IMG/VR virus record: IMGVR_UViG_3300023106_000021
Location: 1-39,036 of that record
Origin: a virus
Reading direction: 5' to 3' (one strand)
Length of the DNA: 39,036 nucleotides
Shown: positions 1 through 39,036 of the stretch, piece after piece
Layout: each line of letters begins with the position of its first letter
How positions within the stretch are numbered: the first letter of the stretch is position 1
The notes under the pieces: generated by a model
What the model was told of the DNA's origin: nothing
Seen by the model: the letters and a program-made list of their open reading frames with translations, nothing else
Databases searched by the model: none
Program-made: the position numbers and the translations under genes

Positions 1-141
1 GATCTGCTCAGGCCAGTATGTCGGATGGCGACGAGAGCAGCCGAGATTTGCCTTTTTCTGAGCCTCCACATTTTCGCGAGCCCGCTCAGCATACCACCGC
101 ATAGCCGCTATGCGCTCCTCGACTGGTTGCTCGTACCACAT
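1..141 (-). CDS. hypothetical phage protein, 3' end cut by window edge
   Basis: The reading frame opens at ATG 141 and stays open to base 1, giving 47 residues. It begins MWYEQPVEERIAAMRWYAER and has a helical, Arg/Glu-rich N-terminus followed by a segment with HPTYWPEQ. It starts 14 nt after the stop of the leftward gene at 155-298, with a GAGG 10 nt before the ATG, so the two look co-transcribed from the promoter at 328-356. I do not recognise the family. Its cut C-terminus and the cut gene at the other window edge (38918-39036) are both small leftward phage genes and may lie close together on a circular map, but the frames do not join directly. The function is unknown. Confidence 0.5.
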   Translation of the reverse strand, partial: MWYEQPVEERIAAMRWYAERARENVEAQKKANLGCSRRHPTYWPEQI

Positions 142-154
142 GGTGGCTTGCACC

Positions 155-298
155 TCACTTCGCCCGGATTGAGTGGTAAACTTCGCTGGCGAACTTCTCG
201 AACGACCCGGCGCCGCAAACCTTGTCCATTGCGTCAGCTGCCGACATACCCTGTGCCATCAGGTTGCGGATTTCATTAGTGATCGGGGCGTTGGTCAT
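155..298 (-). CDS. small hypothetical phage protein (47 aa)
   Basis: The frame starts at ATG 298 with GGAG seven bases upstream and stops at TGA 155-157. The product is a short, mostly helical protein beginning MTNAPITNEIRNLMAQGMSA, with no membrane segment and no cysteine pair. It is the first gene downstream of the sigma70-like promoter at 328-356, so it probably heads a leftward transcript. I recognise no family. The small size, good ribosome binding site and tight spacing to the next gene support a real gene; a role in takeover or early late-operon regulation would be speculation. Confidence 0.6.
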   Translation of the reverse strand: MTNAPITNEIRNLMAQGMSAADAMDKVCGAGSFEKFASEVYHSIRAK

Positions 299-327
299 TT
301 TCAGTCTCCATCTCGTCTTTATGCCCC

Positions 328-356
328 CTTATACCCGGCAGTTACGGCACCGTCAA
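328..356 (-). promoter_or_regulatory. sigma70-like promoter for leftward genes
   Basis: On the minus strand a TTGACG -35 box (351-356) is followed by exactly 17 bases and a TATAAG -10 box (328-333). This is a near-consensus host promoter. The predicted start is about 20 nt before the ATG at 298. If the genome is circular it would feed the leftward packaging and structural block entering at the right edge of the window. Confidence 0.6.
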
Positions 357-432
357 TACGTAACCAAAGATTATTTTCACCCCACCCCACACACCCCGCT
401 CCAACGCGGGCGCGCATATTTCTATAGAACGC

Positions 433-620
433 TCCAAGAGCGCTCCAAGAAAACTGCTACGGATAAGGGGGGCTTGAGCGGCATTCCAAGAAGTCATCCA
501 AACTGATAACCGAGCCGCCGTGCGGTCGGTATCATTTGGATTCTTGGATGTCAAGCCTACCTACGCACCACCATTTTTCCAAAACATCCAAAAGAATTCC
601 AAGAGAATTATACATTTGGA
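433..620. repeat. iteron-like array of TCCAAR motifs
   Basis: Ten copies of TCCAA(A/G) are visible. Forward copies start at 433, 444, 485, 497, 578, 587 and 598. Reverse copies lie at 535-540, 543-548 and 615-620. Several neighbouring copies are 9 to 12 bp apart, about one helical turn, so a protein could bind them on one face. Two more copies (719-724 reverse, 726-732 forward) fall inside the 3' end of the primase gene. By simple counting a both-strand six-base motif with one two-fold position is expected about once per kilobase. The array may bind the phage initiator or a repressor. Confidence 0.7.
483..550. other. long imperfect inverted repeat (cruciform or bidirectional hairpin)
   Basis: The left arm (483-518) and right arm (522-550) pair around a 3-nt CGT loop. 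The inner stem is ACCGA(g)CCGC against GCGGTCGGT, with one bulged G. The pairing continues outward through TGATA/TATCA and two iterons on each side, broken only by short bulges in the left arm. It could act as an origin cruciform or single-strand initiation site. It could also be a terminator for leftward transcription leaving the primase gene; no U-run follows, which favours the first idea. Confidence 0.55.
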
Positions 621-2752
621 GTAATGCCGAAAAGGGCTTCAGCCACTACCCAATTAGCCCTTATTCCACCCTTGGCTTGTCGCCCCCGGTCATCCTCATA
701 TTCATAATCTTCAAGCACCTTGGATTCCAAAAGATCACGCAAAGCGGCCCTGATATCGTCGCCATCGAGTGAAAATATTTCTGCGATCGGATACCCAATC
801 CACCGCTTTGACTGCCCCTTATTGGTGCGACCGAACGGCAGATCCGTGCAGACCCCATTCTCATCGACGTACATATCATCAACGACCGCCAGCAGCCGCG
901 CTACATCGGCGGCATCGAAGCGGTTAGCGGCGCCCTTCGGCATCCAGGGCGAAAGGGCGCCTACCTCATCACCACCCTCACTGTCGCCAACCGGCCCGTT
1001 CTGAAGCGTGACGGAAATTTTCTCGAACCACGTCCGCCCGCCAATAAGCGAGTTGTTGGACTTGGCATCATCATAACGCACGTACCTGAAACGCTGGTCC
1101 TCATCGACGCCAAGTAAGGGCGCCTCAGCCTTGGACATCACGAACAACGTTGCCGCCAGACGCGCAGAATTGACGATCGCACCACCGCCACGAATCACGT
1201 CCGCAGAACCCGCTTTATCCTCGGAGCCCTTGGTCGTGTGATGCACCAGATAGACCGCAGCGCCCGTCGGGCGTGCAATCTTGTCGCGCCATATCTTCAT
1301 CGCCCACTTTGTATCGCCGTTGGAATTCTCGTCACCGTCGAACGTCTCGGCAAACGGATCAACGATAATCACGTCGATCTTGTGATGATTGATGACCTGC
1401 ACCAGCTCATCAACCAGAGGCGTAGCGACCTGGGACTTCTTCACGGCGTCCGCGGTAGATACCAGAATGTTATCCGGCGCATCCGCCAGCATGATCATCC
1501 CCGGACCCGCCTTCATGTCCATCACGGTGCGAGCGGCCACCATGCGGCGGCGCTGCTCTGCAATGTCATCCTCGGCATTGATGATCAGCACGCGGCATTT
1601 GCGCTTGGGTTTCCACTTCGCCCAGCCCTCGCCAGCCGCCAGCATCAATGCCAACTGAAGCGTGAAGACGGACTTTCCCGTACCACCTGGAGCGGCAAGA
1701 ATATGCGTGGCTCCCGCAAGCAAAGCGCCCGGCACGATCCAGGGGCGCAAGGGAATATCCGCCTCCTTGAAGTCCATCGCGTCCACGAAGGATATGGCGC
1801 AAGCCGGCGCTTCAGGTGCAGGCTCAGGGCGATTGCCGAAGTCGATCAATCCTTGGCGAAACGTGGTTGCGACAGCCTCCACGCCCTGCTCTATCATCTG
1901 GTCGTTGAAGTCATCGCCTTTCTGAAGGGGTGGCGGCGCAATGACCGGCACATCCAATTCGCGGCCCAATCGCTGCATGGCATCCAGTGCCTTGCGATCC
2001 GCGGCGATGACGACGGACACGCCCGCTTCTTGCATCTTGCGCGCGATGTTGGGAATTTGCCCTTGGCTGAAGGCAACCACCACCCGGTCCGCCGTTGCCT
2101 CGAATATGGACGCCGCGGTGGCGAACCCTTCGCAGATGATGGCGCGACCGAACCCGATGCCAATATAGAAACGTCCGTCGATTGTTGGTGCGTCCTTCTG
2201 GAACAGCTTTTTGTCGCCATCGTTCGGAGGGATGGTCTGGACGTTGATCAAGTCGCCGTCGGCATCCCACATAGGGACCAACAAGTTTCTACCTTCTGCA
2301 CGCGCTCCGCACGGTGCGATCTGCTTTCGGTCGAGATAACCATTGGCGCCGTCGATGGGCGTGGCGCGGTCCCAACGCCGTTGCGCCTGGGCAATCGCCG
2401 CCACGCGAGCCGCTTCGTTCTTTCGGTCCTCAGCCTCCAGCCACTGCCGGCGCTTCTCGCGGTCTTCCGCGGATAGCTCGATGGCCTGTCCACCCGTCAA
2501 ACGTGCGATAGCTTCCTGCGTCGTCACGTTCTCCATCTTGGCAACAAAGTCGATAACATCGCCGTGCGCGCTGCATCCGAAGCAATGCCAGCTTTCGTCA
2601 TTCTCTTTGAACTTCAGGCTAGGTGAGTTCTCTTGATGAAATGGACAAAGCGCCTCGTACCAGCCTGCATGCTTGCGGATCTTCAGCGCCTTGCCGATCA
2701 CTTCCGTTAGCGGGAACTGCTGCTTGATGGCCTCGAAATCGTAGCCTTTCAT
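608..2752 (-). CDS. phage primase-helicase (CHC2 zinc finger, Toprim, RepA-like ATPase)
   Basis: This 714-residue protein combines priming and unwinding. An N-terminal CHC2-type zinc finger shows CPFH near residue 37 and CFGC near 57. A Toprim-like core around 190-275 contains IICEGFATAAS and VVIAADRKA. A C-terminal RecA-fold helicase of the RepA/AAA_25 type has Walker A GGTGKS, Walker B VIIVDP and a VHHTTKG motif. I chose ATG 2752 because GGAAGG lies 8 nt upstream and the ATG overlaps the TAA of the preceding HNH gene; an upstream in-frame start at 2782 would overlap more. No DNA polymerase gene is visible, so the phage probably relies on the host replisome with this protein starting synthesis. 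Its 3' end abuts the iteron region. Confidence 0.9.
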   Translation of the reverse strand: MKGYDFEAIKQQFPLTEVIGKALKIRKHAGWYEALCPFHQENSPSLKFKENDESWHCFGCSAHGDVIDFVAKMENVTTQEAIARLTGGQAIELSAEDREKRRQWLEAEDRKNEAARVAAIAQAQRRWDRATPIDGANGYLDRKQIAPCGARAEGRNLLVPMWDADGDLINVQTIPPNDGDKKLFQKDAPTIDGRFYIGIGFGRAIICEGFATAASIFEATADRVVVAFSQGQIPNIARKMQEAGVSVVIAADRKALDAMQRLGRELDVPVIAPPPLQKGDDFNDQMIEQGVEAVATTFRQGLIDFGNRPEPAPEAPACAISFVDAMDFKEADIPLRPWIVPGALLAGATHILAAPGGTGKSVFTLQLALMLAAGEGWAKWKPKRKCRVLIINAEDDIAEQRRRMVAARTVMDMKAGPGMIMLADAPDNILVSTADAVKKSQVATPLVDELVQVINHHKIDVIIVDPFAETFDGDENSNGDTKWAMKIWRDKIARPTGAAVYLVHHTTKGSEDKAGSADVIRGGGAIVNSARLAATLFVMSKAEAPLLGVDEDQRFRYVRYDDAKSNNSLIGGRTWFEKISVTLQNGPVGDSEGGDEVGALSPWMPKGAANRFDAADVARLLAVVDDMYVDENGVCTDLPFGRTNKGQSKRWIGYPIAEIFSLDGDDIRAALRDLLESKVLEDYEYEDDRGRQAKGGIRANWVVAEALFGITPNV

Positions 2753-3414
2753 TATAATAGCCTTCCGTTTTGGCGTGCCCAATCAAGGGGATGTTTTGCG
2801 CTTTTGCGCACGTTGCACGTCTCGCAGAGACATTGCAGATTCTTTGGCCAGTTCGATCCGCCCTTAGACAAGGGCATGATATGATCGACGTGATATTTGT
2901 CGTTCAAGCGCGTCTTGCACTCGGCGCATTTTCCGCCTTGCTGCTCAAAAATGCGATCAACGTCTGCTCTGGTGTGCTTGCCTTCAGCGCCACGGACGCG
3001 AGCGCGCCGATTAGCGGCCTGTGCGTTGTTATTGGGTGACGCCCTTCTTCTCGCGCGTCGAGCCTCGACCTTCTCGGCAGGCATAATGGCAACCCAATAA
3101 TATTCCAGATACTTTTGCCGGTTCTTATTCAGATACTCAGCGCATTTTTGGCGAAACTCGGGGTTCTTCCAATTTTCCTTGCGCTGCTCGGCTAACTTCT
3201 CGGCGTTCTCGGCTTTCCACCGTTTGCCATGCTCCAGCACCTTTTTTCTTTTTTCTTCGTCAAGGTAGTAGCGCGCTGAGTCCTCCGCTGCGCAAGTGAC
3301 GCACTGACCGTTGGCAGCGTGACGCAACGCAATATGACCGCGCTTGCATGGCTTGCCGGTAAAATACCTAGTGTCGCCAGCGGTCTTAGCCTTGGCTCTA
3401 GTCGGCTGCATCAT
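2752..3414 (-). CDS. HNH endonuclease
   Basis: The protein has 220 residues. Its N-terminal half carries cysteine pairs (KPCKRGH, CVTCAAE) typical of a recognition module found before phage HNH domains, then a charged helical linker. The C-terminal HNH domain shows CAECKTRLN, then DHIMPLSKGG with the DH catalytic pair, then N-x3-C-x-x-CN (NLQCLCETCN). This fits free-standing phage HNH nucleases that nick DNA and may be mobile or serve in packaging. The start ATG 3414 overlaps the stop of the upstream 56-aa HTH gene. The gene sits between regulator and primase, a common insertion place for homing nucleases. The nuclease class is clear; the target is unknown. Confidence 0.85.
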   Translation of the reverse strand: MMQPTRAKAKTAGDTRYFTGKPCKRGHIALRHAANGQCVTCAAEDSARYYLDEEKRKKVLEHGKRWKAENAEKLAEQRKENWKNPEFRQKCAEYLNKNRQKYLEYYWVAIMPAEKVEARRARRRASPNNNAQAANRRARVRGAEGKHTRADVDRIFEQQGGKCAECKTRLNDKYHVDHIMPLSKGGSNWPKNLQCLCETCNVRKSAKHPLDWARQNGRLL

Positions 3415-3581
3415 TCGCCCTTCAGATAGTCTGACAGCGCTTTGACTGTCTCGTAGGATGGGTTGCGGGTGCGACCCTCGCGGATGTCAATCACGGTCGC
3501 AACACGAACACCGCAAACCTCTGCAACCATAGTGGGGCGGCGGTCCCGCAGCTTTTCGACGATTTCGGGTAGGGTTAGCAT
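3411..3581 (-). CDS. small helix-turn-helix protein (56 aa), Cro-like
   Basis: The frame runs from ATG 3581, with GGAGG 6 nt before it, to TGA 3411-3413. The 56-residue product begins MLTLPEIVEKLRDRRPTMVA and continues with a VCGVRVATVIDIREGRTRNPSYETV stretch broken here as VCGVRVATVIDI then REGRTRNPSYETV. This is the usual XRE/Cro pattern: helix 2, turn, recognition helix, then a GRxxxPSxxTV tail. It lies directly next to the divergent promoter region and its palindrome at 3623-3638, so it may autoregulate and control the replication operons. It overlaps the HNH gene by 4 nt (ATGA). It is shorter than most XRE repressors, as expected for a bare DNA-binding domain. Confidence 0.75.
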   Translation of the reverse strand: MLTLPEIVEKLRDRRPTMVAEVCGVRVATVIDIREGRTRNPSYETVKALSDYLKGE

Positions 3582-3608
3582 TTTTCCTCCGGCGTATCAG
3601 AATGTGGC

Positions 3609-3640
3609 TTGACCGTACGTGAGACACGGCATAGTGTCAA
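3609..3640. promoter_or_regulatory. overlapping divergent promoters around a 16-bp palindrome
   Basis: Rightward: TTGACC (3609-3614), 17 bases, then a weak TAGTGT -10 (3632-3637). Leftward: a TTGACA on the minus strand at 3635-3640, then 17 bases and a weak TACGGT -10 (3612-3617). The two promoters are superposed, so each -35 covers the other's -10. Between them, 3623-3638 reads GACACGGCATAGTGTC, with perfect GACAC/GTGTC arms. A single bound protein, perhaps the 56-aa HTH product, could switch both directions. The -10 boxes are poor, so an activator is possible. Confidence 0.5.
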
Positions 3641-3668
3641 CGACGGAAGAAGCAGAGAAGGAAATGCA

Positions 3669-4529
3669 ATGAGTATCCTCGACCGAGCCTCCAAGCCGGA
3701 GGTTGAGCCTTTCGTCGGCACTATCGTCGGCGTACAGGGAACAGGCAAAACCACACTGGCCTGCACGTTCCCCGACGTGATTATGATCCGCACGCAGGGT
3801 GAGAAGCCACCGCGGGACATTCCAAAGAATCAGACGCCAACGCTGTTGGAGGTGGAAACCGCAGCCGAGCTATGGGACGCGCTGAAGGCGCTTTTGCGTG
3901 AAGACCATTCCTTCAAGACACTGACATTCGATACCGTCACCGGCCTAGACATTCTGTTTACACAGGACGTACTTGCCGCAGATCCGAACGCACGCGGTCT
4001 GAACCAGAGCCACGGCGGCTACGGCAACGGTGCTAGCATGGTTTCAGCGGCACATATGCGTGTTCGAAAAGCTGCTGAAATGCTTCGTAAGCAGAAGGGC
4101 ATGAACATCATCTTTCTGGCGCATGCCGAGATTGTGGATGTATCACCCCCAGACGGAGATCCATATTCGACCTATTCCTTGCGCTTGCCGAAGAAATCAT
4201 TGGCGCCGTACCTTGATAGCGTCGATTGCGTCGGGTTCCTGAAGCAGGAGCGCGTGGTCCGTGGAGCAGTCGAAGCCAAGAACGATCGCGGTGCAAAACC
4301 TGGGCGTGCCATCACCAGCGGGGACCGCGTGCTAGTGACGTATCTCACACCAGCGATGGCGTCGAAGAATCGCTACGGCATCACTGAAGACATCGACGTG
4401 GTGAAGGGTGAGAACCCGCTAGCTGAGTGGATCGGCCTTGCCGACAAGCCGCAGCGCAAGCCTAAGGAACCCGTTTCGGAACAACCCGATACGATCGATG
4501 AAGAAGTCAACGAAGAGAAGGAAGCATAA
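3669..4529 (+). CDS. Sak4-like RecA-fold single-strand annealing ATPase
   Basis: This is a 286-residue P-loop protein. Walker A is GVQGTGKT at residues 21-28 and the Walker B-like strand is TLTFDTVTGL with Asp at 88; a later hydrophobic strand IIFLAHAEI fits the RecA core. This pattern matches phage 'AAA family / nucleotide-binding' proteins of the Sak4 group, which act as recombinases together with a phage SSB. I chose ATG 3669 over an earlier in-frame start because AGAAGGAAA precedes it and the earlier start lies inside the promoter. The next gene, 2 nt downstream, encodes an SSB-like protein, and an exonuclease follows, which strengthens the recombination call. Family assignment is from motifs and context. 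Confidence 0.75.
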   Translation: MSILDRASKPEVEPFVGTIVGVQGTGKTTLACTFPDVIMIRTQGEKPPRDIPKNQTPTLLEVETAAELWDALKALLREDHSFKTLTFDTVTGLDILFTQDVLAADPNARGLNQSHGGYGNGASMVSAAHMRVRKAAEMLRKQKGMNIIFLAHAEIVDVSPPDGDPYSTYSLRLPKKSLAPYLDSVDCVGFLKQERVVRGAVEAKNDRGAKPGRAITSGDRVLVTYLTPAMASKNRYGITEDIDVVKGENPLAEWIGLADKPQRKPKEPVSEQPDTIDEEVNEEKEA

Positions 4530-4530
4530 A

Positions 4531-5166
4531 ATGTCATTTTGGGACCTAGACGATGGAACAAGCGCAGTCACCAACGACAAGGAATACAGCGCAGGCGGCG
4601 GCGACTTCGACGTAATCCCCAAGGGTTCTTCGGTTCTCGTCAGTATCGAAGATGCCTCTTGGAAAGAGGGTTACCAAGTTTCCGAAACCTTCGTAAATCT
4701 GAAGGTGCGTGTCGCCAAGCCCGAGGCTTATGCAAACCGGATCTTGTTCTTCAAGCTTTGGATCGACGACCTCGATCCCGGCGTTAAGACGAACGGTGTG
4801 TTTGATCGTGCCAAAGCCGTAACGAAGCGTGATAAGCATAAGAAGATGCTGATGGCCATCGACGCCAACGCGAAGGGCAAGCTTGCCAAGCTTTCGGGGC
4901 GTCCTACCGATGACCAGTTGGCTATCGCGCTAACTGCAACACAGTTCGTCGCAACTCTCGGCGTTTGGGATAAGACTGACGACGAAGGCAAGAAGACGCC
5001 TGGGGGAAATTGGTTAATGGCTTCGAAGCCGAAGACCGCTGAAATTTCGGAACCCGCCCCCAAGTCCACCGGCAACGGCGGCAACTCCACCACGCGCCAG
5101 CGCAGTTCGTTTGCTGACGATTTAGACGACGATGTGCCATTCATCACCGCCAACGGAGTATTCTAA
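4531..5166 (+). CDS. SSB-like protein with acidic C-terminus (DUF669-like)
   Basis: The 211-residue protein starts at ATG 4531, one base after the upstream stop. Its N-terminal two thirds (FWDLDDG..., VLVSIEDASWKEGY, FVNLKVRVAKPEAY, LFFKLWI) look like a beta-rich OB-fold of the kind found in DUF669-type phage proteins. A Ser/Thr/Gly-rich linker leads to the acidic motif DDLDDDVPF near the C-terminus. That resembles the DDDIPF tail by which SSB recruits partners, although here a further seven residues follow. Placement directly after the Sak4-like ATPase matches known Sak4-SSB pairs. It should coat single strands during annealing and replication. Confidence 0.65.
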   Translation: MSFWDLDDGTSAVTNDKEYSAGGGDFDVIPKGSSVLVSIEDASWKEGYQVSETFVNLKVRVAKPEAYANRILFFKLWIDDLDPGVKTNGVFDRAKAVTKRDKHKKMLMAIDANAKGKLAKLSGRPTDDQLAIALTATQFVATLGVWDKTDDEGKKTPGGNWLMASKPKTAEISEPAPKSTGNGGNSTTRQRSSFADDLDDDVPFITANGVF

Positions 5167-5181
5167 CCACCCCTTACCGGA

Positions 5182-5199
5182 CCCCGCTTCACGGCGGGG
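5182..5199 (+). other. intergenic hairpin
   Basis: A perfect 6-bp GC stem (CCCCGC / GCGGGG) with a TTCACG loop follows the SSB-like stop by 16 nt and precedes the next ribosome binding site. No U-run follows, so it is more likely an mRNA stability or processing element, lowering or separating downstream expression, than a full terminator. Confidence 0.45.
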
Positions 5200-5224
5200 C
5201 GAGGCTAAGAAGTGGAGAAGTGAA

Positions 5225-5479
5225 ATGTCATTGTACGATAGGGCTGATGTAAAGCGCACAATCCAGATTGATGATCTGACGCCTAAGGAGTTGGCGGCGT
5301 TGTTCTGCGATATGTTCGGAAACCAGCAAGCGGAATTCTTTGACGAGATCTATGCCATTACTCGCAAATGGCCGGGGGCTGGCTGGTGCCAGCAATCATG
5401 CGATCTGGTTAGCCATCTGACTGCTGATGGTCGCGAAGCCGTCAAAGTTATGGCAGCGCATCTGGAGTCGGAAGCATGA
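5225..5479 (+). CDS. hypothetical protein in recombination operon (84 aa)
   Basis: The frame starts at ATG 5225 with GTGGAGAAG just upstream and ends by a 4-nt ATGA overlap with the exonuclease gene. The soluble product begins MSLYDRADVKRTIQIDDLTP and has a predicted helical core (KELAALFCDMFGNQQAEFFD) plus a GAGWCQQS segment. The sequence resembles small proteins that recur beside phage exonuclease or annealing genes. I can name no domain with confidence. Translational coupling to the exonuclease suggests a partner in recombination or nuclease control, which is inference only. Confidence 0.75.
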   Translation: MSLYDRADVKRTIQIDDLTPKELAALFCDMFGNQQAEFFDEIYAITRKWPGAGWCQQSCDLVSHLTADGREAVKVMAAHLESEA

Positions 5480-6345
5480 TCGAACAACGCACCCCCGAAT
5501 GGTTCGCGCAAAGGAAGGGCCGCGTCACAGGCTCAGTCGTAGGCGGCATCCTGGGCCTATCCCCGTACATGACCCGAGCCGATGTACTACGAAGCATGGT
5601 TCGTGCTTCCCTGGGCGCTCCCAGCGAGTTTACCGGCAACGTCGCAACCGAGTGGGGCACGTACAACGAAGCCGGCGCCATCCAAGAGTTTGAGATGGAG
5701 ACGTCCGAGCGTGTCGATAAGATGCCGTTCGTGGCATACGAAGATTGGCTAGGCGCATCGCCCGACGGCGTGGTGACTGATGGCAAGGGCCTAGAGGTCA
5801 AGTGCCCCTTCGGCATCCGCAACGATCCCAGCCCCATCTTCAAGATGCCGCAGGAGTTGCCGCATTACATGGCACAATGTCAGGTGGAGATGTTCTGTGC
5901 CGACTGGCAATCGCTTTGGTTCTATCAATGGACACCGCACGGCACCTGCAACAAATTAATTCATCGAGACGACGATTGGCTGGCTACTAATATTCCGCGT
6001 TTGAAGCAGTTTCATGCTGAGTATTTGTGGGAGTTAGAGAACAACCCCGACGAACACCTTACCGACAAGCGCATAACCATAGACACTCCCTCTGCACAAA
6101 AGATGGTCGCAGAGTACGACCAGCTAACCGAAGCCTTGGAGCGCGCTGGAGAACGGCGGAAGGAACTCTTGGCGGAGATGGTATCCCTGAGCGGGGAGAA
6201 GAACGCCGTGTTTGGTGGGCGTAAGCTGACGCTGACGAAGAAGGCGGGTGCGGTGTCTTATGCCAAGGCGGTGAAGGAACTGGCTCCGGGTGCGGATCTT
6301 ACGAAGTGGACTGGTAAGCCTTCGGAATATTGGGGGTTGAAATAA
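5476..6345 (+). CDS. YqaJ-type viral recombinase exonuclease (lambda Exo-like)
   Basis: This 289-residue protein shows the full lambda Exo/YqaJ signature. It opens QRTPEWFAQRKGRVTGS with the W...R..R.TGS helix, then has WGTYNE with the Glu at 65, GASPDG with Asp at 97, and LEVKCP with Glu 107 and Lys 109 as the metal-binding catalytic D-ExK set. A helical C-terminal part follows (about 190-240, coiled). It should digest one strand of linear duplex 5' to 3', producing substrate for the Sak4/SSB pair encoded just upstream. It overlaps the preceding gene by 4 nt, and the helicase gene begins on the next base after its stop. Confidence 0.9.
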   Translation: MIEQRTPEWFAQRKGRVTGSVVGGILGLSPYMTRADVLRSMVRASLGAPSEFTGNVATEWGTYNEAGAIQEFEMETSERVDKMPFVAYEDWLGASPDGVVTDGKGLEVKCPFGIRNDPSPIFKMPQELPHYMAQCQVEMFCADWQSLWFYQWTPHGTCNKLIHRDDDWLATNIPRLKQFHAEYLWELENNPDEHLTDKRITIDTPSAQKMVAEYDQLTEALERAGERRKELLAEMVSLSGEKNAVFGGRKLTLTKKAGAVSYAKAVKELAPGADLTKWTGKPSEYWGLK

Positions 6346-8136
6346 ATGCCTCTCCGCGGATACCAGCAGAACGCATGTGATGCCGCGCTCGACTACATGC
6401 GTTCTACTACCAGCCCTTGCCTGATCGATGCAGCACCCGCTGCCGGCAAGTCGCACATGATAGCGTATATTGCTGACACCCTCCACCGAATCAGCGGCGG
6501 TAAGCGCATCCTATGCCTTGCGCCGAATGCCAAGCTGGTGAAGCAGAACATGGATAAAATGCTCGAAACCGGGCATCCATGTTCCATGTTTTCCGCCAGT
6601 GGTGGCGTCAAATCTACTCGGCACAACATCATCTTCGGGACGCCTGGAACGGTCGTTAACGCCATCTCGCGCTTCTCCGACGGCTCCTACTGCGCCGTAG
6701 TGGTAGATGAGTGCCACGGCATGACACCGACCATTCTCTCCATTGTAGAAGCCATGCGTGCGGGCAATCCCAACCTCCGCGTGCTGGGGCTCACCGGCAC
6801 GCCCTACGTCATGGGGAAGGGATACATATTTCGTCAGAACGCCGACGGACGAATCAATGGCGAAGACGTGTGCCGCGACCCGTATTTCACGCGCTGTGTG
6901 TATCGCGTCTCGGCAAGAGAGATGCTGGACGAGAAATACATAACCCCCATGATCGTCGGGCAGATCAATGCGGAGTCATACGATACCTCTGGCGTAAAAA
7001 TACTCCCTAATGGGCGCCTAGACGATGCCAGCGTAGAGCGCGCGTTCGTTGGGCATGGCAGGAAGACCGCTGGAGCCGTCGCAGACGTGGTGGCGCAGGC
7101 GCAAACCCGTAGCGGGGGTGTGATGCTCTTTGCCGCCACGATCGCGCACGCGCATGAAATTATGGCTTCGTTGCCGCCGGGTAACTCCGTAATGGTGACG
7201 GGCGACATGGCGCCAGCAGACGAGAAGAAAGCTGTTGCGGCCTATAAAGCGCACAGGGTCCGCTACGTGGTGTCCGTCGGCAAGCTAACCACAGGCTTTG
7301 ACAGCCCTTGGACCTCTATCATCGCCACCCTACGCTATTCTGAGTCCGCAACGCTGCTGACGCAGATCCTGGGTCGGGCGTGGAGACTGTTCGAGGGTAA
7401 AGAAGATTGCTTGTGGCTAGACTACGCCGGAAACTATGACCGACACTTCCCCGACGGGGATATTTACTCGCCTACTATCAAGGCCGGCAAGGCTGGCGAG
7501 AAGGGCGGGGCTATCGTCGCTGAATGCCCGCTATGCGCCCATGAGAACGATTTTACCGCTAATCCCGACACGCTTGACTACAAGCTCGACAAGCATGGCT
7601 ACTGCCTGGATGTTTGGGGCAACCCAATCGAGACAGAGTTTGGGCCTATGCCGGGTCATTTCGGACGGCGCTGTAACGGTTTGGTGAAGGCCGGGCCGGA
7701 ATACGTCAGGTGCGGCTATTTCTGGACTTCGCGTACGTGCGAAGTGTGCGAGGAAAAGAACGATATCAGCGCGCGTAGATGTAGGTCCTGCAAATCAGAA
7801 ATCATCGATCCGAACGAGCGCTTGGTAGCAGAATTCCAAGCCGCCAAGAAAGACCCGACGCAGCCGCAGACTGATGTAGTTTTGTCATTGGAAACCAAGG
7901 AATCTGTATCGCAGCGCGGAAACAAGACCGTGCGTGCCGAGTGGAAGACGCCGTTTCGTAACTTTACCGTCTGGTACACGCCAGAAAGCAAGCACCCAAC
8001 CGCACGTACCGACTGGCAGAAGTTTCTATCGGCAACCCAAGAGGGACCACCGGAAACGGTGTCCTACGTTCGCGGTGTCGATACAGCATTCTACCGCACC
8101 CTGGCATTCAACATGGAGGCAGACGTTGCGCCTTGA
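6346..8136 (+). CDS. SF2 DEAD/DEAH-box helicase with C-terminal zinc ribbons
   Basis: The 596-residue protein has motif I PAAGKS (31-36), motif II DECH (121-124), motif III LTGTP (149-153), motif V TTGFDSP (315-321) and motif VI QILGRAWR (340-347). This is a complete superfamily 2 helicase core like phage UvsW/RecQ-type branch-migration or restart helicases. Beyond residue 390 it carries cysteine pairs (CPLC at 394-397, then RTCEVCEE and RRCRSC), probably one or two zinc ribbons for DNA or partner binding. It begins directly after the exonuclease stop. The RBS of the next gene (GGAGG, 8115-8119) lies inside its 3' end. A role in fork or recombination-intermediate processing fits the operon. 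Confidence 0.88.
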   Translation: MPLRGYQQNACDAALDYMRSTTSPCLIDAAPAAGKSHMIAYIADTLHRISGGKRILCLAPNAKLVKQNMDKMLETGHPCSMFSASGGVKSTRHNIIFGTPGTVVNAISRFSDGSYCAVVVDECHGMTPTILSIVEAMRAGNPNLRVLGLTGTPYVMGKGYIFRQNADGRINGEDVCRDPYFTRCVYRVSAREMLDEKYITPMIVGQINAESYDTSGVKILPNGRLDDASVERAFVGHGRKTAGAVADVVAQAQTRSGGVMLFAATIAHAHEIMASLPPGNSVMVTGDMAPADEKKAVAAYKAHRVRYVVSVGKLTTGFDSPWTSIIATLRYSESATLLTQILGRAWRLFEGKEDCLWLDYAGNYDRHFPDGDIYSPTIKAGKAGEKGGAIVAECPLCAHENDFTANPDTLDYKLDKHGYCLDVWGNPIETEFGPMPGHFGRRCNGLVKAGPEYVRCGYFWTSRTCEVCEEKNDISARRCRSCKSEIIDPNERLVAEFQAAKKDPTQPQTDVVLSLETKESVSQRGNKTVRAEWKTPFRNFTVWYTPESKHPTARTDWQKFLSATQEGPPETVSYVRGVDTAFYRTLAFNMEADVAP

Positions 8137-8545
8137 TAACTTACCATTTCCTGTGTTCGGTGACACATCGTTTAGGGGCAAATGCCCTAAGGAATACGTA
8201 GAACAGGCATCTATTATTAACAGGATCCGAAAGGACTACCCCGATACATGGGGGTTGCTTGTGCTGCACCCTCGCAACGAGGGTTTGAAGGAGGGCGGTC
8301 AGTTCTCCACCGTCCTGAAGCATAAAGCTGAAGGCATGGCAGTTGGGGCAAGTGATGTCGTGATACCAGCTTCGGTGGCCTTCGTGTGCGAGGTCAAGAG
8401 GTTGGACCACACGCTATCATCATGGCAACCGGGACAGGTGCCCTATCTCACCGCTGCGCATAATGCCGGCGCGTTCGCCTGCGTAGCCTTGGGGGCTGTA
8501 GGCGCATGGGAAGCGTTCGAAGCTTGGAGAAAGTCTCTTGTTTAG
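8126..8545 (+). CDS. VRR-NUC domain nuclease, TTG start
   Basis: The 139-residue protein shows the VRR-NUC pattern: HPRNEG near 48, GMAVGASDVVIP with the catalytic Asp, then VCEVKR giving the D-ExK set, then the Gln of GQVPYL. Stand-alone VRR-NUC proteins of phages are structure-selective or Holliday-junction-type nucleases of the PD-(D/E)XK fold. There is no ATG. TTG 8126 is chosen because GGAGG sits 6 nt upstream and the conserved region begins shortly after. It overlaps the helicase gene by 11 nt in another frame. It completes an exonuclease/helicase/resolvase set in this operon. Confidence 0.82.
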   Translation: MRLDNLPFPVFGDTSFRGKCPKEYVEQASIINRIRKDYPDTWGLLVLHPRNEGLKEGGQFSTVLKHKAEGMAVGASDVVIPASVAFVCEVKRLDHTLSSWQPGQVPYLTAAHNAGAFACVALGAVGAWEAFEAWRKSLV

Positions 8546-8777
8546 ACACCCCTACCAATGGCTCCACCTAATTCTAACCGGCCAGATCGATATGGAAGAC
8601 GCGCCGCTGAGTGTTCAATCCTGGGCACGCCTGCCGATCTTTCAGGGCGCGTGCGACATCATCAAGATGGATACCCCTGAACAACGAAAGGCCGAACTCG
8701 CTAAGATTCCTCCGCGCGTTCGGCCTTGGGTTGAGAGGGAAGTAAGAAGGGTTTGGGTTATGAGGACATCTCTTTGA
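8538..8777 (+). CDS. hypothetical phage protein (79 aa), last gene of rightward block
   Basis: The frame begins at TTG 8538 with GGAGA 7 nt upstream, overlapping the VRR-NUC stop; an internal ATG at 8592 is possible but has a poorer site. The product is soluble, with HPYQWLHLILTGQ near the start and a basic helix EQRKAELAKIPPRVRP toward the end. The last 20 nt overlap the 3' end of the convergent Myb-like gene at 8758-8907. I do not recognise the family. Its position at the end of the recombination operon is all that hints at function. Confidence 0.6.
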   Translation: MFRHPYQWLHLILTGQIDMEDAPLSVQSWARLPIFQGACDIIKMDTPEQRKAELAKIPPRVRPWVEREVRRVWVMRTSL

Positions 8778-8907
8778 CGTATTCCAAACGACGCCGCACA
8801 CCCTTAGTGCTACGACCTAACCTTACGCCTATGATGGCGTAGGGCAGGCCGCTATCTCGCAGGCTCTGAGCTGCGTTGGTTTCCTCGCGTGTCCAATCCG
8901 GTTTCAT
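8758..8907 (-). CDS. tiny Myb/SANT-like helix-turn-helix protein (49 aa)
   Basis: From ATG 8907 to TAA 8758-8760 the product begins MKPDWTREETNAAQSLRDSG and continues LPYAIIGVRLGRSTKGVRRRL. The W at 5, the LRDSGLPYAIIG segment and the G-RSTKGVRRRL recognition helix match a single Myb/SANT-like or GcrA/sigma-like HTH. The ATG overlaps the stop of the DpdA-like gene (ATGA), and the 3' end runs 20 nt into the convergent gene 8538-8777. A gene this short with such a clear DNA-binding pattern is probably a regulator. GcrA-type motifs of this kind are common in alphaproteobacteria. Confidence 0.65.
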   Translation of the reverse strand: MKPDWTREETNAAQSLRDSGLPYAIIGVRLGRSTKGVRRRLEYVKEMSS

Positions 8908-9647
8908 GCTGCCATTGCCTCCAAATTATCGGCGTACCACTTACGCCCGTTCCATTTACCCGGTCCGTACCCCTCAAACATACAAGCCTGATGATCGCGC
9001 CAGTCGTGACGATGGCCGTTCTGAGCCAAGCTAGTGGCGTCCACCGATAAGAACGGATAATCACCTCCGACCAGAATGCCGCGAAGCATGTGAATGGGAG
9101 GCCACCTGTTTCCTAACGCTTTGGCTATTTCGTCCATCTTAGCGCGGTACGCGGGACAGCCGACATCCTCTTCTTCCGGTTTAATTCGCTTGGCGACCTC
9201 GTCAAAGCCACCAACCCAGCCAAGACAGACACGGTCGAACCGGTCGCATAGTTTTAACAAGCGATCGGTGGAACCATTCATGTGGAACAGCGGCGCTCCG
9301 ACGCTGCGTCCAAAAGGCCAGTCGTTCAACAAGCCATCGTTAAACTGCGTCGGCGCTCCAGGCCGATCAGGGATGACACCCCAGCATCCCGGTTGAAATA
9401 TCCGCTGTTCGTACCACGCATATAGCTTGGTATGGTCACGGGGGGCCTCATCCCATTCCAGTCCGTCTTTCTTGGCCTTGTTCCATGCCTTGAACTCGCC
9501 GTTGTCGTACATACGAAACGGGCAATGCTCCAAGGCCCGTTGATCGTCTGTAGGCGTGCCATAGCTAATGCACACGCCACGCGCAGGCATAACGGCCTTA
9601 AACGCCGCCTTAGGCGTCATAGGAGTGCCGTGGTACACGAAGGCCAC
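8904..9647 (-). CDS. DpdA/TGT-like 7-deazaguanine transglycosylase
   Basis: The 247-residue protein resembles tRNA-guanine transglycosylase paralogs of phages (DpdA), which swap guanine for a 7-deazaguanine in DNA. Visible matches: MYDNGEF with Asp 48 in the position of the TGT general-acid Asp (DSGGF); GVIPDRPG then W, like the VPD...W segment of DpdA; CDRFDRVCLG; HMLRG; and SVDATSLAQNGH with Asp 203 at the TGT nucleophile position (compare D...PTRNARNGH). The classic CxCxxC zinc site of TGT is not obvious. GTG 9647 is chosen for the GGGAG 8 nt upstream; another GTG lies at 9662. The adjacent QueD-like gene supports the pathway. Alternative: a tRNA-acting or inactive relative. Confidence 0.62.
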   Translation of the reverse strand: MAFVYHGTPMTPKAAFKAVMPARGVCISYGTPTDDQRALEHCPFRMYDNGEFKAWNKAKKDGLEWDEAPRDHTKLYAWYEQRIFQPGCWGVIPDRPGAPTQFNDGLLNDWPFGRSVGAPLFHMNGSTDRLLKLCDRFDRVCLGWVGGFDEVAKRIKPEEEDVGCPAYRAKMDEIAKALGNRWPPIHMLRGILVGGDYPFLSVDATSLAQNGHRHDWRDHQACMFEGYGPGKWNGRKWYADNLEAMAA

Positions 9648-9649
9648 GC

Positions 9650-9988
9650 TTAGCGCTCCCACCGTGCGTAGAGGCCTTCAGTGTGGCGGTTCACGTCAAC
9701 TGCGATGCAGACGCTACCATAATATTCCAACTGTCCGCCAATATAACGTGCAAGGCTCTCACCAGTCGCAATAGCATCGGGCAGCACGTTGCCTTGAAAT
9801 CGGCAGATAGCCGTAATCAATGCTTTTTGCAGGCTTTCAGCGTCGTCGCCAGCATGGAACCATGCGATCAATTCCCATGTGTGGGGGTGAATGTCACCCG
9901 GCTGAAAAGGCGGGCGGTGTGAAGCATTAAGGATAGCCCTTACCCCCGTCAGTCGCCGTTCGGGCTTCTTGCGATTAAACCAGCTCAC
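9650..9988 (-). CDS. QueD/PTPS-fold protein lacking usual catalytic Cys
   Basis: The 112-residue protein aligns by eye along the whole of 6-carboxytetrahydropterin synthase (QueD). The zinc histidines are present: H24 in NASHRPP, then H34 and H36 in IHPHTWEL, matching AAHRLPH and LHGHSF of E. coli QueD. Later ATGESLARYIGGQL matches PTSEVLAKWI. However, the catalytic Cys that precedes the HxH pair and the His of the LDHH motif are absent (here PGD and RFQG), so normal QueD chemistry is doubtful. Some phage QueD relatives have been proposed to act on 7-deazaguanine bases, for example as decarboxylases. GTG 9988 overlaps the upstream stop (GTGA). It directly precedes the DpdA-like gene. Confidence 0.6.
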   Translation of the reverse strand: MSWFNRKKPERRLTGVRAILNASHRPPFQPGDIHPHTWELIAWFHAGDDAESLQKALITAICRFQGNVLPDAIATGESLARYIGGQLEYYGSVCIAVDVNRHTEGLYARWER

Positions 9989-10719
9989 GCCGCCATCCTC
10001 CGCAAAGCCCGCTCAGCCCGCCCAATAAGCTCAGCGTCGGTGATCCCAACAGACCGCCCACAGATCCAGAATCGGCCCCGCGGATCCTGCTTACCCTCCG
10101 CGGTACACCGGACGACTGGCTTCCACCCGTCGCGCTGCAACACACGCTGAGCCTCCCCCGCCGCCGAGTCCTCCTTATACCCACGATCGACAGGCGCGCT
10201 CATGTAGCCGGGTTTGGCGATCTTCTGTGGCTTCTCCGCGGGTTGGCGGGTGAAGTCTATGGCGCGGACGTTGGCGCCCTTCTGGATACGCTTGAGCCCC
10301 TTAGACACAACCCAGCGGCGCACGGTCTTCGTGCTAACCCCGTAGTGCTTACACAGCCACGATACAGGGTTGTCGGTCCACCTACTAACGAAGTCATCGG
10401 GAACAGGCTTGGCGGGCACTCTACGCGACTGTGGCGTGCCCTTAGACAACCGGTAGCGATCGACAGCGTTGCAGACACGCTTGCGGCCCACGTTCATCTG
10501 TTTGGCGATGGCGTCGTAGGAATGCCCCGACTCTACCAGCGTCTTGAGGGTGTTGAGCATATCGTCCGTCCAGGCGCGCTGGTGGACCGACACGCCCGAC
10601 ATACGCCGCCAGCGCATGATGGTATGCCGGCCTACGCCGTACATGGCCATCTGCTCCGGTACCGTCTTGTGCAGGTGTTCGCGGAAGTCGGCGGGGAGGG
10701 GGTTTTTAAGGGGGGTCAT
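9985..10719 (-). CDS. multi-HTH DNA-binding protein (244 aa)
   Basis: The protein contains at least three helix-turn-helix-like units: EQMAMYGVGRHTIMRWRR near 25-40, a Myb-like unit DMLNTLKTLVESGHSYDAIA with KQMNVGRKRVCNAV near 53-88, and SWLCKHYGVSTKTVRRWV near 118-137. A C-terminal part holds CTAEGKQDPRGRFWICG, seen in phage proteins of unknown function. It starts at ATG 10719, overlapping the upstream stop by 4 nt, and overlaps the QueD-like gene by 4 nt. It may be a transcription regulator or a site-specific DNA-binding partner of the modification genes. It is not recognisable as a known repressor. Confidence 0.7.
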   Translation of the reverse strand: MTPLKNPLPADFREHLHKTVPEQMAMYGVGRHTIMRWRRMSGVSVHQRAWTDDMLNTLKTLVESGHSYDAIAKQMNVGRKRVCNAVDRYRLSKGTPQSRRVPAKPVPDDFVSRWTDNPVSWLCKHYGVSTKTVRRWVVSKGLKRIQKGANVRAIDFTRQPAEKPQKIAKPGYMSAPVDRGYKEDSAAGEAQRVLQRDGWKPVVRCTAEGKQDPRGRFWICGRSVGITDAELIGRAERALRRMAA

Positions 10720-11003
10720 GCCATTGCTTCCTGAATGATGCGATTGTGTTCCGTGCGAACGTATTCGCTTGCAGCAATCTGGCGGCGGGCTCCCTCTGAC
10801 GAAGCCGAAATCATGCGCTCAATAGCTTTTTCCAGCTTTTCGCGGTCTGCGCCGTGTGCCTTGACTGCGTGCTTATCGCCGCGACGTTCTCGGAAATTAC
10901 CTTCCTTGAAACGAACTGTCTTGTCGGTCACGGCAGTTATAGTCACGATTACAGGACGGTAGCCGCCCGTCCATATAGCGTAATGGCCTACTTCGATTGT
11001 CAC
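10716..11003 (-). CDS. hypothetical protein (95 aa)
   Basis: I choose GTG 11003 because GGAGG lies 7 nt upstream and the GTG overlaps the stop of the upstream membrane-protein gene as GTGA; an ATG at 11018 is in the same frame. The N-terminal half is beta-like (VGHYAIWTGGYRPVIVTITA), resembling a small SH3-like barrel. The C-terminal half is a charged helix (DREKLEKAIERMISASSEGA). Soluble, no cysteine motif. I recognise no family. It sits in the tightly overlapped leftward operon with the HTH and modification genes. Confidence 0.65.
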   Translation of the reverse strand: MTIEVGHYAIWTGGYRPVIVTITAVTDKTVRFKEGNFRERRGDKHAVKAHGADREKLEKAIERMISASSEGARRQIAASEYVRTEHNRIIQEAMA

Positions 11004-11149
11004 ACCCCATCCTCCCATTCATCAACGCCGGGACCATCGTGGTAGCCAGTGCGGTCTTGCCAGCCATCAGGCGCTTTGATTACCTCCCAAGCGATCCAGC
11101 CCAGCAGGATCACGAAGAACGCGATGAAGGCGTATGCGCCGGGGGTCAT
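11000..11149 (-). CDS. small membrane protein (49 aa)
   Basis: From ATG 11149 to TGA 11000-11002 the product begins MTPGAYAFIAFFVILLGWIA. That gives one strong transmembrane segment (about residues 5-21) with a short outside N-terminus and an acidic soluble tail ending in DEWEDGV. It overlaps both neighbours by 4 nt (ATGA upstream, GTGA downstream), a sign of a real translationally coupled gene. The function is unknown; such single-pass mini-proteins in early phage operons are often host-interaction or exclusion factors, which is inference. Confidence 0.62.
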   Translation of the reverse strand: MTPGAYAFIAFFVILLGWIAWEVIKAPDGWQDRTGYHDGPGVDEWEDGV

Positions 11150-11319
11150 GAGAAAAAGCCTCCCCACTGGAGTAAATAGAGCATCAGGAACAGGTTAAGC
11201 AGGGGACTCCACCATTTATCGGCGGGTCTAGGCTTGCCTAAATCCGTGTAGCGAACAAACGTGCCGAGAATCAGCAGCGTTAGCAAGATGCCCTCAGGCC
11301 AGCCGATGTTGATGTTCAT
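11146..11319 (-). CDS. small membrane protein (57 aa)
   Basis: ATG 11319 to TGA 11146-11148, preceded by an AGAGAGAGGA purine stretch. Two hydrophobic segments (ILLTLLILGTFV near 11-22, LLNLFLMLYLLQW near 40-52) flank a charged loop (YTDLGKPRPADKW), giving a two-pass hairpin topology. It overlaps the GIY-YIG gene upstream and the 49-aa membrane gene downstream by 4 nt each. I recognise no family; a role at the inner membrane with its neighbour is possible. Confidence 0.6.
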   Translation of the reverse strand: MNINIGWPEGILLTLLILGTFVRYTDLGKPRPADKWWSPLLNLFLMLYLLQWGGFFS

Positions 11320-11717
11320 GCCAAACGTCCTCTCTCTTGGTTCATCTCAGGCACTTGGTCTTCAAAGAATTTCAGAGCCGCTTCTGCCGCTTCTGGGCTT
11401 AACCCACCATCAGTGGTTAATAGGTGGAGCTTATATTCTCGCGTCGGTTCTTCTGGTTTTTTGCTATCGTCAAAGGTGCTGCGAATAAAATCCCGTATTT
11501 CGGAGCAATCTTCAAACCATTCTCCGTGCAACCTGCGTGCAGCGAACTTAGAATGGAGCGCCTTTTCCTCTAGCAGCGATCCCTTGATGGTATGGAAAAG
11601 CTCTAGAATCACATGGGAGCCCGTTTGAAGCTGCTTAATACGGCCAACTACATCGTTTTTCGCGTATCCGATCTTAATGGGGCCAGCGCATCCCAAAGGG
11701 CGAACGAAGTAAATCAT
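11316..11717 (-). CDS. GIY-YIG nuclease (T5orf172-like)
   Basis: The 133-residue protein begins MIYFVRPLGCAGPIKIGYAK, in which IYF and IKIGYA occupy the GIY and YIG strand positions, followed by the conserved Arg in VVGRIKQLQTGSH, then EKALHSKFAARRLHGEWFE with the His/Glu pair of the T5orf172 subfamily. The C-terminal 40 residues are polar and helical. Such nucleases occur as free-standing phage enzymes and as parts of mobile genes. It lies between the XRE regulator (its stop directly precedes this start) and a small membrane gene, so it is under the same leftward promoter. Confidence 0.82.
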   Translation of the reverse strand: MIYFVRPLGCAGPIKIGYAKNDVVGRIKQLQTGSHVILELFHTIKGSLLEEKALHSKFAARRLHGEWFEDCSEIRDFIRSTFDDSKKPEEPTREYKLHLLTTDGGLSPEAAEAALKFFEDQVPEMNQERGRLA

Positions 11718-11924
11718 TCAAGCCCCCATCGCATCAAGGCTGCGTTCCAGCTTGCCAATAGTGACGAGTGAGGGGACGTATCCCTTGCCGCCCTGATTGC
11801 GCTTGATCCACCGAGTGATGACAGTACCAGAGACGCCGGCATCTTTGCACAAGGCATAGAGCGAGATCCTGGCGGCGAATGTGCGCTTGCGCACTTGCTC
11901 CATGAGCTGGTTTCTTTCGTCCAT
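11718..11924 (-). CDS. XRE-family helix-turn-helix regulator (68 aa)
   Basis: ATG 11924 begins a 68-residue protein. FAARISLYALCKDAGVSG with TVITRWIKRNQGGKGYVPSLV split here is the classic XRE layout: helix 2 LYALCKDAGVS, recognition helix TVITRWIK, then a PSLVTIGKLERSLDAM dimer helix. It is the first gene of the leftward block C and faces the rightward block D across a 106-bp intergenic region, exactly where a Cro/CI-like switch would sit. No peptidase or oligomer domain is attached, so it is Cro-like in size. Alternative in-frame TTG starts are not needed. Confidence 0.78.
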   Translation of the reverse strand: MDERNQLMEQVRKRTFAARISLYALCKDAGVSGTVITRWIKRNQGGKGYVPSLVTIGKLERSLDAMGA

Positions 11925-12030
11925 GCGTCATTGGTAGCGTGTGTTATTTTGTGCGTCAACGTCAATTATCGTGTTGACACCAACCCACCCCCGCGCCCAT
12001 AACCCCTCCAACAGCAATGGAGCAAATGAT
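11925..12030. promoter_or_regulatory. divergent promoter/operator region between blocks C and D
   Basis: Rightward, TTGACA (11974-11979) is followed 18 bases later by CATAAC (11998-12003), a plausible sigma70 promoter for the genes from 12031. Leftward, two tandem TTGACG boxes occur on the minus strand (11960-11965 and 11954-11959); the second has a poor TACCAA -10 at 11931-11936 after 17 bases. A small palindrome GTGTTGACAC (11971-11980) covers the rightward -35 and is a candidate operator for the XRE protein encoded alongside. Confidence 0.45.
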
Positions 12031-12225
12031 ATGGAAACGGTGGTGATCTACAATATGGGCCTCGACGCAATGAGCGCGGGCTTACCCCGTGTAGCGCCAA
12101 ATGAGGTCGATTATCCGATCGTCAGCAGGTACCAGCCTTACCACACGGTGAGTGCAGCGCTTTCCAGCACGCTGAAAGCTGCTTGGCTTGATGGTTACGA
12201 CAACAAATATGCACGGAGGCGTTGA
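12031..12225 (+). CDS. hypothetical protein (64 aa), first gene of block D
   Basis: ATG 12031 has GGAG 8 nt upstream and is about 30 nt from the proposed -10 box, which favours it over an earlier in-frame start at 11941 that lies inside the promoter. The product begins METVVIYNMGLDAMSAGLPR and ends in a basic DGYDNKYARRR. Soluble, no recognised domain. It is followed after 1 nt by the next gene. As first gene of a string of small accessory genes it is probably expressed early. The function is unknown. Confidence 0.6.
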   Translation: METVVIYNMGLDAMSAGLPRVAPNEVDYPIVSRYQPYHTVSAALSSTLKAAWLDGYDNKYARRR

Positions 12226-12226
12226 C

Positions 12227-12442
12227 ATGACCCACGACTACGACGCCATAACCCGCGCCATCAAGGAGTTGCCGCTGGGCAGGCAGTTGCGTCTATTAAG
12301 GCAGGTTGTCGAAGCGCCTGACTTCCAGCCCTTCACGTCGGATGCCCTGTTCCTGTTAGACGAGGCGCTAAACGACATGGACGCGCAGGCAATCGAACTA
12401 CTACGCGAAGACGACATCGCTATTCATGGAGCGATAGTATGA
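12227..12442 (+). CDS. hypothetical helical protein (71 aa)
   Basis: ATG 12227 has GGAGG 7 nt upstream. The acidic, helical product begins MTHDYDAITRAIKELPLGRQ and contains LRLLRQVVEAPDFQPF and LLDEALNDMDAQAIELL, like two amphipathic helices in a small bundle. No cysteine or membrane segment. Its stop overlaps the next start (ATGA). I recognise no family. Small acidic helical proteins in such operons can be inhibitors of host enzymes, but nothing here identifies a target. Confidence 0.65.
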   Translation: MTHDYDAITRAIKELPLGRQLRLLRQVVEAPDFQPFTSDALFLLDEALNDMDAQAIELLREDDIAIHGAIV

Positions 12443-12648
12443 GCATTACCGCAATATGCTTTAGCGTGTTCTTTGCATCTATCATCGCCGGAATGTTTGG
12501 GATTTGTTATTTGGCGCATCGCTTTGAAGCTCAGTTCGATTGGCTGTTAGATCAGTGGTGGGGCTTACCCACCTCCATAATCGGCGCGCCAATGGCGATA
12601 TTCGGACTAGCTTTCGCAGCAGCAACTTTAGTGGAGTACATCGCATGA
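12439..12648 (+). CDS. small two-pass membrane protein (69 aa)
   Basis: ATG 12439 overlaps the upstream stop by 4 nt. The product begins MSITAICFSVFFASIIAGMF, a clear transmembrane segment. A soluble loop with FEAQFDWLLDQWWG follows, and a second hydrophobic stretch IIGAPMAIFGLAFAAATLV runs near the C-terminus. The ends face the same side of the membrane. It overlaps the next gene by 4 nt. No family is recognised. It is far from the lysis cassette, so a holin role is unlikely. Confidence 0.62.
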   Translation: MSITAICFSVFFASIIAGMFGICYLAHRFEAQFDWLLDQWWGLPTSIIGAPMAIFGLAFAAATLVEYIA

Positions 12649-12788
12649 TCCCCTCAGAAGCACAGATCGCCAAGGAAATCGCGGCATTCGGACCCGGCCT
12701 GGGGAAGATGCAAGCCATCAATCGTATTCGTCAGCGCGCCTGGATTGTCGAGCAGCAGCGGCGTAATGTTCGGGGGTTTGGGTTGTGA
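12645..12788 (+). CDS. small basic hypothetical protein (47 aa)
   Basis: ATG 12645 overlaps the preceding stop by 4 nt; the stop is TGA 12786-12788. The product begins MIPSEAQIAKEIAAFGPGLG and continues KMQAINRIRQRAWIVEQQRR, a basic amphipathic helix. This could bind nucleic acid, but no defined motif is visible. It is too short for domain assignment. The overlapping starts and stops of this series of genes are the main support that it is translated. Confidence 0.58.
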   Translation: MIPSEAQIAKEIAAFGPGLGKMQAINRIRQRAWIVEQQRRNVRGFGL

Positions 12789-12808
12789 TATACCAGAGGC
12801 CAAGCTCA

Positions 12809-12949
12809 ATGCACACCCGAGACCGCGACATCGCCAACATGCCGCTGGAGCCGGCATATGCCAAGGATGAGCCTTGGTGGGTTTCCTTGGCGCTGTGGCT
12901 CGCAATCATTGGCGCTGTAGGCATGGTCTACATCGCGTTTCATTCGTAG
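12809..12949 (+). CDS. single-pass membrane protein (46 aa)
   Basis: ATG 12809 is preceded by AGAGGCC at about 9 nt; the stop is TAG 12947-12949. The product begins MHTRDRDIANMPLEPAYAKD and then has one hydrophobic segment (WWVSLALWLAIIGAVGMVYI, about residues 23-42) with a short HS tail. The N-terminus is charged, suggesting N-in topology. No family is recognised. It lies between two other accessory genes in the same direction, 20 nt after the former and 9 nt before the next. Confidence 0.55.
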   Translation: MHTRDRDIANMPLEPAYAKDEPWWVSLALWLAIIGAVGMVYIAFHS

Positions 12950-12958
12950 GATCTGGAT

Positions 12959-13612
12959 ATGACCAACAACACAGAACAGCAAGCGGTGCCGGTTGCGCAG
13001 GAGTGGTATGACGCCTGGATCACGGCATGCGCTCGGTACAATTCGTTCATTAATCGCGACAGCGACAGCGTGTTCGAAGCGGGTTGGAATGCTGCCCTCG
13101 CCTCCCTTCCTTGCAAGTCGGGCGAAGGTGCGGGCGTTCCTGATGGCATGAAGCCTTGGGCGGGTGGTGATGTAGCGCCCGTCGATTGGAATGGCGGTCC
13201 GGTCCTTCTGCGAAATGGCAGCACTATGTTTCCGAGCAACGTGTCTCTTGCCTATCACGCGAACGGCACCAACCGGTGGAACCACCAGCGGGAAAACCGC
13301 AATCCTGATTGGGACATCATCGCCTATTCTGCCGCCCTCACTCCCGATGCCACCCAGACGCGAGAAGCGGAGGGGCCGCGCCTCATGAGCGAAGGAGCCA
13401 AGACCGGCGAGCGGGTGCTGGTACATTTCACTGGTAAGGGCTGGCTTACGGTGACGTGGGAAGACCCATACGGCGACGGTGATTACAAGGGCTGGTGCGT
13501 CGATGATGACAAGCACGGCCCCTACTCGCTGCGGGGCTATAACGAAGGCGACGACACGCACTGGATGCCGCTTTCCGCATTGCCCGCCCTCAACGCCCGA
13601 GGCGGGGCATGA
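12959..13612 (+). CDS. hypothetical protein with DUF551-like C-terminus (217 aa)
   Basis: ATG 12959 opens the longest gene of this block. The N-terminal region (residues 10-50, WYDAWITACARYNSF and VFEAGWNAALASL) is the EAGWNAA motif common in phage accessory proteins. A middle region with GPVLLRNGSTMF and DIIAYS resembles the beta-rich unit seen in many prophage proteins. The C-terminal region GERVLVHFTGKGWLTV ending in THWMPLSALPAL matches the HWMPLP ending of DUF551. It looks like a modular phage protein assembled from common pieces. Biochemical function is unknown for all these parts. The next gene overlaps by 4 nt. Confidence 0.7.
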   Translation: MTNNTEQQAVPVAQEWYDAWITACARYNSFINRDSDSVFEAGWNAALASLPCKSGEGAGVPDGMKPWAGGDVAPVDWNGGPVLLRNGSTMFPSNVSLAYHANGTNRWNHQRENRNPDWDIIAYSAALTPDATQTREAEGPRLMSEGAKTGERVLVHFTGKGWLTVTWEDPYGDGDYKGWCVDDDKHGPYSLRGYNEGDDTHWMPLSALPALNARGGA

Positions 13613-13803
13613 GCGGGCGAGAAGGCAGCAACACCGCCAGCCGGATCGCGGAACTACGCAAGCGGATCACGAAGAACCGGGGCATCGCCAAGCGTGCTTC
13701 GGAAACGTCGATGGAGCTCGCGCGCAAGGCTCAACGTGCCGAGCGTGAAATCTATTTCGATCAGAAAGAGATCGAAGACATGGGCGGAAAGGTACGTCGA
13801 TGA
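13609..13803 (+). CDS. small basic coiled-coil protein (64 aa)
   Basis: ATG 13609 overlaps the upstream stop by 4 nt. The product begins MSGREGSNTASRIAELRKRI and is dominated by a long Arg/Lys/Glu-rich helix (residues 11-57), a likely coiled coil, ending GGKVRR. It is strongly basic. No family is recognised. It could bind nucleic acid or dimerise with another small protein of the block. The stop overlaps the start of the Lar-like gene (ATGA). Confidence 0.62.
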   Translation: MSGREGSNTASRIAELRKRITKNRGIAKRASETSMELARKAQRAEREIYFDQKEIEDMGGKVRR

Positions 13804-14165
13804 ACACCCCCAATCTCAACCCGAGCCGCGAGTTGATGGGGTGTCCTTTTTGCGGCGGTGAGGCCACGTACCAGTGGCATTCATCGCCGGAGTGCTGGAT
13901 CGAATGCCAGACGTGTTTCGCGGTGGGTCCGAACGACAAGGATACCACGACGGAACAGCATGTCGTCGGCTGGAACACCCGCGCCCTCTCGCAGACACTG
14001 CCAGCGCCGGGGGAGGTGGACTATGCCGAGGCCGCGCGCGTGATGTTCGAAGCGTGTCCAGATCGGTTCATGCGTGCCGAGCAGTGCTATCCTGCGATCG
14101 ATGCGCTTGCCGCTGCCGGGTTCTTCGCCACCTCACGCTCGCAACACGAAAGGGCTTCATCATGA
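13800..14165 (+). CDS. Lar-like restriction-alleviation zinc-ribbon protein
   Basis: The 121-residue protein carries CPFCGGEA at residues 15-22, then CWIECQTCFAVGP, then VVGWNTRA. This C-x2-C...C-x2-C ribbon followed by WN.R is the Lar/ prophage restriction-alleviation signature. The C-terminal half adds a helical VDYAEAARVMFEACPDRF segment that is often fused to such ribbons. Lar-type proteins were named for modulating type I restriction, but most family members are untested. Together with the DpdA/QueD-like genes in block C it hints at an anti-restriction theme. It overlaps both neighbours by 4 nt. Confidence 0.65.
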   Translation: MNTPNLNPSRELMGCPFCGGEATYQWHSSPECWIECQTCFAVGPNDKDTTTEQHVVGWNTRALSQTLPAPGEVDYAEAARVMFEACPDRFMRAEQCYPAIDALAAAGFFATSRSQHERASS

Positions 14166-14488
14166 AGATTTCGCTCGAAACCATAAGTGACGCGATCGAT
14201 CAGGGTGTGACCGGCGCTGCGAAACGCGCTGTCCCTGGCATCGTGGATACCTGCCTAAACGCGCTATGGGACCACCCCTGGTTCCCCTTCATCGTGGGCG
14301 GGCAAGTTCGGCTTATCGAGACAGGCATGAAGCCTCGCGATGCTTGGGAGCTATCCCGCAAAGTGCTGATCGAATGGGTGCGCAGCGAAGGCGTGCAGTT
14401 CGGCGACCCTCGTTACGGATGGGATGCACAAGGCGGGCGCGGAATCGTGGAGGAATGCGAAATCCAGTATTGGGATGCTGCCTCATGA
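14162..14488 (+). CDS. hypothetical protein (108 aa)
   Basis: ATG 14162 overlaps the Lar-like stop by 4 nt. The product begins MKISLETISDAIDQGVTGAA, with an amphipathic N-terminal helix, a Trp-rich centre (LWDHPWFPFIVGGQV) and a polar C-terminus with FGDPRYGWDAQGGRG. No membrane segment long enough for certain insertion, no metal motif. I do not recognise the family. It stands in the overlapped string of accessory genes; the next start overlaps its stop by 4 nt. Confidence 0.65.
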   Translation: MKISLETISDAIDQGVTGAAKRAVPGIVDTCLNALWDHPWFPFIVGGQVRLIETGMKPRDAWELSRKVLIEWVRSEGVQFGDPRYGWDAQGGRGIVEECEIQYWDAAS

Positions 14489-14745
14489 ACCCGACCACGA
14501 CCCCCAAGGCGGGGGCTGTTGCAGACGTGGCGGCGATTGCAAGGGGGTTGGAGCCTACCGAGATCAGCCGATTGCTTGAGGGGCGTCTCGACTGGCGCAT
14601 GACGGACTGGCAGGACCATTGCGGCGACGCTGGTTGCCCCATGTGTGACGGGGCTACGATACCAACCGCCTATCCTAACCTTTTGTCCGCCGAAGACCTC
14701 GCAGTCCGCCAGCACCTTGAGCAGGGGGCGACGGCGCATGACTGA
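14485..14745 (+). CDS. hypothetical protein (86 aa)
   Basis: ATG 14485 overlaps the previous stop by 4 nt. The product begins MNPTTTPKAGAVADVAAIAR, then LEPTEISRLLEGRLDW, and has a cysteine cluster HCGDAGCPMCDGA near residues 45-57 that could hold a metal with the His. The C-terminus is a short helix LSAEDLAVRQHLEQGA. Weak similarity in style to small phage proteins with one zinc knuckle; no firm family. Its end overlaps the next gene by 8 nt. Confidence 0.6.
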   Translation: MNPTTTPKAGAVADVAAIARGLEPTEISRLLEGRLDWRMTDWQDHCGDAGCPMCDGATIPTAYPNLLSAEDLAVRQHLEQGATAHD

Positions 14746-14995
14746 ACCATGCGAACACTGCTGCCAAGAACCGACGTTCAAGGCCGTGGAGCGTCAGCAG
14801 CAGCCTTACAGAGGGCTTTGGCAGGGTTTTATAGCCCGCATATCCTCAGTGCCCTTCAACGCCGCTCCAGATGATCGCGTGACACGTGAAGATTTGGAAC
14901 GTTGGGCGGTAGAGCTATGGAACGATCAACCGGAGGCTAAGGCGGCGGTTGCCTTGAATACGACGTTGCTGGGTAGGGAGGGGGAGGTGGGATGA
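14738..14995 (+). CDS. hypothetical protein (85 aa) with N-terminal Cys motif
   Basis: ATG 14738, with GAGCAGGGGG 9 nt or more upstream. The product begins MTEPCEHCCQEPTFKAVERQ; CEHCC could be half of a metal site, but no second pair is present. The remainder is polar with a helix VTREDLERWAVELWND. No recognised family. It overlaps the preceding gene by 8 nt and the following membrane gene by 4 nt, consistent with a coupled gene string. Confidence 0.58.
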   Translation: MTEPCEHCCQEPTFKAVERQQQPYRGLWQGFIARISSVPFNAAPDDRVTREDLERWAVELWNDQPEAKAAVALNTTLLGREGEVG

Positions 14996-15144
14996 CTAAA
15001 ATTGTGTATCTCATAGTCGGTTGCGCCACAGGTGGATTGATTGGCTACACCATGATTGAAACATTTGGAGCGTGGGGATACCTGATTGTTATGCCTTGGG
15101 ACATTACTTTGGGTATAATGGTTGGCAAGGCGATGCGGGACTAA
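14992..15144 (+). CDS. small two-pass membrane protein (50 aa), end of block D
   Basis: ATG 14992 has GGGGGAGGTGG just upstream, a strong ribosome binding site; the stop is TAA 15142-15144. The product begins MTKIVYLIVGCATGGLIGYT, one membrane segment, followed after FGAW by a second, YLIVMPWDITLGIMVG. Its stop codon overlaps the stop of the convergent gene at 15141-15317. No family is recognised. It borders the lysis cassette but is transcribed on the other strand. Confidence 0.6.
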   Translation: MTKIVYLIVGCATGGLIGYTMIETFGAWGYLIVMPWDITLGIMVGKAMRD

Positions 15145-15152
15145 AGCCCCGC
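15135..15152. terminator. hairpin across two convergent stop codons
   Basis: GCGGG (15135-15139) pairs with CCCGC (15148-15152) around an 8-nt loop that contains both overlapping stop codons. No U-run follows on either strand, so if it terminates blocks D and E it is at best weak or factor-assisted. Confidence 0.35.
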
Positions 15153-15317
15153 CCTCTTAACCACCACCCGCATCCCCTCAGCCTCAGCAGCCTCAAACAA
15201 AGCATCCTTGGCCGCATCAAGCGTCAGGGGTGCTTTTGGGTTCGCGGCGATCTTGGCAACGGCGGGGATTAGGAATCGCTTGGCAGCGTAGGCGGCTAGT
15301 TTACCGAAGATGCTCAT
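15141..15317 (-). CDS. small hypothetical protein (58 aa), last gene of late block
   Basis: ATG 15317 overlaps the upstream stop by 4 nt. The product begins MSIFGKLAAYAAKRFLIPAV and is an Ala/Lys-rich amphipathic protein with LTLDAAKDALFEAAEAEG, perhaps two helices that lie on the membrane. No true transmembrane segment is certain. It sits at the end of the lysis cassette; similar short Ala-rich genes are seen there in other phages but have no assigned function. Confidence 0.6.
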   Translation of the reverse strand: MSIFGKLAAYAAKRFLIPAVAKIAANPKAPLTLDAAKDALFEAAEAEGMRVVVKRAGL

Positions 15318-15547
15318 GGTGTCGGATCCTTGTTCACATTCACATCGCCGGTAGTCGTGGTGGCTACAGATCCGCTCTTGGGGCGAAAGGTACCCAACAC
15401 GCCGATAAGCCCGGTCATCACGCCACCGATGCCAATCGCCTCCACGCTCTTGCCGAACGCGAGACAGATGCATGCCGCGGCGAACAGCAGGACGATGGCG
15501 CCCAGAGTAGCTAGGAAGGCGATTAAGGTGTGGTTGTCTTCGTTCAC
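15314..15547 (-). CDS. two-pass membrane protein, holin/lysis accessory candidate (77 aa)
   Basis: GTG 15547 overlaps the endolysin stop by 4 nt. The product begins MNEDNHTLIAFLATLGAIVL with a strong first segment (about 8-30) and a second Gly-rich segment (IGIGGVMTGLIGVLGTF). The tail is polar, Thr/Val-rich with TTTTGDVNVNKD. Small size, two membrane passes and location beside the endolysin fit a class II holin or an accessory holin. Two other membrane genes lie upstream, so which is the true holin cannot be told from sequence. Confidence 0.62.
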   Translation of the reverse strand: MNEDNHTLIAFLATLGAIVLLFAAACICLAFGKSVEAIGIGGVMTGLIGVLGTFRPKSGSVATTTTGDVNVNKDPTP

Positions 15548-16080
15548 GACACAATCCGATCCAGCCAGCCAAACATAAAACGCTCCTGCGATGGCGAACC
15601 TTCAGCCAAAGACAGGTAGCGAGCCCCCTGGAGCGCATTTAGGAGCGCCAGAAGCCGACGCTCGCCCTCCTTGCCGCGCTTGGCAATGTAGGCCTTCAGA
15701 GCGGCCACGGTGGCAGGGCCAATCTTGCCGTCAGCTACGATGTCCTTGTAATCAGCGCCCTGCTGGTTCAGCGCGTTCAAGGACCGCTGTAGGAAGCCGC
15801 TAGGCACTGCTGGCCCCATGTTCACGCCCGTATCGACCAACTCGGAAGCGATCAGCGGGGAAACCTCAGCAATGGCCGCAAAGCCCGGTTTTACGACATA
15901 CTGCGTGCGGTAGATATCCAACGCCTTATCGCGCGGCATATCCTTCATCGCGCCGCCGTAGCCATTCGTGCGGGCTACGTTGACGGTGATGCCCCAGTTG
16001 GTTTCACCGCCGCGGTCGCTGGGATCGTTGACGTAGCCCCCTTCGTTGCGGAGTACGGTTTCTAGGATTGCATCGATCAT
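15544..16080 (-). CDS. endolysin, GH108 N-acetylmuramidase type
   Basis: The 178-residue protein begins MIDAILETVLRNEGGYVNDP; E13 in the NEGGY motif is the expected catalytic Glu of GH108, followed by D-RGGETNWGIT. The C-terminal half contains VNMGPAVPSGFLQRSLN and ADGKIGPATVAAL, matching the PG_binding_3 domain that goes with GH108. It should cleave peptidoglycan at the end of infection. There is no signal peptide, so it needs a holin. ATG 16080 is preferred (GGGGGAAG upstream, TGATG overlap); an in-frame start at 16107 would overlap the upstream gene more. Confidence 0.88.
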   Translation of the reverse strand: MIDAILETVLRNEGGYVNDPSDRGGETNWGITVNVARTNGYGGAMKDMPRDKALDIYRTQYVVKPGFAAIAEVSPLIASELVDTGVNMGPAVPSGFLQRSLNALNQQGADYKDIVADGKIGPATVAALKAYIAKRGKEGERRLLALLNALQGARYLSLAEGSPSQERFMFGWLDRIVS

Positions 16081-16403
16081 CACGGCTTCCCCCTCTGCGC
16101 CCGCCAAATCTCACCCTGCTGGATCATGATCTTGTTGGCGCGCGAATGCTTGTAATCCCGCCAAGTCCTGCCAGCGAGGAACAGGATAACCCCGTATGTC
16201 AGCAGAGACACAGCCCAACCTTCAAACGGGTTGTCGTTCTTGAACATGATGACGGGGATCGTAAGGAATGAACCAGCGCCCATCATGCCAAGGCCGGAGC
16301 GCTCGCAAAAGTTGGTCATCTCGCGAAACTGGGTGAGCTTGAACACGACGATAGACGTTACGATCAACCGCCCCGCGACGTTCAGGATGTCAAAGACGGT
16401 CAT
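16080..16403 (-). CDS. membrane protein of lysis cassette (107 aa)
   Basis: ATG 16403 overlaps the upstream stop (ATGA); an earlier in-frame start at 16478 lies inside the upstream gene and is unlikely. The product begins MTVFDILNVAGRLIVTSIVV. Hydrophobic segments lie near 8-22, 40-55 (MMGAGSFLTIPVIMF) and 67-82 (AVSLLTYGVILFLAG), and a basic C-terminus (RTWRDYKHSRANK) is probably cytoplasmic. It could be a holin or an antiholin partner of the 104-aa protein encoded just upstream. Confidence 0.62.
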   Translation of the reverse strand: MTVFDILNVAGRLIVTSIVVFKLTQFREMTNFCERSGLGMMGAGSFLTIPVIMFKNDNPFEGWAVSLLTYGVILFLAGRTWRDYKHSRANKIMIQQGEIWRAQRGKP

Positions 16404-16714
16404 GCCGTATCCTTCCCGCCGAACAGGGCAACACCAGCTTTGGCCTTTTGAATGGCGAACGGCAGAAGGATGTTCCATCCGGTCCCGCCGATGTAAACGA
16501 TAGCGTTGGTTGCGCGGATGTTCGCCTCTTCAATACCCATCCACTGAGCCACGGACGGCATGAAGAACACAGCAAACCCGAACCCCGAAAAGAGTGTCAG
16601 TGCGATTTGCACCCACGTCATTTCCTTATAGGTCATTTGTGCCAACGCGGTGACAGCGCCAGCGAGTGCGGACATAAACATCCACACGTGGCGCATATCG
16701 CTGTCATTAATCAC
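16400..16714 (-). CDS. holin-like three-pass membrane protein (104 aa)
   Basis: GTG 16714 overlaps the upstream stop as GTGA. The product begins MINDSDMRHVWMFMSALAGA. Segments VWMFMSALAGAVTALAQM, VQIALTLFSGFGFAVFF and AIVYIGGTGWNILLPFAI give three passes, and the C-terminus is Lys-rich (FGGKDTA). The layout, length and the sequence VWMFMSALAGAVTAL are typical of phage holins that sit upstream of GH108 endolysins. I think this is the best holin candidate in the cassette. Confidence 0.65.
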   Translation of the reverse strand: MINDSDMRHVWMFMSALAGAVTALAQMTYKEMTWVQIALTLFSGFGFAVFFMPSVAQWMGIEEANIRATNAIVYIGGTGWNILLPFAIQKAKAGVALFGGKDTA

Positions 16715-17214
16715 GACGCATTTTCAACCACTCGGCGGGGATCACGGCGTACACCACGAACGCTGCGCCAACAATCAAACATACGATCTGCACAGTCACC
16801 ACCCCCAACCACGAAAAGCGTTGCAAGCTGGAGAATCAATGCCGCGTCCAGCACCCGGCGATAGTCGAGATATTCCAGCCCGTTAGCCCATGCTACAGCG
16901 TGCATGGAGAGCGTTACCATATAGGCAGACCAAAGGATAGGCGACCACCAGAACCGACGGCAGGTAAGGCCTACGGCGATAAGTGACGCTAGATCGATGA
17001 CCGACCATGTATCCTCTGTGCTGACATCTACGCCCCAGCCGGACAGAACGAAGCCGAGAGAAGCAGGCGCATAGATCCAGGGCATCGAGAACAGCAGCCA
17101 ATTGGCCGTTATCACCAGCGCTGCCGTCAGTACCGGGGCGCGGTCCACCTTCACGCATGCCGACACTGCCACCGCTAGGGTGCACATCAGGCCGAACGTG
17201 AAGATAGACCACAT
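16711..17214 (-). CDS. hypothetical multi-pass membrane protein (167 aa)
   Basis: ATG 17214 starts a protein with a signal-like first segment MWSIFTFGLMCTLAVAVSAC, then VLTAALVITANWLLFSM, VIDLASLIAVGLTC, SPILWSAYMVTLSMHAV and a late hydrophobic stretch ALILQLATLFVV, about four or five passes. The C-terminal tail is Arg-rich (RSVRGVRRDPRRV). No clear Shine-Dalgarno is visible. The family is not recognised; its position at the head of the lysis cassette suggests a role in lysis timing or at the envelope. Confidence 0.62.
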   Translation of the reverse strand: MWSIFTFGLMCTLAVAVSACVKVDRAPVLTAALVITANWLLFSMPWIYAPASLGFVLSGWGVDVSTEDTWSVIDLASLIAVGLTCRRFWWSPILWSAYMVTLSMHAVAWANGLEYLDYRRVLDAALILQLATLFVVGGGDCADRMFDCWRSVRGVRRDPRRVVENAS

Positions 17215-17219
17215 GACGG

Positions 17220-17351
17220 TTAAGCTAACCGCGGCTTCTTAGGCGGCTGGGGCGGATTCGTGTTGCCGCCCCCGCCAGACAGCGCCTGCAACGTCTTGTT
17301 GGAGGGCTTCGGCGCCGGTTTCGGCTTCTTCGGCGTGGTTGGCTTGGTCAT
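17220..17351 (-). CDS. small Pro/Lys-rich protein (43 aa)
   Basis: ATG 17351 has AAGGAAAAG 5 nt upstream. The product begins MTKPTTPKKPKPAPKPSNKT and has a GGGGNTNPPQPP stretch and a KKPRLA end, so it is disordered and very basic. Short TTPKKPKP-type proteins occur between tail and lysis genes of several phages, with unknown function. It begins 1 nt after the stop of the 49-aa gene upstream. Confidence 0.55.
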   Translation of the reverse strand: MTKPTTPKKPKPAPKPSNKTLQALSGGGGNTNPPQPPKKPRLA

Positions 17352-17352
17352 G

Positions 17353-17502
17353 TTACTTTTCCTTTTCGAAAAAATTATCTGGGACATACTCGCAGCCCAC
17401 AACCCTTTCAGGGTCGTTATTGATGATAGCATCCTGCCTGCTGTTTGCATCAACGTTTTTGGTCGAGCCATCTTCGTAGGTCATAAGAAATCTGTATGTC
17501 AT
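17353..17502 (-). CDS. small hypothetical protein (49 aa) after tailspike
   Basis: ATG 17502 overlaps the tailspike stop by 4 nt (ATGA), and the TAA is at 17353-17355. The product begins MTYRFLMTYEDGSTKNVDAN and is acidic and soluble, with beta-like start and ending PDNFFEKEK. This frame is short enough to be missed by length filters. Coupling to the tailspike could suggest a small chaperone or decoration, but there is no sequence evidence for that. Confidence 0.58.
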   Translation of the reverse strand: MTYRFLMTYEDGSTKNVDANSRQDAIINNDPERVVGCEYVPDNFFEKEK

Positions 17503-19979
17503 GTCAGTGTTACCGCCTTTCCGTCAGTGGCGCTAGTTGGCGCGCCTCCTGTCTTGAAACGCAAGATGGGATTTGCGGGGTCTGTCTCATCAACGAACAA
17601 ACGAAACTTACCGCCTTTGCCAAAGACAAAATGCTGACCGTTAAACAGGCCATCACCCAAAGTCTGAATATGGCCGGTATTGGCATAATCGCGAGCTTGG
17701 TAAATCTGGACTTCCGCAACACGGAACTTGTTTGCCGTTGCCGCGTATTCGATGCTTTCAATTTTTAGCTGCCATGCCGTTTTGTTTGAAGTCGCGGGCA
17801 ACTGGAAACGCAAACGTATTGCGTTATAATCGCTGGTTAAAATTAGCCTGCGTTCATTAGCAATAGCGCCTGTGGATTGGTTCTGCATATAGACGCGGAC
17901 AGCGTAAGAGCTATTGGTGGAACCACGCGCCAAAATAAGGGCAACGCGGACCTGCTTGCCTTCCGAAAGATTGGCATCAAGAGGGAAATATAGACCTTGG
18001 CCGTTGCCAGAAACAGTTACCTCCACCGCTCTTGCAATTCCGGCGTAATTGTTAGTACTGGCGGCAGATGCCCCCCCGTATGTTCCGTTAGGAGAGAAAT
18101 TGGTAAACTCTGCAACCGTGCTGGCAGAGCCAAGCCTAAACAGCGATGCGTCATCTCCTCCCGCTGAGGGCAGGGCAACCATCTCCTGGTTTCCGTACAG
18201 GCCATCGGGATCGTCTTGTACGCCAATCAGCGCCTGACCGTTCACTACGCCATCGCGGAAAGGTAGCCCCTGGGGGTACCCATCGCCCGCGAACAATTCC
18301 ACCTTATGGTTCATGTTCGTATAGTCGTTGGGTCGAGTACCCATGTACTCAACCATTACAGTATGCGCGCCACCGTCATGGCGGTTATTCTGCCACCGAA
18401 CCCCACGGAACTGCCCGATATACGATCGGCAGAACGGAGCGCTTGGTACGGCCATGCACGCCACACGGCTATCCTTGACCGTAATATTCTGGAGGTATGC
18501 GCCAGTCGGATACCATGTGGCATCAGGCATGCGAACCTGCCGATTTGCCCCTGCCGCTTCCTTTGCGATCAGAATGCGGACATCCCCAGCTTGCATGTTC
18601 TCATTGCCGAACTTTGTGCCGGAAATGATGTGTGCGTTACCAGCGTTGACCCCATCGGGATCGGTATCGTTAGGCACAAACCAGAAATTGGCGAGAAACG
18701 GTGTGGTGCTGTCCCAACGCAGCATGTCGTTGTTTTCGAAATGTGAGGAACCAGACTGGTAAGGCCCCCATTTGATATGGATGTAGTTTCTGAGGAACTT
18801 GTTCTTTCGAACCAAGCAGCCATCGGCATAGCCACCCCAGGCAATACCAATTGCCTGAGAACCCGCAGCCGCCATAAAGGAACAGCCCGTCACCTCAAGA
18901 TACGGTGCGTCAACAGCATTGTTGCCAATCGCGCACTCTGTGTAATTGTCAAAAACACAGCGCTCGAAAACAAGCTCTCCGTTGACATTAACACCGGTAT
19001 AAGTGTGCTGGAACGTTCCCTTTCCGCCCGCAAAGTTAATGCCGTAACAATATATGTTATTCATGCGCTCGTTGCATGTAAACGCATACTGTCCGTCTGG
19101 GATTAAAACTACGACCGTACCGGGTACGGCATAAATATGCAGAGACACGAATGGCTGAGTATTACCCGTTAGAGCTATAACTTGGCTCAGTGAGTAGGCG
19201 CCAGCCGGAAGAAAAGTGGCATCCTGTGGGTGTGCCCAATAACTTGCATCGATTTTCGGAGCATAAGTACCCGTCGAGGCCGCAAAGGCCAACGCAGAGG
19301 AAAATGCAGGCTGGTCATTGGCAGGAACTCCGCCGGCAGAACCCACACTAGCCCCAAAATCCTGTACGGATTTACGTTCCGAAAGCTTCTTGTCCGAAGG
19401 GCGGAATTTTGCCGTAGTAGCGGCTAGGAAGGCAACGGACTGCGCGCTCTGAGGAACCAAGGCGCCTGTCGTCAATGGCACGCTATTGAGCTGCACAACG
19501 TCCGTACGAGCTGTGAAATTGCCAGTCTGGTAGGTGAAAAGGCCGTTTACATATCCACCATCAGCGCCTGAAGGCGCTGCAAGACGCGGTGAAGGATAGA
19601 CGATAGGATCAATGGCTTTTAGCGCCGCAAGGGTAGGAAATGTCGCATCAGAGGGCCCGACATCGCCGGTAGCTCCTGGCGTTCCAGTATCGCCCTTAGT
19701 CGAATTCATCGCTACCGACGGCACACGAAAGATAAAGCTGGTCGCATTCGGCGCGTAGATGTCGAGGTGATACGTCCCCGGCACTACGTAGAAATCCAGA
19801 TTCCCGTAATCGTCGGTGGAGCCCATGTTGTCGACGCCGGACTTCGTGACGATCGGCGTACCGTTGTCGTCGGCGGACATCGTGATGGTATTTTGGGTAG
19901 CTGGATCAATGACGCGCGCATAGTAACCCACAAGCGAATCGCCGCTGGTGTTGGTGATGGCCTCGAAATAATGGTGCAT
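17499..19979 (-). CDS. tailspike / tail fibre with pectate-lyase-like beta-helix
   Basis: This 826-residue protein begins MHHYFEAITNTSGDSLVGYY, a particle-binding beta domain (1-95), then a short collagen-like stretch KGDTGTPGATGDVG, then a linker. From about 205 (VQDFGASVGSAGGVPANDQP) the VxDFGA...DxxAF motif marks the start of a right-handed beta-helix, as in pectate-lyase-type tailspikes. A long Asn/Gly/Val-rich helix follows to about 560, and the C-terminal 250 residues form one or two beta-sandwich domains (carbohydrate-binding or trimerisation). It probably binds and may degrade a host surface polysaccharide. Catalytic residues cannot be assigned from sequence. Confidence 0.85.
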   Translation of the reverse strand: MHHYFEAITNTSGDSLVGYYARVIDPATQNTITMSADDNGTPIVTKSGVDNMGSTDDYGNLDFYVVPGTYHLDIYAPNATSFIFRVPSVAMNSTKGDTGTPGATGDVGPSDATFPTLAALKAIDPIVYPSPRLAAPSGADGGYVNGLFTYQTGNFTARTDVVQLNSVPLTTGALVPQSAQSVAFLAATTAKFRPSDKKLSERKSVQDFGASVGSAGGVPANDQPAFSSALAFAASTGTYAPKIDASYWAHPQDATFLPAGAYSLSQVIALTGNTQPFVSLHIYAVPGTVVVLIPDGQYAFTCNERMNNIYCYGINFAGGKGTFQHTYTGVNVNGELVFERCVFDNYTECAIGNNAVDAPYLEVTGCSFMAAAGSQAIGIAWGGYADGCLVRKNKFLRNYIHIKWGPYQSGSSHFENNDMLRWDSTTPFLANFWFVPNDTDPDGVNAGNAHIISGTKFGNENMQAGDVRILIAKEAAGANRQVRMPDATWYPTGAYLQNITVKDSRVACMAVPSAPFCRSYIGQFRGVRWQNNRHDGGAHTVMVEYMGTRPNDYTNMNHKVELFAGDGYPQGLPFRDGVVNGQALIGVQDDPDGLYGNQEMVALPSAGGDDASLFRLGSASTVAEFTNFSPNGTYGGASAASTNNYAGIARAVEVTVSGNGQGLYFPLDANLSEGKQVRVALILARGSTNSSYAVRVYMQNQSTGAIANERRLILTSDYNAIRLRFQLPATSNKTAWQLKIESIEYAATANKFRVAEVQIYQARDYANTGHIQTLGDGLFNGQHFVFGKGGKFRLFVDETDPANPILRFKTGGAPTSATDGKAVTLT

Positions 19980-19992
19980 CTCTTAGCCCCGC

Positions 19993-20442
19993 CTATTGGT
20001 TCGACTGGTTATAAAGATAGTAATCGCATTGTCCAACCGCCGTGTTGCCGTTGGCGTCGGTACAGGTGACCGTGGCTGTGGCGTATATCTCTTGGTTGTT
20101 CGATAACGTCGCTGTGAATGCGGTGAAGGCATTTGCGGGGTTCGTGATCGTCACGCCGCCAGCCGTCCAGACGTAAGAGTAGGGCGCAGTGCCGCCACTG
20201 GGGGTGGCCTGAGCATAACTGGTGGTGACGGTTTGTCGAATGGGTTTTGGGGGATTTGCGCCGCCTTGCACGTAGGGAGTGACCGACAAGGACAGCGGCG
20301 GGATGAAGGAGGCAATACCCGCCCACGTTCCCGAACGGTAAGACTCCCCGCGCGTAATCCGCCGCCAAGCGCCGCCGATAAGAACTTCTCCGCGTGCAGG
20401 GGTTCGCCATGCTCCAGAGATGAAGGCTTCCATATTAGGCAT
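19993..20442 (-). CDS. tail-associated protein with Ig/PKD-like domain (149 aa)
   Basis: ATG 20442 (or 20433) starts a protein with a repeated N-terminal unit: ISGAWRTPARGEVLIGGAWR then RITRGESYRSGTWAGI, three SGxW-type beta repeats in residues 7-45. Residues 50-149 look like a PKD/Ig-like sandwich (PSGGTAPYSYVWTAGG ... ATATVTCTDANGN). Such proteins often sit next to tail fibres and attach to virion surfaces or to glycans. It lies 13 nt upstream of the tailspike start and overlaps the preceding gene by 8 nt. Confidence 0.68.
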   Translation of the reverse strand: MPNMEAFISGAWRTPARGEVLIGGAWRRITRGESYRSGTWAGIASFIPPLSLSVTPYVQGGANPPKPIRQTVTTSYAQATPSGGTAPYSYVWTAGGVTITNPANAFTAFTATLSNNQEIYATATVTCTDANGNTAVGQCDYYLYNQSNQ

Positions 20443-20767
20443 AATAGAACACGACCATGCCTTCAGCGCCGGTAGGACGCGCCGAGCCCTCAGGCAAGAA
20501 CATCACACGCCCGTCGGTTTGAGCAGATCCTGCATGGTGGAGGTAGGCGCCGCGATCTTTCCTTAGAATATCGCCAGTGAAGGTGCCGCCGCCGATCGGC
20601 ATAACCGTGCCAGATGCCGGCAGCTTATTGAACGTGTCTTTAGCTGCTGCCGCCAGATAGCGCGCGACCTCGTTCAATCCACCGGGTGAGCAGCCCTCAG
20701 CAATGTTCGTGCCGCCAATCGTTGTGTTCTCCGCTGGAACAACCGAGAACTCACTAGCACTTGGCAT
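20435..20767 (-). CDS. tail fibre-related protein (110 aa)
   Basis: ATG 20767 has GGGAG 9 nt upstream. The product contains NTTIGGTNIAEGCSPGGLNE, the SPGGLNEVARYLAAA helix, then MPIGGGTFTGDI and YLHHAGSAQTDGRVMF. The segments GGGTFTGDI and YLHHA... match the repeated fibre units seen in phage tail-fibre proteins. It is short for a fibre and may be a tail needle-like or fibre-base piece. About 100 bp of noncoding DNA separates it from the upstream 849-aa gene, so a new promoter may lie there, though I see only a TATAGC-like box. Confidence 0.62.
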   Translation of the reverse strand: MPSASEFSVVPAENTTIGGTNIAEGCSPGGLNEVARYLAAAAKDTFNKLPASGTVMPIGGGTFTGDILRKDRGAYLHHAGSAQTDGRVMFLPEGSARPTGAEGMVVFYYA

Positions 20768-20868
20768 TATACTTACTCCCGAGATCTGCTATACCATAAG
20801 CTATGTCATGGGGTATCATATTGGGTATTGCGCTGAAAGGCGCGTTATTCGAACTCTACCATCAATGG

Positions 20869-23418
20869 TCATTGCGTCGCCAACTGCGAACCGGCACCGG
20901 CCAGCATGGGCGCACCGAACAGACCGCCAATGCGCGCCCGGTTCGCTATGCCGTTACCAGCGCGGATAAGCATATCAGGACGATCGAGCAGAGCCGCTAC
21001 TAGCGCCCGTTGCCCCACACGACTTCCGCCAGCGGCGAGCAAGCCGCCCAGTGCAAGTGTGCCGCCGATGCCCTTTGCAGCGCCTTCACCGTCACCAGCG
21101 GCATACCCAGCACCACCCGCACCACTTAGGCCTAAACCCGCTGTGACAGCCGCCCGGGTTGCTGTACCACTATCCGCGATCTTGCTAGGCAACACACGCT
21201 GCGCCGCCCGGGTAAGATTGTAGAACGGCTGGTTAGTCGTTCCCTGTCCGCCGCCGAAGCGACGTGCATTAGCTGCCGCTGCGTCGGAAAGCTGCGCTGC
21301 CGAGAATAGCCCGGGATCACCAGTGGTAGTACCGCTACGGGCGCGGTTTACGGCATCTTTCAGAATTTCCACATTGCGGTTTGCACGGTTGGCAGCATTG
21401 TAAGCCGGCAGCGTACCCGGAGACTGACGCTGCAATAGGCCCTCAAGTGCGCCTTCAGCCTGCCGCGTCACTTCCCCGAAGTCGTGACCATATGGAAGGT
21501 TTTCGACAGCCCGGGCATCACGGCGAAGACCGCGGATAGACTGCTGAAAATCATTGCCGCTCAGACCGCCGTTAGCGTCAAACGAATTCCCCACCCGGGT
21601 CGGCAGGGTATAGTCCAGATTGCCGCTCATGGGATCGGGAAGCGCTCGACCTGCCGCGATGGCTCCTTGCATATCGCCAATGAACGGCGCGTCAGCCTGC
21701 ACCTGAACCGGGTCTAGGGCATCGCTATAGGCTTGCGAGCGCGCACCGCGAGCAATGTCAACGCCTTGTTCGCGCACGACGCCACCAGTATTGGCGTTGA
21801 TCGGGGCTAGGCCCTCATCAAACGCCGCACGATTCATACCTTCGAAGCTATCAGTATAGCGCCCCCGGGTGACAGCGCCGACGCCCGGAATGCCAGTGGT
21901 GGAATTCTCTAGCAACTGAGCGCCGCGACCTAGCGCACCGTTCTGACTGAGCGCCTGCCCTGCCGTCAGAGGCACGCCAGCGGCACGCAAGCCCTGCACG
22001 TCGGCATTCTGCACACCGCGAAACGCGCCGCCAACACCCCGAGCAATACCCCGCCCAGCGGCACCGCCAGCCAGCCCGCCAACACCGCCTCCGAGAGCGC
22101 CCAAGACACGGCTCTGGTCGGGGCCATCAGCCGAACCCGCACCATAGGCAGCGCCATACAAAGCATCCCCGCCCAATGCAGCCGCGCCAGCACCCAGACC
22201 CGCACGCGCCAATCCCAACTCAGCGCCACCAGCAGCCAGTGCGCCACCCGTCACGGTCCCCGCCAACGAAGCGCCTGGATACTGCTGTTGGCTATAGTCG
22301 ATCGCCAGCTTGGATTGCCCGCCTGCGATGTTATCGAGCGTTCCCGCCGTCAGCGCATCAGCGGCGTTGATGGCATAAGCACCACCTGCCGAGTCTGCCA
22401 GAGAACCAAGAGCTTTACCAACACCGCCGCGCGTATCGTCAGCAACGGGGGGCGCGAAGTTCAACCGCCCGCGCTTGGCGATGGCTGCGATAGTGGCTGG
22501 ATCGGAGAACGTCTGGAACCCGTTATCCGACAGCAGCCGGTTAAGCTCCTGTACGCCCGCACCCTTGGTGTAGGCTTCAGATAGCTTCTTGGACATCGCT
22601 ACGCCTGCCGCGGTCGCAAAGGTGCTGCCACCACCCGAGCCGCCAGAGATACCGCCGCCAGTCGTGCCGACGTTGTAGCCTTCTGGGCCGCTGGGGTTTT
22701 GTGGCGTAGTGCCTGCGCCGGGGATCATTGCGGCTGGCTGCTGCCCTGCCTGTTGCCCCTGCCGACGTGCGCCACCCATCGCATCCGCTAGACCCTGAAG
22801 GCGACGGATCTTATCTTGAATAACCGCGTCCCGGTCGCTGGACTGCGGAATGTACGGACCGACGGCGCGCTGCGCTTCCTTTTCGGTGTTGAGCTGCCCG
22901 CCAGTCAGCCCCAATGCAGGACCGACAAAGCCACGCACGGAATTGCCGGCAGCGTCGAACTGCTGGTTTTCGGTGGTGGGCAAATAGTCCTGCAAGCCGC
23001 CGATGCCCGACGTACGCCCCGGCCCCGCTGCAAACTTCGCCTTGATGTCGTCGATAGCGCGCTGGAGGTTCACACGGCCAACCTGACCCGAGACCGGCAA
23101 CTGGGCTTCGCGCTGCGCCTTCTGCAATGCCAATGCCGCCGTAGCCGCATCTGCTTCAGCCTTCGACGTATCCGCCGCCGCCTGCCGTGGCGCATAAGGA
23201 ACCTTAGCCGCCTCTAGCGCGATCTGCTGGGCAGTCTTCTGGTTGCCTAACCCAGCACCCTGAAGGTCCACAGACTGCCGCTGTGCCTGCACCGGGTTAG
23301 GCGCAACCACCGAACCCCCGCCCTGCTGCGGTGCAGGCGATGCCAACGAAACAGGATTGCCCGCTTCATCGATATTCCAGATGTTACCGGCTTCGTCGCG
23401 TGCCTGCTGCTGTGCCAT
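20869..23418 (-). CDS. large internal virion / DNA ejection protein (849 aa)
   Basis: The protein begins MAQQQARDEAGNIWNIDEAG. Residues 40-110 are Ala/Gln-rich helical. A Gly/Ala-rich region (about 375-465; GASLAGTVTGGALAAGGAEL and ALGGGVGGLAGGAAG) has glycine-zipper character, as in ejection proteins that enter the host envelope. Later segments (VPLTAGQAL, ESLTTGIPG-like ENSTTGIPGVGAV, NLTRAAQRVLPSKIAD) match a family of long phage proteins placed between the transglycosylase and tail genes. It is probably packed in the capsid and released with DNA to form the trans-envelope channel. It starts one base from the stop of the transglycosylase gene. Confidence 0.72.
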   Translation of the reverse strand: MAQQQARDEAGNIWNIDEAGNPVSLASPAPQQGGGSVVAPNPVQAQRQSVDLQGAGLGNQKTAQQIALEAAKVPYAPRQAAADTSKAEADAATAALALQKAQREAQLPVSGQVGRVNLQRAIDDIKAKFAAGPGRTSGIGGLQDYLPTTENQQFDAAGNSVRGFVGPALGLTGGQLNTEKEAQRAVGPYIPQSSDRDAVIQDKIRRLQGLADAMGGARRQGQQAGQQPAAMIPGAGTTPQNPSGPEGYNVGTTGGGISGGSGGGSTFATAAGVAMSKKLSEAYTKGAGVQELNRLLSDNGFQTFSDPATIAAIAKRGRLNFAPPVADDTRGGVGKALGSLADSAGGAYAINAADALTAGTLDNIAGGQSKLAIDYSQQQYPGASLAGTVTGGALAAGGAELGLARAGLGAGAAALGGDALYGAAYGAGSADGPDQSRVLGALGGGVGGLAGGAAGRGIARGVGGAFRGVQNADVQGLRAAGVPLTAGQALSQNGALGRGAQLLENSTTGIPGVGAVTRGRYTDSFEGMNRAAFDEGLAPINANTGGVVREQGVDIARGARSQAYSDALDPVQVQADAPFIGDMQGAIAAGRALPDPMSGNLDYTLPTRVGNSFDANGGLSGNDFQQSIRGLRRDARAVENLPYGHDFGEVTRQAEGALEGLLQRQSPGTLPAYNAANRANRNVEILKDAVNRARSGTTTGDPGLFSAAQLSDAAAANARRFGGGQGTTNQPFYNLTRAAQRVLPSKIADSGTATRAAVTAGLGLSGAGGAGYAAGDGEGAAKGIGGTLALGGLLAAGGSRVGQRALVAALLDRPDMLIRAGNGIANRARIGGLFGAPMLAGAGSQLATQ

Positions 23419-23855
23419 TATACCCCCATGCGCCGAAGGATGTTATCGGCGTAAGCATTAGTCTTCGGTCCCCAGAGGCGTCGGTTAGGGCCTCCGTGGT
23501 ATCGCATTAGCCCATCGCGCACGTTGCCGGTAGCGTTAAGGGATTCCTCCAGATAGCCTTGGCCTAGCGCTTTCTGGTAATTAACTGCGGCTTCAGACGT
23601 GCCCGACATGAGATCCGGCCTCCACGGAACGCCTAGCTTCTTCGCCACGCCCGCCGCGGTTGCAGGTAGCATCTGGGTCATACCCTGCGCCTGTCCGTAT
23701 TGCGTCATCGGTCCCGAGATACCCGCACGTCCGCCGCTTTCCTGTTTGATGAGGTGCGGCAGGATGTCAGCGGACTGGAAAGGTACGCGCCCCTTGCGAG
23801 GGCGCACCTCCACCACCGAGGGGGGTAAGTTTGCCGACTGGTGCCTGTGGGGCAC
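23418..23855 (-). CDS. lytic transglycosylase (SLT) domain, possibly the second half of a frameshifted protein
   Basis: The frame contains the SLT signature: LIKQESGGRAGISGP with the catalytic Glu in QESGG, then GQAQGMTQMLPATAAGVA and a late RYHGGPNRRLWG with the YHGG motif. It would locally open peptidoglycan during DNA entry. The nominal GTG start at 23855 has no good ribosome binding site and lies 89 nt inside the upstream gene. Residues before VRPRKGRVPFQSAD look like out-of-frame translation. A +1 shift at the C6 run (23820-23825 on the plus strand) would fuse the upstream product directly to this domain. The true N-terminus is therefore uncertain. Confidence 0.75.
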   Translation of the reverse strand: MPHRHQSANLPPSVVEVRPRKGRVPFQSADILPHLIKQESGGRAGISGPMTQYGQAQGMTQMLPATAAGVAKKLGVPWRPDLMSGTSEAAVNYQKALGQGYLEESLNATGNVRDGLMRYHGGPNRRLWGPKTNAYADNILRRMGV

Positions 23856-24369
23856 CCTGCATGCCCATCCCCATCGAGGGCGGCGTTACCCAACGACCGC
23901 CACCAGCGCCGTCGGACACGAAGTTTGGGGCAGGGGAGGCTAGAGTCTGAGCGCGTTGAAGATATAGCGCCTTGGCCTGCGGTGAGCCTGGATCGATGCC
24001 ACCCGCTACCAACGCACGCGTAAACGTGTCATCAGCCGGGGTTTTGGGATGTGCCGACTCGTACTGCTGCTTGCGTTCCCAATCGGTGTATTCGTCGGTG
24101 CGGCGCTGCTGATACTGTGCTGCTTCCGCCGCTGCCTGCTTCTGCCGAGCCAGACCTGGCAAGAACGTCCCTTGACCACCTCCCCACTGCGATAGAGTAT
24201 CGCCCAGCGTGCCGATGATAAGCTGAGCGGTTGACGGCTTCTTGTACGTCGGAACAGCGGCATCCCGAGCCACAGGCCCCGTTCCAGGCGCGGAACGATC
24301 CTCCACAAGGTCACCCGGCGTGCGGCCCATCGGCGCTCCGAACAATCCCCGACGTGTCGTACCCAACAT
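23767..24369 (-). CDS. internal virion protein upstream of the transglycosylase domain (200 aa)
   Basis: ATG 24369 has a G6 run 6 nt upstream. The product begins MLGTTRRGLFGAPMGRTPGD, an LGxxRRGLFG opening common in phage internal proteins. It has a helical Gln/Glu-rich centre (ARQKQAAAEAAQYQQRRTDE) and a Gly/Pro/Met-rich C-terminus reaching GKLTPLGGGG. In 0-frame it ends at 23767, overlapping the SLT frame by 89 nt. The last 20 or so residues may be used only without frameshifting. As a two-part ejection protein it would carry the SLT domain into the periplasm. I have no family name beyond that context. Confidence 0.65.
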   Translation of the reverse strand: MLGTTRRGLFGAPMGRTPGDLVEDRSAPGTGPVARDAAVPTYKKPSTAQLIIGTLGDTLSQWGGGQGTFLPGLARQKQAAAEAAQYQQRRTDEYTDWERKQQYESAHPKTPADDTFTRALVAGGIDPGSPQAKALYLQRAQTLASPAPNFVSDGAGGGRWVTPPSMGMGMQGAPQAPVGKLTPLGGGGAPSQGARTFPVR

Positions 24370-24371
24370 GC

Positions 24372-25037
24372 TCAACCCCCCGCGTATGCGCTGGCAGCGT
24401 TACCGGCTGCTTGTGCCAGTAGCTGTGCGATGGACTGTGACTGCTTCGTCGTGTTGTTGGTGTAGGAACCCAACAGCCCGCCAATGCTGGACGCCGCCCC
24501 CGCTGCCGACTTGATCGGTGCCTGCTGCGATTCCAAAATGCTCTGAATGATAGACAGCGGCTGATACTGGCCCGCCGAGATACCGGCAGCAGCACTAGCA
24601 GCGCCGTCCATGCGGTTACGCTCTGCGGAGTAATCCGCATACCGAAGGTTATTCTCATTCTTCGCGAGATTGCTAGTGATGATGTCGCCAAACGCCGAAC
24701 CACCCGTCAAACCACGTGTGCCCAAGGATGCCGACAAACCATTGCGCACGCCTGCGTTAGTCTGATCGATCTGGCCCTGAAGGTAGGGATTACCTGCATC
24801 GAGATACTTGCCCGAAGTGACATCCTGATTATACTGCATAGCTGACTTAACACCGGGATCACCGTTGTTATACTTTTCGAGAAGGCCGGGAACAGCGCTA
24901 CCGAGCGCATTCGCCGTGCTTGTAATCCCCGGCTGGGCCTGAGCGTAAGCCGAGTTCACATTGCCAGCAGCGCCTTCGATCTGCTGGCTGTAAATCGGCT
25001 TAGTCGTGGAGGTAGTTTTCGAGCTACTAAGACCCAC
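24372..25037 (-). CDS. virion-associated Ala/Ser-rich protein (221 aa)
   Basis: GTG 25037 follows the upstream TAG by one base, with AAGGA about 10 nt before. The product begins MGLSSSKTTSTTKPIYSQQI and contains NPYLQGQIDQTN near 80, LGTRGLTGGSAFGDI, and NENNLRYADYSAERNRMD. These motifs recur in a phage structural family placed between the tail hub and ejection proteins. It is predicted helical with low hydrophobicity. It is likely an internal or tail-tip protein. No enzymatic motif is visible. Confidence 0.65.
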   Translation of the reverse strand: MGLSSSKTTSTTKPIYSQQIEGAAGNVNSAYAQAQPGITSTANALGSAVPGLLEKYNNGDPGVKSAMQYNQDVTSGKYLDAGNPYLQGQIDQTNAGVRNGLSASLGTRGLTGGSAFGDIITSNLAKNENNLRYADYSAERNRMDGAASAAAGISAGQYQPLSIIQSILESQQAPIKSAAGAASSIGGLLGSYTNNTTKQSQSIAQLLAQAAGNAASAYAGG

Positions 25038-25038
25038 G

Positions 25039-25410
25039 CTACAAATCCTTCCGAAGTTCTGTCTGGTATAACGAATATCCGTGATCTTTCAACACCCGAG
25101 ACCATGCGGGTCGAGAAGCAATGCACGCAAACGTAATCCCGTATCCGCGCGCCCAATCTTCCGATTCTTCGATCAGCGGTAGGATGCTATCGAGGGAGCC
25201 AACAGCCACCAAGCCATGCAACTCTGTGGCGCCGGCTGGATATTGCTTCACCGTCACCACTATCACCGCATCGTCATTGGCAAAGATGCGCGCCTCGTTA
25301 TTGAGGATCTGAACGTCTAGCCAGTCGATAGTATGGCAGCGCTGGTCCATCACTGAGATTATCTCGGATCGCCGCGACTGATACGCATCCCAATGTTCGG
25401 GCGGGTACAT
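25039..25410 (-). CDS. GNAT-like phage protein (123 aa)
   Basis: ATG 25410 overlaps the upstream stop (TGATG). The product begins MYPPEHWDAYQSRRSEIISV. The central part DDAVIVVTVKQYPAGATELH, the loop VGSLDSILPLIEES, and the end SRPAWSRVLKDHGYSLYQTE follow the GNAT acetyltransferase outline, including the late helix-strand pair R-PAW-R-L-K-GY. The acetyl-CoA-binding RxxGxG/A loop is not intact, so it may be a non-catalytic structural relative. Similar proteins are frequently encoded near the tail hub of P22-like phages. Confidence 0.62.
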   Translation of the reverse strand: MYPPEHWDAYQSRRSEIISVMDQRCHTIDWLDVQILNNEARIFANDDAVIVVTVKQYPAGATELHGLVAVGSLDSILPLIEESEDWARGYGITFACIASRPAWSRVLKDHGYSLYQTELRKDL

Positions 25411-25574
25411 CACGGCACGTCAACCCAATCGGTGCCGTCGTAATACTGCATCACCCCCGCATGATACCGCACGTCCTCCGCCTGTGGTTTGCGGTTGATA
25501 AGCGTGTTAATGGCGTTGGCGACCAAGCGAGGCCAGTCGGAACGCTGGGCATCGACGGGAACGGGTTTAATCAC
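25410..25574 (-). CDS. small tail-region protein (54 aa)
   Basis: GTG 25574 overlaps the gp10-like stop as GTGA and is preferred to an in-frame start further up at 25625. The product begins MIKPVPVDAQRSDWPRLVAN and continues AINTLINRKPQAEDVRYHAG, ending YYDGTDWVDVP. The RYHAGVMQYYDGTDWVDV ending is characteristic of small phage tail proteins that follow the tail hub. The function is unknown. It is coupled on both sides by overlaps. Confidence 0.65.
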   Translation of the reverse strand: MIKPVPVDAQRSDWPRLVANAINTLINRKPQAEDVRYHAGVMQYYDGTDWVDVP

Positions 25575-26989
25575 CGCCCACCCCCAGTCGAGTAATCCAC
25601 GTCTAGACCCTGCGCATAACTCCACCGCACGCCCTCAGCGATCGTCGTCGTAATCGCCAGATACTTGCCCCGTGCACGAACTGGCACCCGCCCGCTGGCC
25701 TGCATCGTTCCCGAAGTCACCAGCCCGATACGATCCCCCATACGTTGCCGCTGATCGATGGAAATGGTAACACCAGTGGTGGCGTCCGACATAGGCGTAA
25801 GCGACCGAACACGCGCCACCAGCGGGTCAGCCAGCGCTTGCCATCCCATCGTAATTACGGCCTGAAGGTTAGGCCCAGCCAGTGCCCCGATACGGCTCAA
25901 ACGGTCCACCAGATACAGGCGAGGATCACCGCCCTGGAACCGTGGATCGTCCAGTGAGTAGGGCATGGTATCGAGGTCTGGATAGATCGCCGCCACATCC
26001 TCCAGCGACAAGCTGCTTTCATAGCCCGCAAACAGACCCAGAAACGGTATCTCGATGGTGGAAGCGCGATCCAGCACCCAGTTATAGACCCAGATCCTGC
26101 CGGGGGTTCCGGGTACGCCCCAGAACACCAACGAACGCTTGGGATCGATCGCGGACCACATCTTTTCGTAATCTTCCGGCGACACGGAATCACGGAAGGC
26201 TTGATCGAACTTCTCGTTGCCCAACGGCTTCAGCGACTGCCCATCCTCCAGCGACATGAAGCCGCGGTCGGACAGGAAGAATACGGAGCGGCCTGCCTGA
26301 GCAATCGAGCCGGAGGAGGCGCACCCGAAGTTGGGCGTAATCTCACTGAAGGAGAACGGCGCAGTAGCATCCCCGGTCCGCTCCATACGCACCAGCCGGA
26401 ACCGCTGAAGGATGACGCCGTATTCGCCGCCCGCGATGCCCTTGATTTCGCCACCGGTAAGCATCGGCTGGAACCCCGACTGGTCCACGCCCGCCGTCCA
26501 TTTCGTGTGATCGTTGAAACCGGACCACTTCACCAGCAGCTTGTCGCCGCCGGCCTGCGTGATGACGACATAATCGCCCACCACCGCCACACCGTTAGCG
26601 CTGGGACAACCGGTAAGATCCGACGCGGTGCCTGCGTTGAGGTCGATTTGCTTGGTAGTTACCCCATTGACCGCGACCACGAAGTTGCCGAACTGCACGA
26701 ACCGCCAACGGTCTGCGATGGACAGGCCAACCAACAAGTCCGTCCAACCGCCGCCTGAGTAACGCGCTAGGCCGTTTGCCGTGCCCGCCAGCAGGTAGGT
26801 GGTGCCGTCCGTCGAGATAGCCGCGAAACCGCCCTTGAACGTTGCGGGCAGCGGATCCGAGATGTTGGAAAACCCACGTACCGGGCGATAGCCGTCGGCA
26901 GCGGGGAAAACGTTGATTGCCGCCGTCAGCACGTCGCGGGGCAGCTGATCTGGAAGGTATGCCGGGTATGGGAGGCGTTTGGTTGACAT
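25571..26989 (-). CDS. P22 gp10-like tail hub / head-closure stabilisation protein
   Basis: The 472-residue protein begins MSTKRLPYPAYLPDQLPRDV and has the repeated beta-propeller-like units of packaged-DNA stabilisation protein gp10 (FVQFGNFVVAVNG, GDYVVITQAGGDKL, SEITPNFGCASSGSIAQAGR, VFFLSDRGFMSLEDGQ, IWVYNWVLDRAS). The length matches P22 gp10 closely. It forms the ring below the adaptor and closes the head after packaging. ATG 26989 has no clear ribosome binding site, which is odd for a virion protein. The 175 bp upstream holds the antisense tRNA-Gln gene. Confidence 0.85.
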   Translation of the reverse strand: MSTKRLPYPAYLPDQLPRDVLTAAINVFPAADGYRPVRGFSNISDPLPATFKGGFAAISTDGTTYLLAGTANGLARYSGGGWTDLLVGLSIADRWRFVQFGNFVVAVNGVTTKQIDLNAGTASDLTGCPSANGVAVVGDYVVITQAGGDKLLVKWSGFNDHTKWTAGVDQSGFQPMLTGGEIKGIAGGEYGVILQRFRLVRMERTGDATAPFSFSEITPNFGCASSGSIAQAGRSVFFLSDRGFMSLEDGQSLKPLGNEKFDQAFRDSVSPEDYEKMWSAIDPKRSLVFWGVPGTPGRIWVYNWVLDRASTIEIPFLGLFAGYESSLSLEDVAAIYPDLDTMPYSLDDPRFQGGDPRLYLVDRLSRIGALAGPNLQAVITMGWQALADPLVARVRSLTPMSDATTGVTISIDQRQRMGDRIGLVTSGTMQASGRVPVRARGKYLAITTTIAEGVRWSYAQGLDVDYSTGGGR

Positions 26990-27090
26990 GGTTAGGAAGC
27001 CATAGCATAAAGGCCGGGTTGCGGCGGGGAATTCCGTGTTGTGTCCCTTGCTAGGTATAAATCAATGCCTGAGCCCCGTCGCAGCATTAT

Positions 27091-27164
27091 TCGCCCATCG
27101 TCTAACGGCAGGACATCGCGTTTTGAGCGCGTGAATCTAGGTTCAAATCCTAGTGGGCGATCCA
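27091..27164 (+). tRNA. tRNA-Gln (anticodon UUG), CCA encoded
   Basis: The cloverleaf is complete. The acceptor stem TCGCCCA / TGGGCGA has 7 perfect pairs with U1-A72, as in bacterial tRNA-Gln. The D arm is GTCT/GGAC, the anticodon stem has four good pairs plus a U27-U43 mismatch, and the loop TTTTGAG places UUG at 34-36. The T arm CTAGG TTCAAAT CCTAG is perfect, and CCA follows at 27162-27164. The discriminator is U73, unusual for Gln. It lies on the plus strand, opposite the surrounding late genes, and the leftward adaptor gene stops at the very next base. A TATAAA box at 27056-27061 could be its -10, but no good -35 is seen. It may supply the CAA codon. Confidence 0.88.
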
Positions 27165-27821
27165 TCACATACGCGCTCCGCGGACTTGGCTAATCCCCCG
27201 CGTAACCAACGGCGCCGAACCCCAGCGGGCTTTCTGCGCCGCCGACTGGATCGAACCCATCAGCGTCGACACCTCTTGCGCCGCCTGCGCCATCCCCGCT
27301 TCGTCACGCTCACGACGGGCAAGATGATACAGCACGCCAGCGACATAGAGGTCTGGATGCTTGCGCAGGAGCCAGTTGGACACCTGAGCGTCCGTAAGCC
27401 CTAGAATGCGCTGGTAATAGACCATCTCAACGGCAGCGGTGCCAACTGGGCCCACGCGGATGTTGCCCCCCTCCAGCGTGTACGCCATCGGACAGCCCGA
27501 GCGTCCGTAGTATGTGGCAAGCAACCCCGAAGGCGACATGCTTGCCAGAGGTTGATCCGGCATCCCCTCCACAAAGATGAAACGCATCTCTAGGAAGTCT
27601 GCGGGTAGGGCGGTCAAATCCCCGCTAACGGTAAACACCGCCCGCGCTTCCATATCCGGCGTCCTGAGCGTCCGGTTAAACTCTGCCTCAGCCTTCCTCA
27701 ACGCCCGGTCAATCGCCTCCTGATTATAGTCCGCGTCGTCCATCATATCGCGGATCTCCGTCACCAACTCCGAATAAGAGGTGATGGAGCCGGGAGCGTA
27801 GGTTGGAATTGCGATGGACAT
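27165..27821 (-). CDS. head-tail adaptor protein (SU10-adaptor-like, 218 aa)
   Basis: The protein begins MSIAIPTYAPGSITSYSELV, then EIRDMMDDADYNQEAIDRAL and KAEAEFNRTLRTPDMEA, the helical adaptor opening. A beta insertion has LPADFLEMRFIFVEG and GCPMAYTLEGGNIRVGP, followed by VEMVYYQRILGLTDAQ and the helical WLLRKHPDLYVAGVLYHLA. This layout (E.. Y.. LP.D.l......YyrR.p.Ls.....W.l..hPdlyl) is the SU10/T7-gp11-type adaptor that joins portal to tail hub. Its 3' end touches the antisense tRNA. The gene lies between the GDSL-type protein and the gp10-like hub, as expected. Confidence 0.75.
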   Translation of the reverse strand: MSIAIPTYAPGSITSYSELVTEIRDMMDDADYNQEAIDRALRKAEAEFNRTLRTPDMEARAVFTVSGDLTALPADFLEMRFIFVEGMPDQPLASMSPSGLLATYYGRSGCPMAYTLEGGNIRVGPVGTAAVEMVYYQRILGLTDAQVSNWLLRKHPDLYVAGVLYHLARRERDEAGMAQAAQEVSTLMGSIQSAAQKARWGSAPLVTRGISQVRGARM

Positions 27822-27841
27822 GGTATAATTGACCTATGTAA

Positions 27842-29209
27842 TTAAACGCGGCGCAGTTCAGCCGCACCAATCTTGATCGTCGCACCGCCATTGTTGACGC
27901 GAGCCTCGACGCGCACGATTGAGCGCAGCGATCCGGCAACAATCACGAGAGGATCCGTGATTGCGCGACCGGCGAACGCAGATGGGAACGGATAGTAGCT
28001 TGCACCGATGATGGCGTTATCCATCCACCGCGAGAAGCCGCGATCCAATGCGCCGTCATAATCCAGAACCTGAATAAACAGGCCCTCCAGCCCGGTTGCG
28101 CCGGACACGTCGAGATCCATCGCTAGCTGTAGCTTGTCGCCGGTCGTGTAGTAGGTGCCAGCAAGCGGGTCGGTGATGAACGAGTACCGATACGTCGACA
28201 CGCCCGACGCGCTTGCGAGCGTCAGCGTCTGGAAGTTCCCCGGCTTGCCGTCCGCCCGCGCCTCGATCGACGCGACGGACGTGCCTGTACCTGTGAGTGT
28301 GCGGTTATTCCAACCGGTAGCGACCGTGCCAGAAGCCGCGCCGCCCGTGCTGGTGTTGGTGCCCGCCGTACCCTGGAACAGTGACGAACCGCCCGCAACC
28401 TTTTCCAAGATGTTGCCGAACGGGTTGCTGGTCGCATCGTAGACATCAGCGCGAGAGCCTACAAACGGGAGGGGTCCCTGCAATAGCGGAAGGGTCGTGC
28501 CATTGACCGCACCGCCGATCGCGAAGTCGGCAAGCGTGGCGGGATGGATACCGTTATCGCCAGTGCCGTTGTTCTGGTAGTAACCTGCGATCGGATCGCC
28601 TGCCGCGTTGGCAGGATCAGCGAGCAGATAGTTTGCGTCCACCACCAAGGCCCCGAGAGCCGGCGCGTTGCGGATCAGGAGCGCGTTGAACTGCTGCGAC
28701 TGCGCCGATGCAGGAGCCGACCAGCTACCGATAGCACGCGACAGATCGGCAAGGCATACCGGTCGGATACCTGCTGCAATGAGCGGCTGGAGGATAGCCG
28801 CATATTGCGTCCAGCCGTCCGCTGCCGTGACATTGGCGGCGAAGGAGTTTGTGCCAGACAGGACCAGCGCATGAGTCGGGCGCGGCGTCATAGCCAAAAC
28901 CTGAACGACCTGAGTCTGCATATCAGTAATGAGCGAGCCCGACACTGCCACATTGTAGTCCGATGGCGCAGAGACGCGACCGCGGCTCAAGAACTCCCAC
29001 CATGCGGCAATGCTGGTGGTCTTTTTGCGGTTCGTCATTCCGCCGTTCTGCACGACGCGCTGGATACCCTGAGCCATACGACTGTCGCCGATGACAGCGA
29101 CAAGGGCGCGCCTGCCGAATCCTCGGGCTGTGACATCGCCGCCAGACGTATTTACCGCAGCGTTAAACTCCGCGGCTTGCGTCGGCGACATATTCGCGAG
29201 GATCGTCAT
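27842..29209 (-). CDS. SGNH/GDSL-type esterase, virion-associated (455 aa)
   Basis: Residues 35-235 form an SGNH hydrolase core. Block I is VIGDSRM with Ser 43, block II is VAVSGS with Gly 91, block III is LSGTNS with Asn 121, and block V is DNGIHP with His 222. The C-terminal 220 residues are a beta-sandwich, Thr/Gly-rich, likely a carbohydrate-binding domain (WNNRTLTGTGTSVASI ... VRVEARVNNGGATIKIG). It could remove acetyl groups from capsular or O-antigen polysaccharide during adsorption. Encoded among head-tail joining genes and apart from the tailspike, it probably decorates the particle. ATG 29209 overlaps the upstream stop by 4 nt. Confidence 0.8.
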   Translation of the reverse strand: MTILANMSPTQAAEFNAAVNTSGGDVTARGFGRRALVAVIGDSRMAQGIQRVVQNGGMTNRKKTTSIAAWWEFLSRGRVSAPSDYNVAVSGSLITDMQTQVVQVLAMTPRPTHALVLSGTNSFAANVTAADGWTQYAAILQPLIAAGIRPVCLADLSRAIGSWSAPASAQSQQFNALLIRNAPALGALVVDANYLLADPANAAGDPIAGYYQNNGTGDNGIHPATLADFAIGGAVNGTTLPLLQGPLPFVGSRADVYDATSNPFGNILEKVAGGSSLFQGTAGTNTSTGGAASGTVATGWNNRTLTGTGTSVASIEARADGKPGNFQTLTLASASGVSTYRYSFITDPLAGTYYTTGDKLQLAMDLDVSGATGLEGLFIQVLDYDGALDRGFSRWMDNAIIGASYYPFPSAFAGRAITDPLVIVAGSLRSIVRVEARVNNGGATIKIGAAELRRV

Positions 29210-29388
29210 GCGGAAAACTCCAGATACTGCCCGTCCGAGAACTGGAGAGCGTTGCCGTCGGTGAACGTTAAAGCCAGAGCGCTAATACCCGACTGCACAC
29301 CCCCCATAGCTGATTGATAGTCATCCTGATTAGGATCCTGGCTACCGCCCATTGCGGAGTTGATGAGGTCGCGGTTGGTGTTGGCCAC
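29206..29388 (-). CDS. small structural-region protein (60 aa) with repeated SAMGG
   Basis: GTG 29388 opens a short protein that begins MANTNRDLINSAMGGSQDPN and repeats the motif as QSAMGGVQSG. The C-terminal half LALTFTDGNALQFSDGQYLE ends FSA, a beta-hairpin pattern (DGNALQFSDGQYLEFS). Such short beta proteins accompany virion hydrolases and fibres. It overlaps the GDSL-type gene by 4 nt, suggesting the two act together. No known function. Confidence 0.6.
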   Translation of the reverse strand: MANTNRDLINSAMGGSQDPNQDDYQSAMGGVQSGISALALTFTDGNALQFSDGQYLEFSA

Positions 29389-29391
29389 AGC

Positions 29392-29559
29392 TTACATTCC
29401 CGCGCAGGGGTCGGTAGGCCAGCCTAACGATGCAGCGATATCAGGATAAAGCGGCTGGGGGATGTCGATTGCATACTGCAAGCCGGTGTTGCTCAACAGC
29501 GTTACGCGGATGATCTTCGGATCAAACGTCGCGATGCACTCAACCTTTACGAGTTCCAT
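29392..29559 (-). CDS. small hypothetical protein (55 aa)
   Basis: ATG 29559 has GAGAGGGG about 9 nt upstream; an in-frame start at 29628 lies within the neighbouring gene and is unlikely. The product begins MELVKVECIATFDPKIIRVT and reads on LLSNTGLQYAIDIPQPLYPD, then SLGWPTDPC. Alternating hydrophobic residues suggest a small beta domain. No family is recognised. It lies between structural genes on the late strand. Confidence 0.58.
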   Translation of the reverse strand: MELVKVECIATFDPKIIRVTLLSNTGLQYAIDIPQPLYPDIAASLGWPTDPCAGM

Positions 29560-29575
29560 ATCTACTACCCCTCTC

Positions 29576-30106
29576 TTAACCAGCCGAGAACCAGCCCGTC
29601 GGGCCGTATTCAATGAGTTTCGCACCACCGCCGAGCAACGAAAGGTTGCTGCCGATGAGGCCCGTAATGGTGGTCGTGAACAGCCCTAGCACGCCGTCCA
29701 TGATAACGCGCTGCTGCTGACCTATGAAGGCGTTGGTGGCGCTGGGAACAACGCTCATGTTGCCCAACAGCGTTCCCGTCAGTCGCAGCGTGGGCGGTGT
29801 CACCAGTGGCAGGATGCTGATCGATCCAGAAGTCGTTGTGGCAACGCCTGCAAAGTTAGGTCGCTGCGGAATCCACCGATAAGCTACGCCGTCAAAGCGG
29901 CAGCGCATGATATCGTCTACCGCACCGTAAAGGTCCGACACACGCGCGTATTGCCCCATGTAAGTCGGAGAGGGCGGAAACGACGCAATAAGGTTTGCAA
30001 CCGTCGTCGGCGTGGTCGCTGTGCCGCCTACAAAAGACGTGCTGGCGTTCGCGGTGATGATATCGCGAACCTGTTGCTCTGTGAGACCACCCTGGACTTC
30101 AGCCAT
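29576..30106 (-). CDS. structural protein, tail/fibre type (176 aa)
   Basis: ATG 30106 (MAEVQGG) is favoured over an in-frame start at 30151, since the latter lies in the upstream gene. The protein begins MAEVQGGLTEQQVRDIITAN, a short helical start (LTEQQVRDIITA), and continues with YMGQYARVSDLYGAVDDIMR then CRFDGVAYRWIPQRP, a beta-rich stretch found in phage tail and fibre proteins that define a sample-like surface domain. The second half is beta-strands rich in Thr/Ile/Leu. Function beyond virion structure is unknown. Confidence 0.65.
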   Translation of the reverse strand: MAEVQGGLTEQQVRDIITANASTSFVGGTATTPTTVANLIASFPPSPTYMGQYARVSDLYGAVDDIMRCRFDGVAYRWIPQRPNFAGVATTTSGSISILPLVTPPTLRLTGTLLGNMSVVPSATNAFIGQQQRVIMDGVLGLFTTTITGLIGSNLSLLGGGAKLIEYGPTGWFSAG

Positions 30107-30107
30107 G

Positions 30108-30548
30108 CTACGACTCCGTTGCGGAGTAGGAGAGCGATACAGCCGAACCAACTACCGAAATAGCGCGGTTGGTGCGAACGTTAATCGAACCGCCAGCAGG
30201 TACGGTATAGGTGCCCGCCGTGCCGATGACGGCAGTGCCGCCAATTTCGTTGATGCCAATGGTGCCCGCGCTGATGTTCTGGACGTTCAGCACGCGGCGC
30301 GTAGCGTTGGCGGGGGCAAGCACTGTTGCCGTGCCCGCCGTTGCGCTGGTTGTGCCGCTGCGATCAGTGCCAGCAGGCAGGTATGCGGTCTGGGTGTTCG
30401 TGGGGTCGGTGGCGGTGCCAGCCGCGGTCATTGTGCCGTCGGGGCGCTCGTTGGAGGTAATCAGCGCACCGAACTGAGAAAGGCGCATTTCACGCTGTTG
30501 GCTGTCCACCATTGCAGTGGGGGTTGTCTTGTAAATACCGCGCCACAT
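30108..30548 (-). CDS. structural/decoration protein (146 aa)
   Basis: ATG 30548 begins MWRGIYKTTPTAMVDSQQRE, then a polar linker and a Thr/Ala/Gly-rich part (ATAGTATVLAPANATRRVLN) leading to the beta domain VQNISAGTIGINEIGGTAVI and VPAGGSINVRTNRAISVVGS. This last pattern resembles small capsid-decoration or fibre-head domains that share the NI..g.i.in..g.. layout. It is encoded two bases upstream of the next structural gene. Probably on the virion surface; this is inferred. Confidence 0.65.
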   Translation of the reverse strand: MWRGIYKTTPTAMVDSQQREMRLSQFGALITSNERPDGTMTAAGTATDPTNTQTAYLPAGTDRSGTTSATAGTATVLAPANATRRVLNVQNISAGTIGINEIGGTAVIGTAGTYTVPAGGSINVRTNRAISVVGSAVSLSYSATES

Positions 30549-30561
30549 AACAGACCGCCCT

Positions 30562-30885
30562 TCAGATGATAAAGTTTCTGACCCTCAGATAGCGGTAATC
30601 GGGGTGGTTTAATAGTCTTTTCACGCCATCCTTATGATCTGGGTTCCAGAGTTCTATACCGTATTTAACGGCCCATTCCATCTGGATGACATTAGGAACG
30701 TGTGCGGCGTGCCAGAGATTGTCACGCTTATCCCAGCTTTCATTCTGCGCTTCTTTGCATGCATCCAACGAGGGGGCTACGTCTTGCTCGTATCTAATGT
30801 GCCACGTATCCCCCTCGTCTTCGGACGAAAACCAAGTCTTCATGCCCGAGTGCGGGTCATAATCGAGAAGGCGTTCGTCCAGCAT
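30562..30885 (-). CDS. phage protein near capsid genes (107 aa)
   Basis: ATG 30885 opens a soluble, acidic and Trp-rich protein: MLDERLLDYDPHSGMKTWFS, then DEGDTWHIRYEQDVAPSLDA, EWAVKYGIELWNPDH and LLNHPDYRYLRVRNFII. The DP.tG..t.f...dg......q.vepild......n......g..h.vA.iP..v...w....G...w...d.....l.lndpd.r.lR. pattern is a small protein family that is common next to SU10-type capsid genes. Function is unknown; it is probably a head-related accessory. Confidence 0.68.
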   Translation of the reverse strand: MLDERLLDYDPHSGMKTWFSSEDEGDTWHIRYEQDVAPSLDACKEAQNESWDKRDNLWHAAHVPNVIQMEWAVKYGIELWNPDHKDGVKRLLNHPDYRYLRVRNFII

Positions 30886-30887
30886 GC

Positions 30888-31376
30888 TTACTTCACCATC
30901 TTGCTTGCGCGGAGGTCCTTGGCAACGTCCTTCGACACTTTTGCCTTATCGCCCTTCGCCAGCGTGCGGCCATCGCCCAGATGTACGGGCTGGTCGTTCG
31001 TGCCAGTGACTTCAACGAAGTCGGACTCGTCGCGTGCGGTACGCGTTGCGCGGCCCTTGTCGTCCGTCTCGGTAACGAGATCAGCGTCGGGATCGGAACG
31101 CTGCCCGTGGGGGTTCGGGTTTGCATCGGTGGGCGAAAGCGGATGTTCGACAACGGTTTCCCCGGCGACGTAATCCGTGACATCCTTCGTCTCCTCCGTC
31201 TCGACACCCAGAGCCGCGGCAAGCTTGCCGGCTTCCGAAATGTCCGCATACTCGTCAGCAGGCTTTACGGGCTCACCAAGCGGGTTTGCGGGCGGCAGGT
31301 CCTTGACGGCAGGGTGCTGCTCTTCAGCGCCCTCGTTGTTGTCCTTGCCCTGACTGTTCGTCTGTAGCTTCTTCAT
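30888..31376 (-). CDS. acidic disordered protein downstream of capsid (162 aa)
   Basis: ATG 31376 has AGGAG 8 nt upstream; an in-frame start at 31406 is inside the HNH gene and is rejected. The product begins MKKLQTNSQGKDNNEGAEEQ and is Asp/Glu/Pro-rich (PPANPLGEPVKPADEYADIS, DPDADLVTETDDKG), largely disordered. The C-terminus VHLGDGRTLAKGDKAKVSKD ends in a helix with SKMVK, a small folded unit. It may be a head accessory or minor scaffold-like factor. The HNH gene lies 11 nt upstream, as if inserted before this gene. Confidence 0.6.
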   Translation of the reverse strand: MKKLQTNSQGKDNNEGAEEQHPAVKDLPPANPLGEPVKPADEYADISEAGKLAAALGVETEETKDVTDYVAGETVVEHPLSPTDANPNPHGQRSDPDADLVTETDDKGRATRTARDESDFVEVTGTNDQPVHLGDGRTLAKGDKAKVSKDVAKDLRASKMVK

Positions 31377-31387
31377 GTTAGCTTCTC

Positions 31388-31978
31388 CTAGATTACGTGT
31401 TTCCACGTCGTCCCATTCCGGACAGCTTTGATTGTAGAAGGTGATACGCCAAACTTCCTACCTAGGGAAGCATTTGTAACACCTTCAGCGGCTCGTATTT
31501 CCCTGACTGCCTCATCTGTAAGTTTGGCAACGCCAGAGTCCTCACCGTAGGCCACATACGCTCTGTTTCGGCCCTTACGCACCATGTCTTCTGTGTTCTC
31601 TCGGTAGGTGCCTTCCGAAAGATGGGCGGGATTAACGCATGCCGGGGTATCGCAGGAATGCATTATGACTAAGCCGGGGACAGGTGGCCTACCGTTGGCG
31701 TACTCAAATGATAATCTATGCGCCAACTTATGCGGACCACCACGCCCGCCAACCTGAAAACGGCCATAACCGCCTACTTGCTTACGCGCAGTCCAAAGCC
31801 AGCACATATCCTGCCCGGTTTTTTGAACGTAACGCCAAAATCTCTCTTCATCTGGCGCATGGGTTCTCCCGCCGAACGGTGTCCCGTGCTTGACCCACCT
31901 CTGATAATGCTTGTCGCAAAATCCGTGTCCGTTGACTGGCTTATTGCAATCCTCAACCGTACATATGGAACGTGCCAT
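31388..31978 (-). CDS. HNH homing endonuclease with C-terminal HTH
   Basis: The 196-residue protein has an N-terminal zinc-like motif (CTVEDCNKPVNGHGFCDKHY), then a central HNH_3-type nuclease: CWLWTARKQVGGYGRF, AHRLSFEYANG, and VIMHSCDTPACVNPAHLSEG carrying the His-Cys/Asn set. The C-terminal helix-turn-helix is LTDEAVREIRAAEGVTN with ASLGRKFGVSPSTIKAV. This is the standard free-standing homing endonuclease layout. A strong AAGGAGG precedes ATG 31978, but the ATG is part of a 13-bp hairpin (31972-32016), so translation may be restrained. It is inserted directly after the major capsid gene, a usual site for such mobile genes. Confidence 0.88.
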   Translation of the reverse strand: MARSICTVEDCNKPVNGHGFCDKHYQRWVKHGTPFGGRTHAPDEERFWRYVQKTGQDMCWLWTARKQVGGYGRFQVGGRGGPHKLAHRLSFEYANGRPPVPGLVIMHSCDTPACVNPAHLSEGTYRENTEDMVRKGRNRAYVAYGEDSGVAKLTDEAVREIRAAEGVTNASLGRKFGVSPSTIKAVRNGTTWKHVI

Positions 31979-32016
31979 GTTATCCTCCTTGTGGAAAAGA
32001 AGAGATAACATGGCAC
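31972..32016 (-). promoter_or_regulatory. perfect 13-bp hairpin sequestering the HNH start codon
   Basis: On the plus strand GTGCCATGTTATC (31972-31984) is the exact reverse complement of GATAACATGGCAC (32004-32016), separated by 19 nt. In the leftward mRNA the start codon of the HNH gene lies inside the 3' arm, and the AGGAG site sits at the loop edge. Read-through late mRNA would therefore hide the start. Homing endonuclease genes of T4-type phages use comparable hairpins to limit late translation. Confidence 0.7.
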
Positions 32017-32030
32017 ACACCACTTTGCTA

Positions 32031-32046
32031 GACCTTACGTAAGGTC
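32031..32046. other. 16-bp perfect palindrome over the capsid stop codon
   Basis: GACCTTACGTAAGGTC is fully self-complementary and contains the TAA stop of the capsid gene (32035-32037). In mRNA it can fold as a 6-bp stem with a 4-nt ACGU loop. No U-run follows, so an mRNA 3'-end protector is more likely than a terminator. Confidence 0.5.
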
Positions 32047-32997
32047 GCTGATGACTGCATTGCCCGCATCGTTACGACAAATCAGAGTTTCTTCCGAATA
32101 CATCGCATCACGATCGGCAAGACCCGTCGTCGCCAGCTTGCGCTTCTGGAGCGGATCCAGCGTGCGGATTGCCCACATCTCGGGATCCACGATCAGCGCG
32201 TCACGGTTCGAACAGAAGCGATCCGGCACGAACTGAAGCTCGCCAACGTCCGACACATACACGTCGGCGCCTGCGATGATCGTCAGACGCTTGTTGCCCG
32301 ATTCACGACGCTGCTGCGCCAGACCCGAGAACGTGGCTGCAATCTGCTTCTGTGCCAGCGACATGATGACAAGGGTGGGTTCACCACCAGCGTTCCAGGC
32401 CGAGGCAATTGCCGACTTCAGCAGAGCTTCCGTAAACGCCCGCTGCGTGCCGTTGGTGGCCGGCGCGTTCGGATAGCCCATCGTGGTACCCGAAAGCGTC
32501 GGATTGACGCCACCAGTGCCCCGCGAGGCGTTGGTACGCATGAACGCCAGTGCGCCCGCTGCTTCGCCAGCAACCGTTGCCGACGGCGGAACGGCTGCAT
32601 AGTTGCCGGTGTAACGCGCTTCACGATCGCGCTTCCATTCCTTACCAGCCTTGGCGATCTGGTAAGCATGCTCGTTCGCGCGGCCCGCTGCCTTGACAGC
32701 CTGCTGCGTGGTCGAGGTGCCGACAACCTTGGTAAAGATCTGGGTGTAGTTGCCCAGACGGGTCGTTGCAGGCCGGTTTTCGTTGCTCAGGTCATCGCCC
32801 TGCACCGCCTTGTTCTGCGGGTTGGCCGAAACCAGCGCATCCGTCTGCCACTCGGTGTAAACGGCTTCAGCCTTCTCGCGACCGATTGCGGTAACGAACG
32901 GGGTTTCCGTAGGCGAAATGTTCGAGATCAGATCCGACAAGTCCTCGCGGTTGCCCACGCGGCTCATGGTCTGAATGGTATTCGATGGTACTGCCAT
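32035..32997 (-). CDS. major capsid protein, SU10/DUF5309 type
   Basis: The 320-residue protein begins MAVPSNTIQTMSRVGNREDL, then SDLISNISPTETPFVTAIGR, which is the DLsd.I.nisPteTPf...iG opening of SU10-type capsid proteins. YTEWQTDAL, then NYTQIFTKVVGTSTTQQAVK, a helical EWKRDREARYTGN, and a C-terminal YVSDVGELQFVPDRFCSNRD with ALIVDPEMWAIRTLD complete the HK97-fold family pattern. It assembles with the scaffold encoded just upstream. The gene is bordered by RNA hairpins at 33015-33042 and 32031-32046/31972-32016, which could shape mRNA for high expression. Confidence 0.9.
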   Translation of the reverse strand: MAVPSNTIQTMSRVGNREDLSDLISNISPTETPFVTAIGREKAEAVYTEWQTDALVSANPQNKAVQGDDLSNENRPATTRLGNYTQIFTKVVGTSTTQQAVKAAGRANEHAYQIAKAGKEWKRDREARYTGNYAAVPPSATVAGEAAGALAFMRTNASRGTGGVNPTLSGTTMGYPNAPATNGTQRAFTEALLKSAIASAWNAGGEPTLVIMSLAQKQIAATFSGLAQQRRESGNKRLTIIAGADVYVSDVGELQFVPDRFCSNRDALIVDPEMWAIRTLDPLQKRKLATTGLADRDAMYSEETLICRNDAGNAVISDLT

Positions 32998-33014
32998 GTT
33001 CGTATCCTATGCCT

Positions 33015-33042
33015 ACTGTCTCACGACGTTGGCTGAGACAGT
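33015..33042 (-). other. hairpin between scaffold and capsid genes
   Basis: ACTGTCTCA and TGAGACAGT form a perfect 9-bp stem around a 10-nt loop, 3 nt after the scaffold stop and before the capsid ribosome binding site. No U-run follows. It is a likely RNA-processing or 5'-stabilising element for the capsid mRNA. Confidence 0.5.
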
Positions 33043-33044
33043 GG

Positions 33045-34043
33045 TTAAAGTCCCATACGGGCAATCGCAGCCGCAGCATCCTTCACATCGCCGCTCTTCT
33101 GCAATCGCTCGCGCGATTCGCGATAACCCCGACCTTCCGCGCTGCTGGGCTGGGCTGCGTTGGGTTTGGTGGTTCGCGCTTTCTTGCCATCACGAACGCG
33201 CTGCATCTGACGTGCCGTTGCGGCATCGTACTTTTCGGACTTCTCACGCCAGTCTGCGACCTGGCGTAGCGCCTTCAACTCAGCGGCGGTGGCGTGATCC
33301 ATCTGGCTACGATCCAGTCCTAGCACGTCGGCGGCGCCTAGTGCCTTCTTGAACCATTCCTCCCGCGTGGCCTCGTTTGCCACCTCGGGGATCGCCATCA
33401 GTTCACTATCCCGCTGCTGGATTTCAGCCTGCGACATGGCTTGACCGGCATCAGTTCCGAGCGATTCCGCCTGCTGCATGAACTCGTCATGCTGGGCCTT
33501 GGCGGCGTCGTACTGCGCTTTCTGGGCTATGTACGTTGCAGGGTCATACGAGGCCAAAGCGGGATCCGGCATCTGTGGAGCCAGGGACTCCCCGATTGCC
33601 TTCAACTGCTGGGCATAACGTGCCTGCGCTTGTGCGTCGGCCTGTGCTGCGCGCTGGTCTGCGGCACGCTGGGCATCTGCGGCCTTCGTCGTTGCGGTCT
33701 GCACCTGAATAGCCCTGCGGCTCTCCAAGTCGGCCACGTAGCGCTGCGCCTCTGGGGTGAGGGCTGCGAACTTGGCCTTTTCCTCCGCGTTCAGGCTGGC
33801 GGGAGCGTCGATGGCATTCCTTGCGGATTGTTCGTCGTCGCCGTCTTCCTGCTCATCATCATCACCATCAGCGTCGAGGTCTAGTTCGTCCTCTTCGCCT
33901 TCGGGATGTGAATTCTCATGCTCCTTGGGGTCTTCCTGCTCCGTGTCGGAAAACTCGTCCAAGTTCAAACCGCTAATTGCTGCCGCTGCGCTATCGAGAT
34001 CGTCGCCTGCGCCGCCGGCTGCATCATCCTGATACTGGGCCAT
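33045..34043 (-). CDS. scaffolding protein (332 aa)
   Basis: The protein begins MAQYQDDAAGGAGDDLDSAA and is highly acidic through residue 75 (DEFSDTEQEDPKEHENSHPE, then runs of Asp/Glu). From 85 on (LNAEEKAKFAALTPEAQRYV) it becomes a long Ala/Gln helix with coiled-coil character (QRAADQRAAQADAQAQARYA) and ends in a basic segment (RVRDGKKARTTKPNA). An acidic, helical protein encoded immediately upstream of the capsid gene is the usual scaffold. The LTPEAQRYVADLE motif also recurs in such scaffolds. No protease domain is visible. Confidence 0.82.
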   Translation of the reverse strand: MAQYQDDAAGGAGDDLDSAAAAISGLNLDEFSDTEQEDPKEHENSHPEGEEDELDLDADGDDDEQEDGDDEQSARNAIDAPASLNAEEKAKFAALTPEAQRYVADLESRRAIQVQTATTKAADAQRAADQRAAQADAQAQARYAQQLKAIGESLAPQMPDPALASYDPATYIAQKAQYDAAKAQHDEFMQQAESLGTDAGQAMSQAEIQQRDSELMAIPEVANEATREEWFKKALGAADVLGLDRSQMDHATAAELKALRQVADWREKSEKYDAATARQMQRVRDGKKARTTKPNAAQPSSAEGRGYRESRERLQKSGDVKDAAAAIARMGL

Positions 34044-34057
34044 TGGTTACTGTGCTC

Positions 34058-34402
34058 CTAGCGGATATTGGAAATCTTCTCCGCGTGCGCCCGATCATTA
34101 GCACGAATACGCCCCGTTTCAATAACAGTTTGTACCTTGCGCTCTATCTCGCGTGCAATGCGGTCTGCCATGCCCAACGCCTGAAGGCCGTTTGCGTCTC
34201 CGGGCTTTAGCTGCCCTACAGCTTCGAAGTAATCTCGGCGAAGGTTGGAGATCATATCATAGACCCCGCCTTCCTCTGTCGCGAACGCCTCCCACCGCTG
34301 ACCGCGCGCTACGGCGTCTGTGCCGTTCTGGACGCGGGGGAGTTCGCGGGGGACGGAGCGAGTGTAGCCGAAATGGGCTAGGATGCGGTCAAGCCAGATC
34401 AT
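34058..34402 (-). CDS. hypothetical protein between portal and scaffold (114 aa)
   Basis: ATG 34402 overlaps the upstream stop (TGATG). The product begins MIWLDRILAHFGYTRSVPRE. From residue 30 on it is helical with RGQRWEAFATEEGGVYDMIS and NLRRDYFEAVGQLKPGD, then ADRIAREIERKVQTVIETGR. The W..f..e.ggl.d.l..lr..Y.e......p.d...l..L......i. pattern is a small protein family placed between portal and scaffold in SU10- and P22-like phages. It may assist head assembly. The function is undefined. Confidence 0.68.
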   Translation of the reverse strand: MIWLDRILAHFGYTRSVPRELPRVQNGTDAVARGQRWEAFATEEGGVYDMISNLRRDYFEAVGQLKPGDANGLQALGMADRIAREIERKVQTVIETGRIRANDRAHAEKISNIR

Positions 34403-34782
34403 CAGAACTTCACCGTTGGTAGCATGCTCAGCAATATTTCCGTGCCGATTTTCTTTACCACCTCTTCGCGAAGGTTAACAATTAGCTTTTCTTTGGAATC
34501 AAAATCAGCTCCATTTGAAGCCGCCTCAACCCTAAATCGTCTGCCGTTCAGATCAAAGACAGCGATAGCCCTAATCTGGCAATCTTGTACGGTTTGGAAT
34601 ACTTCTATCTTACCAGAAAACCCGTTATCATCTAACGGAAACGACGCGATGCGAGATTGTTCAGCCTTCTCCTGCATTTCCTTGAGCAAGGAAACACTAT
34701 CATCTGTAGGCGCGCGATGCTCATGGACTTCGCGAGTCACATAATTTGTCTGAGGTCGTCCCAGTACGTAAGTGTCAAGCAT
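34402..34782 (-). CDS. hypothetical protein (126 aa)
   Basis: ATG 34782 has a G-rich site (GGGGG) just upstream. The N-terminal region has EHRAPTDDSVSLLKEMQEKA, a helix, and the C-terminal part contains beta-strands (GKIEVFQTVQDCQIRAIAVF, RRFRVEAAS) followed by KLIVNLREEVVKKIGTEILL. The protein resembles small proteins that follow the portal gene in other phages, but no domain can be named. It overlaps the upstream 57-aa gene by 8 nt. Confidence 0.62.
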   Translation of the reverse strand: MLDTYVLGRPQTNYVTREVHEHRAPTDDSVSLLKEMQEKAEQSRIASFPLDDNGFSGKIEVFQTVQDCQIRAIAVFDLNGRRFRVEAASNGADFDSKEKLIVNLREEVVKKIGTEILLSMLPTVKF

Positions 34783-34948
34783 CCCCCAACTCTTCCGCGC
34801 TGGTGTTGAGGGCTTGGTCGATGATGTGGCGGAGTTCGGTTAGTTGCCCTCGGTTATAGAGCGGCAGGTCCGCCGATGCCTTAAAAAGGAAAAACCCATC
34901 TTCGAATGCTGTAACCGAATCGCCACCACTGGTTTCATACTTAATCAT
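34775..34948 (-). CDS. small acidic protein after portal (57 aa)
   Basis: ATG 34948 overlaps the portal stop by 4 nt; the stop is TGA 34775-34777. The product begins MIKYETSGGDSVTAFEDGFF, a beta-like N-terminus, then LFKASADLPLYNRGQLTELR and a helix HIIDQALNTSAEELGDA. The frame is coupled to neighbours on both sides by overlaps. I recognise no family. It is probably a head-assembly accessory by position only. Confidence 0.6.
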   Translation of the reverse strand: MIKYETSGGDSVTAFEDGFFLFKASADLPLYNRGQLTELRHIIDQALNTSAEELGDA

Positions 34949-37122
34949 TTCGCCAAATCTCCACCTTCGCGATTAACCCCAAGATCATCACCCTGCGACG
35001 TTGCTCCGACACGCGCCGCATAAGCCTTGACCTCCGCTTCCTTGTCGATGCGGTACTGTGCGATCTGGGCTTCAGCATCCGCCTTATCATAGGCGAGTTG
35101 GCTTTCCAATGCAGCCTGCTCCCGCTTCTGTTCCATTTCGAGCGCATGGCGTTCACGCAACGCCTCGTTGTTCGCTGCCGCTTCGTCACGCTTCAACTGA
35201 ATCTGCGCCTCAGCCTTACGCTGCTCTAGATCAAGCTGACGCTGCGCCCGCTGTTCCTCTGCCGCGGCTTTGGCATCCTCCCTCGCTTGCTCAGCCTTAG
35301 CCGCCTCAGCCTCAGGATCCGGCTTCTCGGCCTCAACCTTCGGCTGTCCGGTCGCTGGGTCAATCTCTGGTGGCGCATCGGGATCGCGCCAGAAGTCCGG
35401 CCCCTTACCAATCCCCAGATCACGTACCAGCCCATCAATGAAGTTGAACCGCTGCTTGGGCGATACCTCACCAATCTGCGTGCCTTCAGCAAGGATGGGC
35501 ACCATCGCCATACGCGCCTGTACGCGGCGGTCCTTGTTGCCCGTGCCCAATCCCACGCGGATAGCCAGATTAACGTCCTCAGGCCACTGCGACGGGTCTA
35601 CCTGCTTATACTGTCCATCCACCTTGATCTTGAACGGATCGCCCTCACGGCGCATCAGCCGGTACTTCTTCGCCATCAGTCGGGAGAACGCCTCCGCGAA
35701 GTTGCGGGCAATAAACTCTTCCTGCTGCTGCCCCTGTGCCTGCATCATGGCAGTGCCGGTCGCAGTTTTATTCAGCGCGTCTGCGTCCAAACCCTGGTTC
35801 AAACGTGTGATGCCAGTGCGCGATTCACGCTCGCCGGTCATCCACTCCATCACCGTCAGCGACTTACCGGCGTCGAAGTCGGTACGGTACGGCACGATCT
35901 GGCTGGCATCGTCGGCACGGATAGGCCCGATACCCGACAACAGATCGTCAATCGTGTTCTCATTCATGCCGCGCGAACCAAGCACAGGCCGCACGTTATT
36001 CGATTGGTGCATGCCATCGAACAACTGACGCGCCACGAACGAACGCCCAAGCTGTATGTCCATCACCTTGTCCGCCAGCGAATAGCCTACCAGCCGATGC
36101 GGACGCGGGAATGGGCAGAACACACTGAATGGCTGCTCATCGACAACCTCGATAGCATCCTCGCCATCAGCCCAGCGCAGGATTTCGTTCTCAACCCGGA
36201 ACACCTTGACGCGTTCGGCAATACCATCGCCATCCAGATCGATGCGCGCATATTCCTCGCGCAACTCGACCATCTGCAACGCTGGCGTACTTTCGGGGTC
36301 CGGCTCGTAATAGTCATCGTCACGATCACGCGGCAACGACGAGTAGGTCGGCACGGCATAAGCCTGCGCACGGTCAAACCCCATATCCACCAGATCGGAT
36401 CTGGTCTTGACGGCGATGTGCGCCAGATAGTCGGATTCATCCTCATGGCGCGCACGCGCTGAGTAGCGGAATTCCTCAGCGGGGATCGTTTCATCAACGA
36501 AACGTTTAACCTTCGTCTCGGTCTTCAATGACAGCGTATAGGTGCCATCTGGGTTCTGCTCGGCGTCCTCAACCTCGCCCTGGAACCCCTCAAGCTCCAC
36601 CGGATCCGAGATGGTCACACGTTCACGCATCACGCGCTCTTCGTCCACCATCGTCGTCTTGGTAACGCCGTACTTCTCCAACAACCCGCACGTCAGCCAG
36701 TCATGCAGCACCCGGTAGCCGTCCTGCTGGCGCATGAAGCTGTAGCCTACAGCCGACGTGGCTTCATCTGCCGCGGCCTCATCTGCCTCATCCGTCGCCT
36801 CGAACTCCACGATACGATCGCCGCTGACGAACGTACGCAGTACCGACGGCACCATGTAATCAATCGTTTCCTGCACATCAGGAAGCACGATCTGACTGCG
36901 GCCATCGACCTCGTTACCGAATGGCTTTGCCTCGTAATACCGGCGTGCTGCCTCCTGAAAACCACGCAGGCGATCCCACTCACTCTCTGCCGACTCAGCC
37001 TCACGACGCAGGGCATCGACCAGTTCGTCAATGTCGATACCTGTATCGTTGGCGGCGGCCGGAGCGTCGCCGGCCTCTAGGGCAGCAAGCTCGGGATCAA
37101 TAATAACGGGCGCCGTTGCCAT
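34945..37122 (-). CDS. portal protein, P22 type (725 aa)
   Basis: ATG 37122 overlaps the terminase stop by one base. The protein begins MATAPVIIDPELAALEAGDA. Residues 25-75 contain WDRLRGFQEAARRYYEAKPF, then EVDGRSQIVLPDVQETIDYM, the VDGRSQIV..DV.e.i...ps..r motif of P22-type portals. Then YSLADKVMDIQLGRSFVARQ and the ALNKTATGTAMMQAQ clip/wing region, and a long C-terminal Glu/Ala/Gln helix (about 600-715) corresponding to the barrel. It forms the dodecameric DNA gate at the unique vertex. Length fits P22 gp1 (725). Large antisense frames lie opposite and are ignored. Confidence 0.92.
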   Translation of the reverse strand: MATAPVIIDPELAALEAGDAPAAANDTGIDIDELVDALRREAESAESEWDRLRGFQEAARRYYEAKPFGNEVDGRSQIVLPDVQETIDYMVPSVLRTFVSGDRIVEFEATDEADEAAADEATSAVGYSFMRQQDGYRVLHDWLTCGLLEKYGVTKTTMVDEERVMRERVTISDPVELEGFQGEVEDAEQNPDGTYTLSLKTETKVKRFVDETIPAEEFRYSARARHEDESDYLAHIAVKTRSDLVDMGFDRAQAYAVPTYSSLPRDRDDDYYEPDPESTPALQMVELREEYARIDLDGDGIAERVKVFRVENEILRWADGEDAIEVVDEQPFSVFCPFPRPHRLVGYSLADKVMDIQLGRSFVARQLFDGMHQSNNVRPVLGSRGMNENTIDDLLSGIGPIRADDASQIVPYRTDFDAGKSLTVMEWMTGERESRTGITRLNQGLDADALNKTATGTAMMQAQGQQQEEFIARNFAEAFSRLMAKKYRLMRREGDPFKIKVDGQYKQVDPSQWPEDVNLAIRVGLGTGNKDRRVQARMAMVPILAEGTQIGEVSPKQRFNFIDGLVRDLGIGKGPDFWRDPDAPPEIDPATGQPKVEAEKPDPEAEAAKAEQAREDAKAAAEEQRAQRQLDLEQRKAEAQIQLKRDEAAANNEALRERHALEMEQKREQAALESQLAYDKADAEAQIAQYRIDKEAEVKAYAARVGATSQGDDLGVNREGGDLAK

Positions 37123-38423
37123 CAAACAATCCCTCGCTTCAGTCGGTTAAGGTCCATTGAAACGGCCTTACGTGGTTCTTCATAAGCAACACAACCCGTA
37201 CCCCAAGCATCGGCGGAATGCGAGGACCAATCATGGTTAGGCCCAAGACCTATACCGCGCTGGTCGTCACGCTTCTCATGATACCAGCCGAGCGCCTTCA
37301 ACCCGCCTGCACACTTCACCTCATCGAAGCGCATGCGGGAGAACAACTGCCTGCCGCGCTCGACACGCTGCATCGCTGCACCCTTGCCTTGGTTAGGCAC
37401 TACCTCCACCGAATAGCCAGCATCCTCCAGAGCGCGCCTGTAGGACGTATCGAACACCTTTTCCTGTGTGTCGCCGTCGTGAGGTAGCCAGATCTTGCAC
37501 TGGTCCTTGGTGTAGCCCTGCGACCGCATCCAGGCGAGATGCGCGCTAACCGGCTGGCCCTGGCTTTCGTAGTGGTTCGTCCACCGAATCTCCGTGCCGA
37601 CGAATTGAGCCGCCCAGAACACGAAATTATCCGCCTTCGCACCAGTACCGCCGATGTCTGCGAACAATCGCACGATAAGGTTAGGATCTTCCGCAACCAT
37701 GCCAATGCGGTTTTCCTCACGCGCCTTCGTCAGGTGCGTAGCGTAATACGCACCCTCGACAACGCGGATAAAGTCACCTTCCCAGATGTGATCGTATAGA
37801 TGCGGTCGCTCTTCTTTGTCGCGTAGACGAACGCGGTCTAGAATGTCGGGGAACCACGGGTTCTGGTCGTAATTGACAGTGGCAATCTTAATGCGAGGAT
37901 TGTTAGTATTACCAAAGCGCTTATTCGTTGCGCTCTCTTCCCTCTCAGGGTTCCAAGTAAGCCACAACTCTGAATCTTCTTCGCGCAGAGTAGGGATTAG
38001 TTTGGTCCACGCTTCCTCGGAAACGGGTTCGGCCTCATCTACCCAACACAAGAGAATGCGCGCTTTAGACTTAACGCTATCGATGTTCCTATCCAGACCA
38101 GTAAACGAGTAAGACACCCGCCCACACTTGGTCCTGATATATTTCTCGCCAATGTCGAAGTGTGGCGCGAGCCAATCAGTTTCCCGAATAGCCATCTTGA
38201 TCTCTTCCAGCGAAGAGTCCGACAAAGAGTTCATAAAGACGCGAGCGCAAAGGATCATGCCTTCACGCCCTGCCTGCGCCCACATATGCGCTCTAACAGC
38301 AGTCATCTTTGCGAAACTGCGAGTCTTTGCGCTACCCCGTCCGCCTTTTGCACCTCTAACGTCCGCTTCCCCGCTGAATACGGGGATAAGAACGTCTGGC
38401 ATCTCGACGGTTGCGGTTGTCAC
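37122..38423 (-). CDS. terminase large subunit
   Basis: GTG 38423 overlaps the small-subunit stop as GTGA. The 433-residue protein has Walker A GAKGGRGSAKT (24-34), Walker B LLCWVDEAE near 124-132, and coupling motif LWLTWNPE; the nuclease half shows LFADIGGTG with the first Asp and ends with SSHSADAWGTG with the last Asp. This is the PBSX/Terminase_3 type fold. It pumps DNA into the prohead and cuts it. It precedes portal, scaffold and capsid genes in standard order. Confidence 0.93.
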   Translation of the reverse strand: MTTATVEMPDVLIPVFSGEADVRGAKGGRGSAKTRSFAKMTAVRAHMWAQAGREGMILCARVFMNSLSDSSLEEIKMAIRETDWLAPHFDIGEKYIRTKCGRVSYSFTGLDRNIDSVKSKARILLCWVDEAEPVSEEAWTKLIPTLREEDSELWLTWNPEREESATNKRFGNTNNPRIKIATVNYDQNPWFPDILDRVRLRDKEERPHLYDHIWEGDFIRVVEGAYYATHLTKAREENRIGMVAEDPNLIVRLFADIGGTGAKADNFVFWAAQFVGTEIRWTNHYESQGQPVSAHLAWMRSQGYTKDQCKIWLPHDGDTQEKVFDTSYRRALEDAGYSVEVVPNQGKGAAMQRVERGRQLFSRMRFDEVKCAGGLKALGWYHEKRDDQRGIGLGPNHDWSSHSADAWGTGCVAYEEPRKAVSMDLNRLKRGIV

Positions 38424-38701
38424 TTTACTGCTGGCACGCCGACAAGCTCAATGCGCGACACTTGAACAGGTCCGCCATCCTCGCCAGTAATCTCCAAAGC
38501 CTGAGCTGGACGACCGAAGCCGCGATCAAGTATTTCCTTGGCCGCTGCCAATGCTGTATCAGGATTGCTCAACGCCTCCACCAACACTCGCAATGCTTCG
38601 GGCGAATGTTCGCGTGCGGCCTCAGATAACGTGCGACCATCGGGCATCACTGCCTTTGGTCGGCCACCTGGATTACCCGATTGACCCTTGACGAACGCCA
38701 T
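38420..38701 (-). CDS. terminase small subunit-like protein (93 aa)
   Basis: The protein begins MAFVKGQSGNPGGRPKAVMP, the KGQSGNPGGRPK opening of DUF5681-type small proteins that precede terminases. A helical core follows (LSEAAREHSPEALRVLVEAL, AAAKEILDRGFGRP), and the C-terminus is beta-like (VSRIELVGVPAVK). It should recognise the packaging site and deliver DNA to the large subunit, whose start overlaps its stop by 4 nt. The 73 bp upstream holds GAGG before ATG 38701 and a weak TTGCTC/TAGATG promoter-like pair. No known pac site can be pointed to. Confidence 0.78.
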   Translation of the reverse strand: MAFVKGQSGNPGGRPKAVMPDGRTLSEAAREHSPEALRVLVEALSNPDTALAAAKEILDRGFGRPAQALEITGEDGGPVQVSRIELVGVPAVK

Positions 38702-38774
38702 AACACCTCAATGTTGAGAACAACTCATCTAACCCCTATCGCGCGCAGGAGCAAGTACCCTCCATGGTGAAGCG

Positions 38775-38921
38775 TCATGCGGAGGTGGCCGGGGTGGGAA
38801 ACCGGTTGCGATATTGCTTGAGACAGGCGTCTGCATAGCGTTCGCAGTCAGGCAACTTCCCACCTACTGAACCGGCAACAGCAACCCAGGCTCGGACCCA
38901 AACTTCACTCTCACTCATCAT
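38775..38921 (-). CDS. small hypothetical protein upstream of terminase (48 aa)
   Basis: Two adjacent ATGs (38921, 38918) open this frame. GGAG before the second is well spaced, so the true start may be 38918. The product begins MMSESEVWVRAWVAVAGSVG and ends CERYADACLKQYRNRFPTPA. A W..a..a......p....a..yAd..l..y..RF pattern is typical of short phage proteins beside terminase genes. No function is assigned. Its start overlaps the stop of the partial gene at the window edge. Confidence 0.62.
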   Translation of the reverse strand: MMSESEVWVRAWVAVAGSVGGKLPDCERYADACLKQYRNRFPTPATSA

Positions 38922-39036
38922 CCTGCTCCAATTTGCGATGTGTTGCGGGCGGGGGTGGTGGCGAGGGCGGCGAGAACTGCATCAGCATCCGCGAAGAAGT
39001 CCTTGCGATAGGACCACGGCATATCGTCCCATGAAG
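38918..39036 (-). CDS. hypothetical protein, 5' end cut by window edge
   Basis: The frame enters from the right edge and ends at TGA 38918-38920. The visible 38 residues read SWDDMPWSYRKDFFADADAV, then an Ala-rich helix and a polar tail NTSQIGAG. The WDDmP..yR.d...dAdavl pattern is a common C-terminus of short phage proteins. It overlaps the next gene's start, so it belongs to the same leftward transcript. If the genome is circular, its start lies outside this window or near the cut gene at 1-141. Confidence 0.5.
   Translation of the reverse strand, partial: SWDDMPWSYRKDFFADADAVLAALATTPARNTSQIGAG

Follow-up and report, generated by a model that had tools for sequence, protein, structure and literature searches.

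To our knowledge, the replication origin is unknown for most phages. The DNA analysed here, the 39,036 nucleotides of an IMG/VR virus record (hereafter the window), carries an unusually dense set of short repeats beside a primase-helicase gene, and the question is what these repeats do and which protein reads them. The record is that of a tailed phage, with SU10-type portal, capsid and terminase genes. The initial annotation had proposed two readings of the repeats, a replication origin or the operator of a global phage regulator.

A TCCAAR array and a long hairpin behind the primase-helicase gene

The initial annotation had listed ten TCCAAR copies in 433-620 and two more at 719-732, in the 3' end of the primase gene. 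All 12 sites were located at the positions given there (Table 1), and the described spacing of about one helical turn was recovered as 8-12 bp. The array starts within the last codons of the primase-helicase gene, around its stop codon (608-610), and occupies the 309-bp gap behind the gene (~299-607); an AT-rich stretch (571-620) overlaps the iterons. The whole window contained 40 TCCAAR copies, against 32.2 ± 6.4 expected from dinucleotide shuffles, and there is thus no genome-wide enrichment. A 300-bp stretch accounts for twelve of these copies, and the remaining 28 are dispersed at background level (~0.7 per kb), which makes the array unique in the window and bears out the expectation that its density would not be matched elsewhere. 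TCCAA was the top-clustered 5-mer of the whole 39-kb window (10 copies in 188 bp), and mononucleotide shuffles of 301-620 gave a mean of 0.33 copies and a maximum of 4 in 20,000. The pair at 719-731 had no counterpart at the equivalent place in L003, the closest relative, and may be accidental. Because TCCAAR is not enriched elsewhere in the genome, the proposed operator of a global phage regulator found no support; the origin, the other half of that proposal, was strongly supported by the comparisons described below.

Missed by the initial annotation, the copies at 485, 497, 535 and 543 form the arms of a long inverted repeat, at whose centre lies a GC-rich stem-loop (~503-534). Folding of 300-640 as single-stranded DNA gave a z of -6.4. 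Iterons are found on both sides of this hairpin, with three copies and one opposite-strand copy towards the primase stop codon and two on the far side. When 14 close relatives were analysed with RNAalifold, pairing of the left iterons with the inner arm was preferred over the long inverted repeat. The iterons being inverted copies of each other, either pairing could form, and for this reason compensatory changes inside the iterons alone are no proof of a stem.

Other signals were read near the array. The TTGACA box just outside the stem may be a -35 element or else belong to the outer stem. One hairpin subtype (window 466-569, L006, L017 and L041) has common outer-stem boxes, TGCGTAGG and CCGTAGCA, irrespective of the iteron letters, and the TTGACA box of this subtype was present in the window, L006 and L017; these shared boxes could serve to bind a host factor, or could be a promoter that fires into the hairpin. 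The sigma-70-like promoter at the other end of the gap was read by eye, and a consensus promoter scan listed no site at 329-356; a similar promoter was read after the array in L008, L013, L015 and L019. GC skew of the window tracked the gene strand, with no clean switch at the array.

Table 1. Positions of the repeats, the hairpin and neighbouring features in the window
Feature	Coordinates	Strand	Remarks
Primase-helicase, 724 aa	608-2782	-	CHC2 zinc ribbon (DnaG type), Toprim (Toprim_3), AAA_25, C-terminal domain
Variable C-terminal domain, residues 618-724	608-931	-	Predicted winged helix; proposed iteron reader
Iterons of the array (n = 10, 188 bp)	433-620	both	Starts: + strand 433, 444, 485, 497, 578, 587, 598; - strand 535, 543, 615
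Two outer iterons, TCCAAG	433-438, 444-449	+	11 bp apart, beyond the hairpin as seen from the primase gene; relatives have an equivalent pair
Three iterons	578-583, 587-592, 598-603	+	Spacing 9 and 11 bp; AT-rich stretch adjoining the primase stop codon
Iteron	615-620	-	Within the last primase codons (Thr-Pro-Asn-Val-stop); first member of a pattern that recurs, minus / ~20 bp / plus / 11 bp / plus
Two more TCCAAR copies	719-724, 726-731	-, +	Within the coding sequence for the primase C-terminal domain; position not conserved
Long imperfect inverted repeat	466-562		~97 bp, 40 pairs; arms carry iterons 485-490 (+), 497-502 (+), 535-540 (-) and 543-548 (-)
TTGACA box	547-552	-	Just outside the stem; common to the L006 and L017 arrays
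Sigma-70-like promoter	329-356	-	TTGACG 351-356, TATAAG 329-334, 16-bp spacer; precedes the next small genes
56-aa HTH protein gene (HTH56)	3411-3581	-	Position just before the primase gene kept in most relatives

Relatives keep the layout of the array with other letters

Primase homologues from viral contigs and genomes served as relatives. None of those examined had a literal TCCAAR array, and an array of other letters was found there instead. Read by eye, the repeats at the same place were CCCCAAA in L003, L005 and L019, CCCCAAT in L008, L009, L014, L016 and L017, CCTCATT in L010, L011, L012 and L018, and CCTCAAT in L013 and L015, and the motifs of more distant loci included GCGCCATT, GGTGGAGCA, TTGTGGC, TGACGCA, AATTGCGC, TGTTTC and TATCCCA. 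Absence of the array from close relatives had been named at the outset as grounds for rejecting the initial proposal. The literal array is indeed missing even from L003, whose primase is 99% identical, but L003 has, at the same place, an array that keeps the layout and uses a different motif, and a search for the literal letters would have misled.

In a blind test of 83 loci, the windows of each locus were scored by their most over-represented 6-mer, and the 400-bp one at the helicase stop codon was set against all others of that locus. The stop-codon window ranked first for motif clustering in 41 of the 83 loci and within the top 5% in 69%; about a third of the distant loci missed a significant array in this test. 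The arrangement minus-(17..22)-plus-(10..12)-plus occurred in 16 of 35 loci, some of them mutually related and hence not fully independent, whereas 3-4 were expected when orientations or gaps were permuted. Hairpins recurred as well: at the place of the array the median z was -6.3, against -1.0 in other windows, and ~90% of 49 loci lay beyond the 5th percentile of the background, a comparison that slightly favours the test windows, for which the better of two offsets was taken, over the background, for which a single window and fewer shuffles were used. The genes downstream of the array were not conserved among relatives. The layout of the array is conserved, then, and its letters are not.

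Direct pattern searches were also made. An exact scan with the 19-mer TCCAAAAGAATTCCAAGAG returned only AT-rich contigs and no dense clusters. A gapped pattern scan returned at least 120 stretches, the best of which, among the matches listed, was in L200, the contig of an unrelated phage. In L200, TCCAAGA-type heptad repeats make up palindromes in three intergenic gaps (548-660, 2996-3040 and 4960-5070), and this is a different kind of repeat element.

The motif changes together with the C-terminal domain of the primase-helicase

The helicase part of the protein encoded beside the array matched RSF1010 RepA (1g8y) with E = 5.4e-14. Its C-terminal domain was modelled as a winged helix with a mean pLDDT of 89.5, the second helix of the predicted HTH comprising residues 674-686 (~725-763). 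Among the structural matches listed, the neighbours of this domain were generic winged helices (BLM RQC, MukF, MarR-like; Z <= 7.2), the exception being an uncultured-phage DnaG/twinkle-type primase (E = 1.2e-5). P4 alpha and SaPI Rep were not among these listed matches, an absence that carries no weight in either direction. No relative was returned by a scan with only the C-terminal domain of the window, megablast of window positions 1-12000 against known phages gave no match, and no member of a repC-like family was present among the eight window proteins scanned.

Comparison of close pairs pointed to this domain. The primase-helicases of the window and L003 were 99/99/99/95% identical over residues 15-614, 51% over 618-655 and 28% over 656-724, and their repeats are entirely different, as is the type of hairpin. 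L016 and L018 were 100/99/88/91% identical and then 51/51% C-terminally, with the motifs CCCCAAT and CCTCATT. L065 and L068 had helicases 94% identical and C-terminal domains 58% identical; here the two arrays align in place and most of the aligned iterons show the same change, TGGCGCA to TGACGCA. In a partial Mantel test of 42 loci, the motif correlated with the C-terminal domain given helicase identity (r = 0.26, permutation p = 0.001), a modest correlation, and the reverse test, of motif and helicase given the C-terminal domain, gave r = 0.09. At the level of sequence comparison, the motif tracks the last ~110 residues of the primase-helicase and not the rest of the protein, suggesting that the C-terminal domain is probably what reads the iterons. 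This domain is encoded next to the array, and linkage alone could make both travel together; linkage has no power, however, to explain a concerted change of iterons in place.

The 56-aa HTH protein, which the initial annotation had suggested as a binder of the array, was considered as the reader and rejected. L016 and L018 have near-identical HTH56 proteins and different motifs, L008 and L016 a common motif and different HTH56 proteins, and these discordant pairs exclude HTH56 as the specificity determinant. It is probably the repressor of the operon. The 56-57-aa HTH genes are exchanged independently of the primase (identical in L016 and L018, different in L008 and L016), as expected of a repressor or immunity determinant. 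Between the HTH56 and primase genes of the window lies a 220-aa HNH endonuclease ORF (2752-3414, minus strand). Since HTH56 directly precedes the primase in relatives, a homing-endonuclease gene seems to have been inserted recently into this replication operon.

Arrays in cultured phages and plasmids

Arrays at the same place, each top-ranked in its own locus, were found in Alteromonas phage XX1924 (GGTTCA, 12 copies), Idiomarinaceae phage 1N2-2 (GGTACA, 11) and phage CGphi29 (GGGACA, 6); the helicase loci of Rhizobium phage RHph_X2_26 and Rhodoferax phage P26218 were checked and no array was seen. Two circular plasmids, L237 and L238, also had one. Rhodoplanes serenus plasmid 1, which has a terminase gene, carries nine copies of GGTGACGC and a hairpin with z of -11.6, and Methylobacterium indicum pVL1_6, with tape measure and ParA genes, carries 13 copies of GTGGGG. 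Among the genes listed for pVL1_6, many of them hypothetical, the Toprim and RepA-type helicase genes adjoining the array were the only annotated replication genes. A Microvirga plasmid showed a weaker array, and it also has RepB and RepC. As circular plasmids with terminase or tape-measure genes that carry the helicase-array-hairpin module, the Rhodoplanes and Methylobacterium plasmids look like phage-plasmids, which may use the module for their maintenance. Carriers of this putative module include cultured gammaproteobacterial phages and probable alphaproteobacterial phage-plasmids. In the cyanobacterial Microcystis phage Mae-Yong1326-1 (L241), GACTGGCGCA repeats and long inverted repeats lie ~170-400 bp after the gene of a RepA-like RecA-family ATPase; these repeats are similar to the alphaproteobacterial GCGCCA-type arrays and were not top-ranked, 6 of 58 windows scoring as high.

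A candidate replication origin and its proposed initiator

We consider it highly likely that 433-620, with the hairpin at 466-562, is the replication origin of the phage, and that its initiator is the neighbouring primase-helicase, whose C-terminal domain would bind the iterons. Read directly from the sequences are the array, the hairpin, their place at the 3' end of the primase-helicase gene, the layout kept with other motifs, and the joint change of motif and C-terminal domain. In the mechanism that we propose, the C-terminal winged helix would bind the short iterons as assemblies on either side of the hairpin and thereby load the RepA-type hexameric helicase; the inverted repeat would be melted or extruded, the fused DnaG-type primase would begin primers on the exposed strands, and forks would then depart in one or both directions. 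Since the initiator domain adjoins the iterons in the DNA, both could be exchanged jointly as one cassette, which would change the specificity of the origin and not break replication.

The iterons of such an origin might instead be read by another phage or host protein, with the primase-helicase merely recruited. IncQ plasmids offer a precedent, for there a helicase of the same RepA type works with a distinct iteron-reading protein, RepC (PMC4234260), whose gene stands beside repA. We nevertheless regard this arrangement as unlikely here: HTH56 is excluded by the L016, L018 and L008 comparisons, relatives do not share the genes that follow the array, and the motif tracks the C-terminal domain of the primase and not the remaining protein.

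The array could also be an operator, its TCCAAR copies being the binding sites of a regulator of the primase operon or of the 329-356 promoter; such a regulator might be a phage repressor or the primase-helicase itself. The presence of that promoter after the array, of the TTGACA box at the hairpin edge and of genes for small HTH proteins nearby would fit such a role, but no copy of the motif overlaps the promoter, the array stands at the 3' end of the operon and not at its start, the window has no second TCCAAR cluster, and the long hairpin and its conservation would be left unexplained; we hold this reading to be highly improbable. Scarcely credible, in our view, is a reading in which the hairpin simply ends transcription of the primase operon and the array consists of palindromic intergenic repeats with no role in replication. 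Central stems such as GCCCCCCtaaaGGGGGGGGC do look terminator-like, and the palindromes of the unrelated L200 show that TCCAAGA can occur in such repeats. A terminator scan found no site in 1-1200, however, and iterons also lie outside the stem, at about helical spacing and in a recurring pattern of orientations, in an array that is unique in the window and whose motif co-changes with a predicted DNA-binding domain.

Taking the array as an origin read by the primase-helicase, our comparisons suggest that a closely similar layout is common among phages with RepA-type helicases. It is possible, and we put it forward tentatively, that these loci represent a widespread and undescribed class of phage and phage-plasmid origin, in which an iteron-hairpin-iteron unit lies behind a DnaG-primase/RepA-helicase gene and the C-terminal domain and iterons form an exchangeable, diversifying specificity cassette; the pressure might come from nucleases that target the origin, from satellites or from competing phages. 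We know of no earlier description in open PMC papers, and one may exist elsewhere. If the reading is true, such origins could be recognised by the most clustered short motif together with a hairpin at the 3' end of a RepA-type helicase gene, and dozens of naturally matched pairs of a DNA-binding domain and a 6-8-bp site would be at hand. These matched pairs, with the near-isogenic swaps among them (window/L003, L016/L018 and L065/L068), would open to direct test how an initiator and its origin shift their specificity in step, a question of long standing.

Comparison with known replication systems

The closest parallels in arrangement are found in mobile elements and plasmids. In the pri-rep-ori modules of PICIs and SaPIs (Ubeda et al. 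2007; PMC6092414; PMC7581432), as here, the origin lies directly 3' of the initiator-helicase gene, has two sets of short iterons (here 578-620 and 433-449, flanking the hairpin) and varies in iteron sequence between elements. Such a rep-ori, with element-specific iterons directly 3' of the initiator gene, has been experimentally proven for SaPI and Gram-negative PICI (PMC6092414, PMC7581432). The iterons are read there by the helicase C-terminal domain, here the candidate reader, and the primase, fused to the helicase in the window, is sometimes fused in those elements too. Likewise, the C-terminal domain of SCCmec Cch2 binds repeats downstream of its own gene (PMC7581432). PICIs and SaPIs differ in having an AT-rich region between the iteron sets, where the window has a GC-rich hairpin (stem-loop 503-534), and the window belongs to a full-size phage with a RecA/AAA_25 helicase of the RSF1010 RepA type fused to a DnaG-type primase.

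The pRN1 orf56/orf904 origin (PMC4234260) and, by prediction, that of Bordetella phage BIP-1 share the order of a small DNA-binding protein gene, a primase-helicase-winged-helix gene and an origin stem-loop of ~100 nt. Replication of pRN1 depends on this ~100-nt stem-loop, which lies downstream of orf904 (PMC4234260); the structure of the stem-loop is likewise retained while its sequence diverges. Iterons are absent from pRN1, and its primase is of the archaeo-eukaryotic type and its helicase of the SF3 class, in contrast to the CHC2 zinc ribbon, Toprim_3 and AAA_25 domains found in the window. The alpha protein of phage P4, with its ori and crr, combines a Toprim-type primase, a helicase and a C-terminal winged helix (here predicted) in one polypeptide, and it binds the origin repeats, unwinds and primes (PMC4234260); its helicase is of the SF3 type and not of the AAA_25/RSF1010 RepA type, and in the window, unlike at P4 ori, the array follows the gene directly on its 3' side and includes a hairpin. 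RSF1010 oriV of the IncQ plasmids (RepA/RepB'/RepC) shares the homologous RepA-type helicase, iterons plus stem-loops and a dedicated primase, whereas RepC, which reads the iterons there, is a protein of its own, as is the primase (PMC4234260).

Joint change of reader and site has its parallel in the RepA/ori modules of the Vibrio cholerae PLE, in which the initiator DNA-binding domain and the origin are exchanged together and the remaining initiator is conserved (PMC8263062). The PLE initiator is of the RepA_N type and its origin has three ~30-bp repeats, with a nuclease directed at the origin given as the cause of the swap. By analogy, the candidate origin of the window would function like the PICI rep-ori and the pRN1 origin, and by the tests made it is a member of neither, because its helicase and primase are of other classes than those of pRN1 and its centre is a GC-rich hairpin where the PICI origin is AT-rich.

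Follow-up and report, generated by a model that had tools for sequence, protein, structure and literature searches.

A short DpdA-type transglycosylase paired with a divergent QueD-fold protein: a candidate two-gene DNA-modification unit in an IMG/VR virus record

DpdA of Enterobacteria phage 9g inserts 7-deazaguanine into DNA (PMC6884629). Singleton DpdA proteins of phages were described in 2019, when no other group of 7-deazaguanine genes in phages was as large (Hutinet 2019, PMC6884629). Two phages with a singleton DpdA were tested at that time, and little or no modification was detected with the standards available: Salmonella phage 7-11 contained 50 dADG per million nucleotides, approximately 0.02% of G, and nothing else among five nucleosides, and Mycobacterium phage Orion contained none of the tested modified nucleosides (PMC6884629). 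The short singleton DpdA of phage 7-11 (group 3) belongs to the same transglycosylase family as the enzyme studied here (tblastn, E 6e-16), and phage 7-11 has no preQ0 genes; unlike in the present locus, no QueD-fold partner of the kind described below has been reported for it (PMC6884629). The gene clusters of 9g and of Escherichia phage CAjan are DpdA-based like the present one and carry FolE, QueD, QueE and QueC, often with an amidotransferase; the QueD of 9g is canonical, with its Cys and Glu in place. Pseudanabaena phage Pam5 and Rhizobium phages RHph_N3_2 and RHph_X2_30 combine the same DpdA family with one neighbouring base-supply helper, a transporter of the YhhQ/DUF165 type. E. coli YhhQ, a relative of these VUT transporters, is an importer of preQ0 and preQ1. 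A further phage protein, DpdL, is reportedly predicted to be a decarboxylase of 7-carboxy-7-deazaguanine (CDG) in phages with 2'-deoxy-7-deazaguanine.

The DNA analysed here, referred to as the window, is the whole of the IMG/VR virus record IMGVR_UViG_3300023106_000021, 39,036 bases in length. Because the record may be incomplete at its ends and is possibly a fragment, the absence of a gene is to be read as absence from these 39,036 bases. Its GC content is approximately 0.55-0.63, and it encodes a primase, single-strand annealing and RecE-like recombination proteins, a helicase, an endolysin, a major head protein, a portal protein and a terminase. The closest relatives of the head and portal proteins are found in alphaproteobacterial and environmental phage records, at approximately 28-44% identity. 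In the structural block, two very long reading frames on the minus strand (826 and 849 amino acids; 17502-19979 and 20872-23418) have no PHROGs match at E 0.001. A 455-residue protein among the head genes (27845-29209, minus strand) matches phrog_6102, labelled 'lipase', and a lone tRNA-Ser gene with a TGA anticodon (27091-27164, plus strand) lies on the strand opposite to the flanking structural genes. The present work concerns two adjacent genes, one for a DpdA-type transglycosylase and the other for a member of a QueD-fold subfamily, named QueDL here, of which 73 distinct members were found. The features are as follows.

8904..9662, minus strand: short DpdA-type guanine transglycosylase of the phrog_887 type, 252 amino acids (247 from the likelier GTG start at 9647)
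9645..9662, minus strand: QueDL/DpdA junction, with GGGAG (ribosome-binding-like) at 9660-9656, the TAA stop of QueDL at 9652-9650, then GC and GTG at 9647-9645
9650..9988, minus strand: QueDL, 112 amino acids, from a divergent phage subfamily with the QueD/PTPS fold
9985..10719, minus strand: helix-turn-helix DNA-binding protein, GcrA-like (Pfam HTH_23, E 1.4e-12), overlapping the start of QueDL
13800..14165, plus strand: Lar-like restriction alleviation protein (phrog_599, E 6e-7), given for context only

An earlier sequence-only reading had taken the two overlapping frames for a minimal 7-deazaguanine DNA-modification unit, a DpdA-like enzyme with a QueD-fold protein, and had noted the Lar-like gene and the lack of FolE, QueE and QueC. 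Both frames and the Lar-like gene are indeed there, and profile searches of the 39,036-base record found no FolE, QueE, QueC or VUT/YhhQ transporter, so that the complete preQ0/7-deazaguanine pathway is missing from it. At the junction, the GTG at 9647-9645 is probably the true DpdA start, because the product then begins with MAFVYHGTP, which can be compared with MALVYHGTP in relatives. The upstream helix-turn-helix gene ends where the QueDL gene begins, its stop overlapping the GTG start at 9988, an arrangement that makes the genes look operon-like and coupled. Translational coupling of QueDL and DpdA is possible at their junction, and the helix-turn-helix gene, apparently in the same operon, may be functionally linked to the unit. 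A small GIY-YIG-like protein (11316-11717, minus strand; MUG113/T5orf172, E 7e-9) is encoded near the unit.

Family membership and modelled fold identify the product of 8904..9662 as a short DpdA-type transglycosylase. The motifs pointed out earlier are present (DNGEF at residues 53-57, VIPD at 96-99 and VDATSLAQNGH at 207-217). The protein matches phrog_887, named queuine tRNA-ribosyltransferase, with an E value of 5.4e-16; the SfI DpdA and the 9g DpdA (E 6.9e-98) match the same family, which is thus common to the window protein and an experimentally tested phage DpdA. The AlphaFold model has a pLDDT of 83.3; rows from annotated phage records were left out of the alignments used for structure models. 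Comparison of the model by VIA-align placed the crystal structure of the DNA preQ0 insertase DpdA (7ui4) on top, with Z 13.2 and an rmsd of 2.9 over 178 residues, and tRNA-type transglycosylases (TGTs) followed at Z 12-13, within one Z unit, so the fold is a TGT-type barrel near DpdA. Foldseek put generic barrels on top, and DpdA and TGT ranked first only by VIA-align. Among 58 relatives D99 never varies, D53 and D208 are each kept in at least 90%, and the motifs come in the expected order. By analogy with the TGT family, these residues would be the base-binding and nucleophilic aspartates (D102/D156/D280-like). A direct Pfam/NCBIfam scan of the protein gave no match, a single-sequence search of solved structures with the window proteins returned chance matches only, and a viral scan with the single window DpdA sequence found no relative; alignment queries were needed. 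The family has at least 537 relatives in IMG/VR and matches 102 isolate phage records. The iterated DpdA profile also took in proteins of phrog_15826, and transglycosylase types were then counted separately.

The product of 9650..9988 has the fold of QueD and lacks much of its active site. Its model (pLDDT 93.8) matched QueD by Foldseek (E 3e-6, probability 1.00) and QueD/PTPS proteins by VIA-align (Z 13-14), and a profile search against the PDB also found QueD. Structure prediction and profile searches, which the sequence-only reading had proposed as checks, therefore agree with it on both folds. Like E. coli QueD (VIA-align Z 13.3), the window protein has the tunnel fold, three zinc histidines and a Thr-x-Glu region; the motifs are ASH (H24), HPH (H34 and H36) and TGE (E77), as had been noticed. 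However, Cys27, Asp70-His71 and Glu110 of E. coli QueD are all missing: a proline stands at the Cys27 position, Q65-G66 replaces Asp70-His71, and R101, followed by E104, replaces Glu110. A direct Pfam/NCBIfam scan gave PTPS at E 0.055, and the curated QueD model TIGR03367 (cut-off 89) did not match. On this point the earlier reading is not borne out: the QueD-fold partner is not a QueD.

The same pattern holds across the subfamily, although the window copy is an outlier within it. The three zinc histidines are found in 73/73 QueDL members, Glu86 is invariant and Asp70-His71 is kept in 69/73. The Cys27 position mostly holds Asp, Arg or Glu (Asp or Glu in 37/73) and is Cys in only 2/73, and the Glu110 position is Arg in every one of the 73, with a Glu three residues later in 69/73. 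In canonical QueD, by comparison, Cys27, Asp70-His71 and Glu110 are all invariant (18/18; the protein L180 was counted as canonical). A tree separates QueDL from canonical QueD by one branch with support 91, from few columns. Tested QueDL members score 19-29 bits or nothing against TIGR03367, again with the cut-off of 89; PF01242 is matched by 12/13 members, and a QueD-like PHROG was reached at E 0.01 by only 2/51. A broad alignment of 13 QueDL sequences was too divergent for scanning and was split into two, A5 and A6. By its residues QueDL is not an ordinary QueD, as two hallmark residues are lost. It is apparently an undescribed, phage-borne branch of the QueD fold, and identity with DpdL is neither asserted nor rejected here.

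QueDL is found almost exclusively beside a transglycosylase. QueDL queries alone brought in 85 loci. In 79 of these a DpdA gene lies on the same strand at a distance of no more than 1.5 kb, and in most cases it overlaps QueDL or is within 20 bases of it. At five further loci (L117, L133, L160, L177 and L179) the gene beside QueDL is transglycosylase-like and belongs to a different family, and only L128 is without any DpdA-like gene. Counted as distinct proteins, 72/73 QueDL adjoin a DpdA-like transglycosylase of one of three families: phrog_887 (64), phrog_15826 (7) and phrog_1279 (1, at L160:4749-5947), with one lacking a partner. The suggestion of a modification unit thus stands as far as the pairing of DpdA with a QueD-fold protein, which recurs far beyond chance, and not as to the partner being QueD. 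The family phrog_15826, labelled as of unknown function in PHROGs, appears to be an additional family of DpdA-type transglycosylases: its profile matches DpdA with a probability of 94.5, it has DNG/DSG, PD and D-GT motifs in order, and its genes adjoin QueDL or QueD-QueC (L179:3773-4384, L133:2193-2798, L177:4372-4977, L142:4197-4805 and L181:1336-1986). Since QueDL is nearly always next to a DpdA, it probably supplies or tailors an unusual base. At one locus two DpdA genes stand in tandem (L088:3541-4227 and 4971-5666).

The association has been remade repeatedly and not inherited once, as the QueDL-neighbour label requires no fewer than 9 changes on starred branches of the DpdA tree; the transporter label requires at least 7. 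Of 80 loci fetched with DpdA queries, 15 have QueDL and 37 have a VUT/DUF165 protein; the two never occur together, against an expectation of 6.9 such loci (P approximately 2e-5, with loci treated as independent though they are not fully so). The VUT proteins best match TIGR00697, the queuosine precursor transporter, with a score below the cut-off. Pam5, RHph_N3_2 and RHph_X2_30 thus carry the transporter and not QueDL, and the exclusion reads as a choice between making or tailoring a base and importing it.

Some loci carry further genes of the pathway. QueE adjoins the pair in QueE-QueDL-DpdA triads (L077, L024, L094-L098, L101 and L103), about a dozen distinct cases. The order DpdA-QueE-QueDL at L090 is the same as that of DpdA-QueE-canonical QueD at L216, and L139 (4381-6912) and L140 have a four-gene operon QueE-QueDL-DpdA-QueC, in which QueE and QueC score above curated cut-offs. 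None of the fetched loci has QueDL together with canonical QueD. By gene order, the triads and the operon point to QueDL occupying the QueD slot. Most QueDL loci are without QueE, QueDL usually being the sole added enzyme, and canonical QueD is rarely alone with DpdA. At L181-L195 (e.g. L181:260-1986) a phrog_15826 transglycosylase gene stands in one row with those for canonical QueD and QueC, and the flank that was fetched shows neither QueE nor FolE.

The open-access literature yielded no description of a QueDL-DpdA pairing. Among 50,697 phage records searched by tblastn with three QueDL queries, only Caulobacter phage DMCA (PQ480021) matched. Its genes DMCA_034c and DMCA_035c match the window pair in identity and order and overlap as well. 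The QueDL gene, DMCA_035c, carries only the annotation 6-carboxytetrahydropterin synthase, and DMCA_034c only that of a hypothetical protein. The QueDL proteins are 38.8% identical and the DpdA proteins 34%; the zinc site, the Arg and the Glu three residues after it are common to both. Unlike the window copy, DMCA QueDL keeps HGH and Asp-His, and the DMCA genome is longer (51,790 bases) and has an integrase gene.

The best reading, with a probability of approximately 45%, is that of a two-gene DNA-modification unit in which QueDL is a dedicated base supplier in the QueD slot. The DpdA-type enzyme would take guanine out of phage DNA and put a 7-deazaguanine base in its place. QueDL, as a phage paralogue of QueD, would act in the place of QueD, leading from the FolE product towards CPH4 and CDG, and the host would provide FolE, plus QueE and QueC unless the phage encodes them. 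The modified DNA would resist restriction. Such protection, also proposed in the sequence-only reading, is what we infer, and in phage 7-11, of the same family, only approximately 0.02% of G is present as dADG (PMC6884629). The identity of the base, DNA as the substrate and the reaction of QueDL are likewise inferred; CPH4 synthesis and a DpdL-like decarboxylation of CDG are both candidates for the chemistry of QueDL. In favour of the QueD-slot reading, besides the gene orders, the Cys27 position holds Asp or Glu in 37/73 members and Asp-His is retained in 69/73. Several observations weigh against it. Plain CPH4 synthase chemistry is difficult to reconcile with the absence of Cys27 and Glu110 together, and the window copy is also without Asp70-His71, which makes its own activity doubtful and more uncertain than that of the subfamily. 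An enzyme that is mostly the sole addition to DpdA would better fit a step missing from the host.

The host side of the preferred reading can be approached through the nearest DpdA genes in named genomes, which are 46-57% identical and lie in prophages of Sphingomonas, Sphingobium and Rhizorhapis. All seven sphingomonad genomes searched have QueC and QueE above cut-offs, adjacent in the neighbourhoods read, and six of the seven lack a PF01242 protein (QueD). The window phage may thus plausibly have a sphingomonad-like host with its own synthesis of CDG and preQ0. The earlier suggestion of a host-made base is to that extent credible, with the host itself placed only through these relatives. Adjacent queC-queE without a PF01242 protein was seen in the genomes of L198-L201, L203 and L205 (G001-G005 and G007) and at L224-L228. 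Plain supply by a host QueD was set aside, as most of these sphingomonads have QueC and QueE and no PF01242 protein. The fetched flanks of the sphingomonad prophage DpdA genes, one of them short, contain no QueDL, which also counts against the QueD-slot reading.

The strongest rival, itself unlikely, places QueDL after QueE as a tailoring enzyme that would bind CDG through the Arg, holding its carboxylate, and remove or change the carboxyl before insertion by DpdA. Such an enzyme would share a pathway with DpdL, beside DpdA and on the QueE product; the two are likened by description only. QueDL was detected in just one sequenced isolate phage. The invariant exchange of Glu110 for Arg and the loss of Cys27 point to a different ligand, and a sole companion of DpdA is what a step lacking in the host would require. 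In about a dozen cases the further companion is QueE, the maker of CDG, and QueDL excludes a transporter of the preQ0/preQ1 type. However, the operon of L139 and L140 includes QueC, with which a CDG decarboxylase would compete for substrate, QueDL and canonical QueD never co-occur, and the single match in DMCA means that cultured phages described with DpdL carry no readily recognisable QueDL. The comparison of folds does not separate QueD chemistry from that of a decarboxylase.

It is considerably less probable that QueDL is no longer an enzyme and acts as an accessory subunit, binding a 7-deazaguanine of the host and either passing it to DpdA or tuning the specificity of DpdA. Such a role would fit the close association with transglycosylases of three different families, the possible translational coupling and the reduced active site in four members (the window copy, L013, L143 and L069). 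Yet the invariant zinc histidines and Glu86, together with the retained Asp-His pair, suggest catalysis, and many DpdA relatives persist without QueDL.

Lower still stands the possibility that the window unit is decaying, with DpdA working on a host base and QueDL left as a remnant. The window copy has Q65-G66 for Asp-His, HPH for HGH and a long branch, and the nearest DpdA homologues (50-60% identity) are mostly without QueDL. Against decay, the reading frame is intact, the starts and ribosome-binding sites look sound, and the zinc site, E77, R101 and E104 are retained.

Least probable is a unit serving tRNA, in which the transglycosylase would act on tRNA and QueDL would boost queuosine supply during infection: the fold is common to TGT and DpdA and the PHROGs name points to tRNA, but the top single fold match is a DpdA, though TGTs are tied within 1 Z, the 9g DpdA of the same phrog_887 acts on DNA, and phage 7-11, of the same family, has traces of dADG in its DNA (PMC6884629).

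Under the preferred reading of a base-supplying QueDL, the unit would be a predicted DpdA-based DNA modification of known kind, and its novelty would lie in the rebuilt QueD-fold partner. A bolder claim, which we hold only tentatively and as a less than even prospect, is that QueDL is a new 7-deazaguanine enzyme with a rebuilt pocket (Cys and Glu lost, Arg gained). In uncultured phages and one isolate, it would serve three or more DpdA-like families, phrog_15826 among them, with either an unreported DNA base or a known one reached by a route so far undescribed. The exchange of Glu for Arg in all 73 members provides a clean signature against the mis-annotation of QueDL genes as QueD. In the QueD slot and excluding the import route, QueDL offers a concrete handle on the base used by singleton DpdA, and the prediction is that phages with QueDL draw on the queuosine pathway of the host to produce or tailor a specific base. 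Caulobacter phage DMCA, which is cultured and infects a laboratory strain, makes the QueDL-DpdA unit directly testable.
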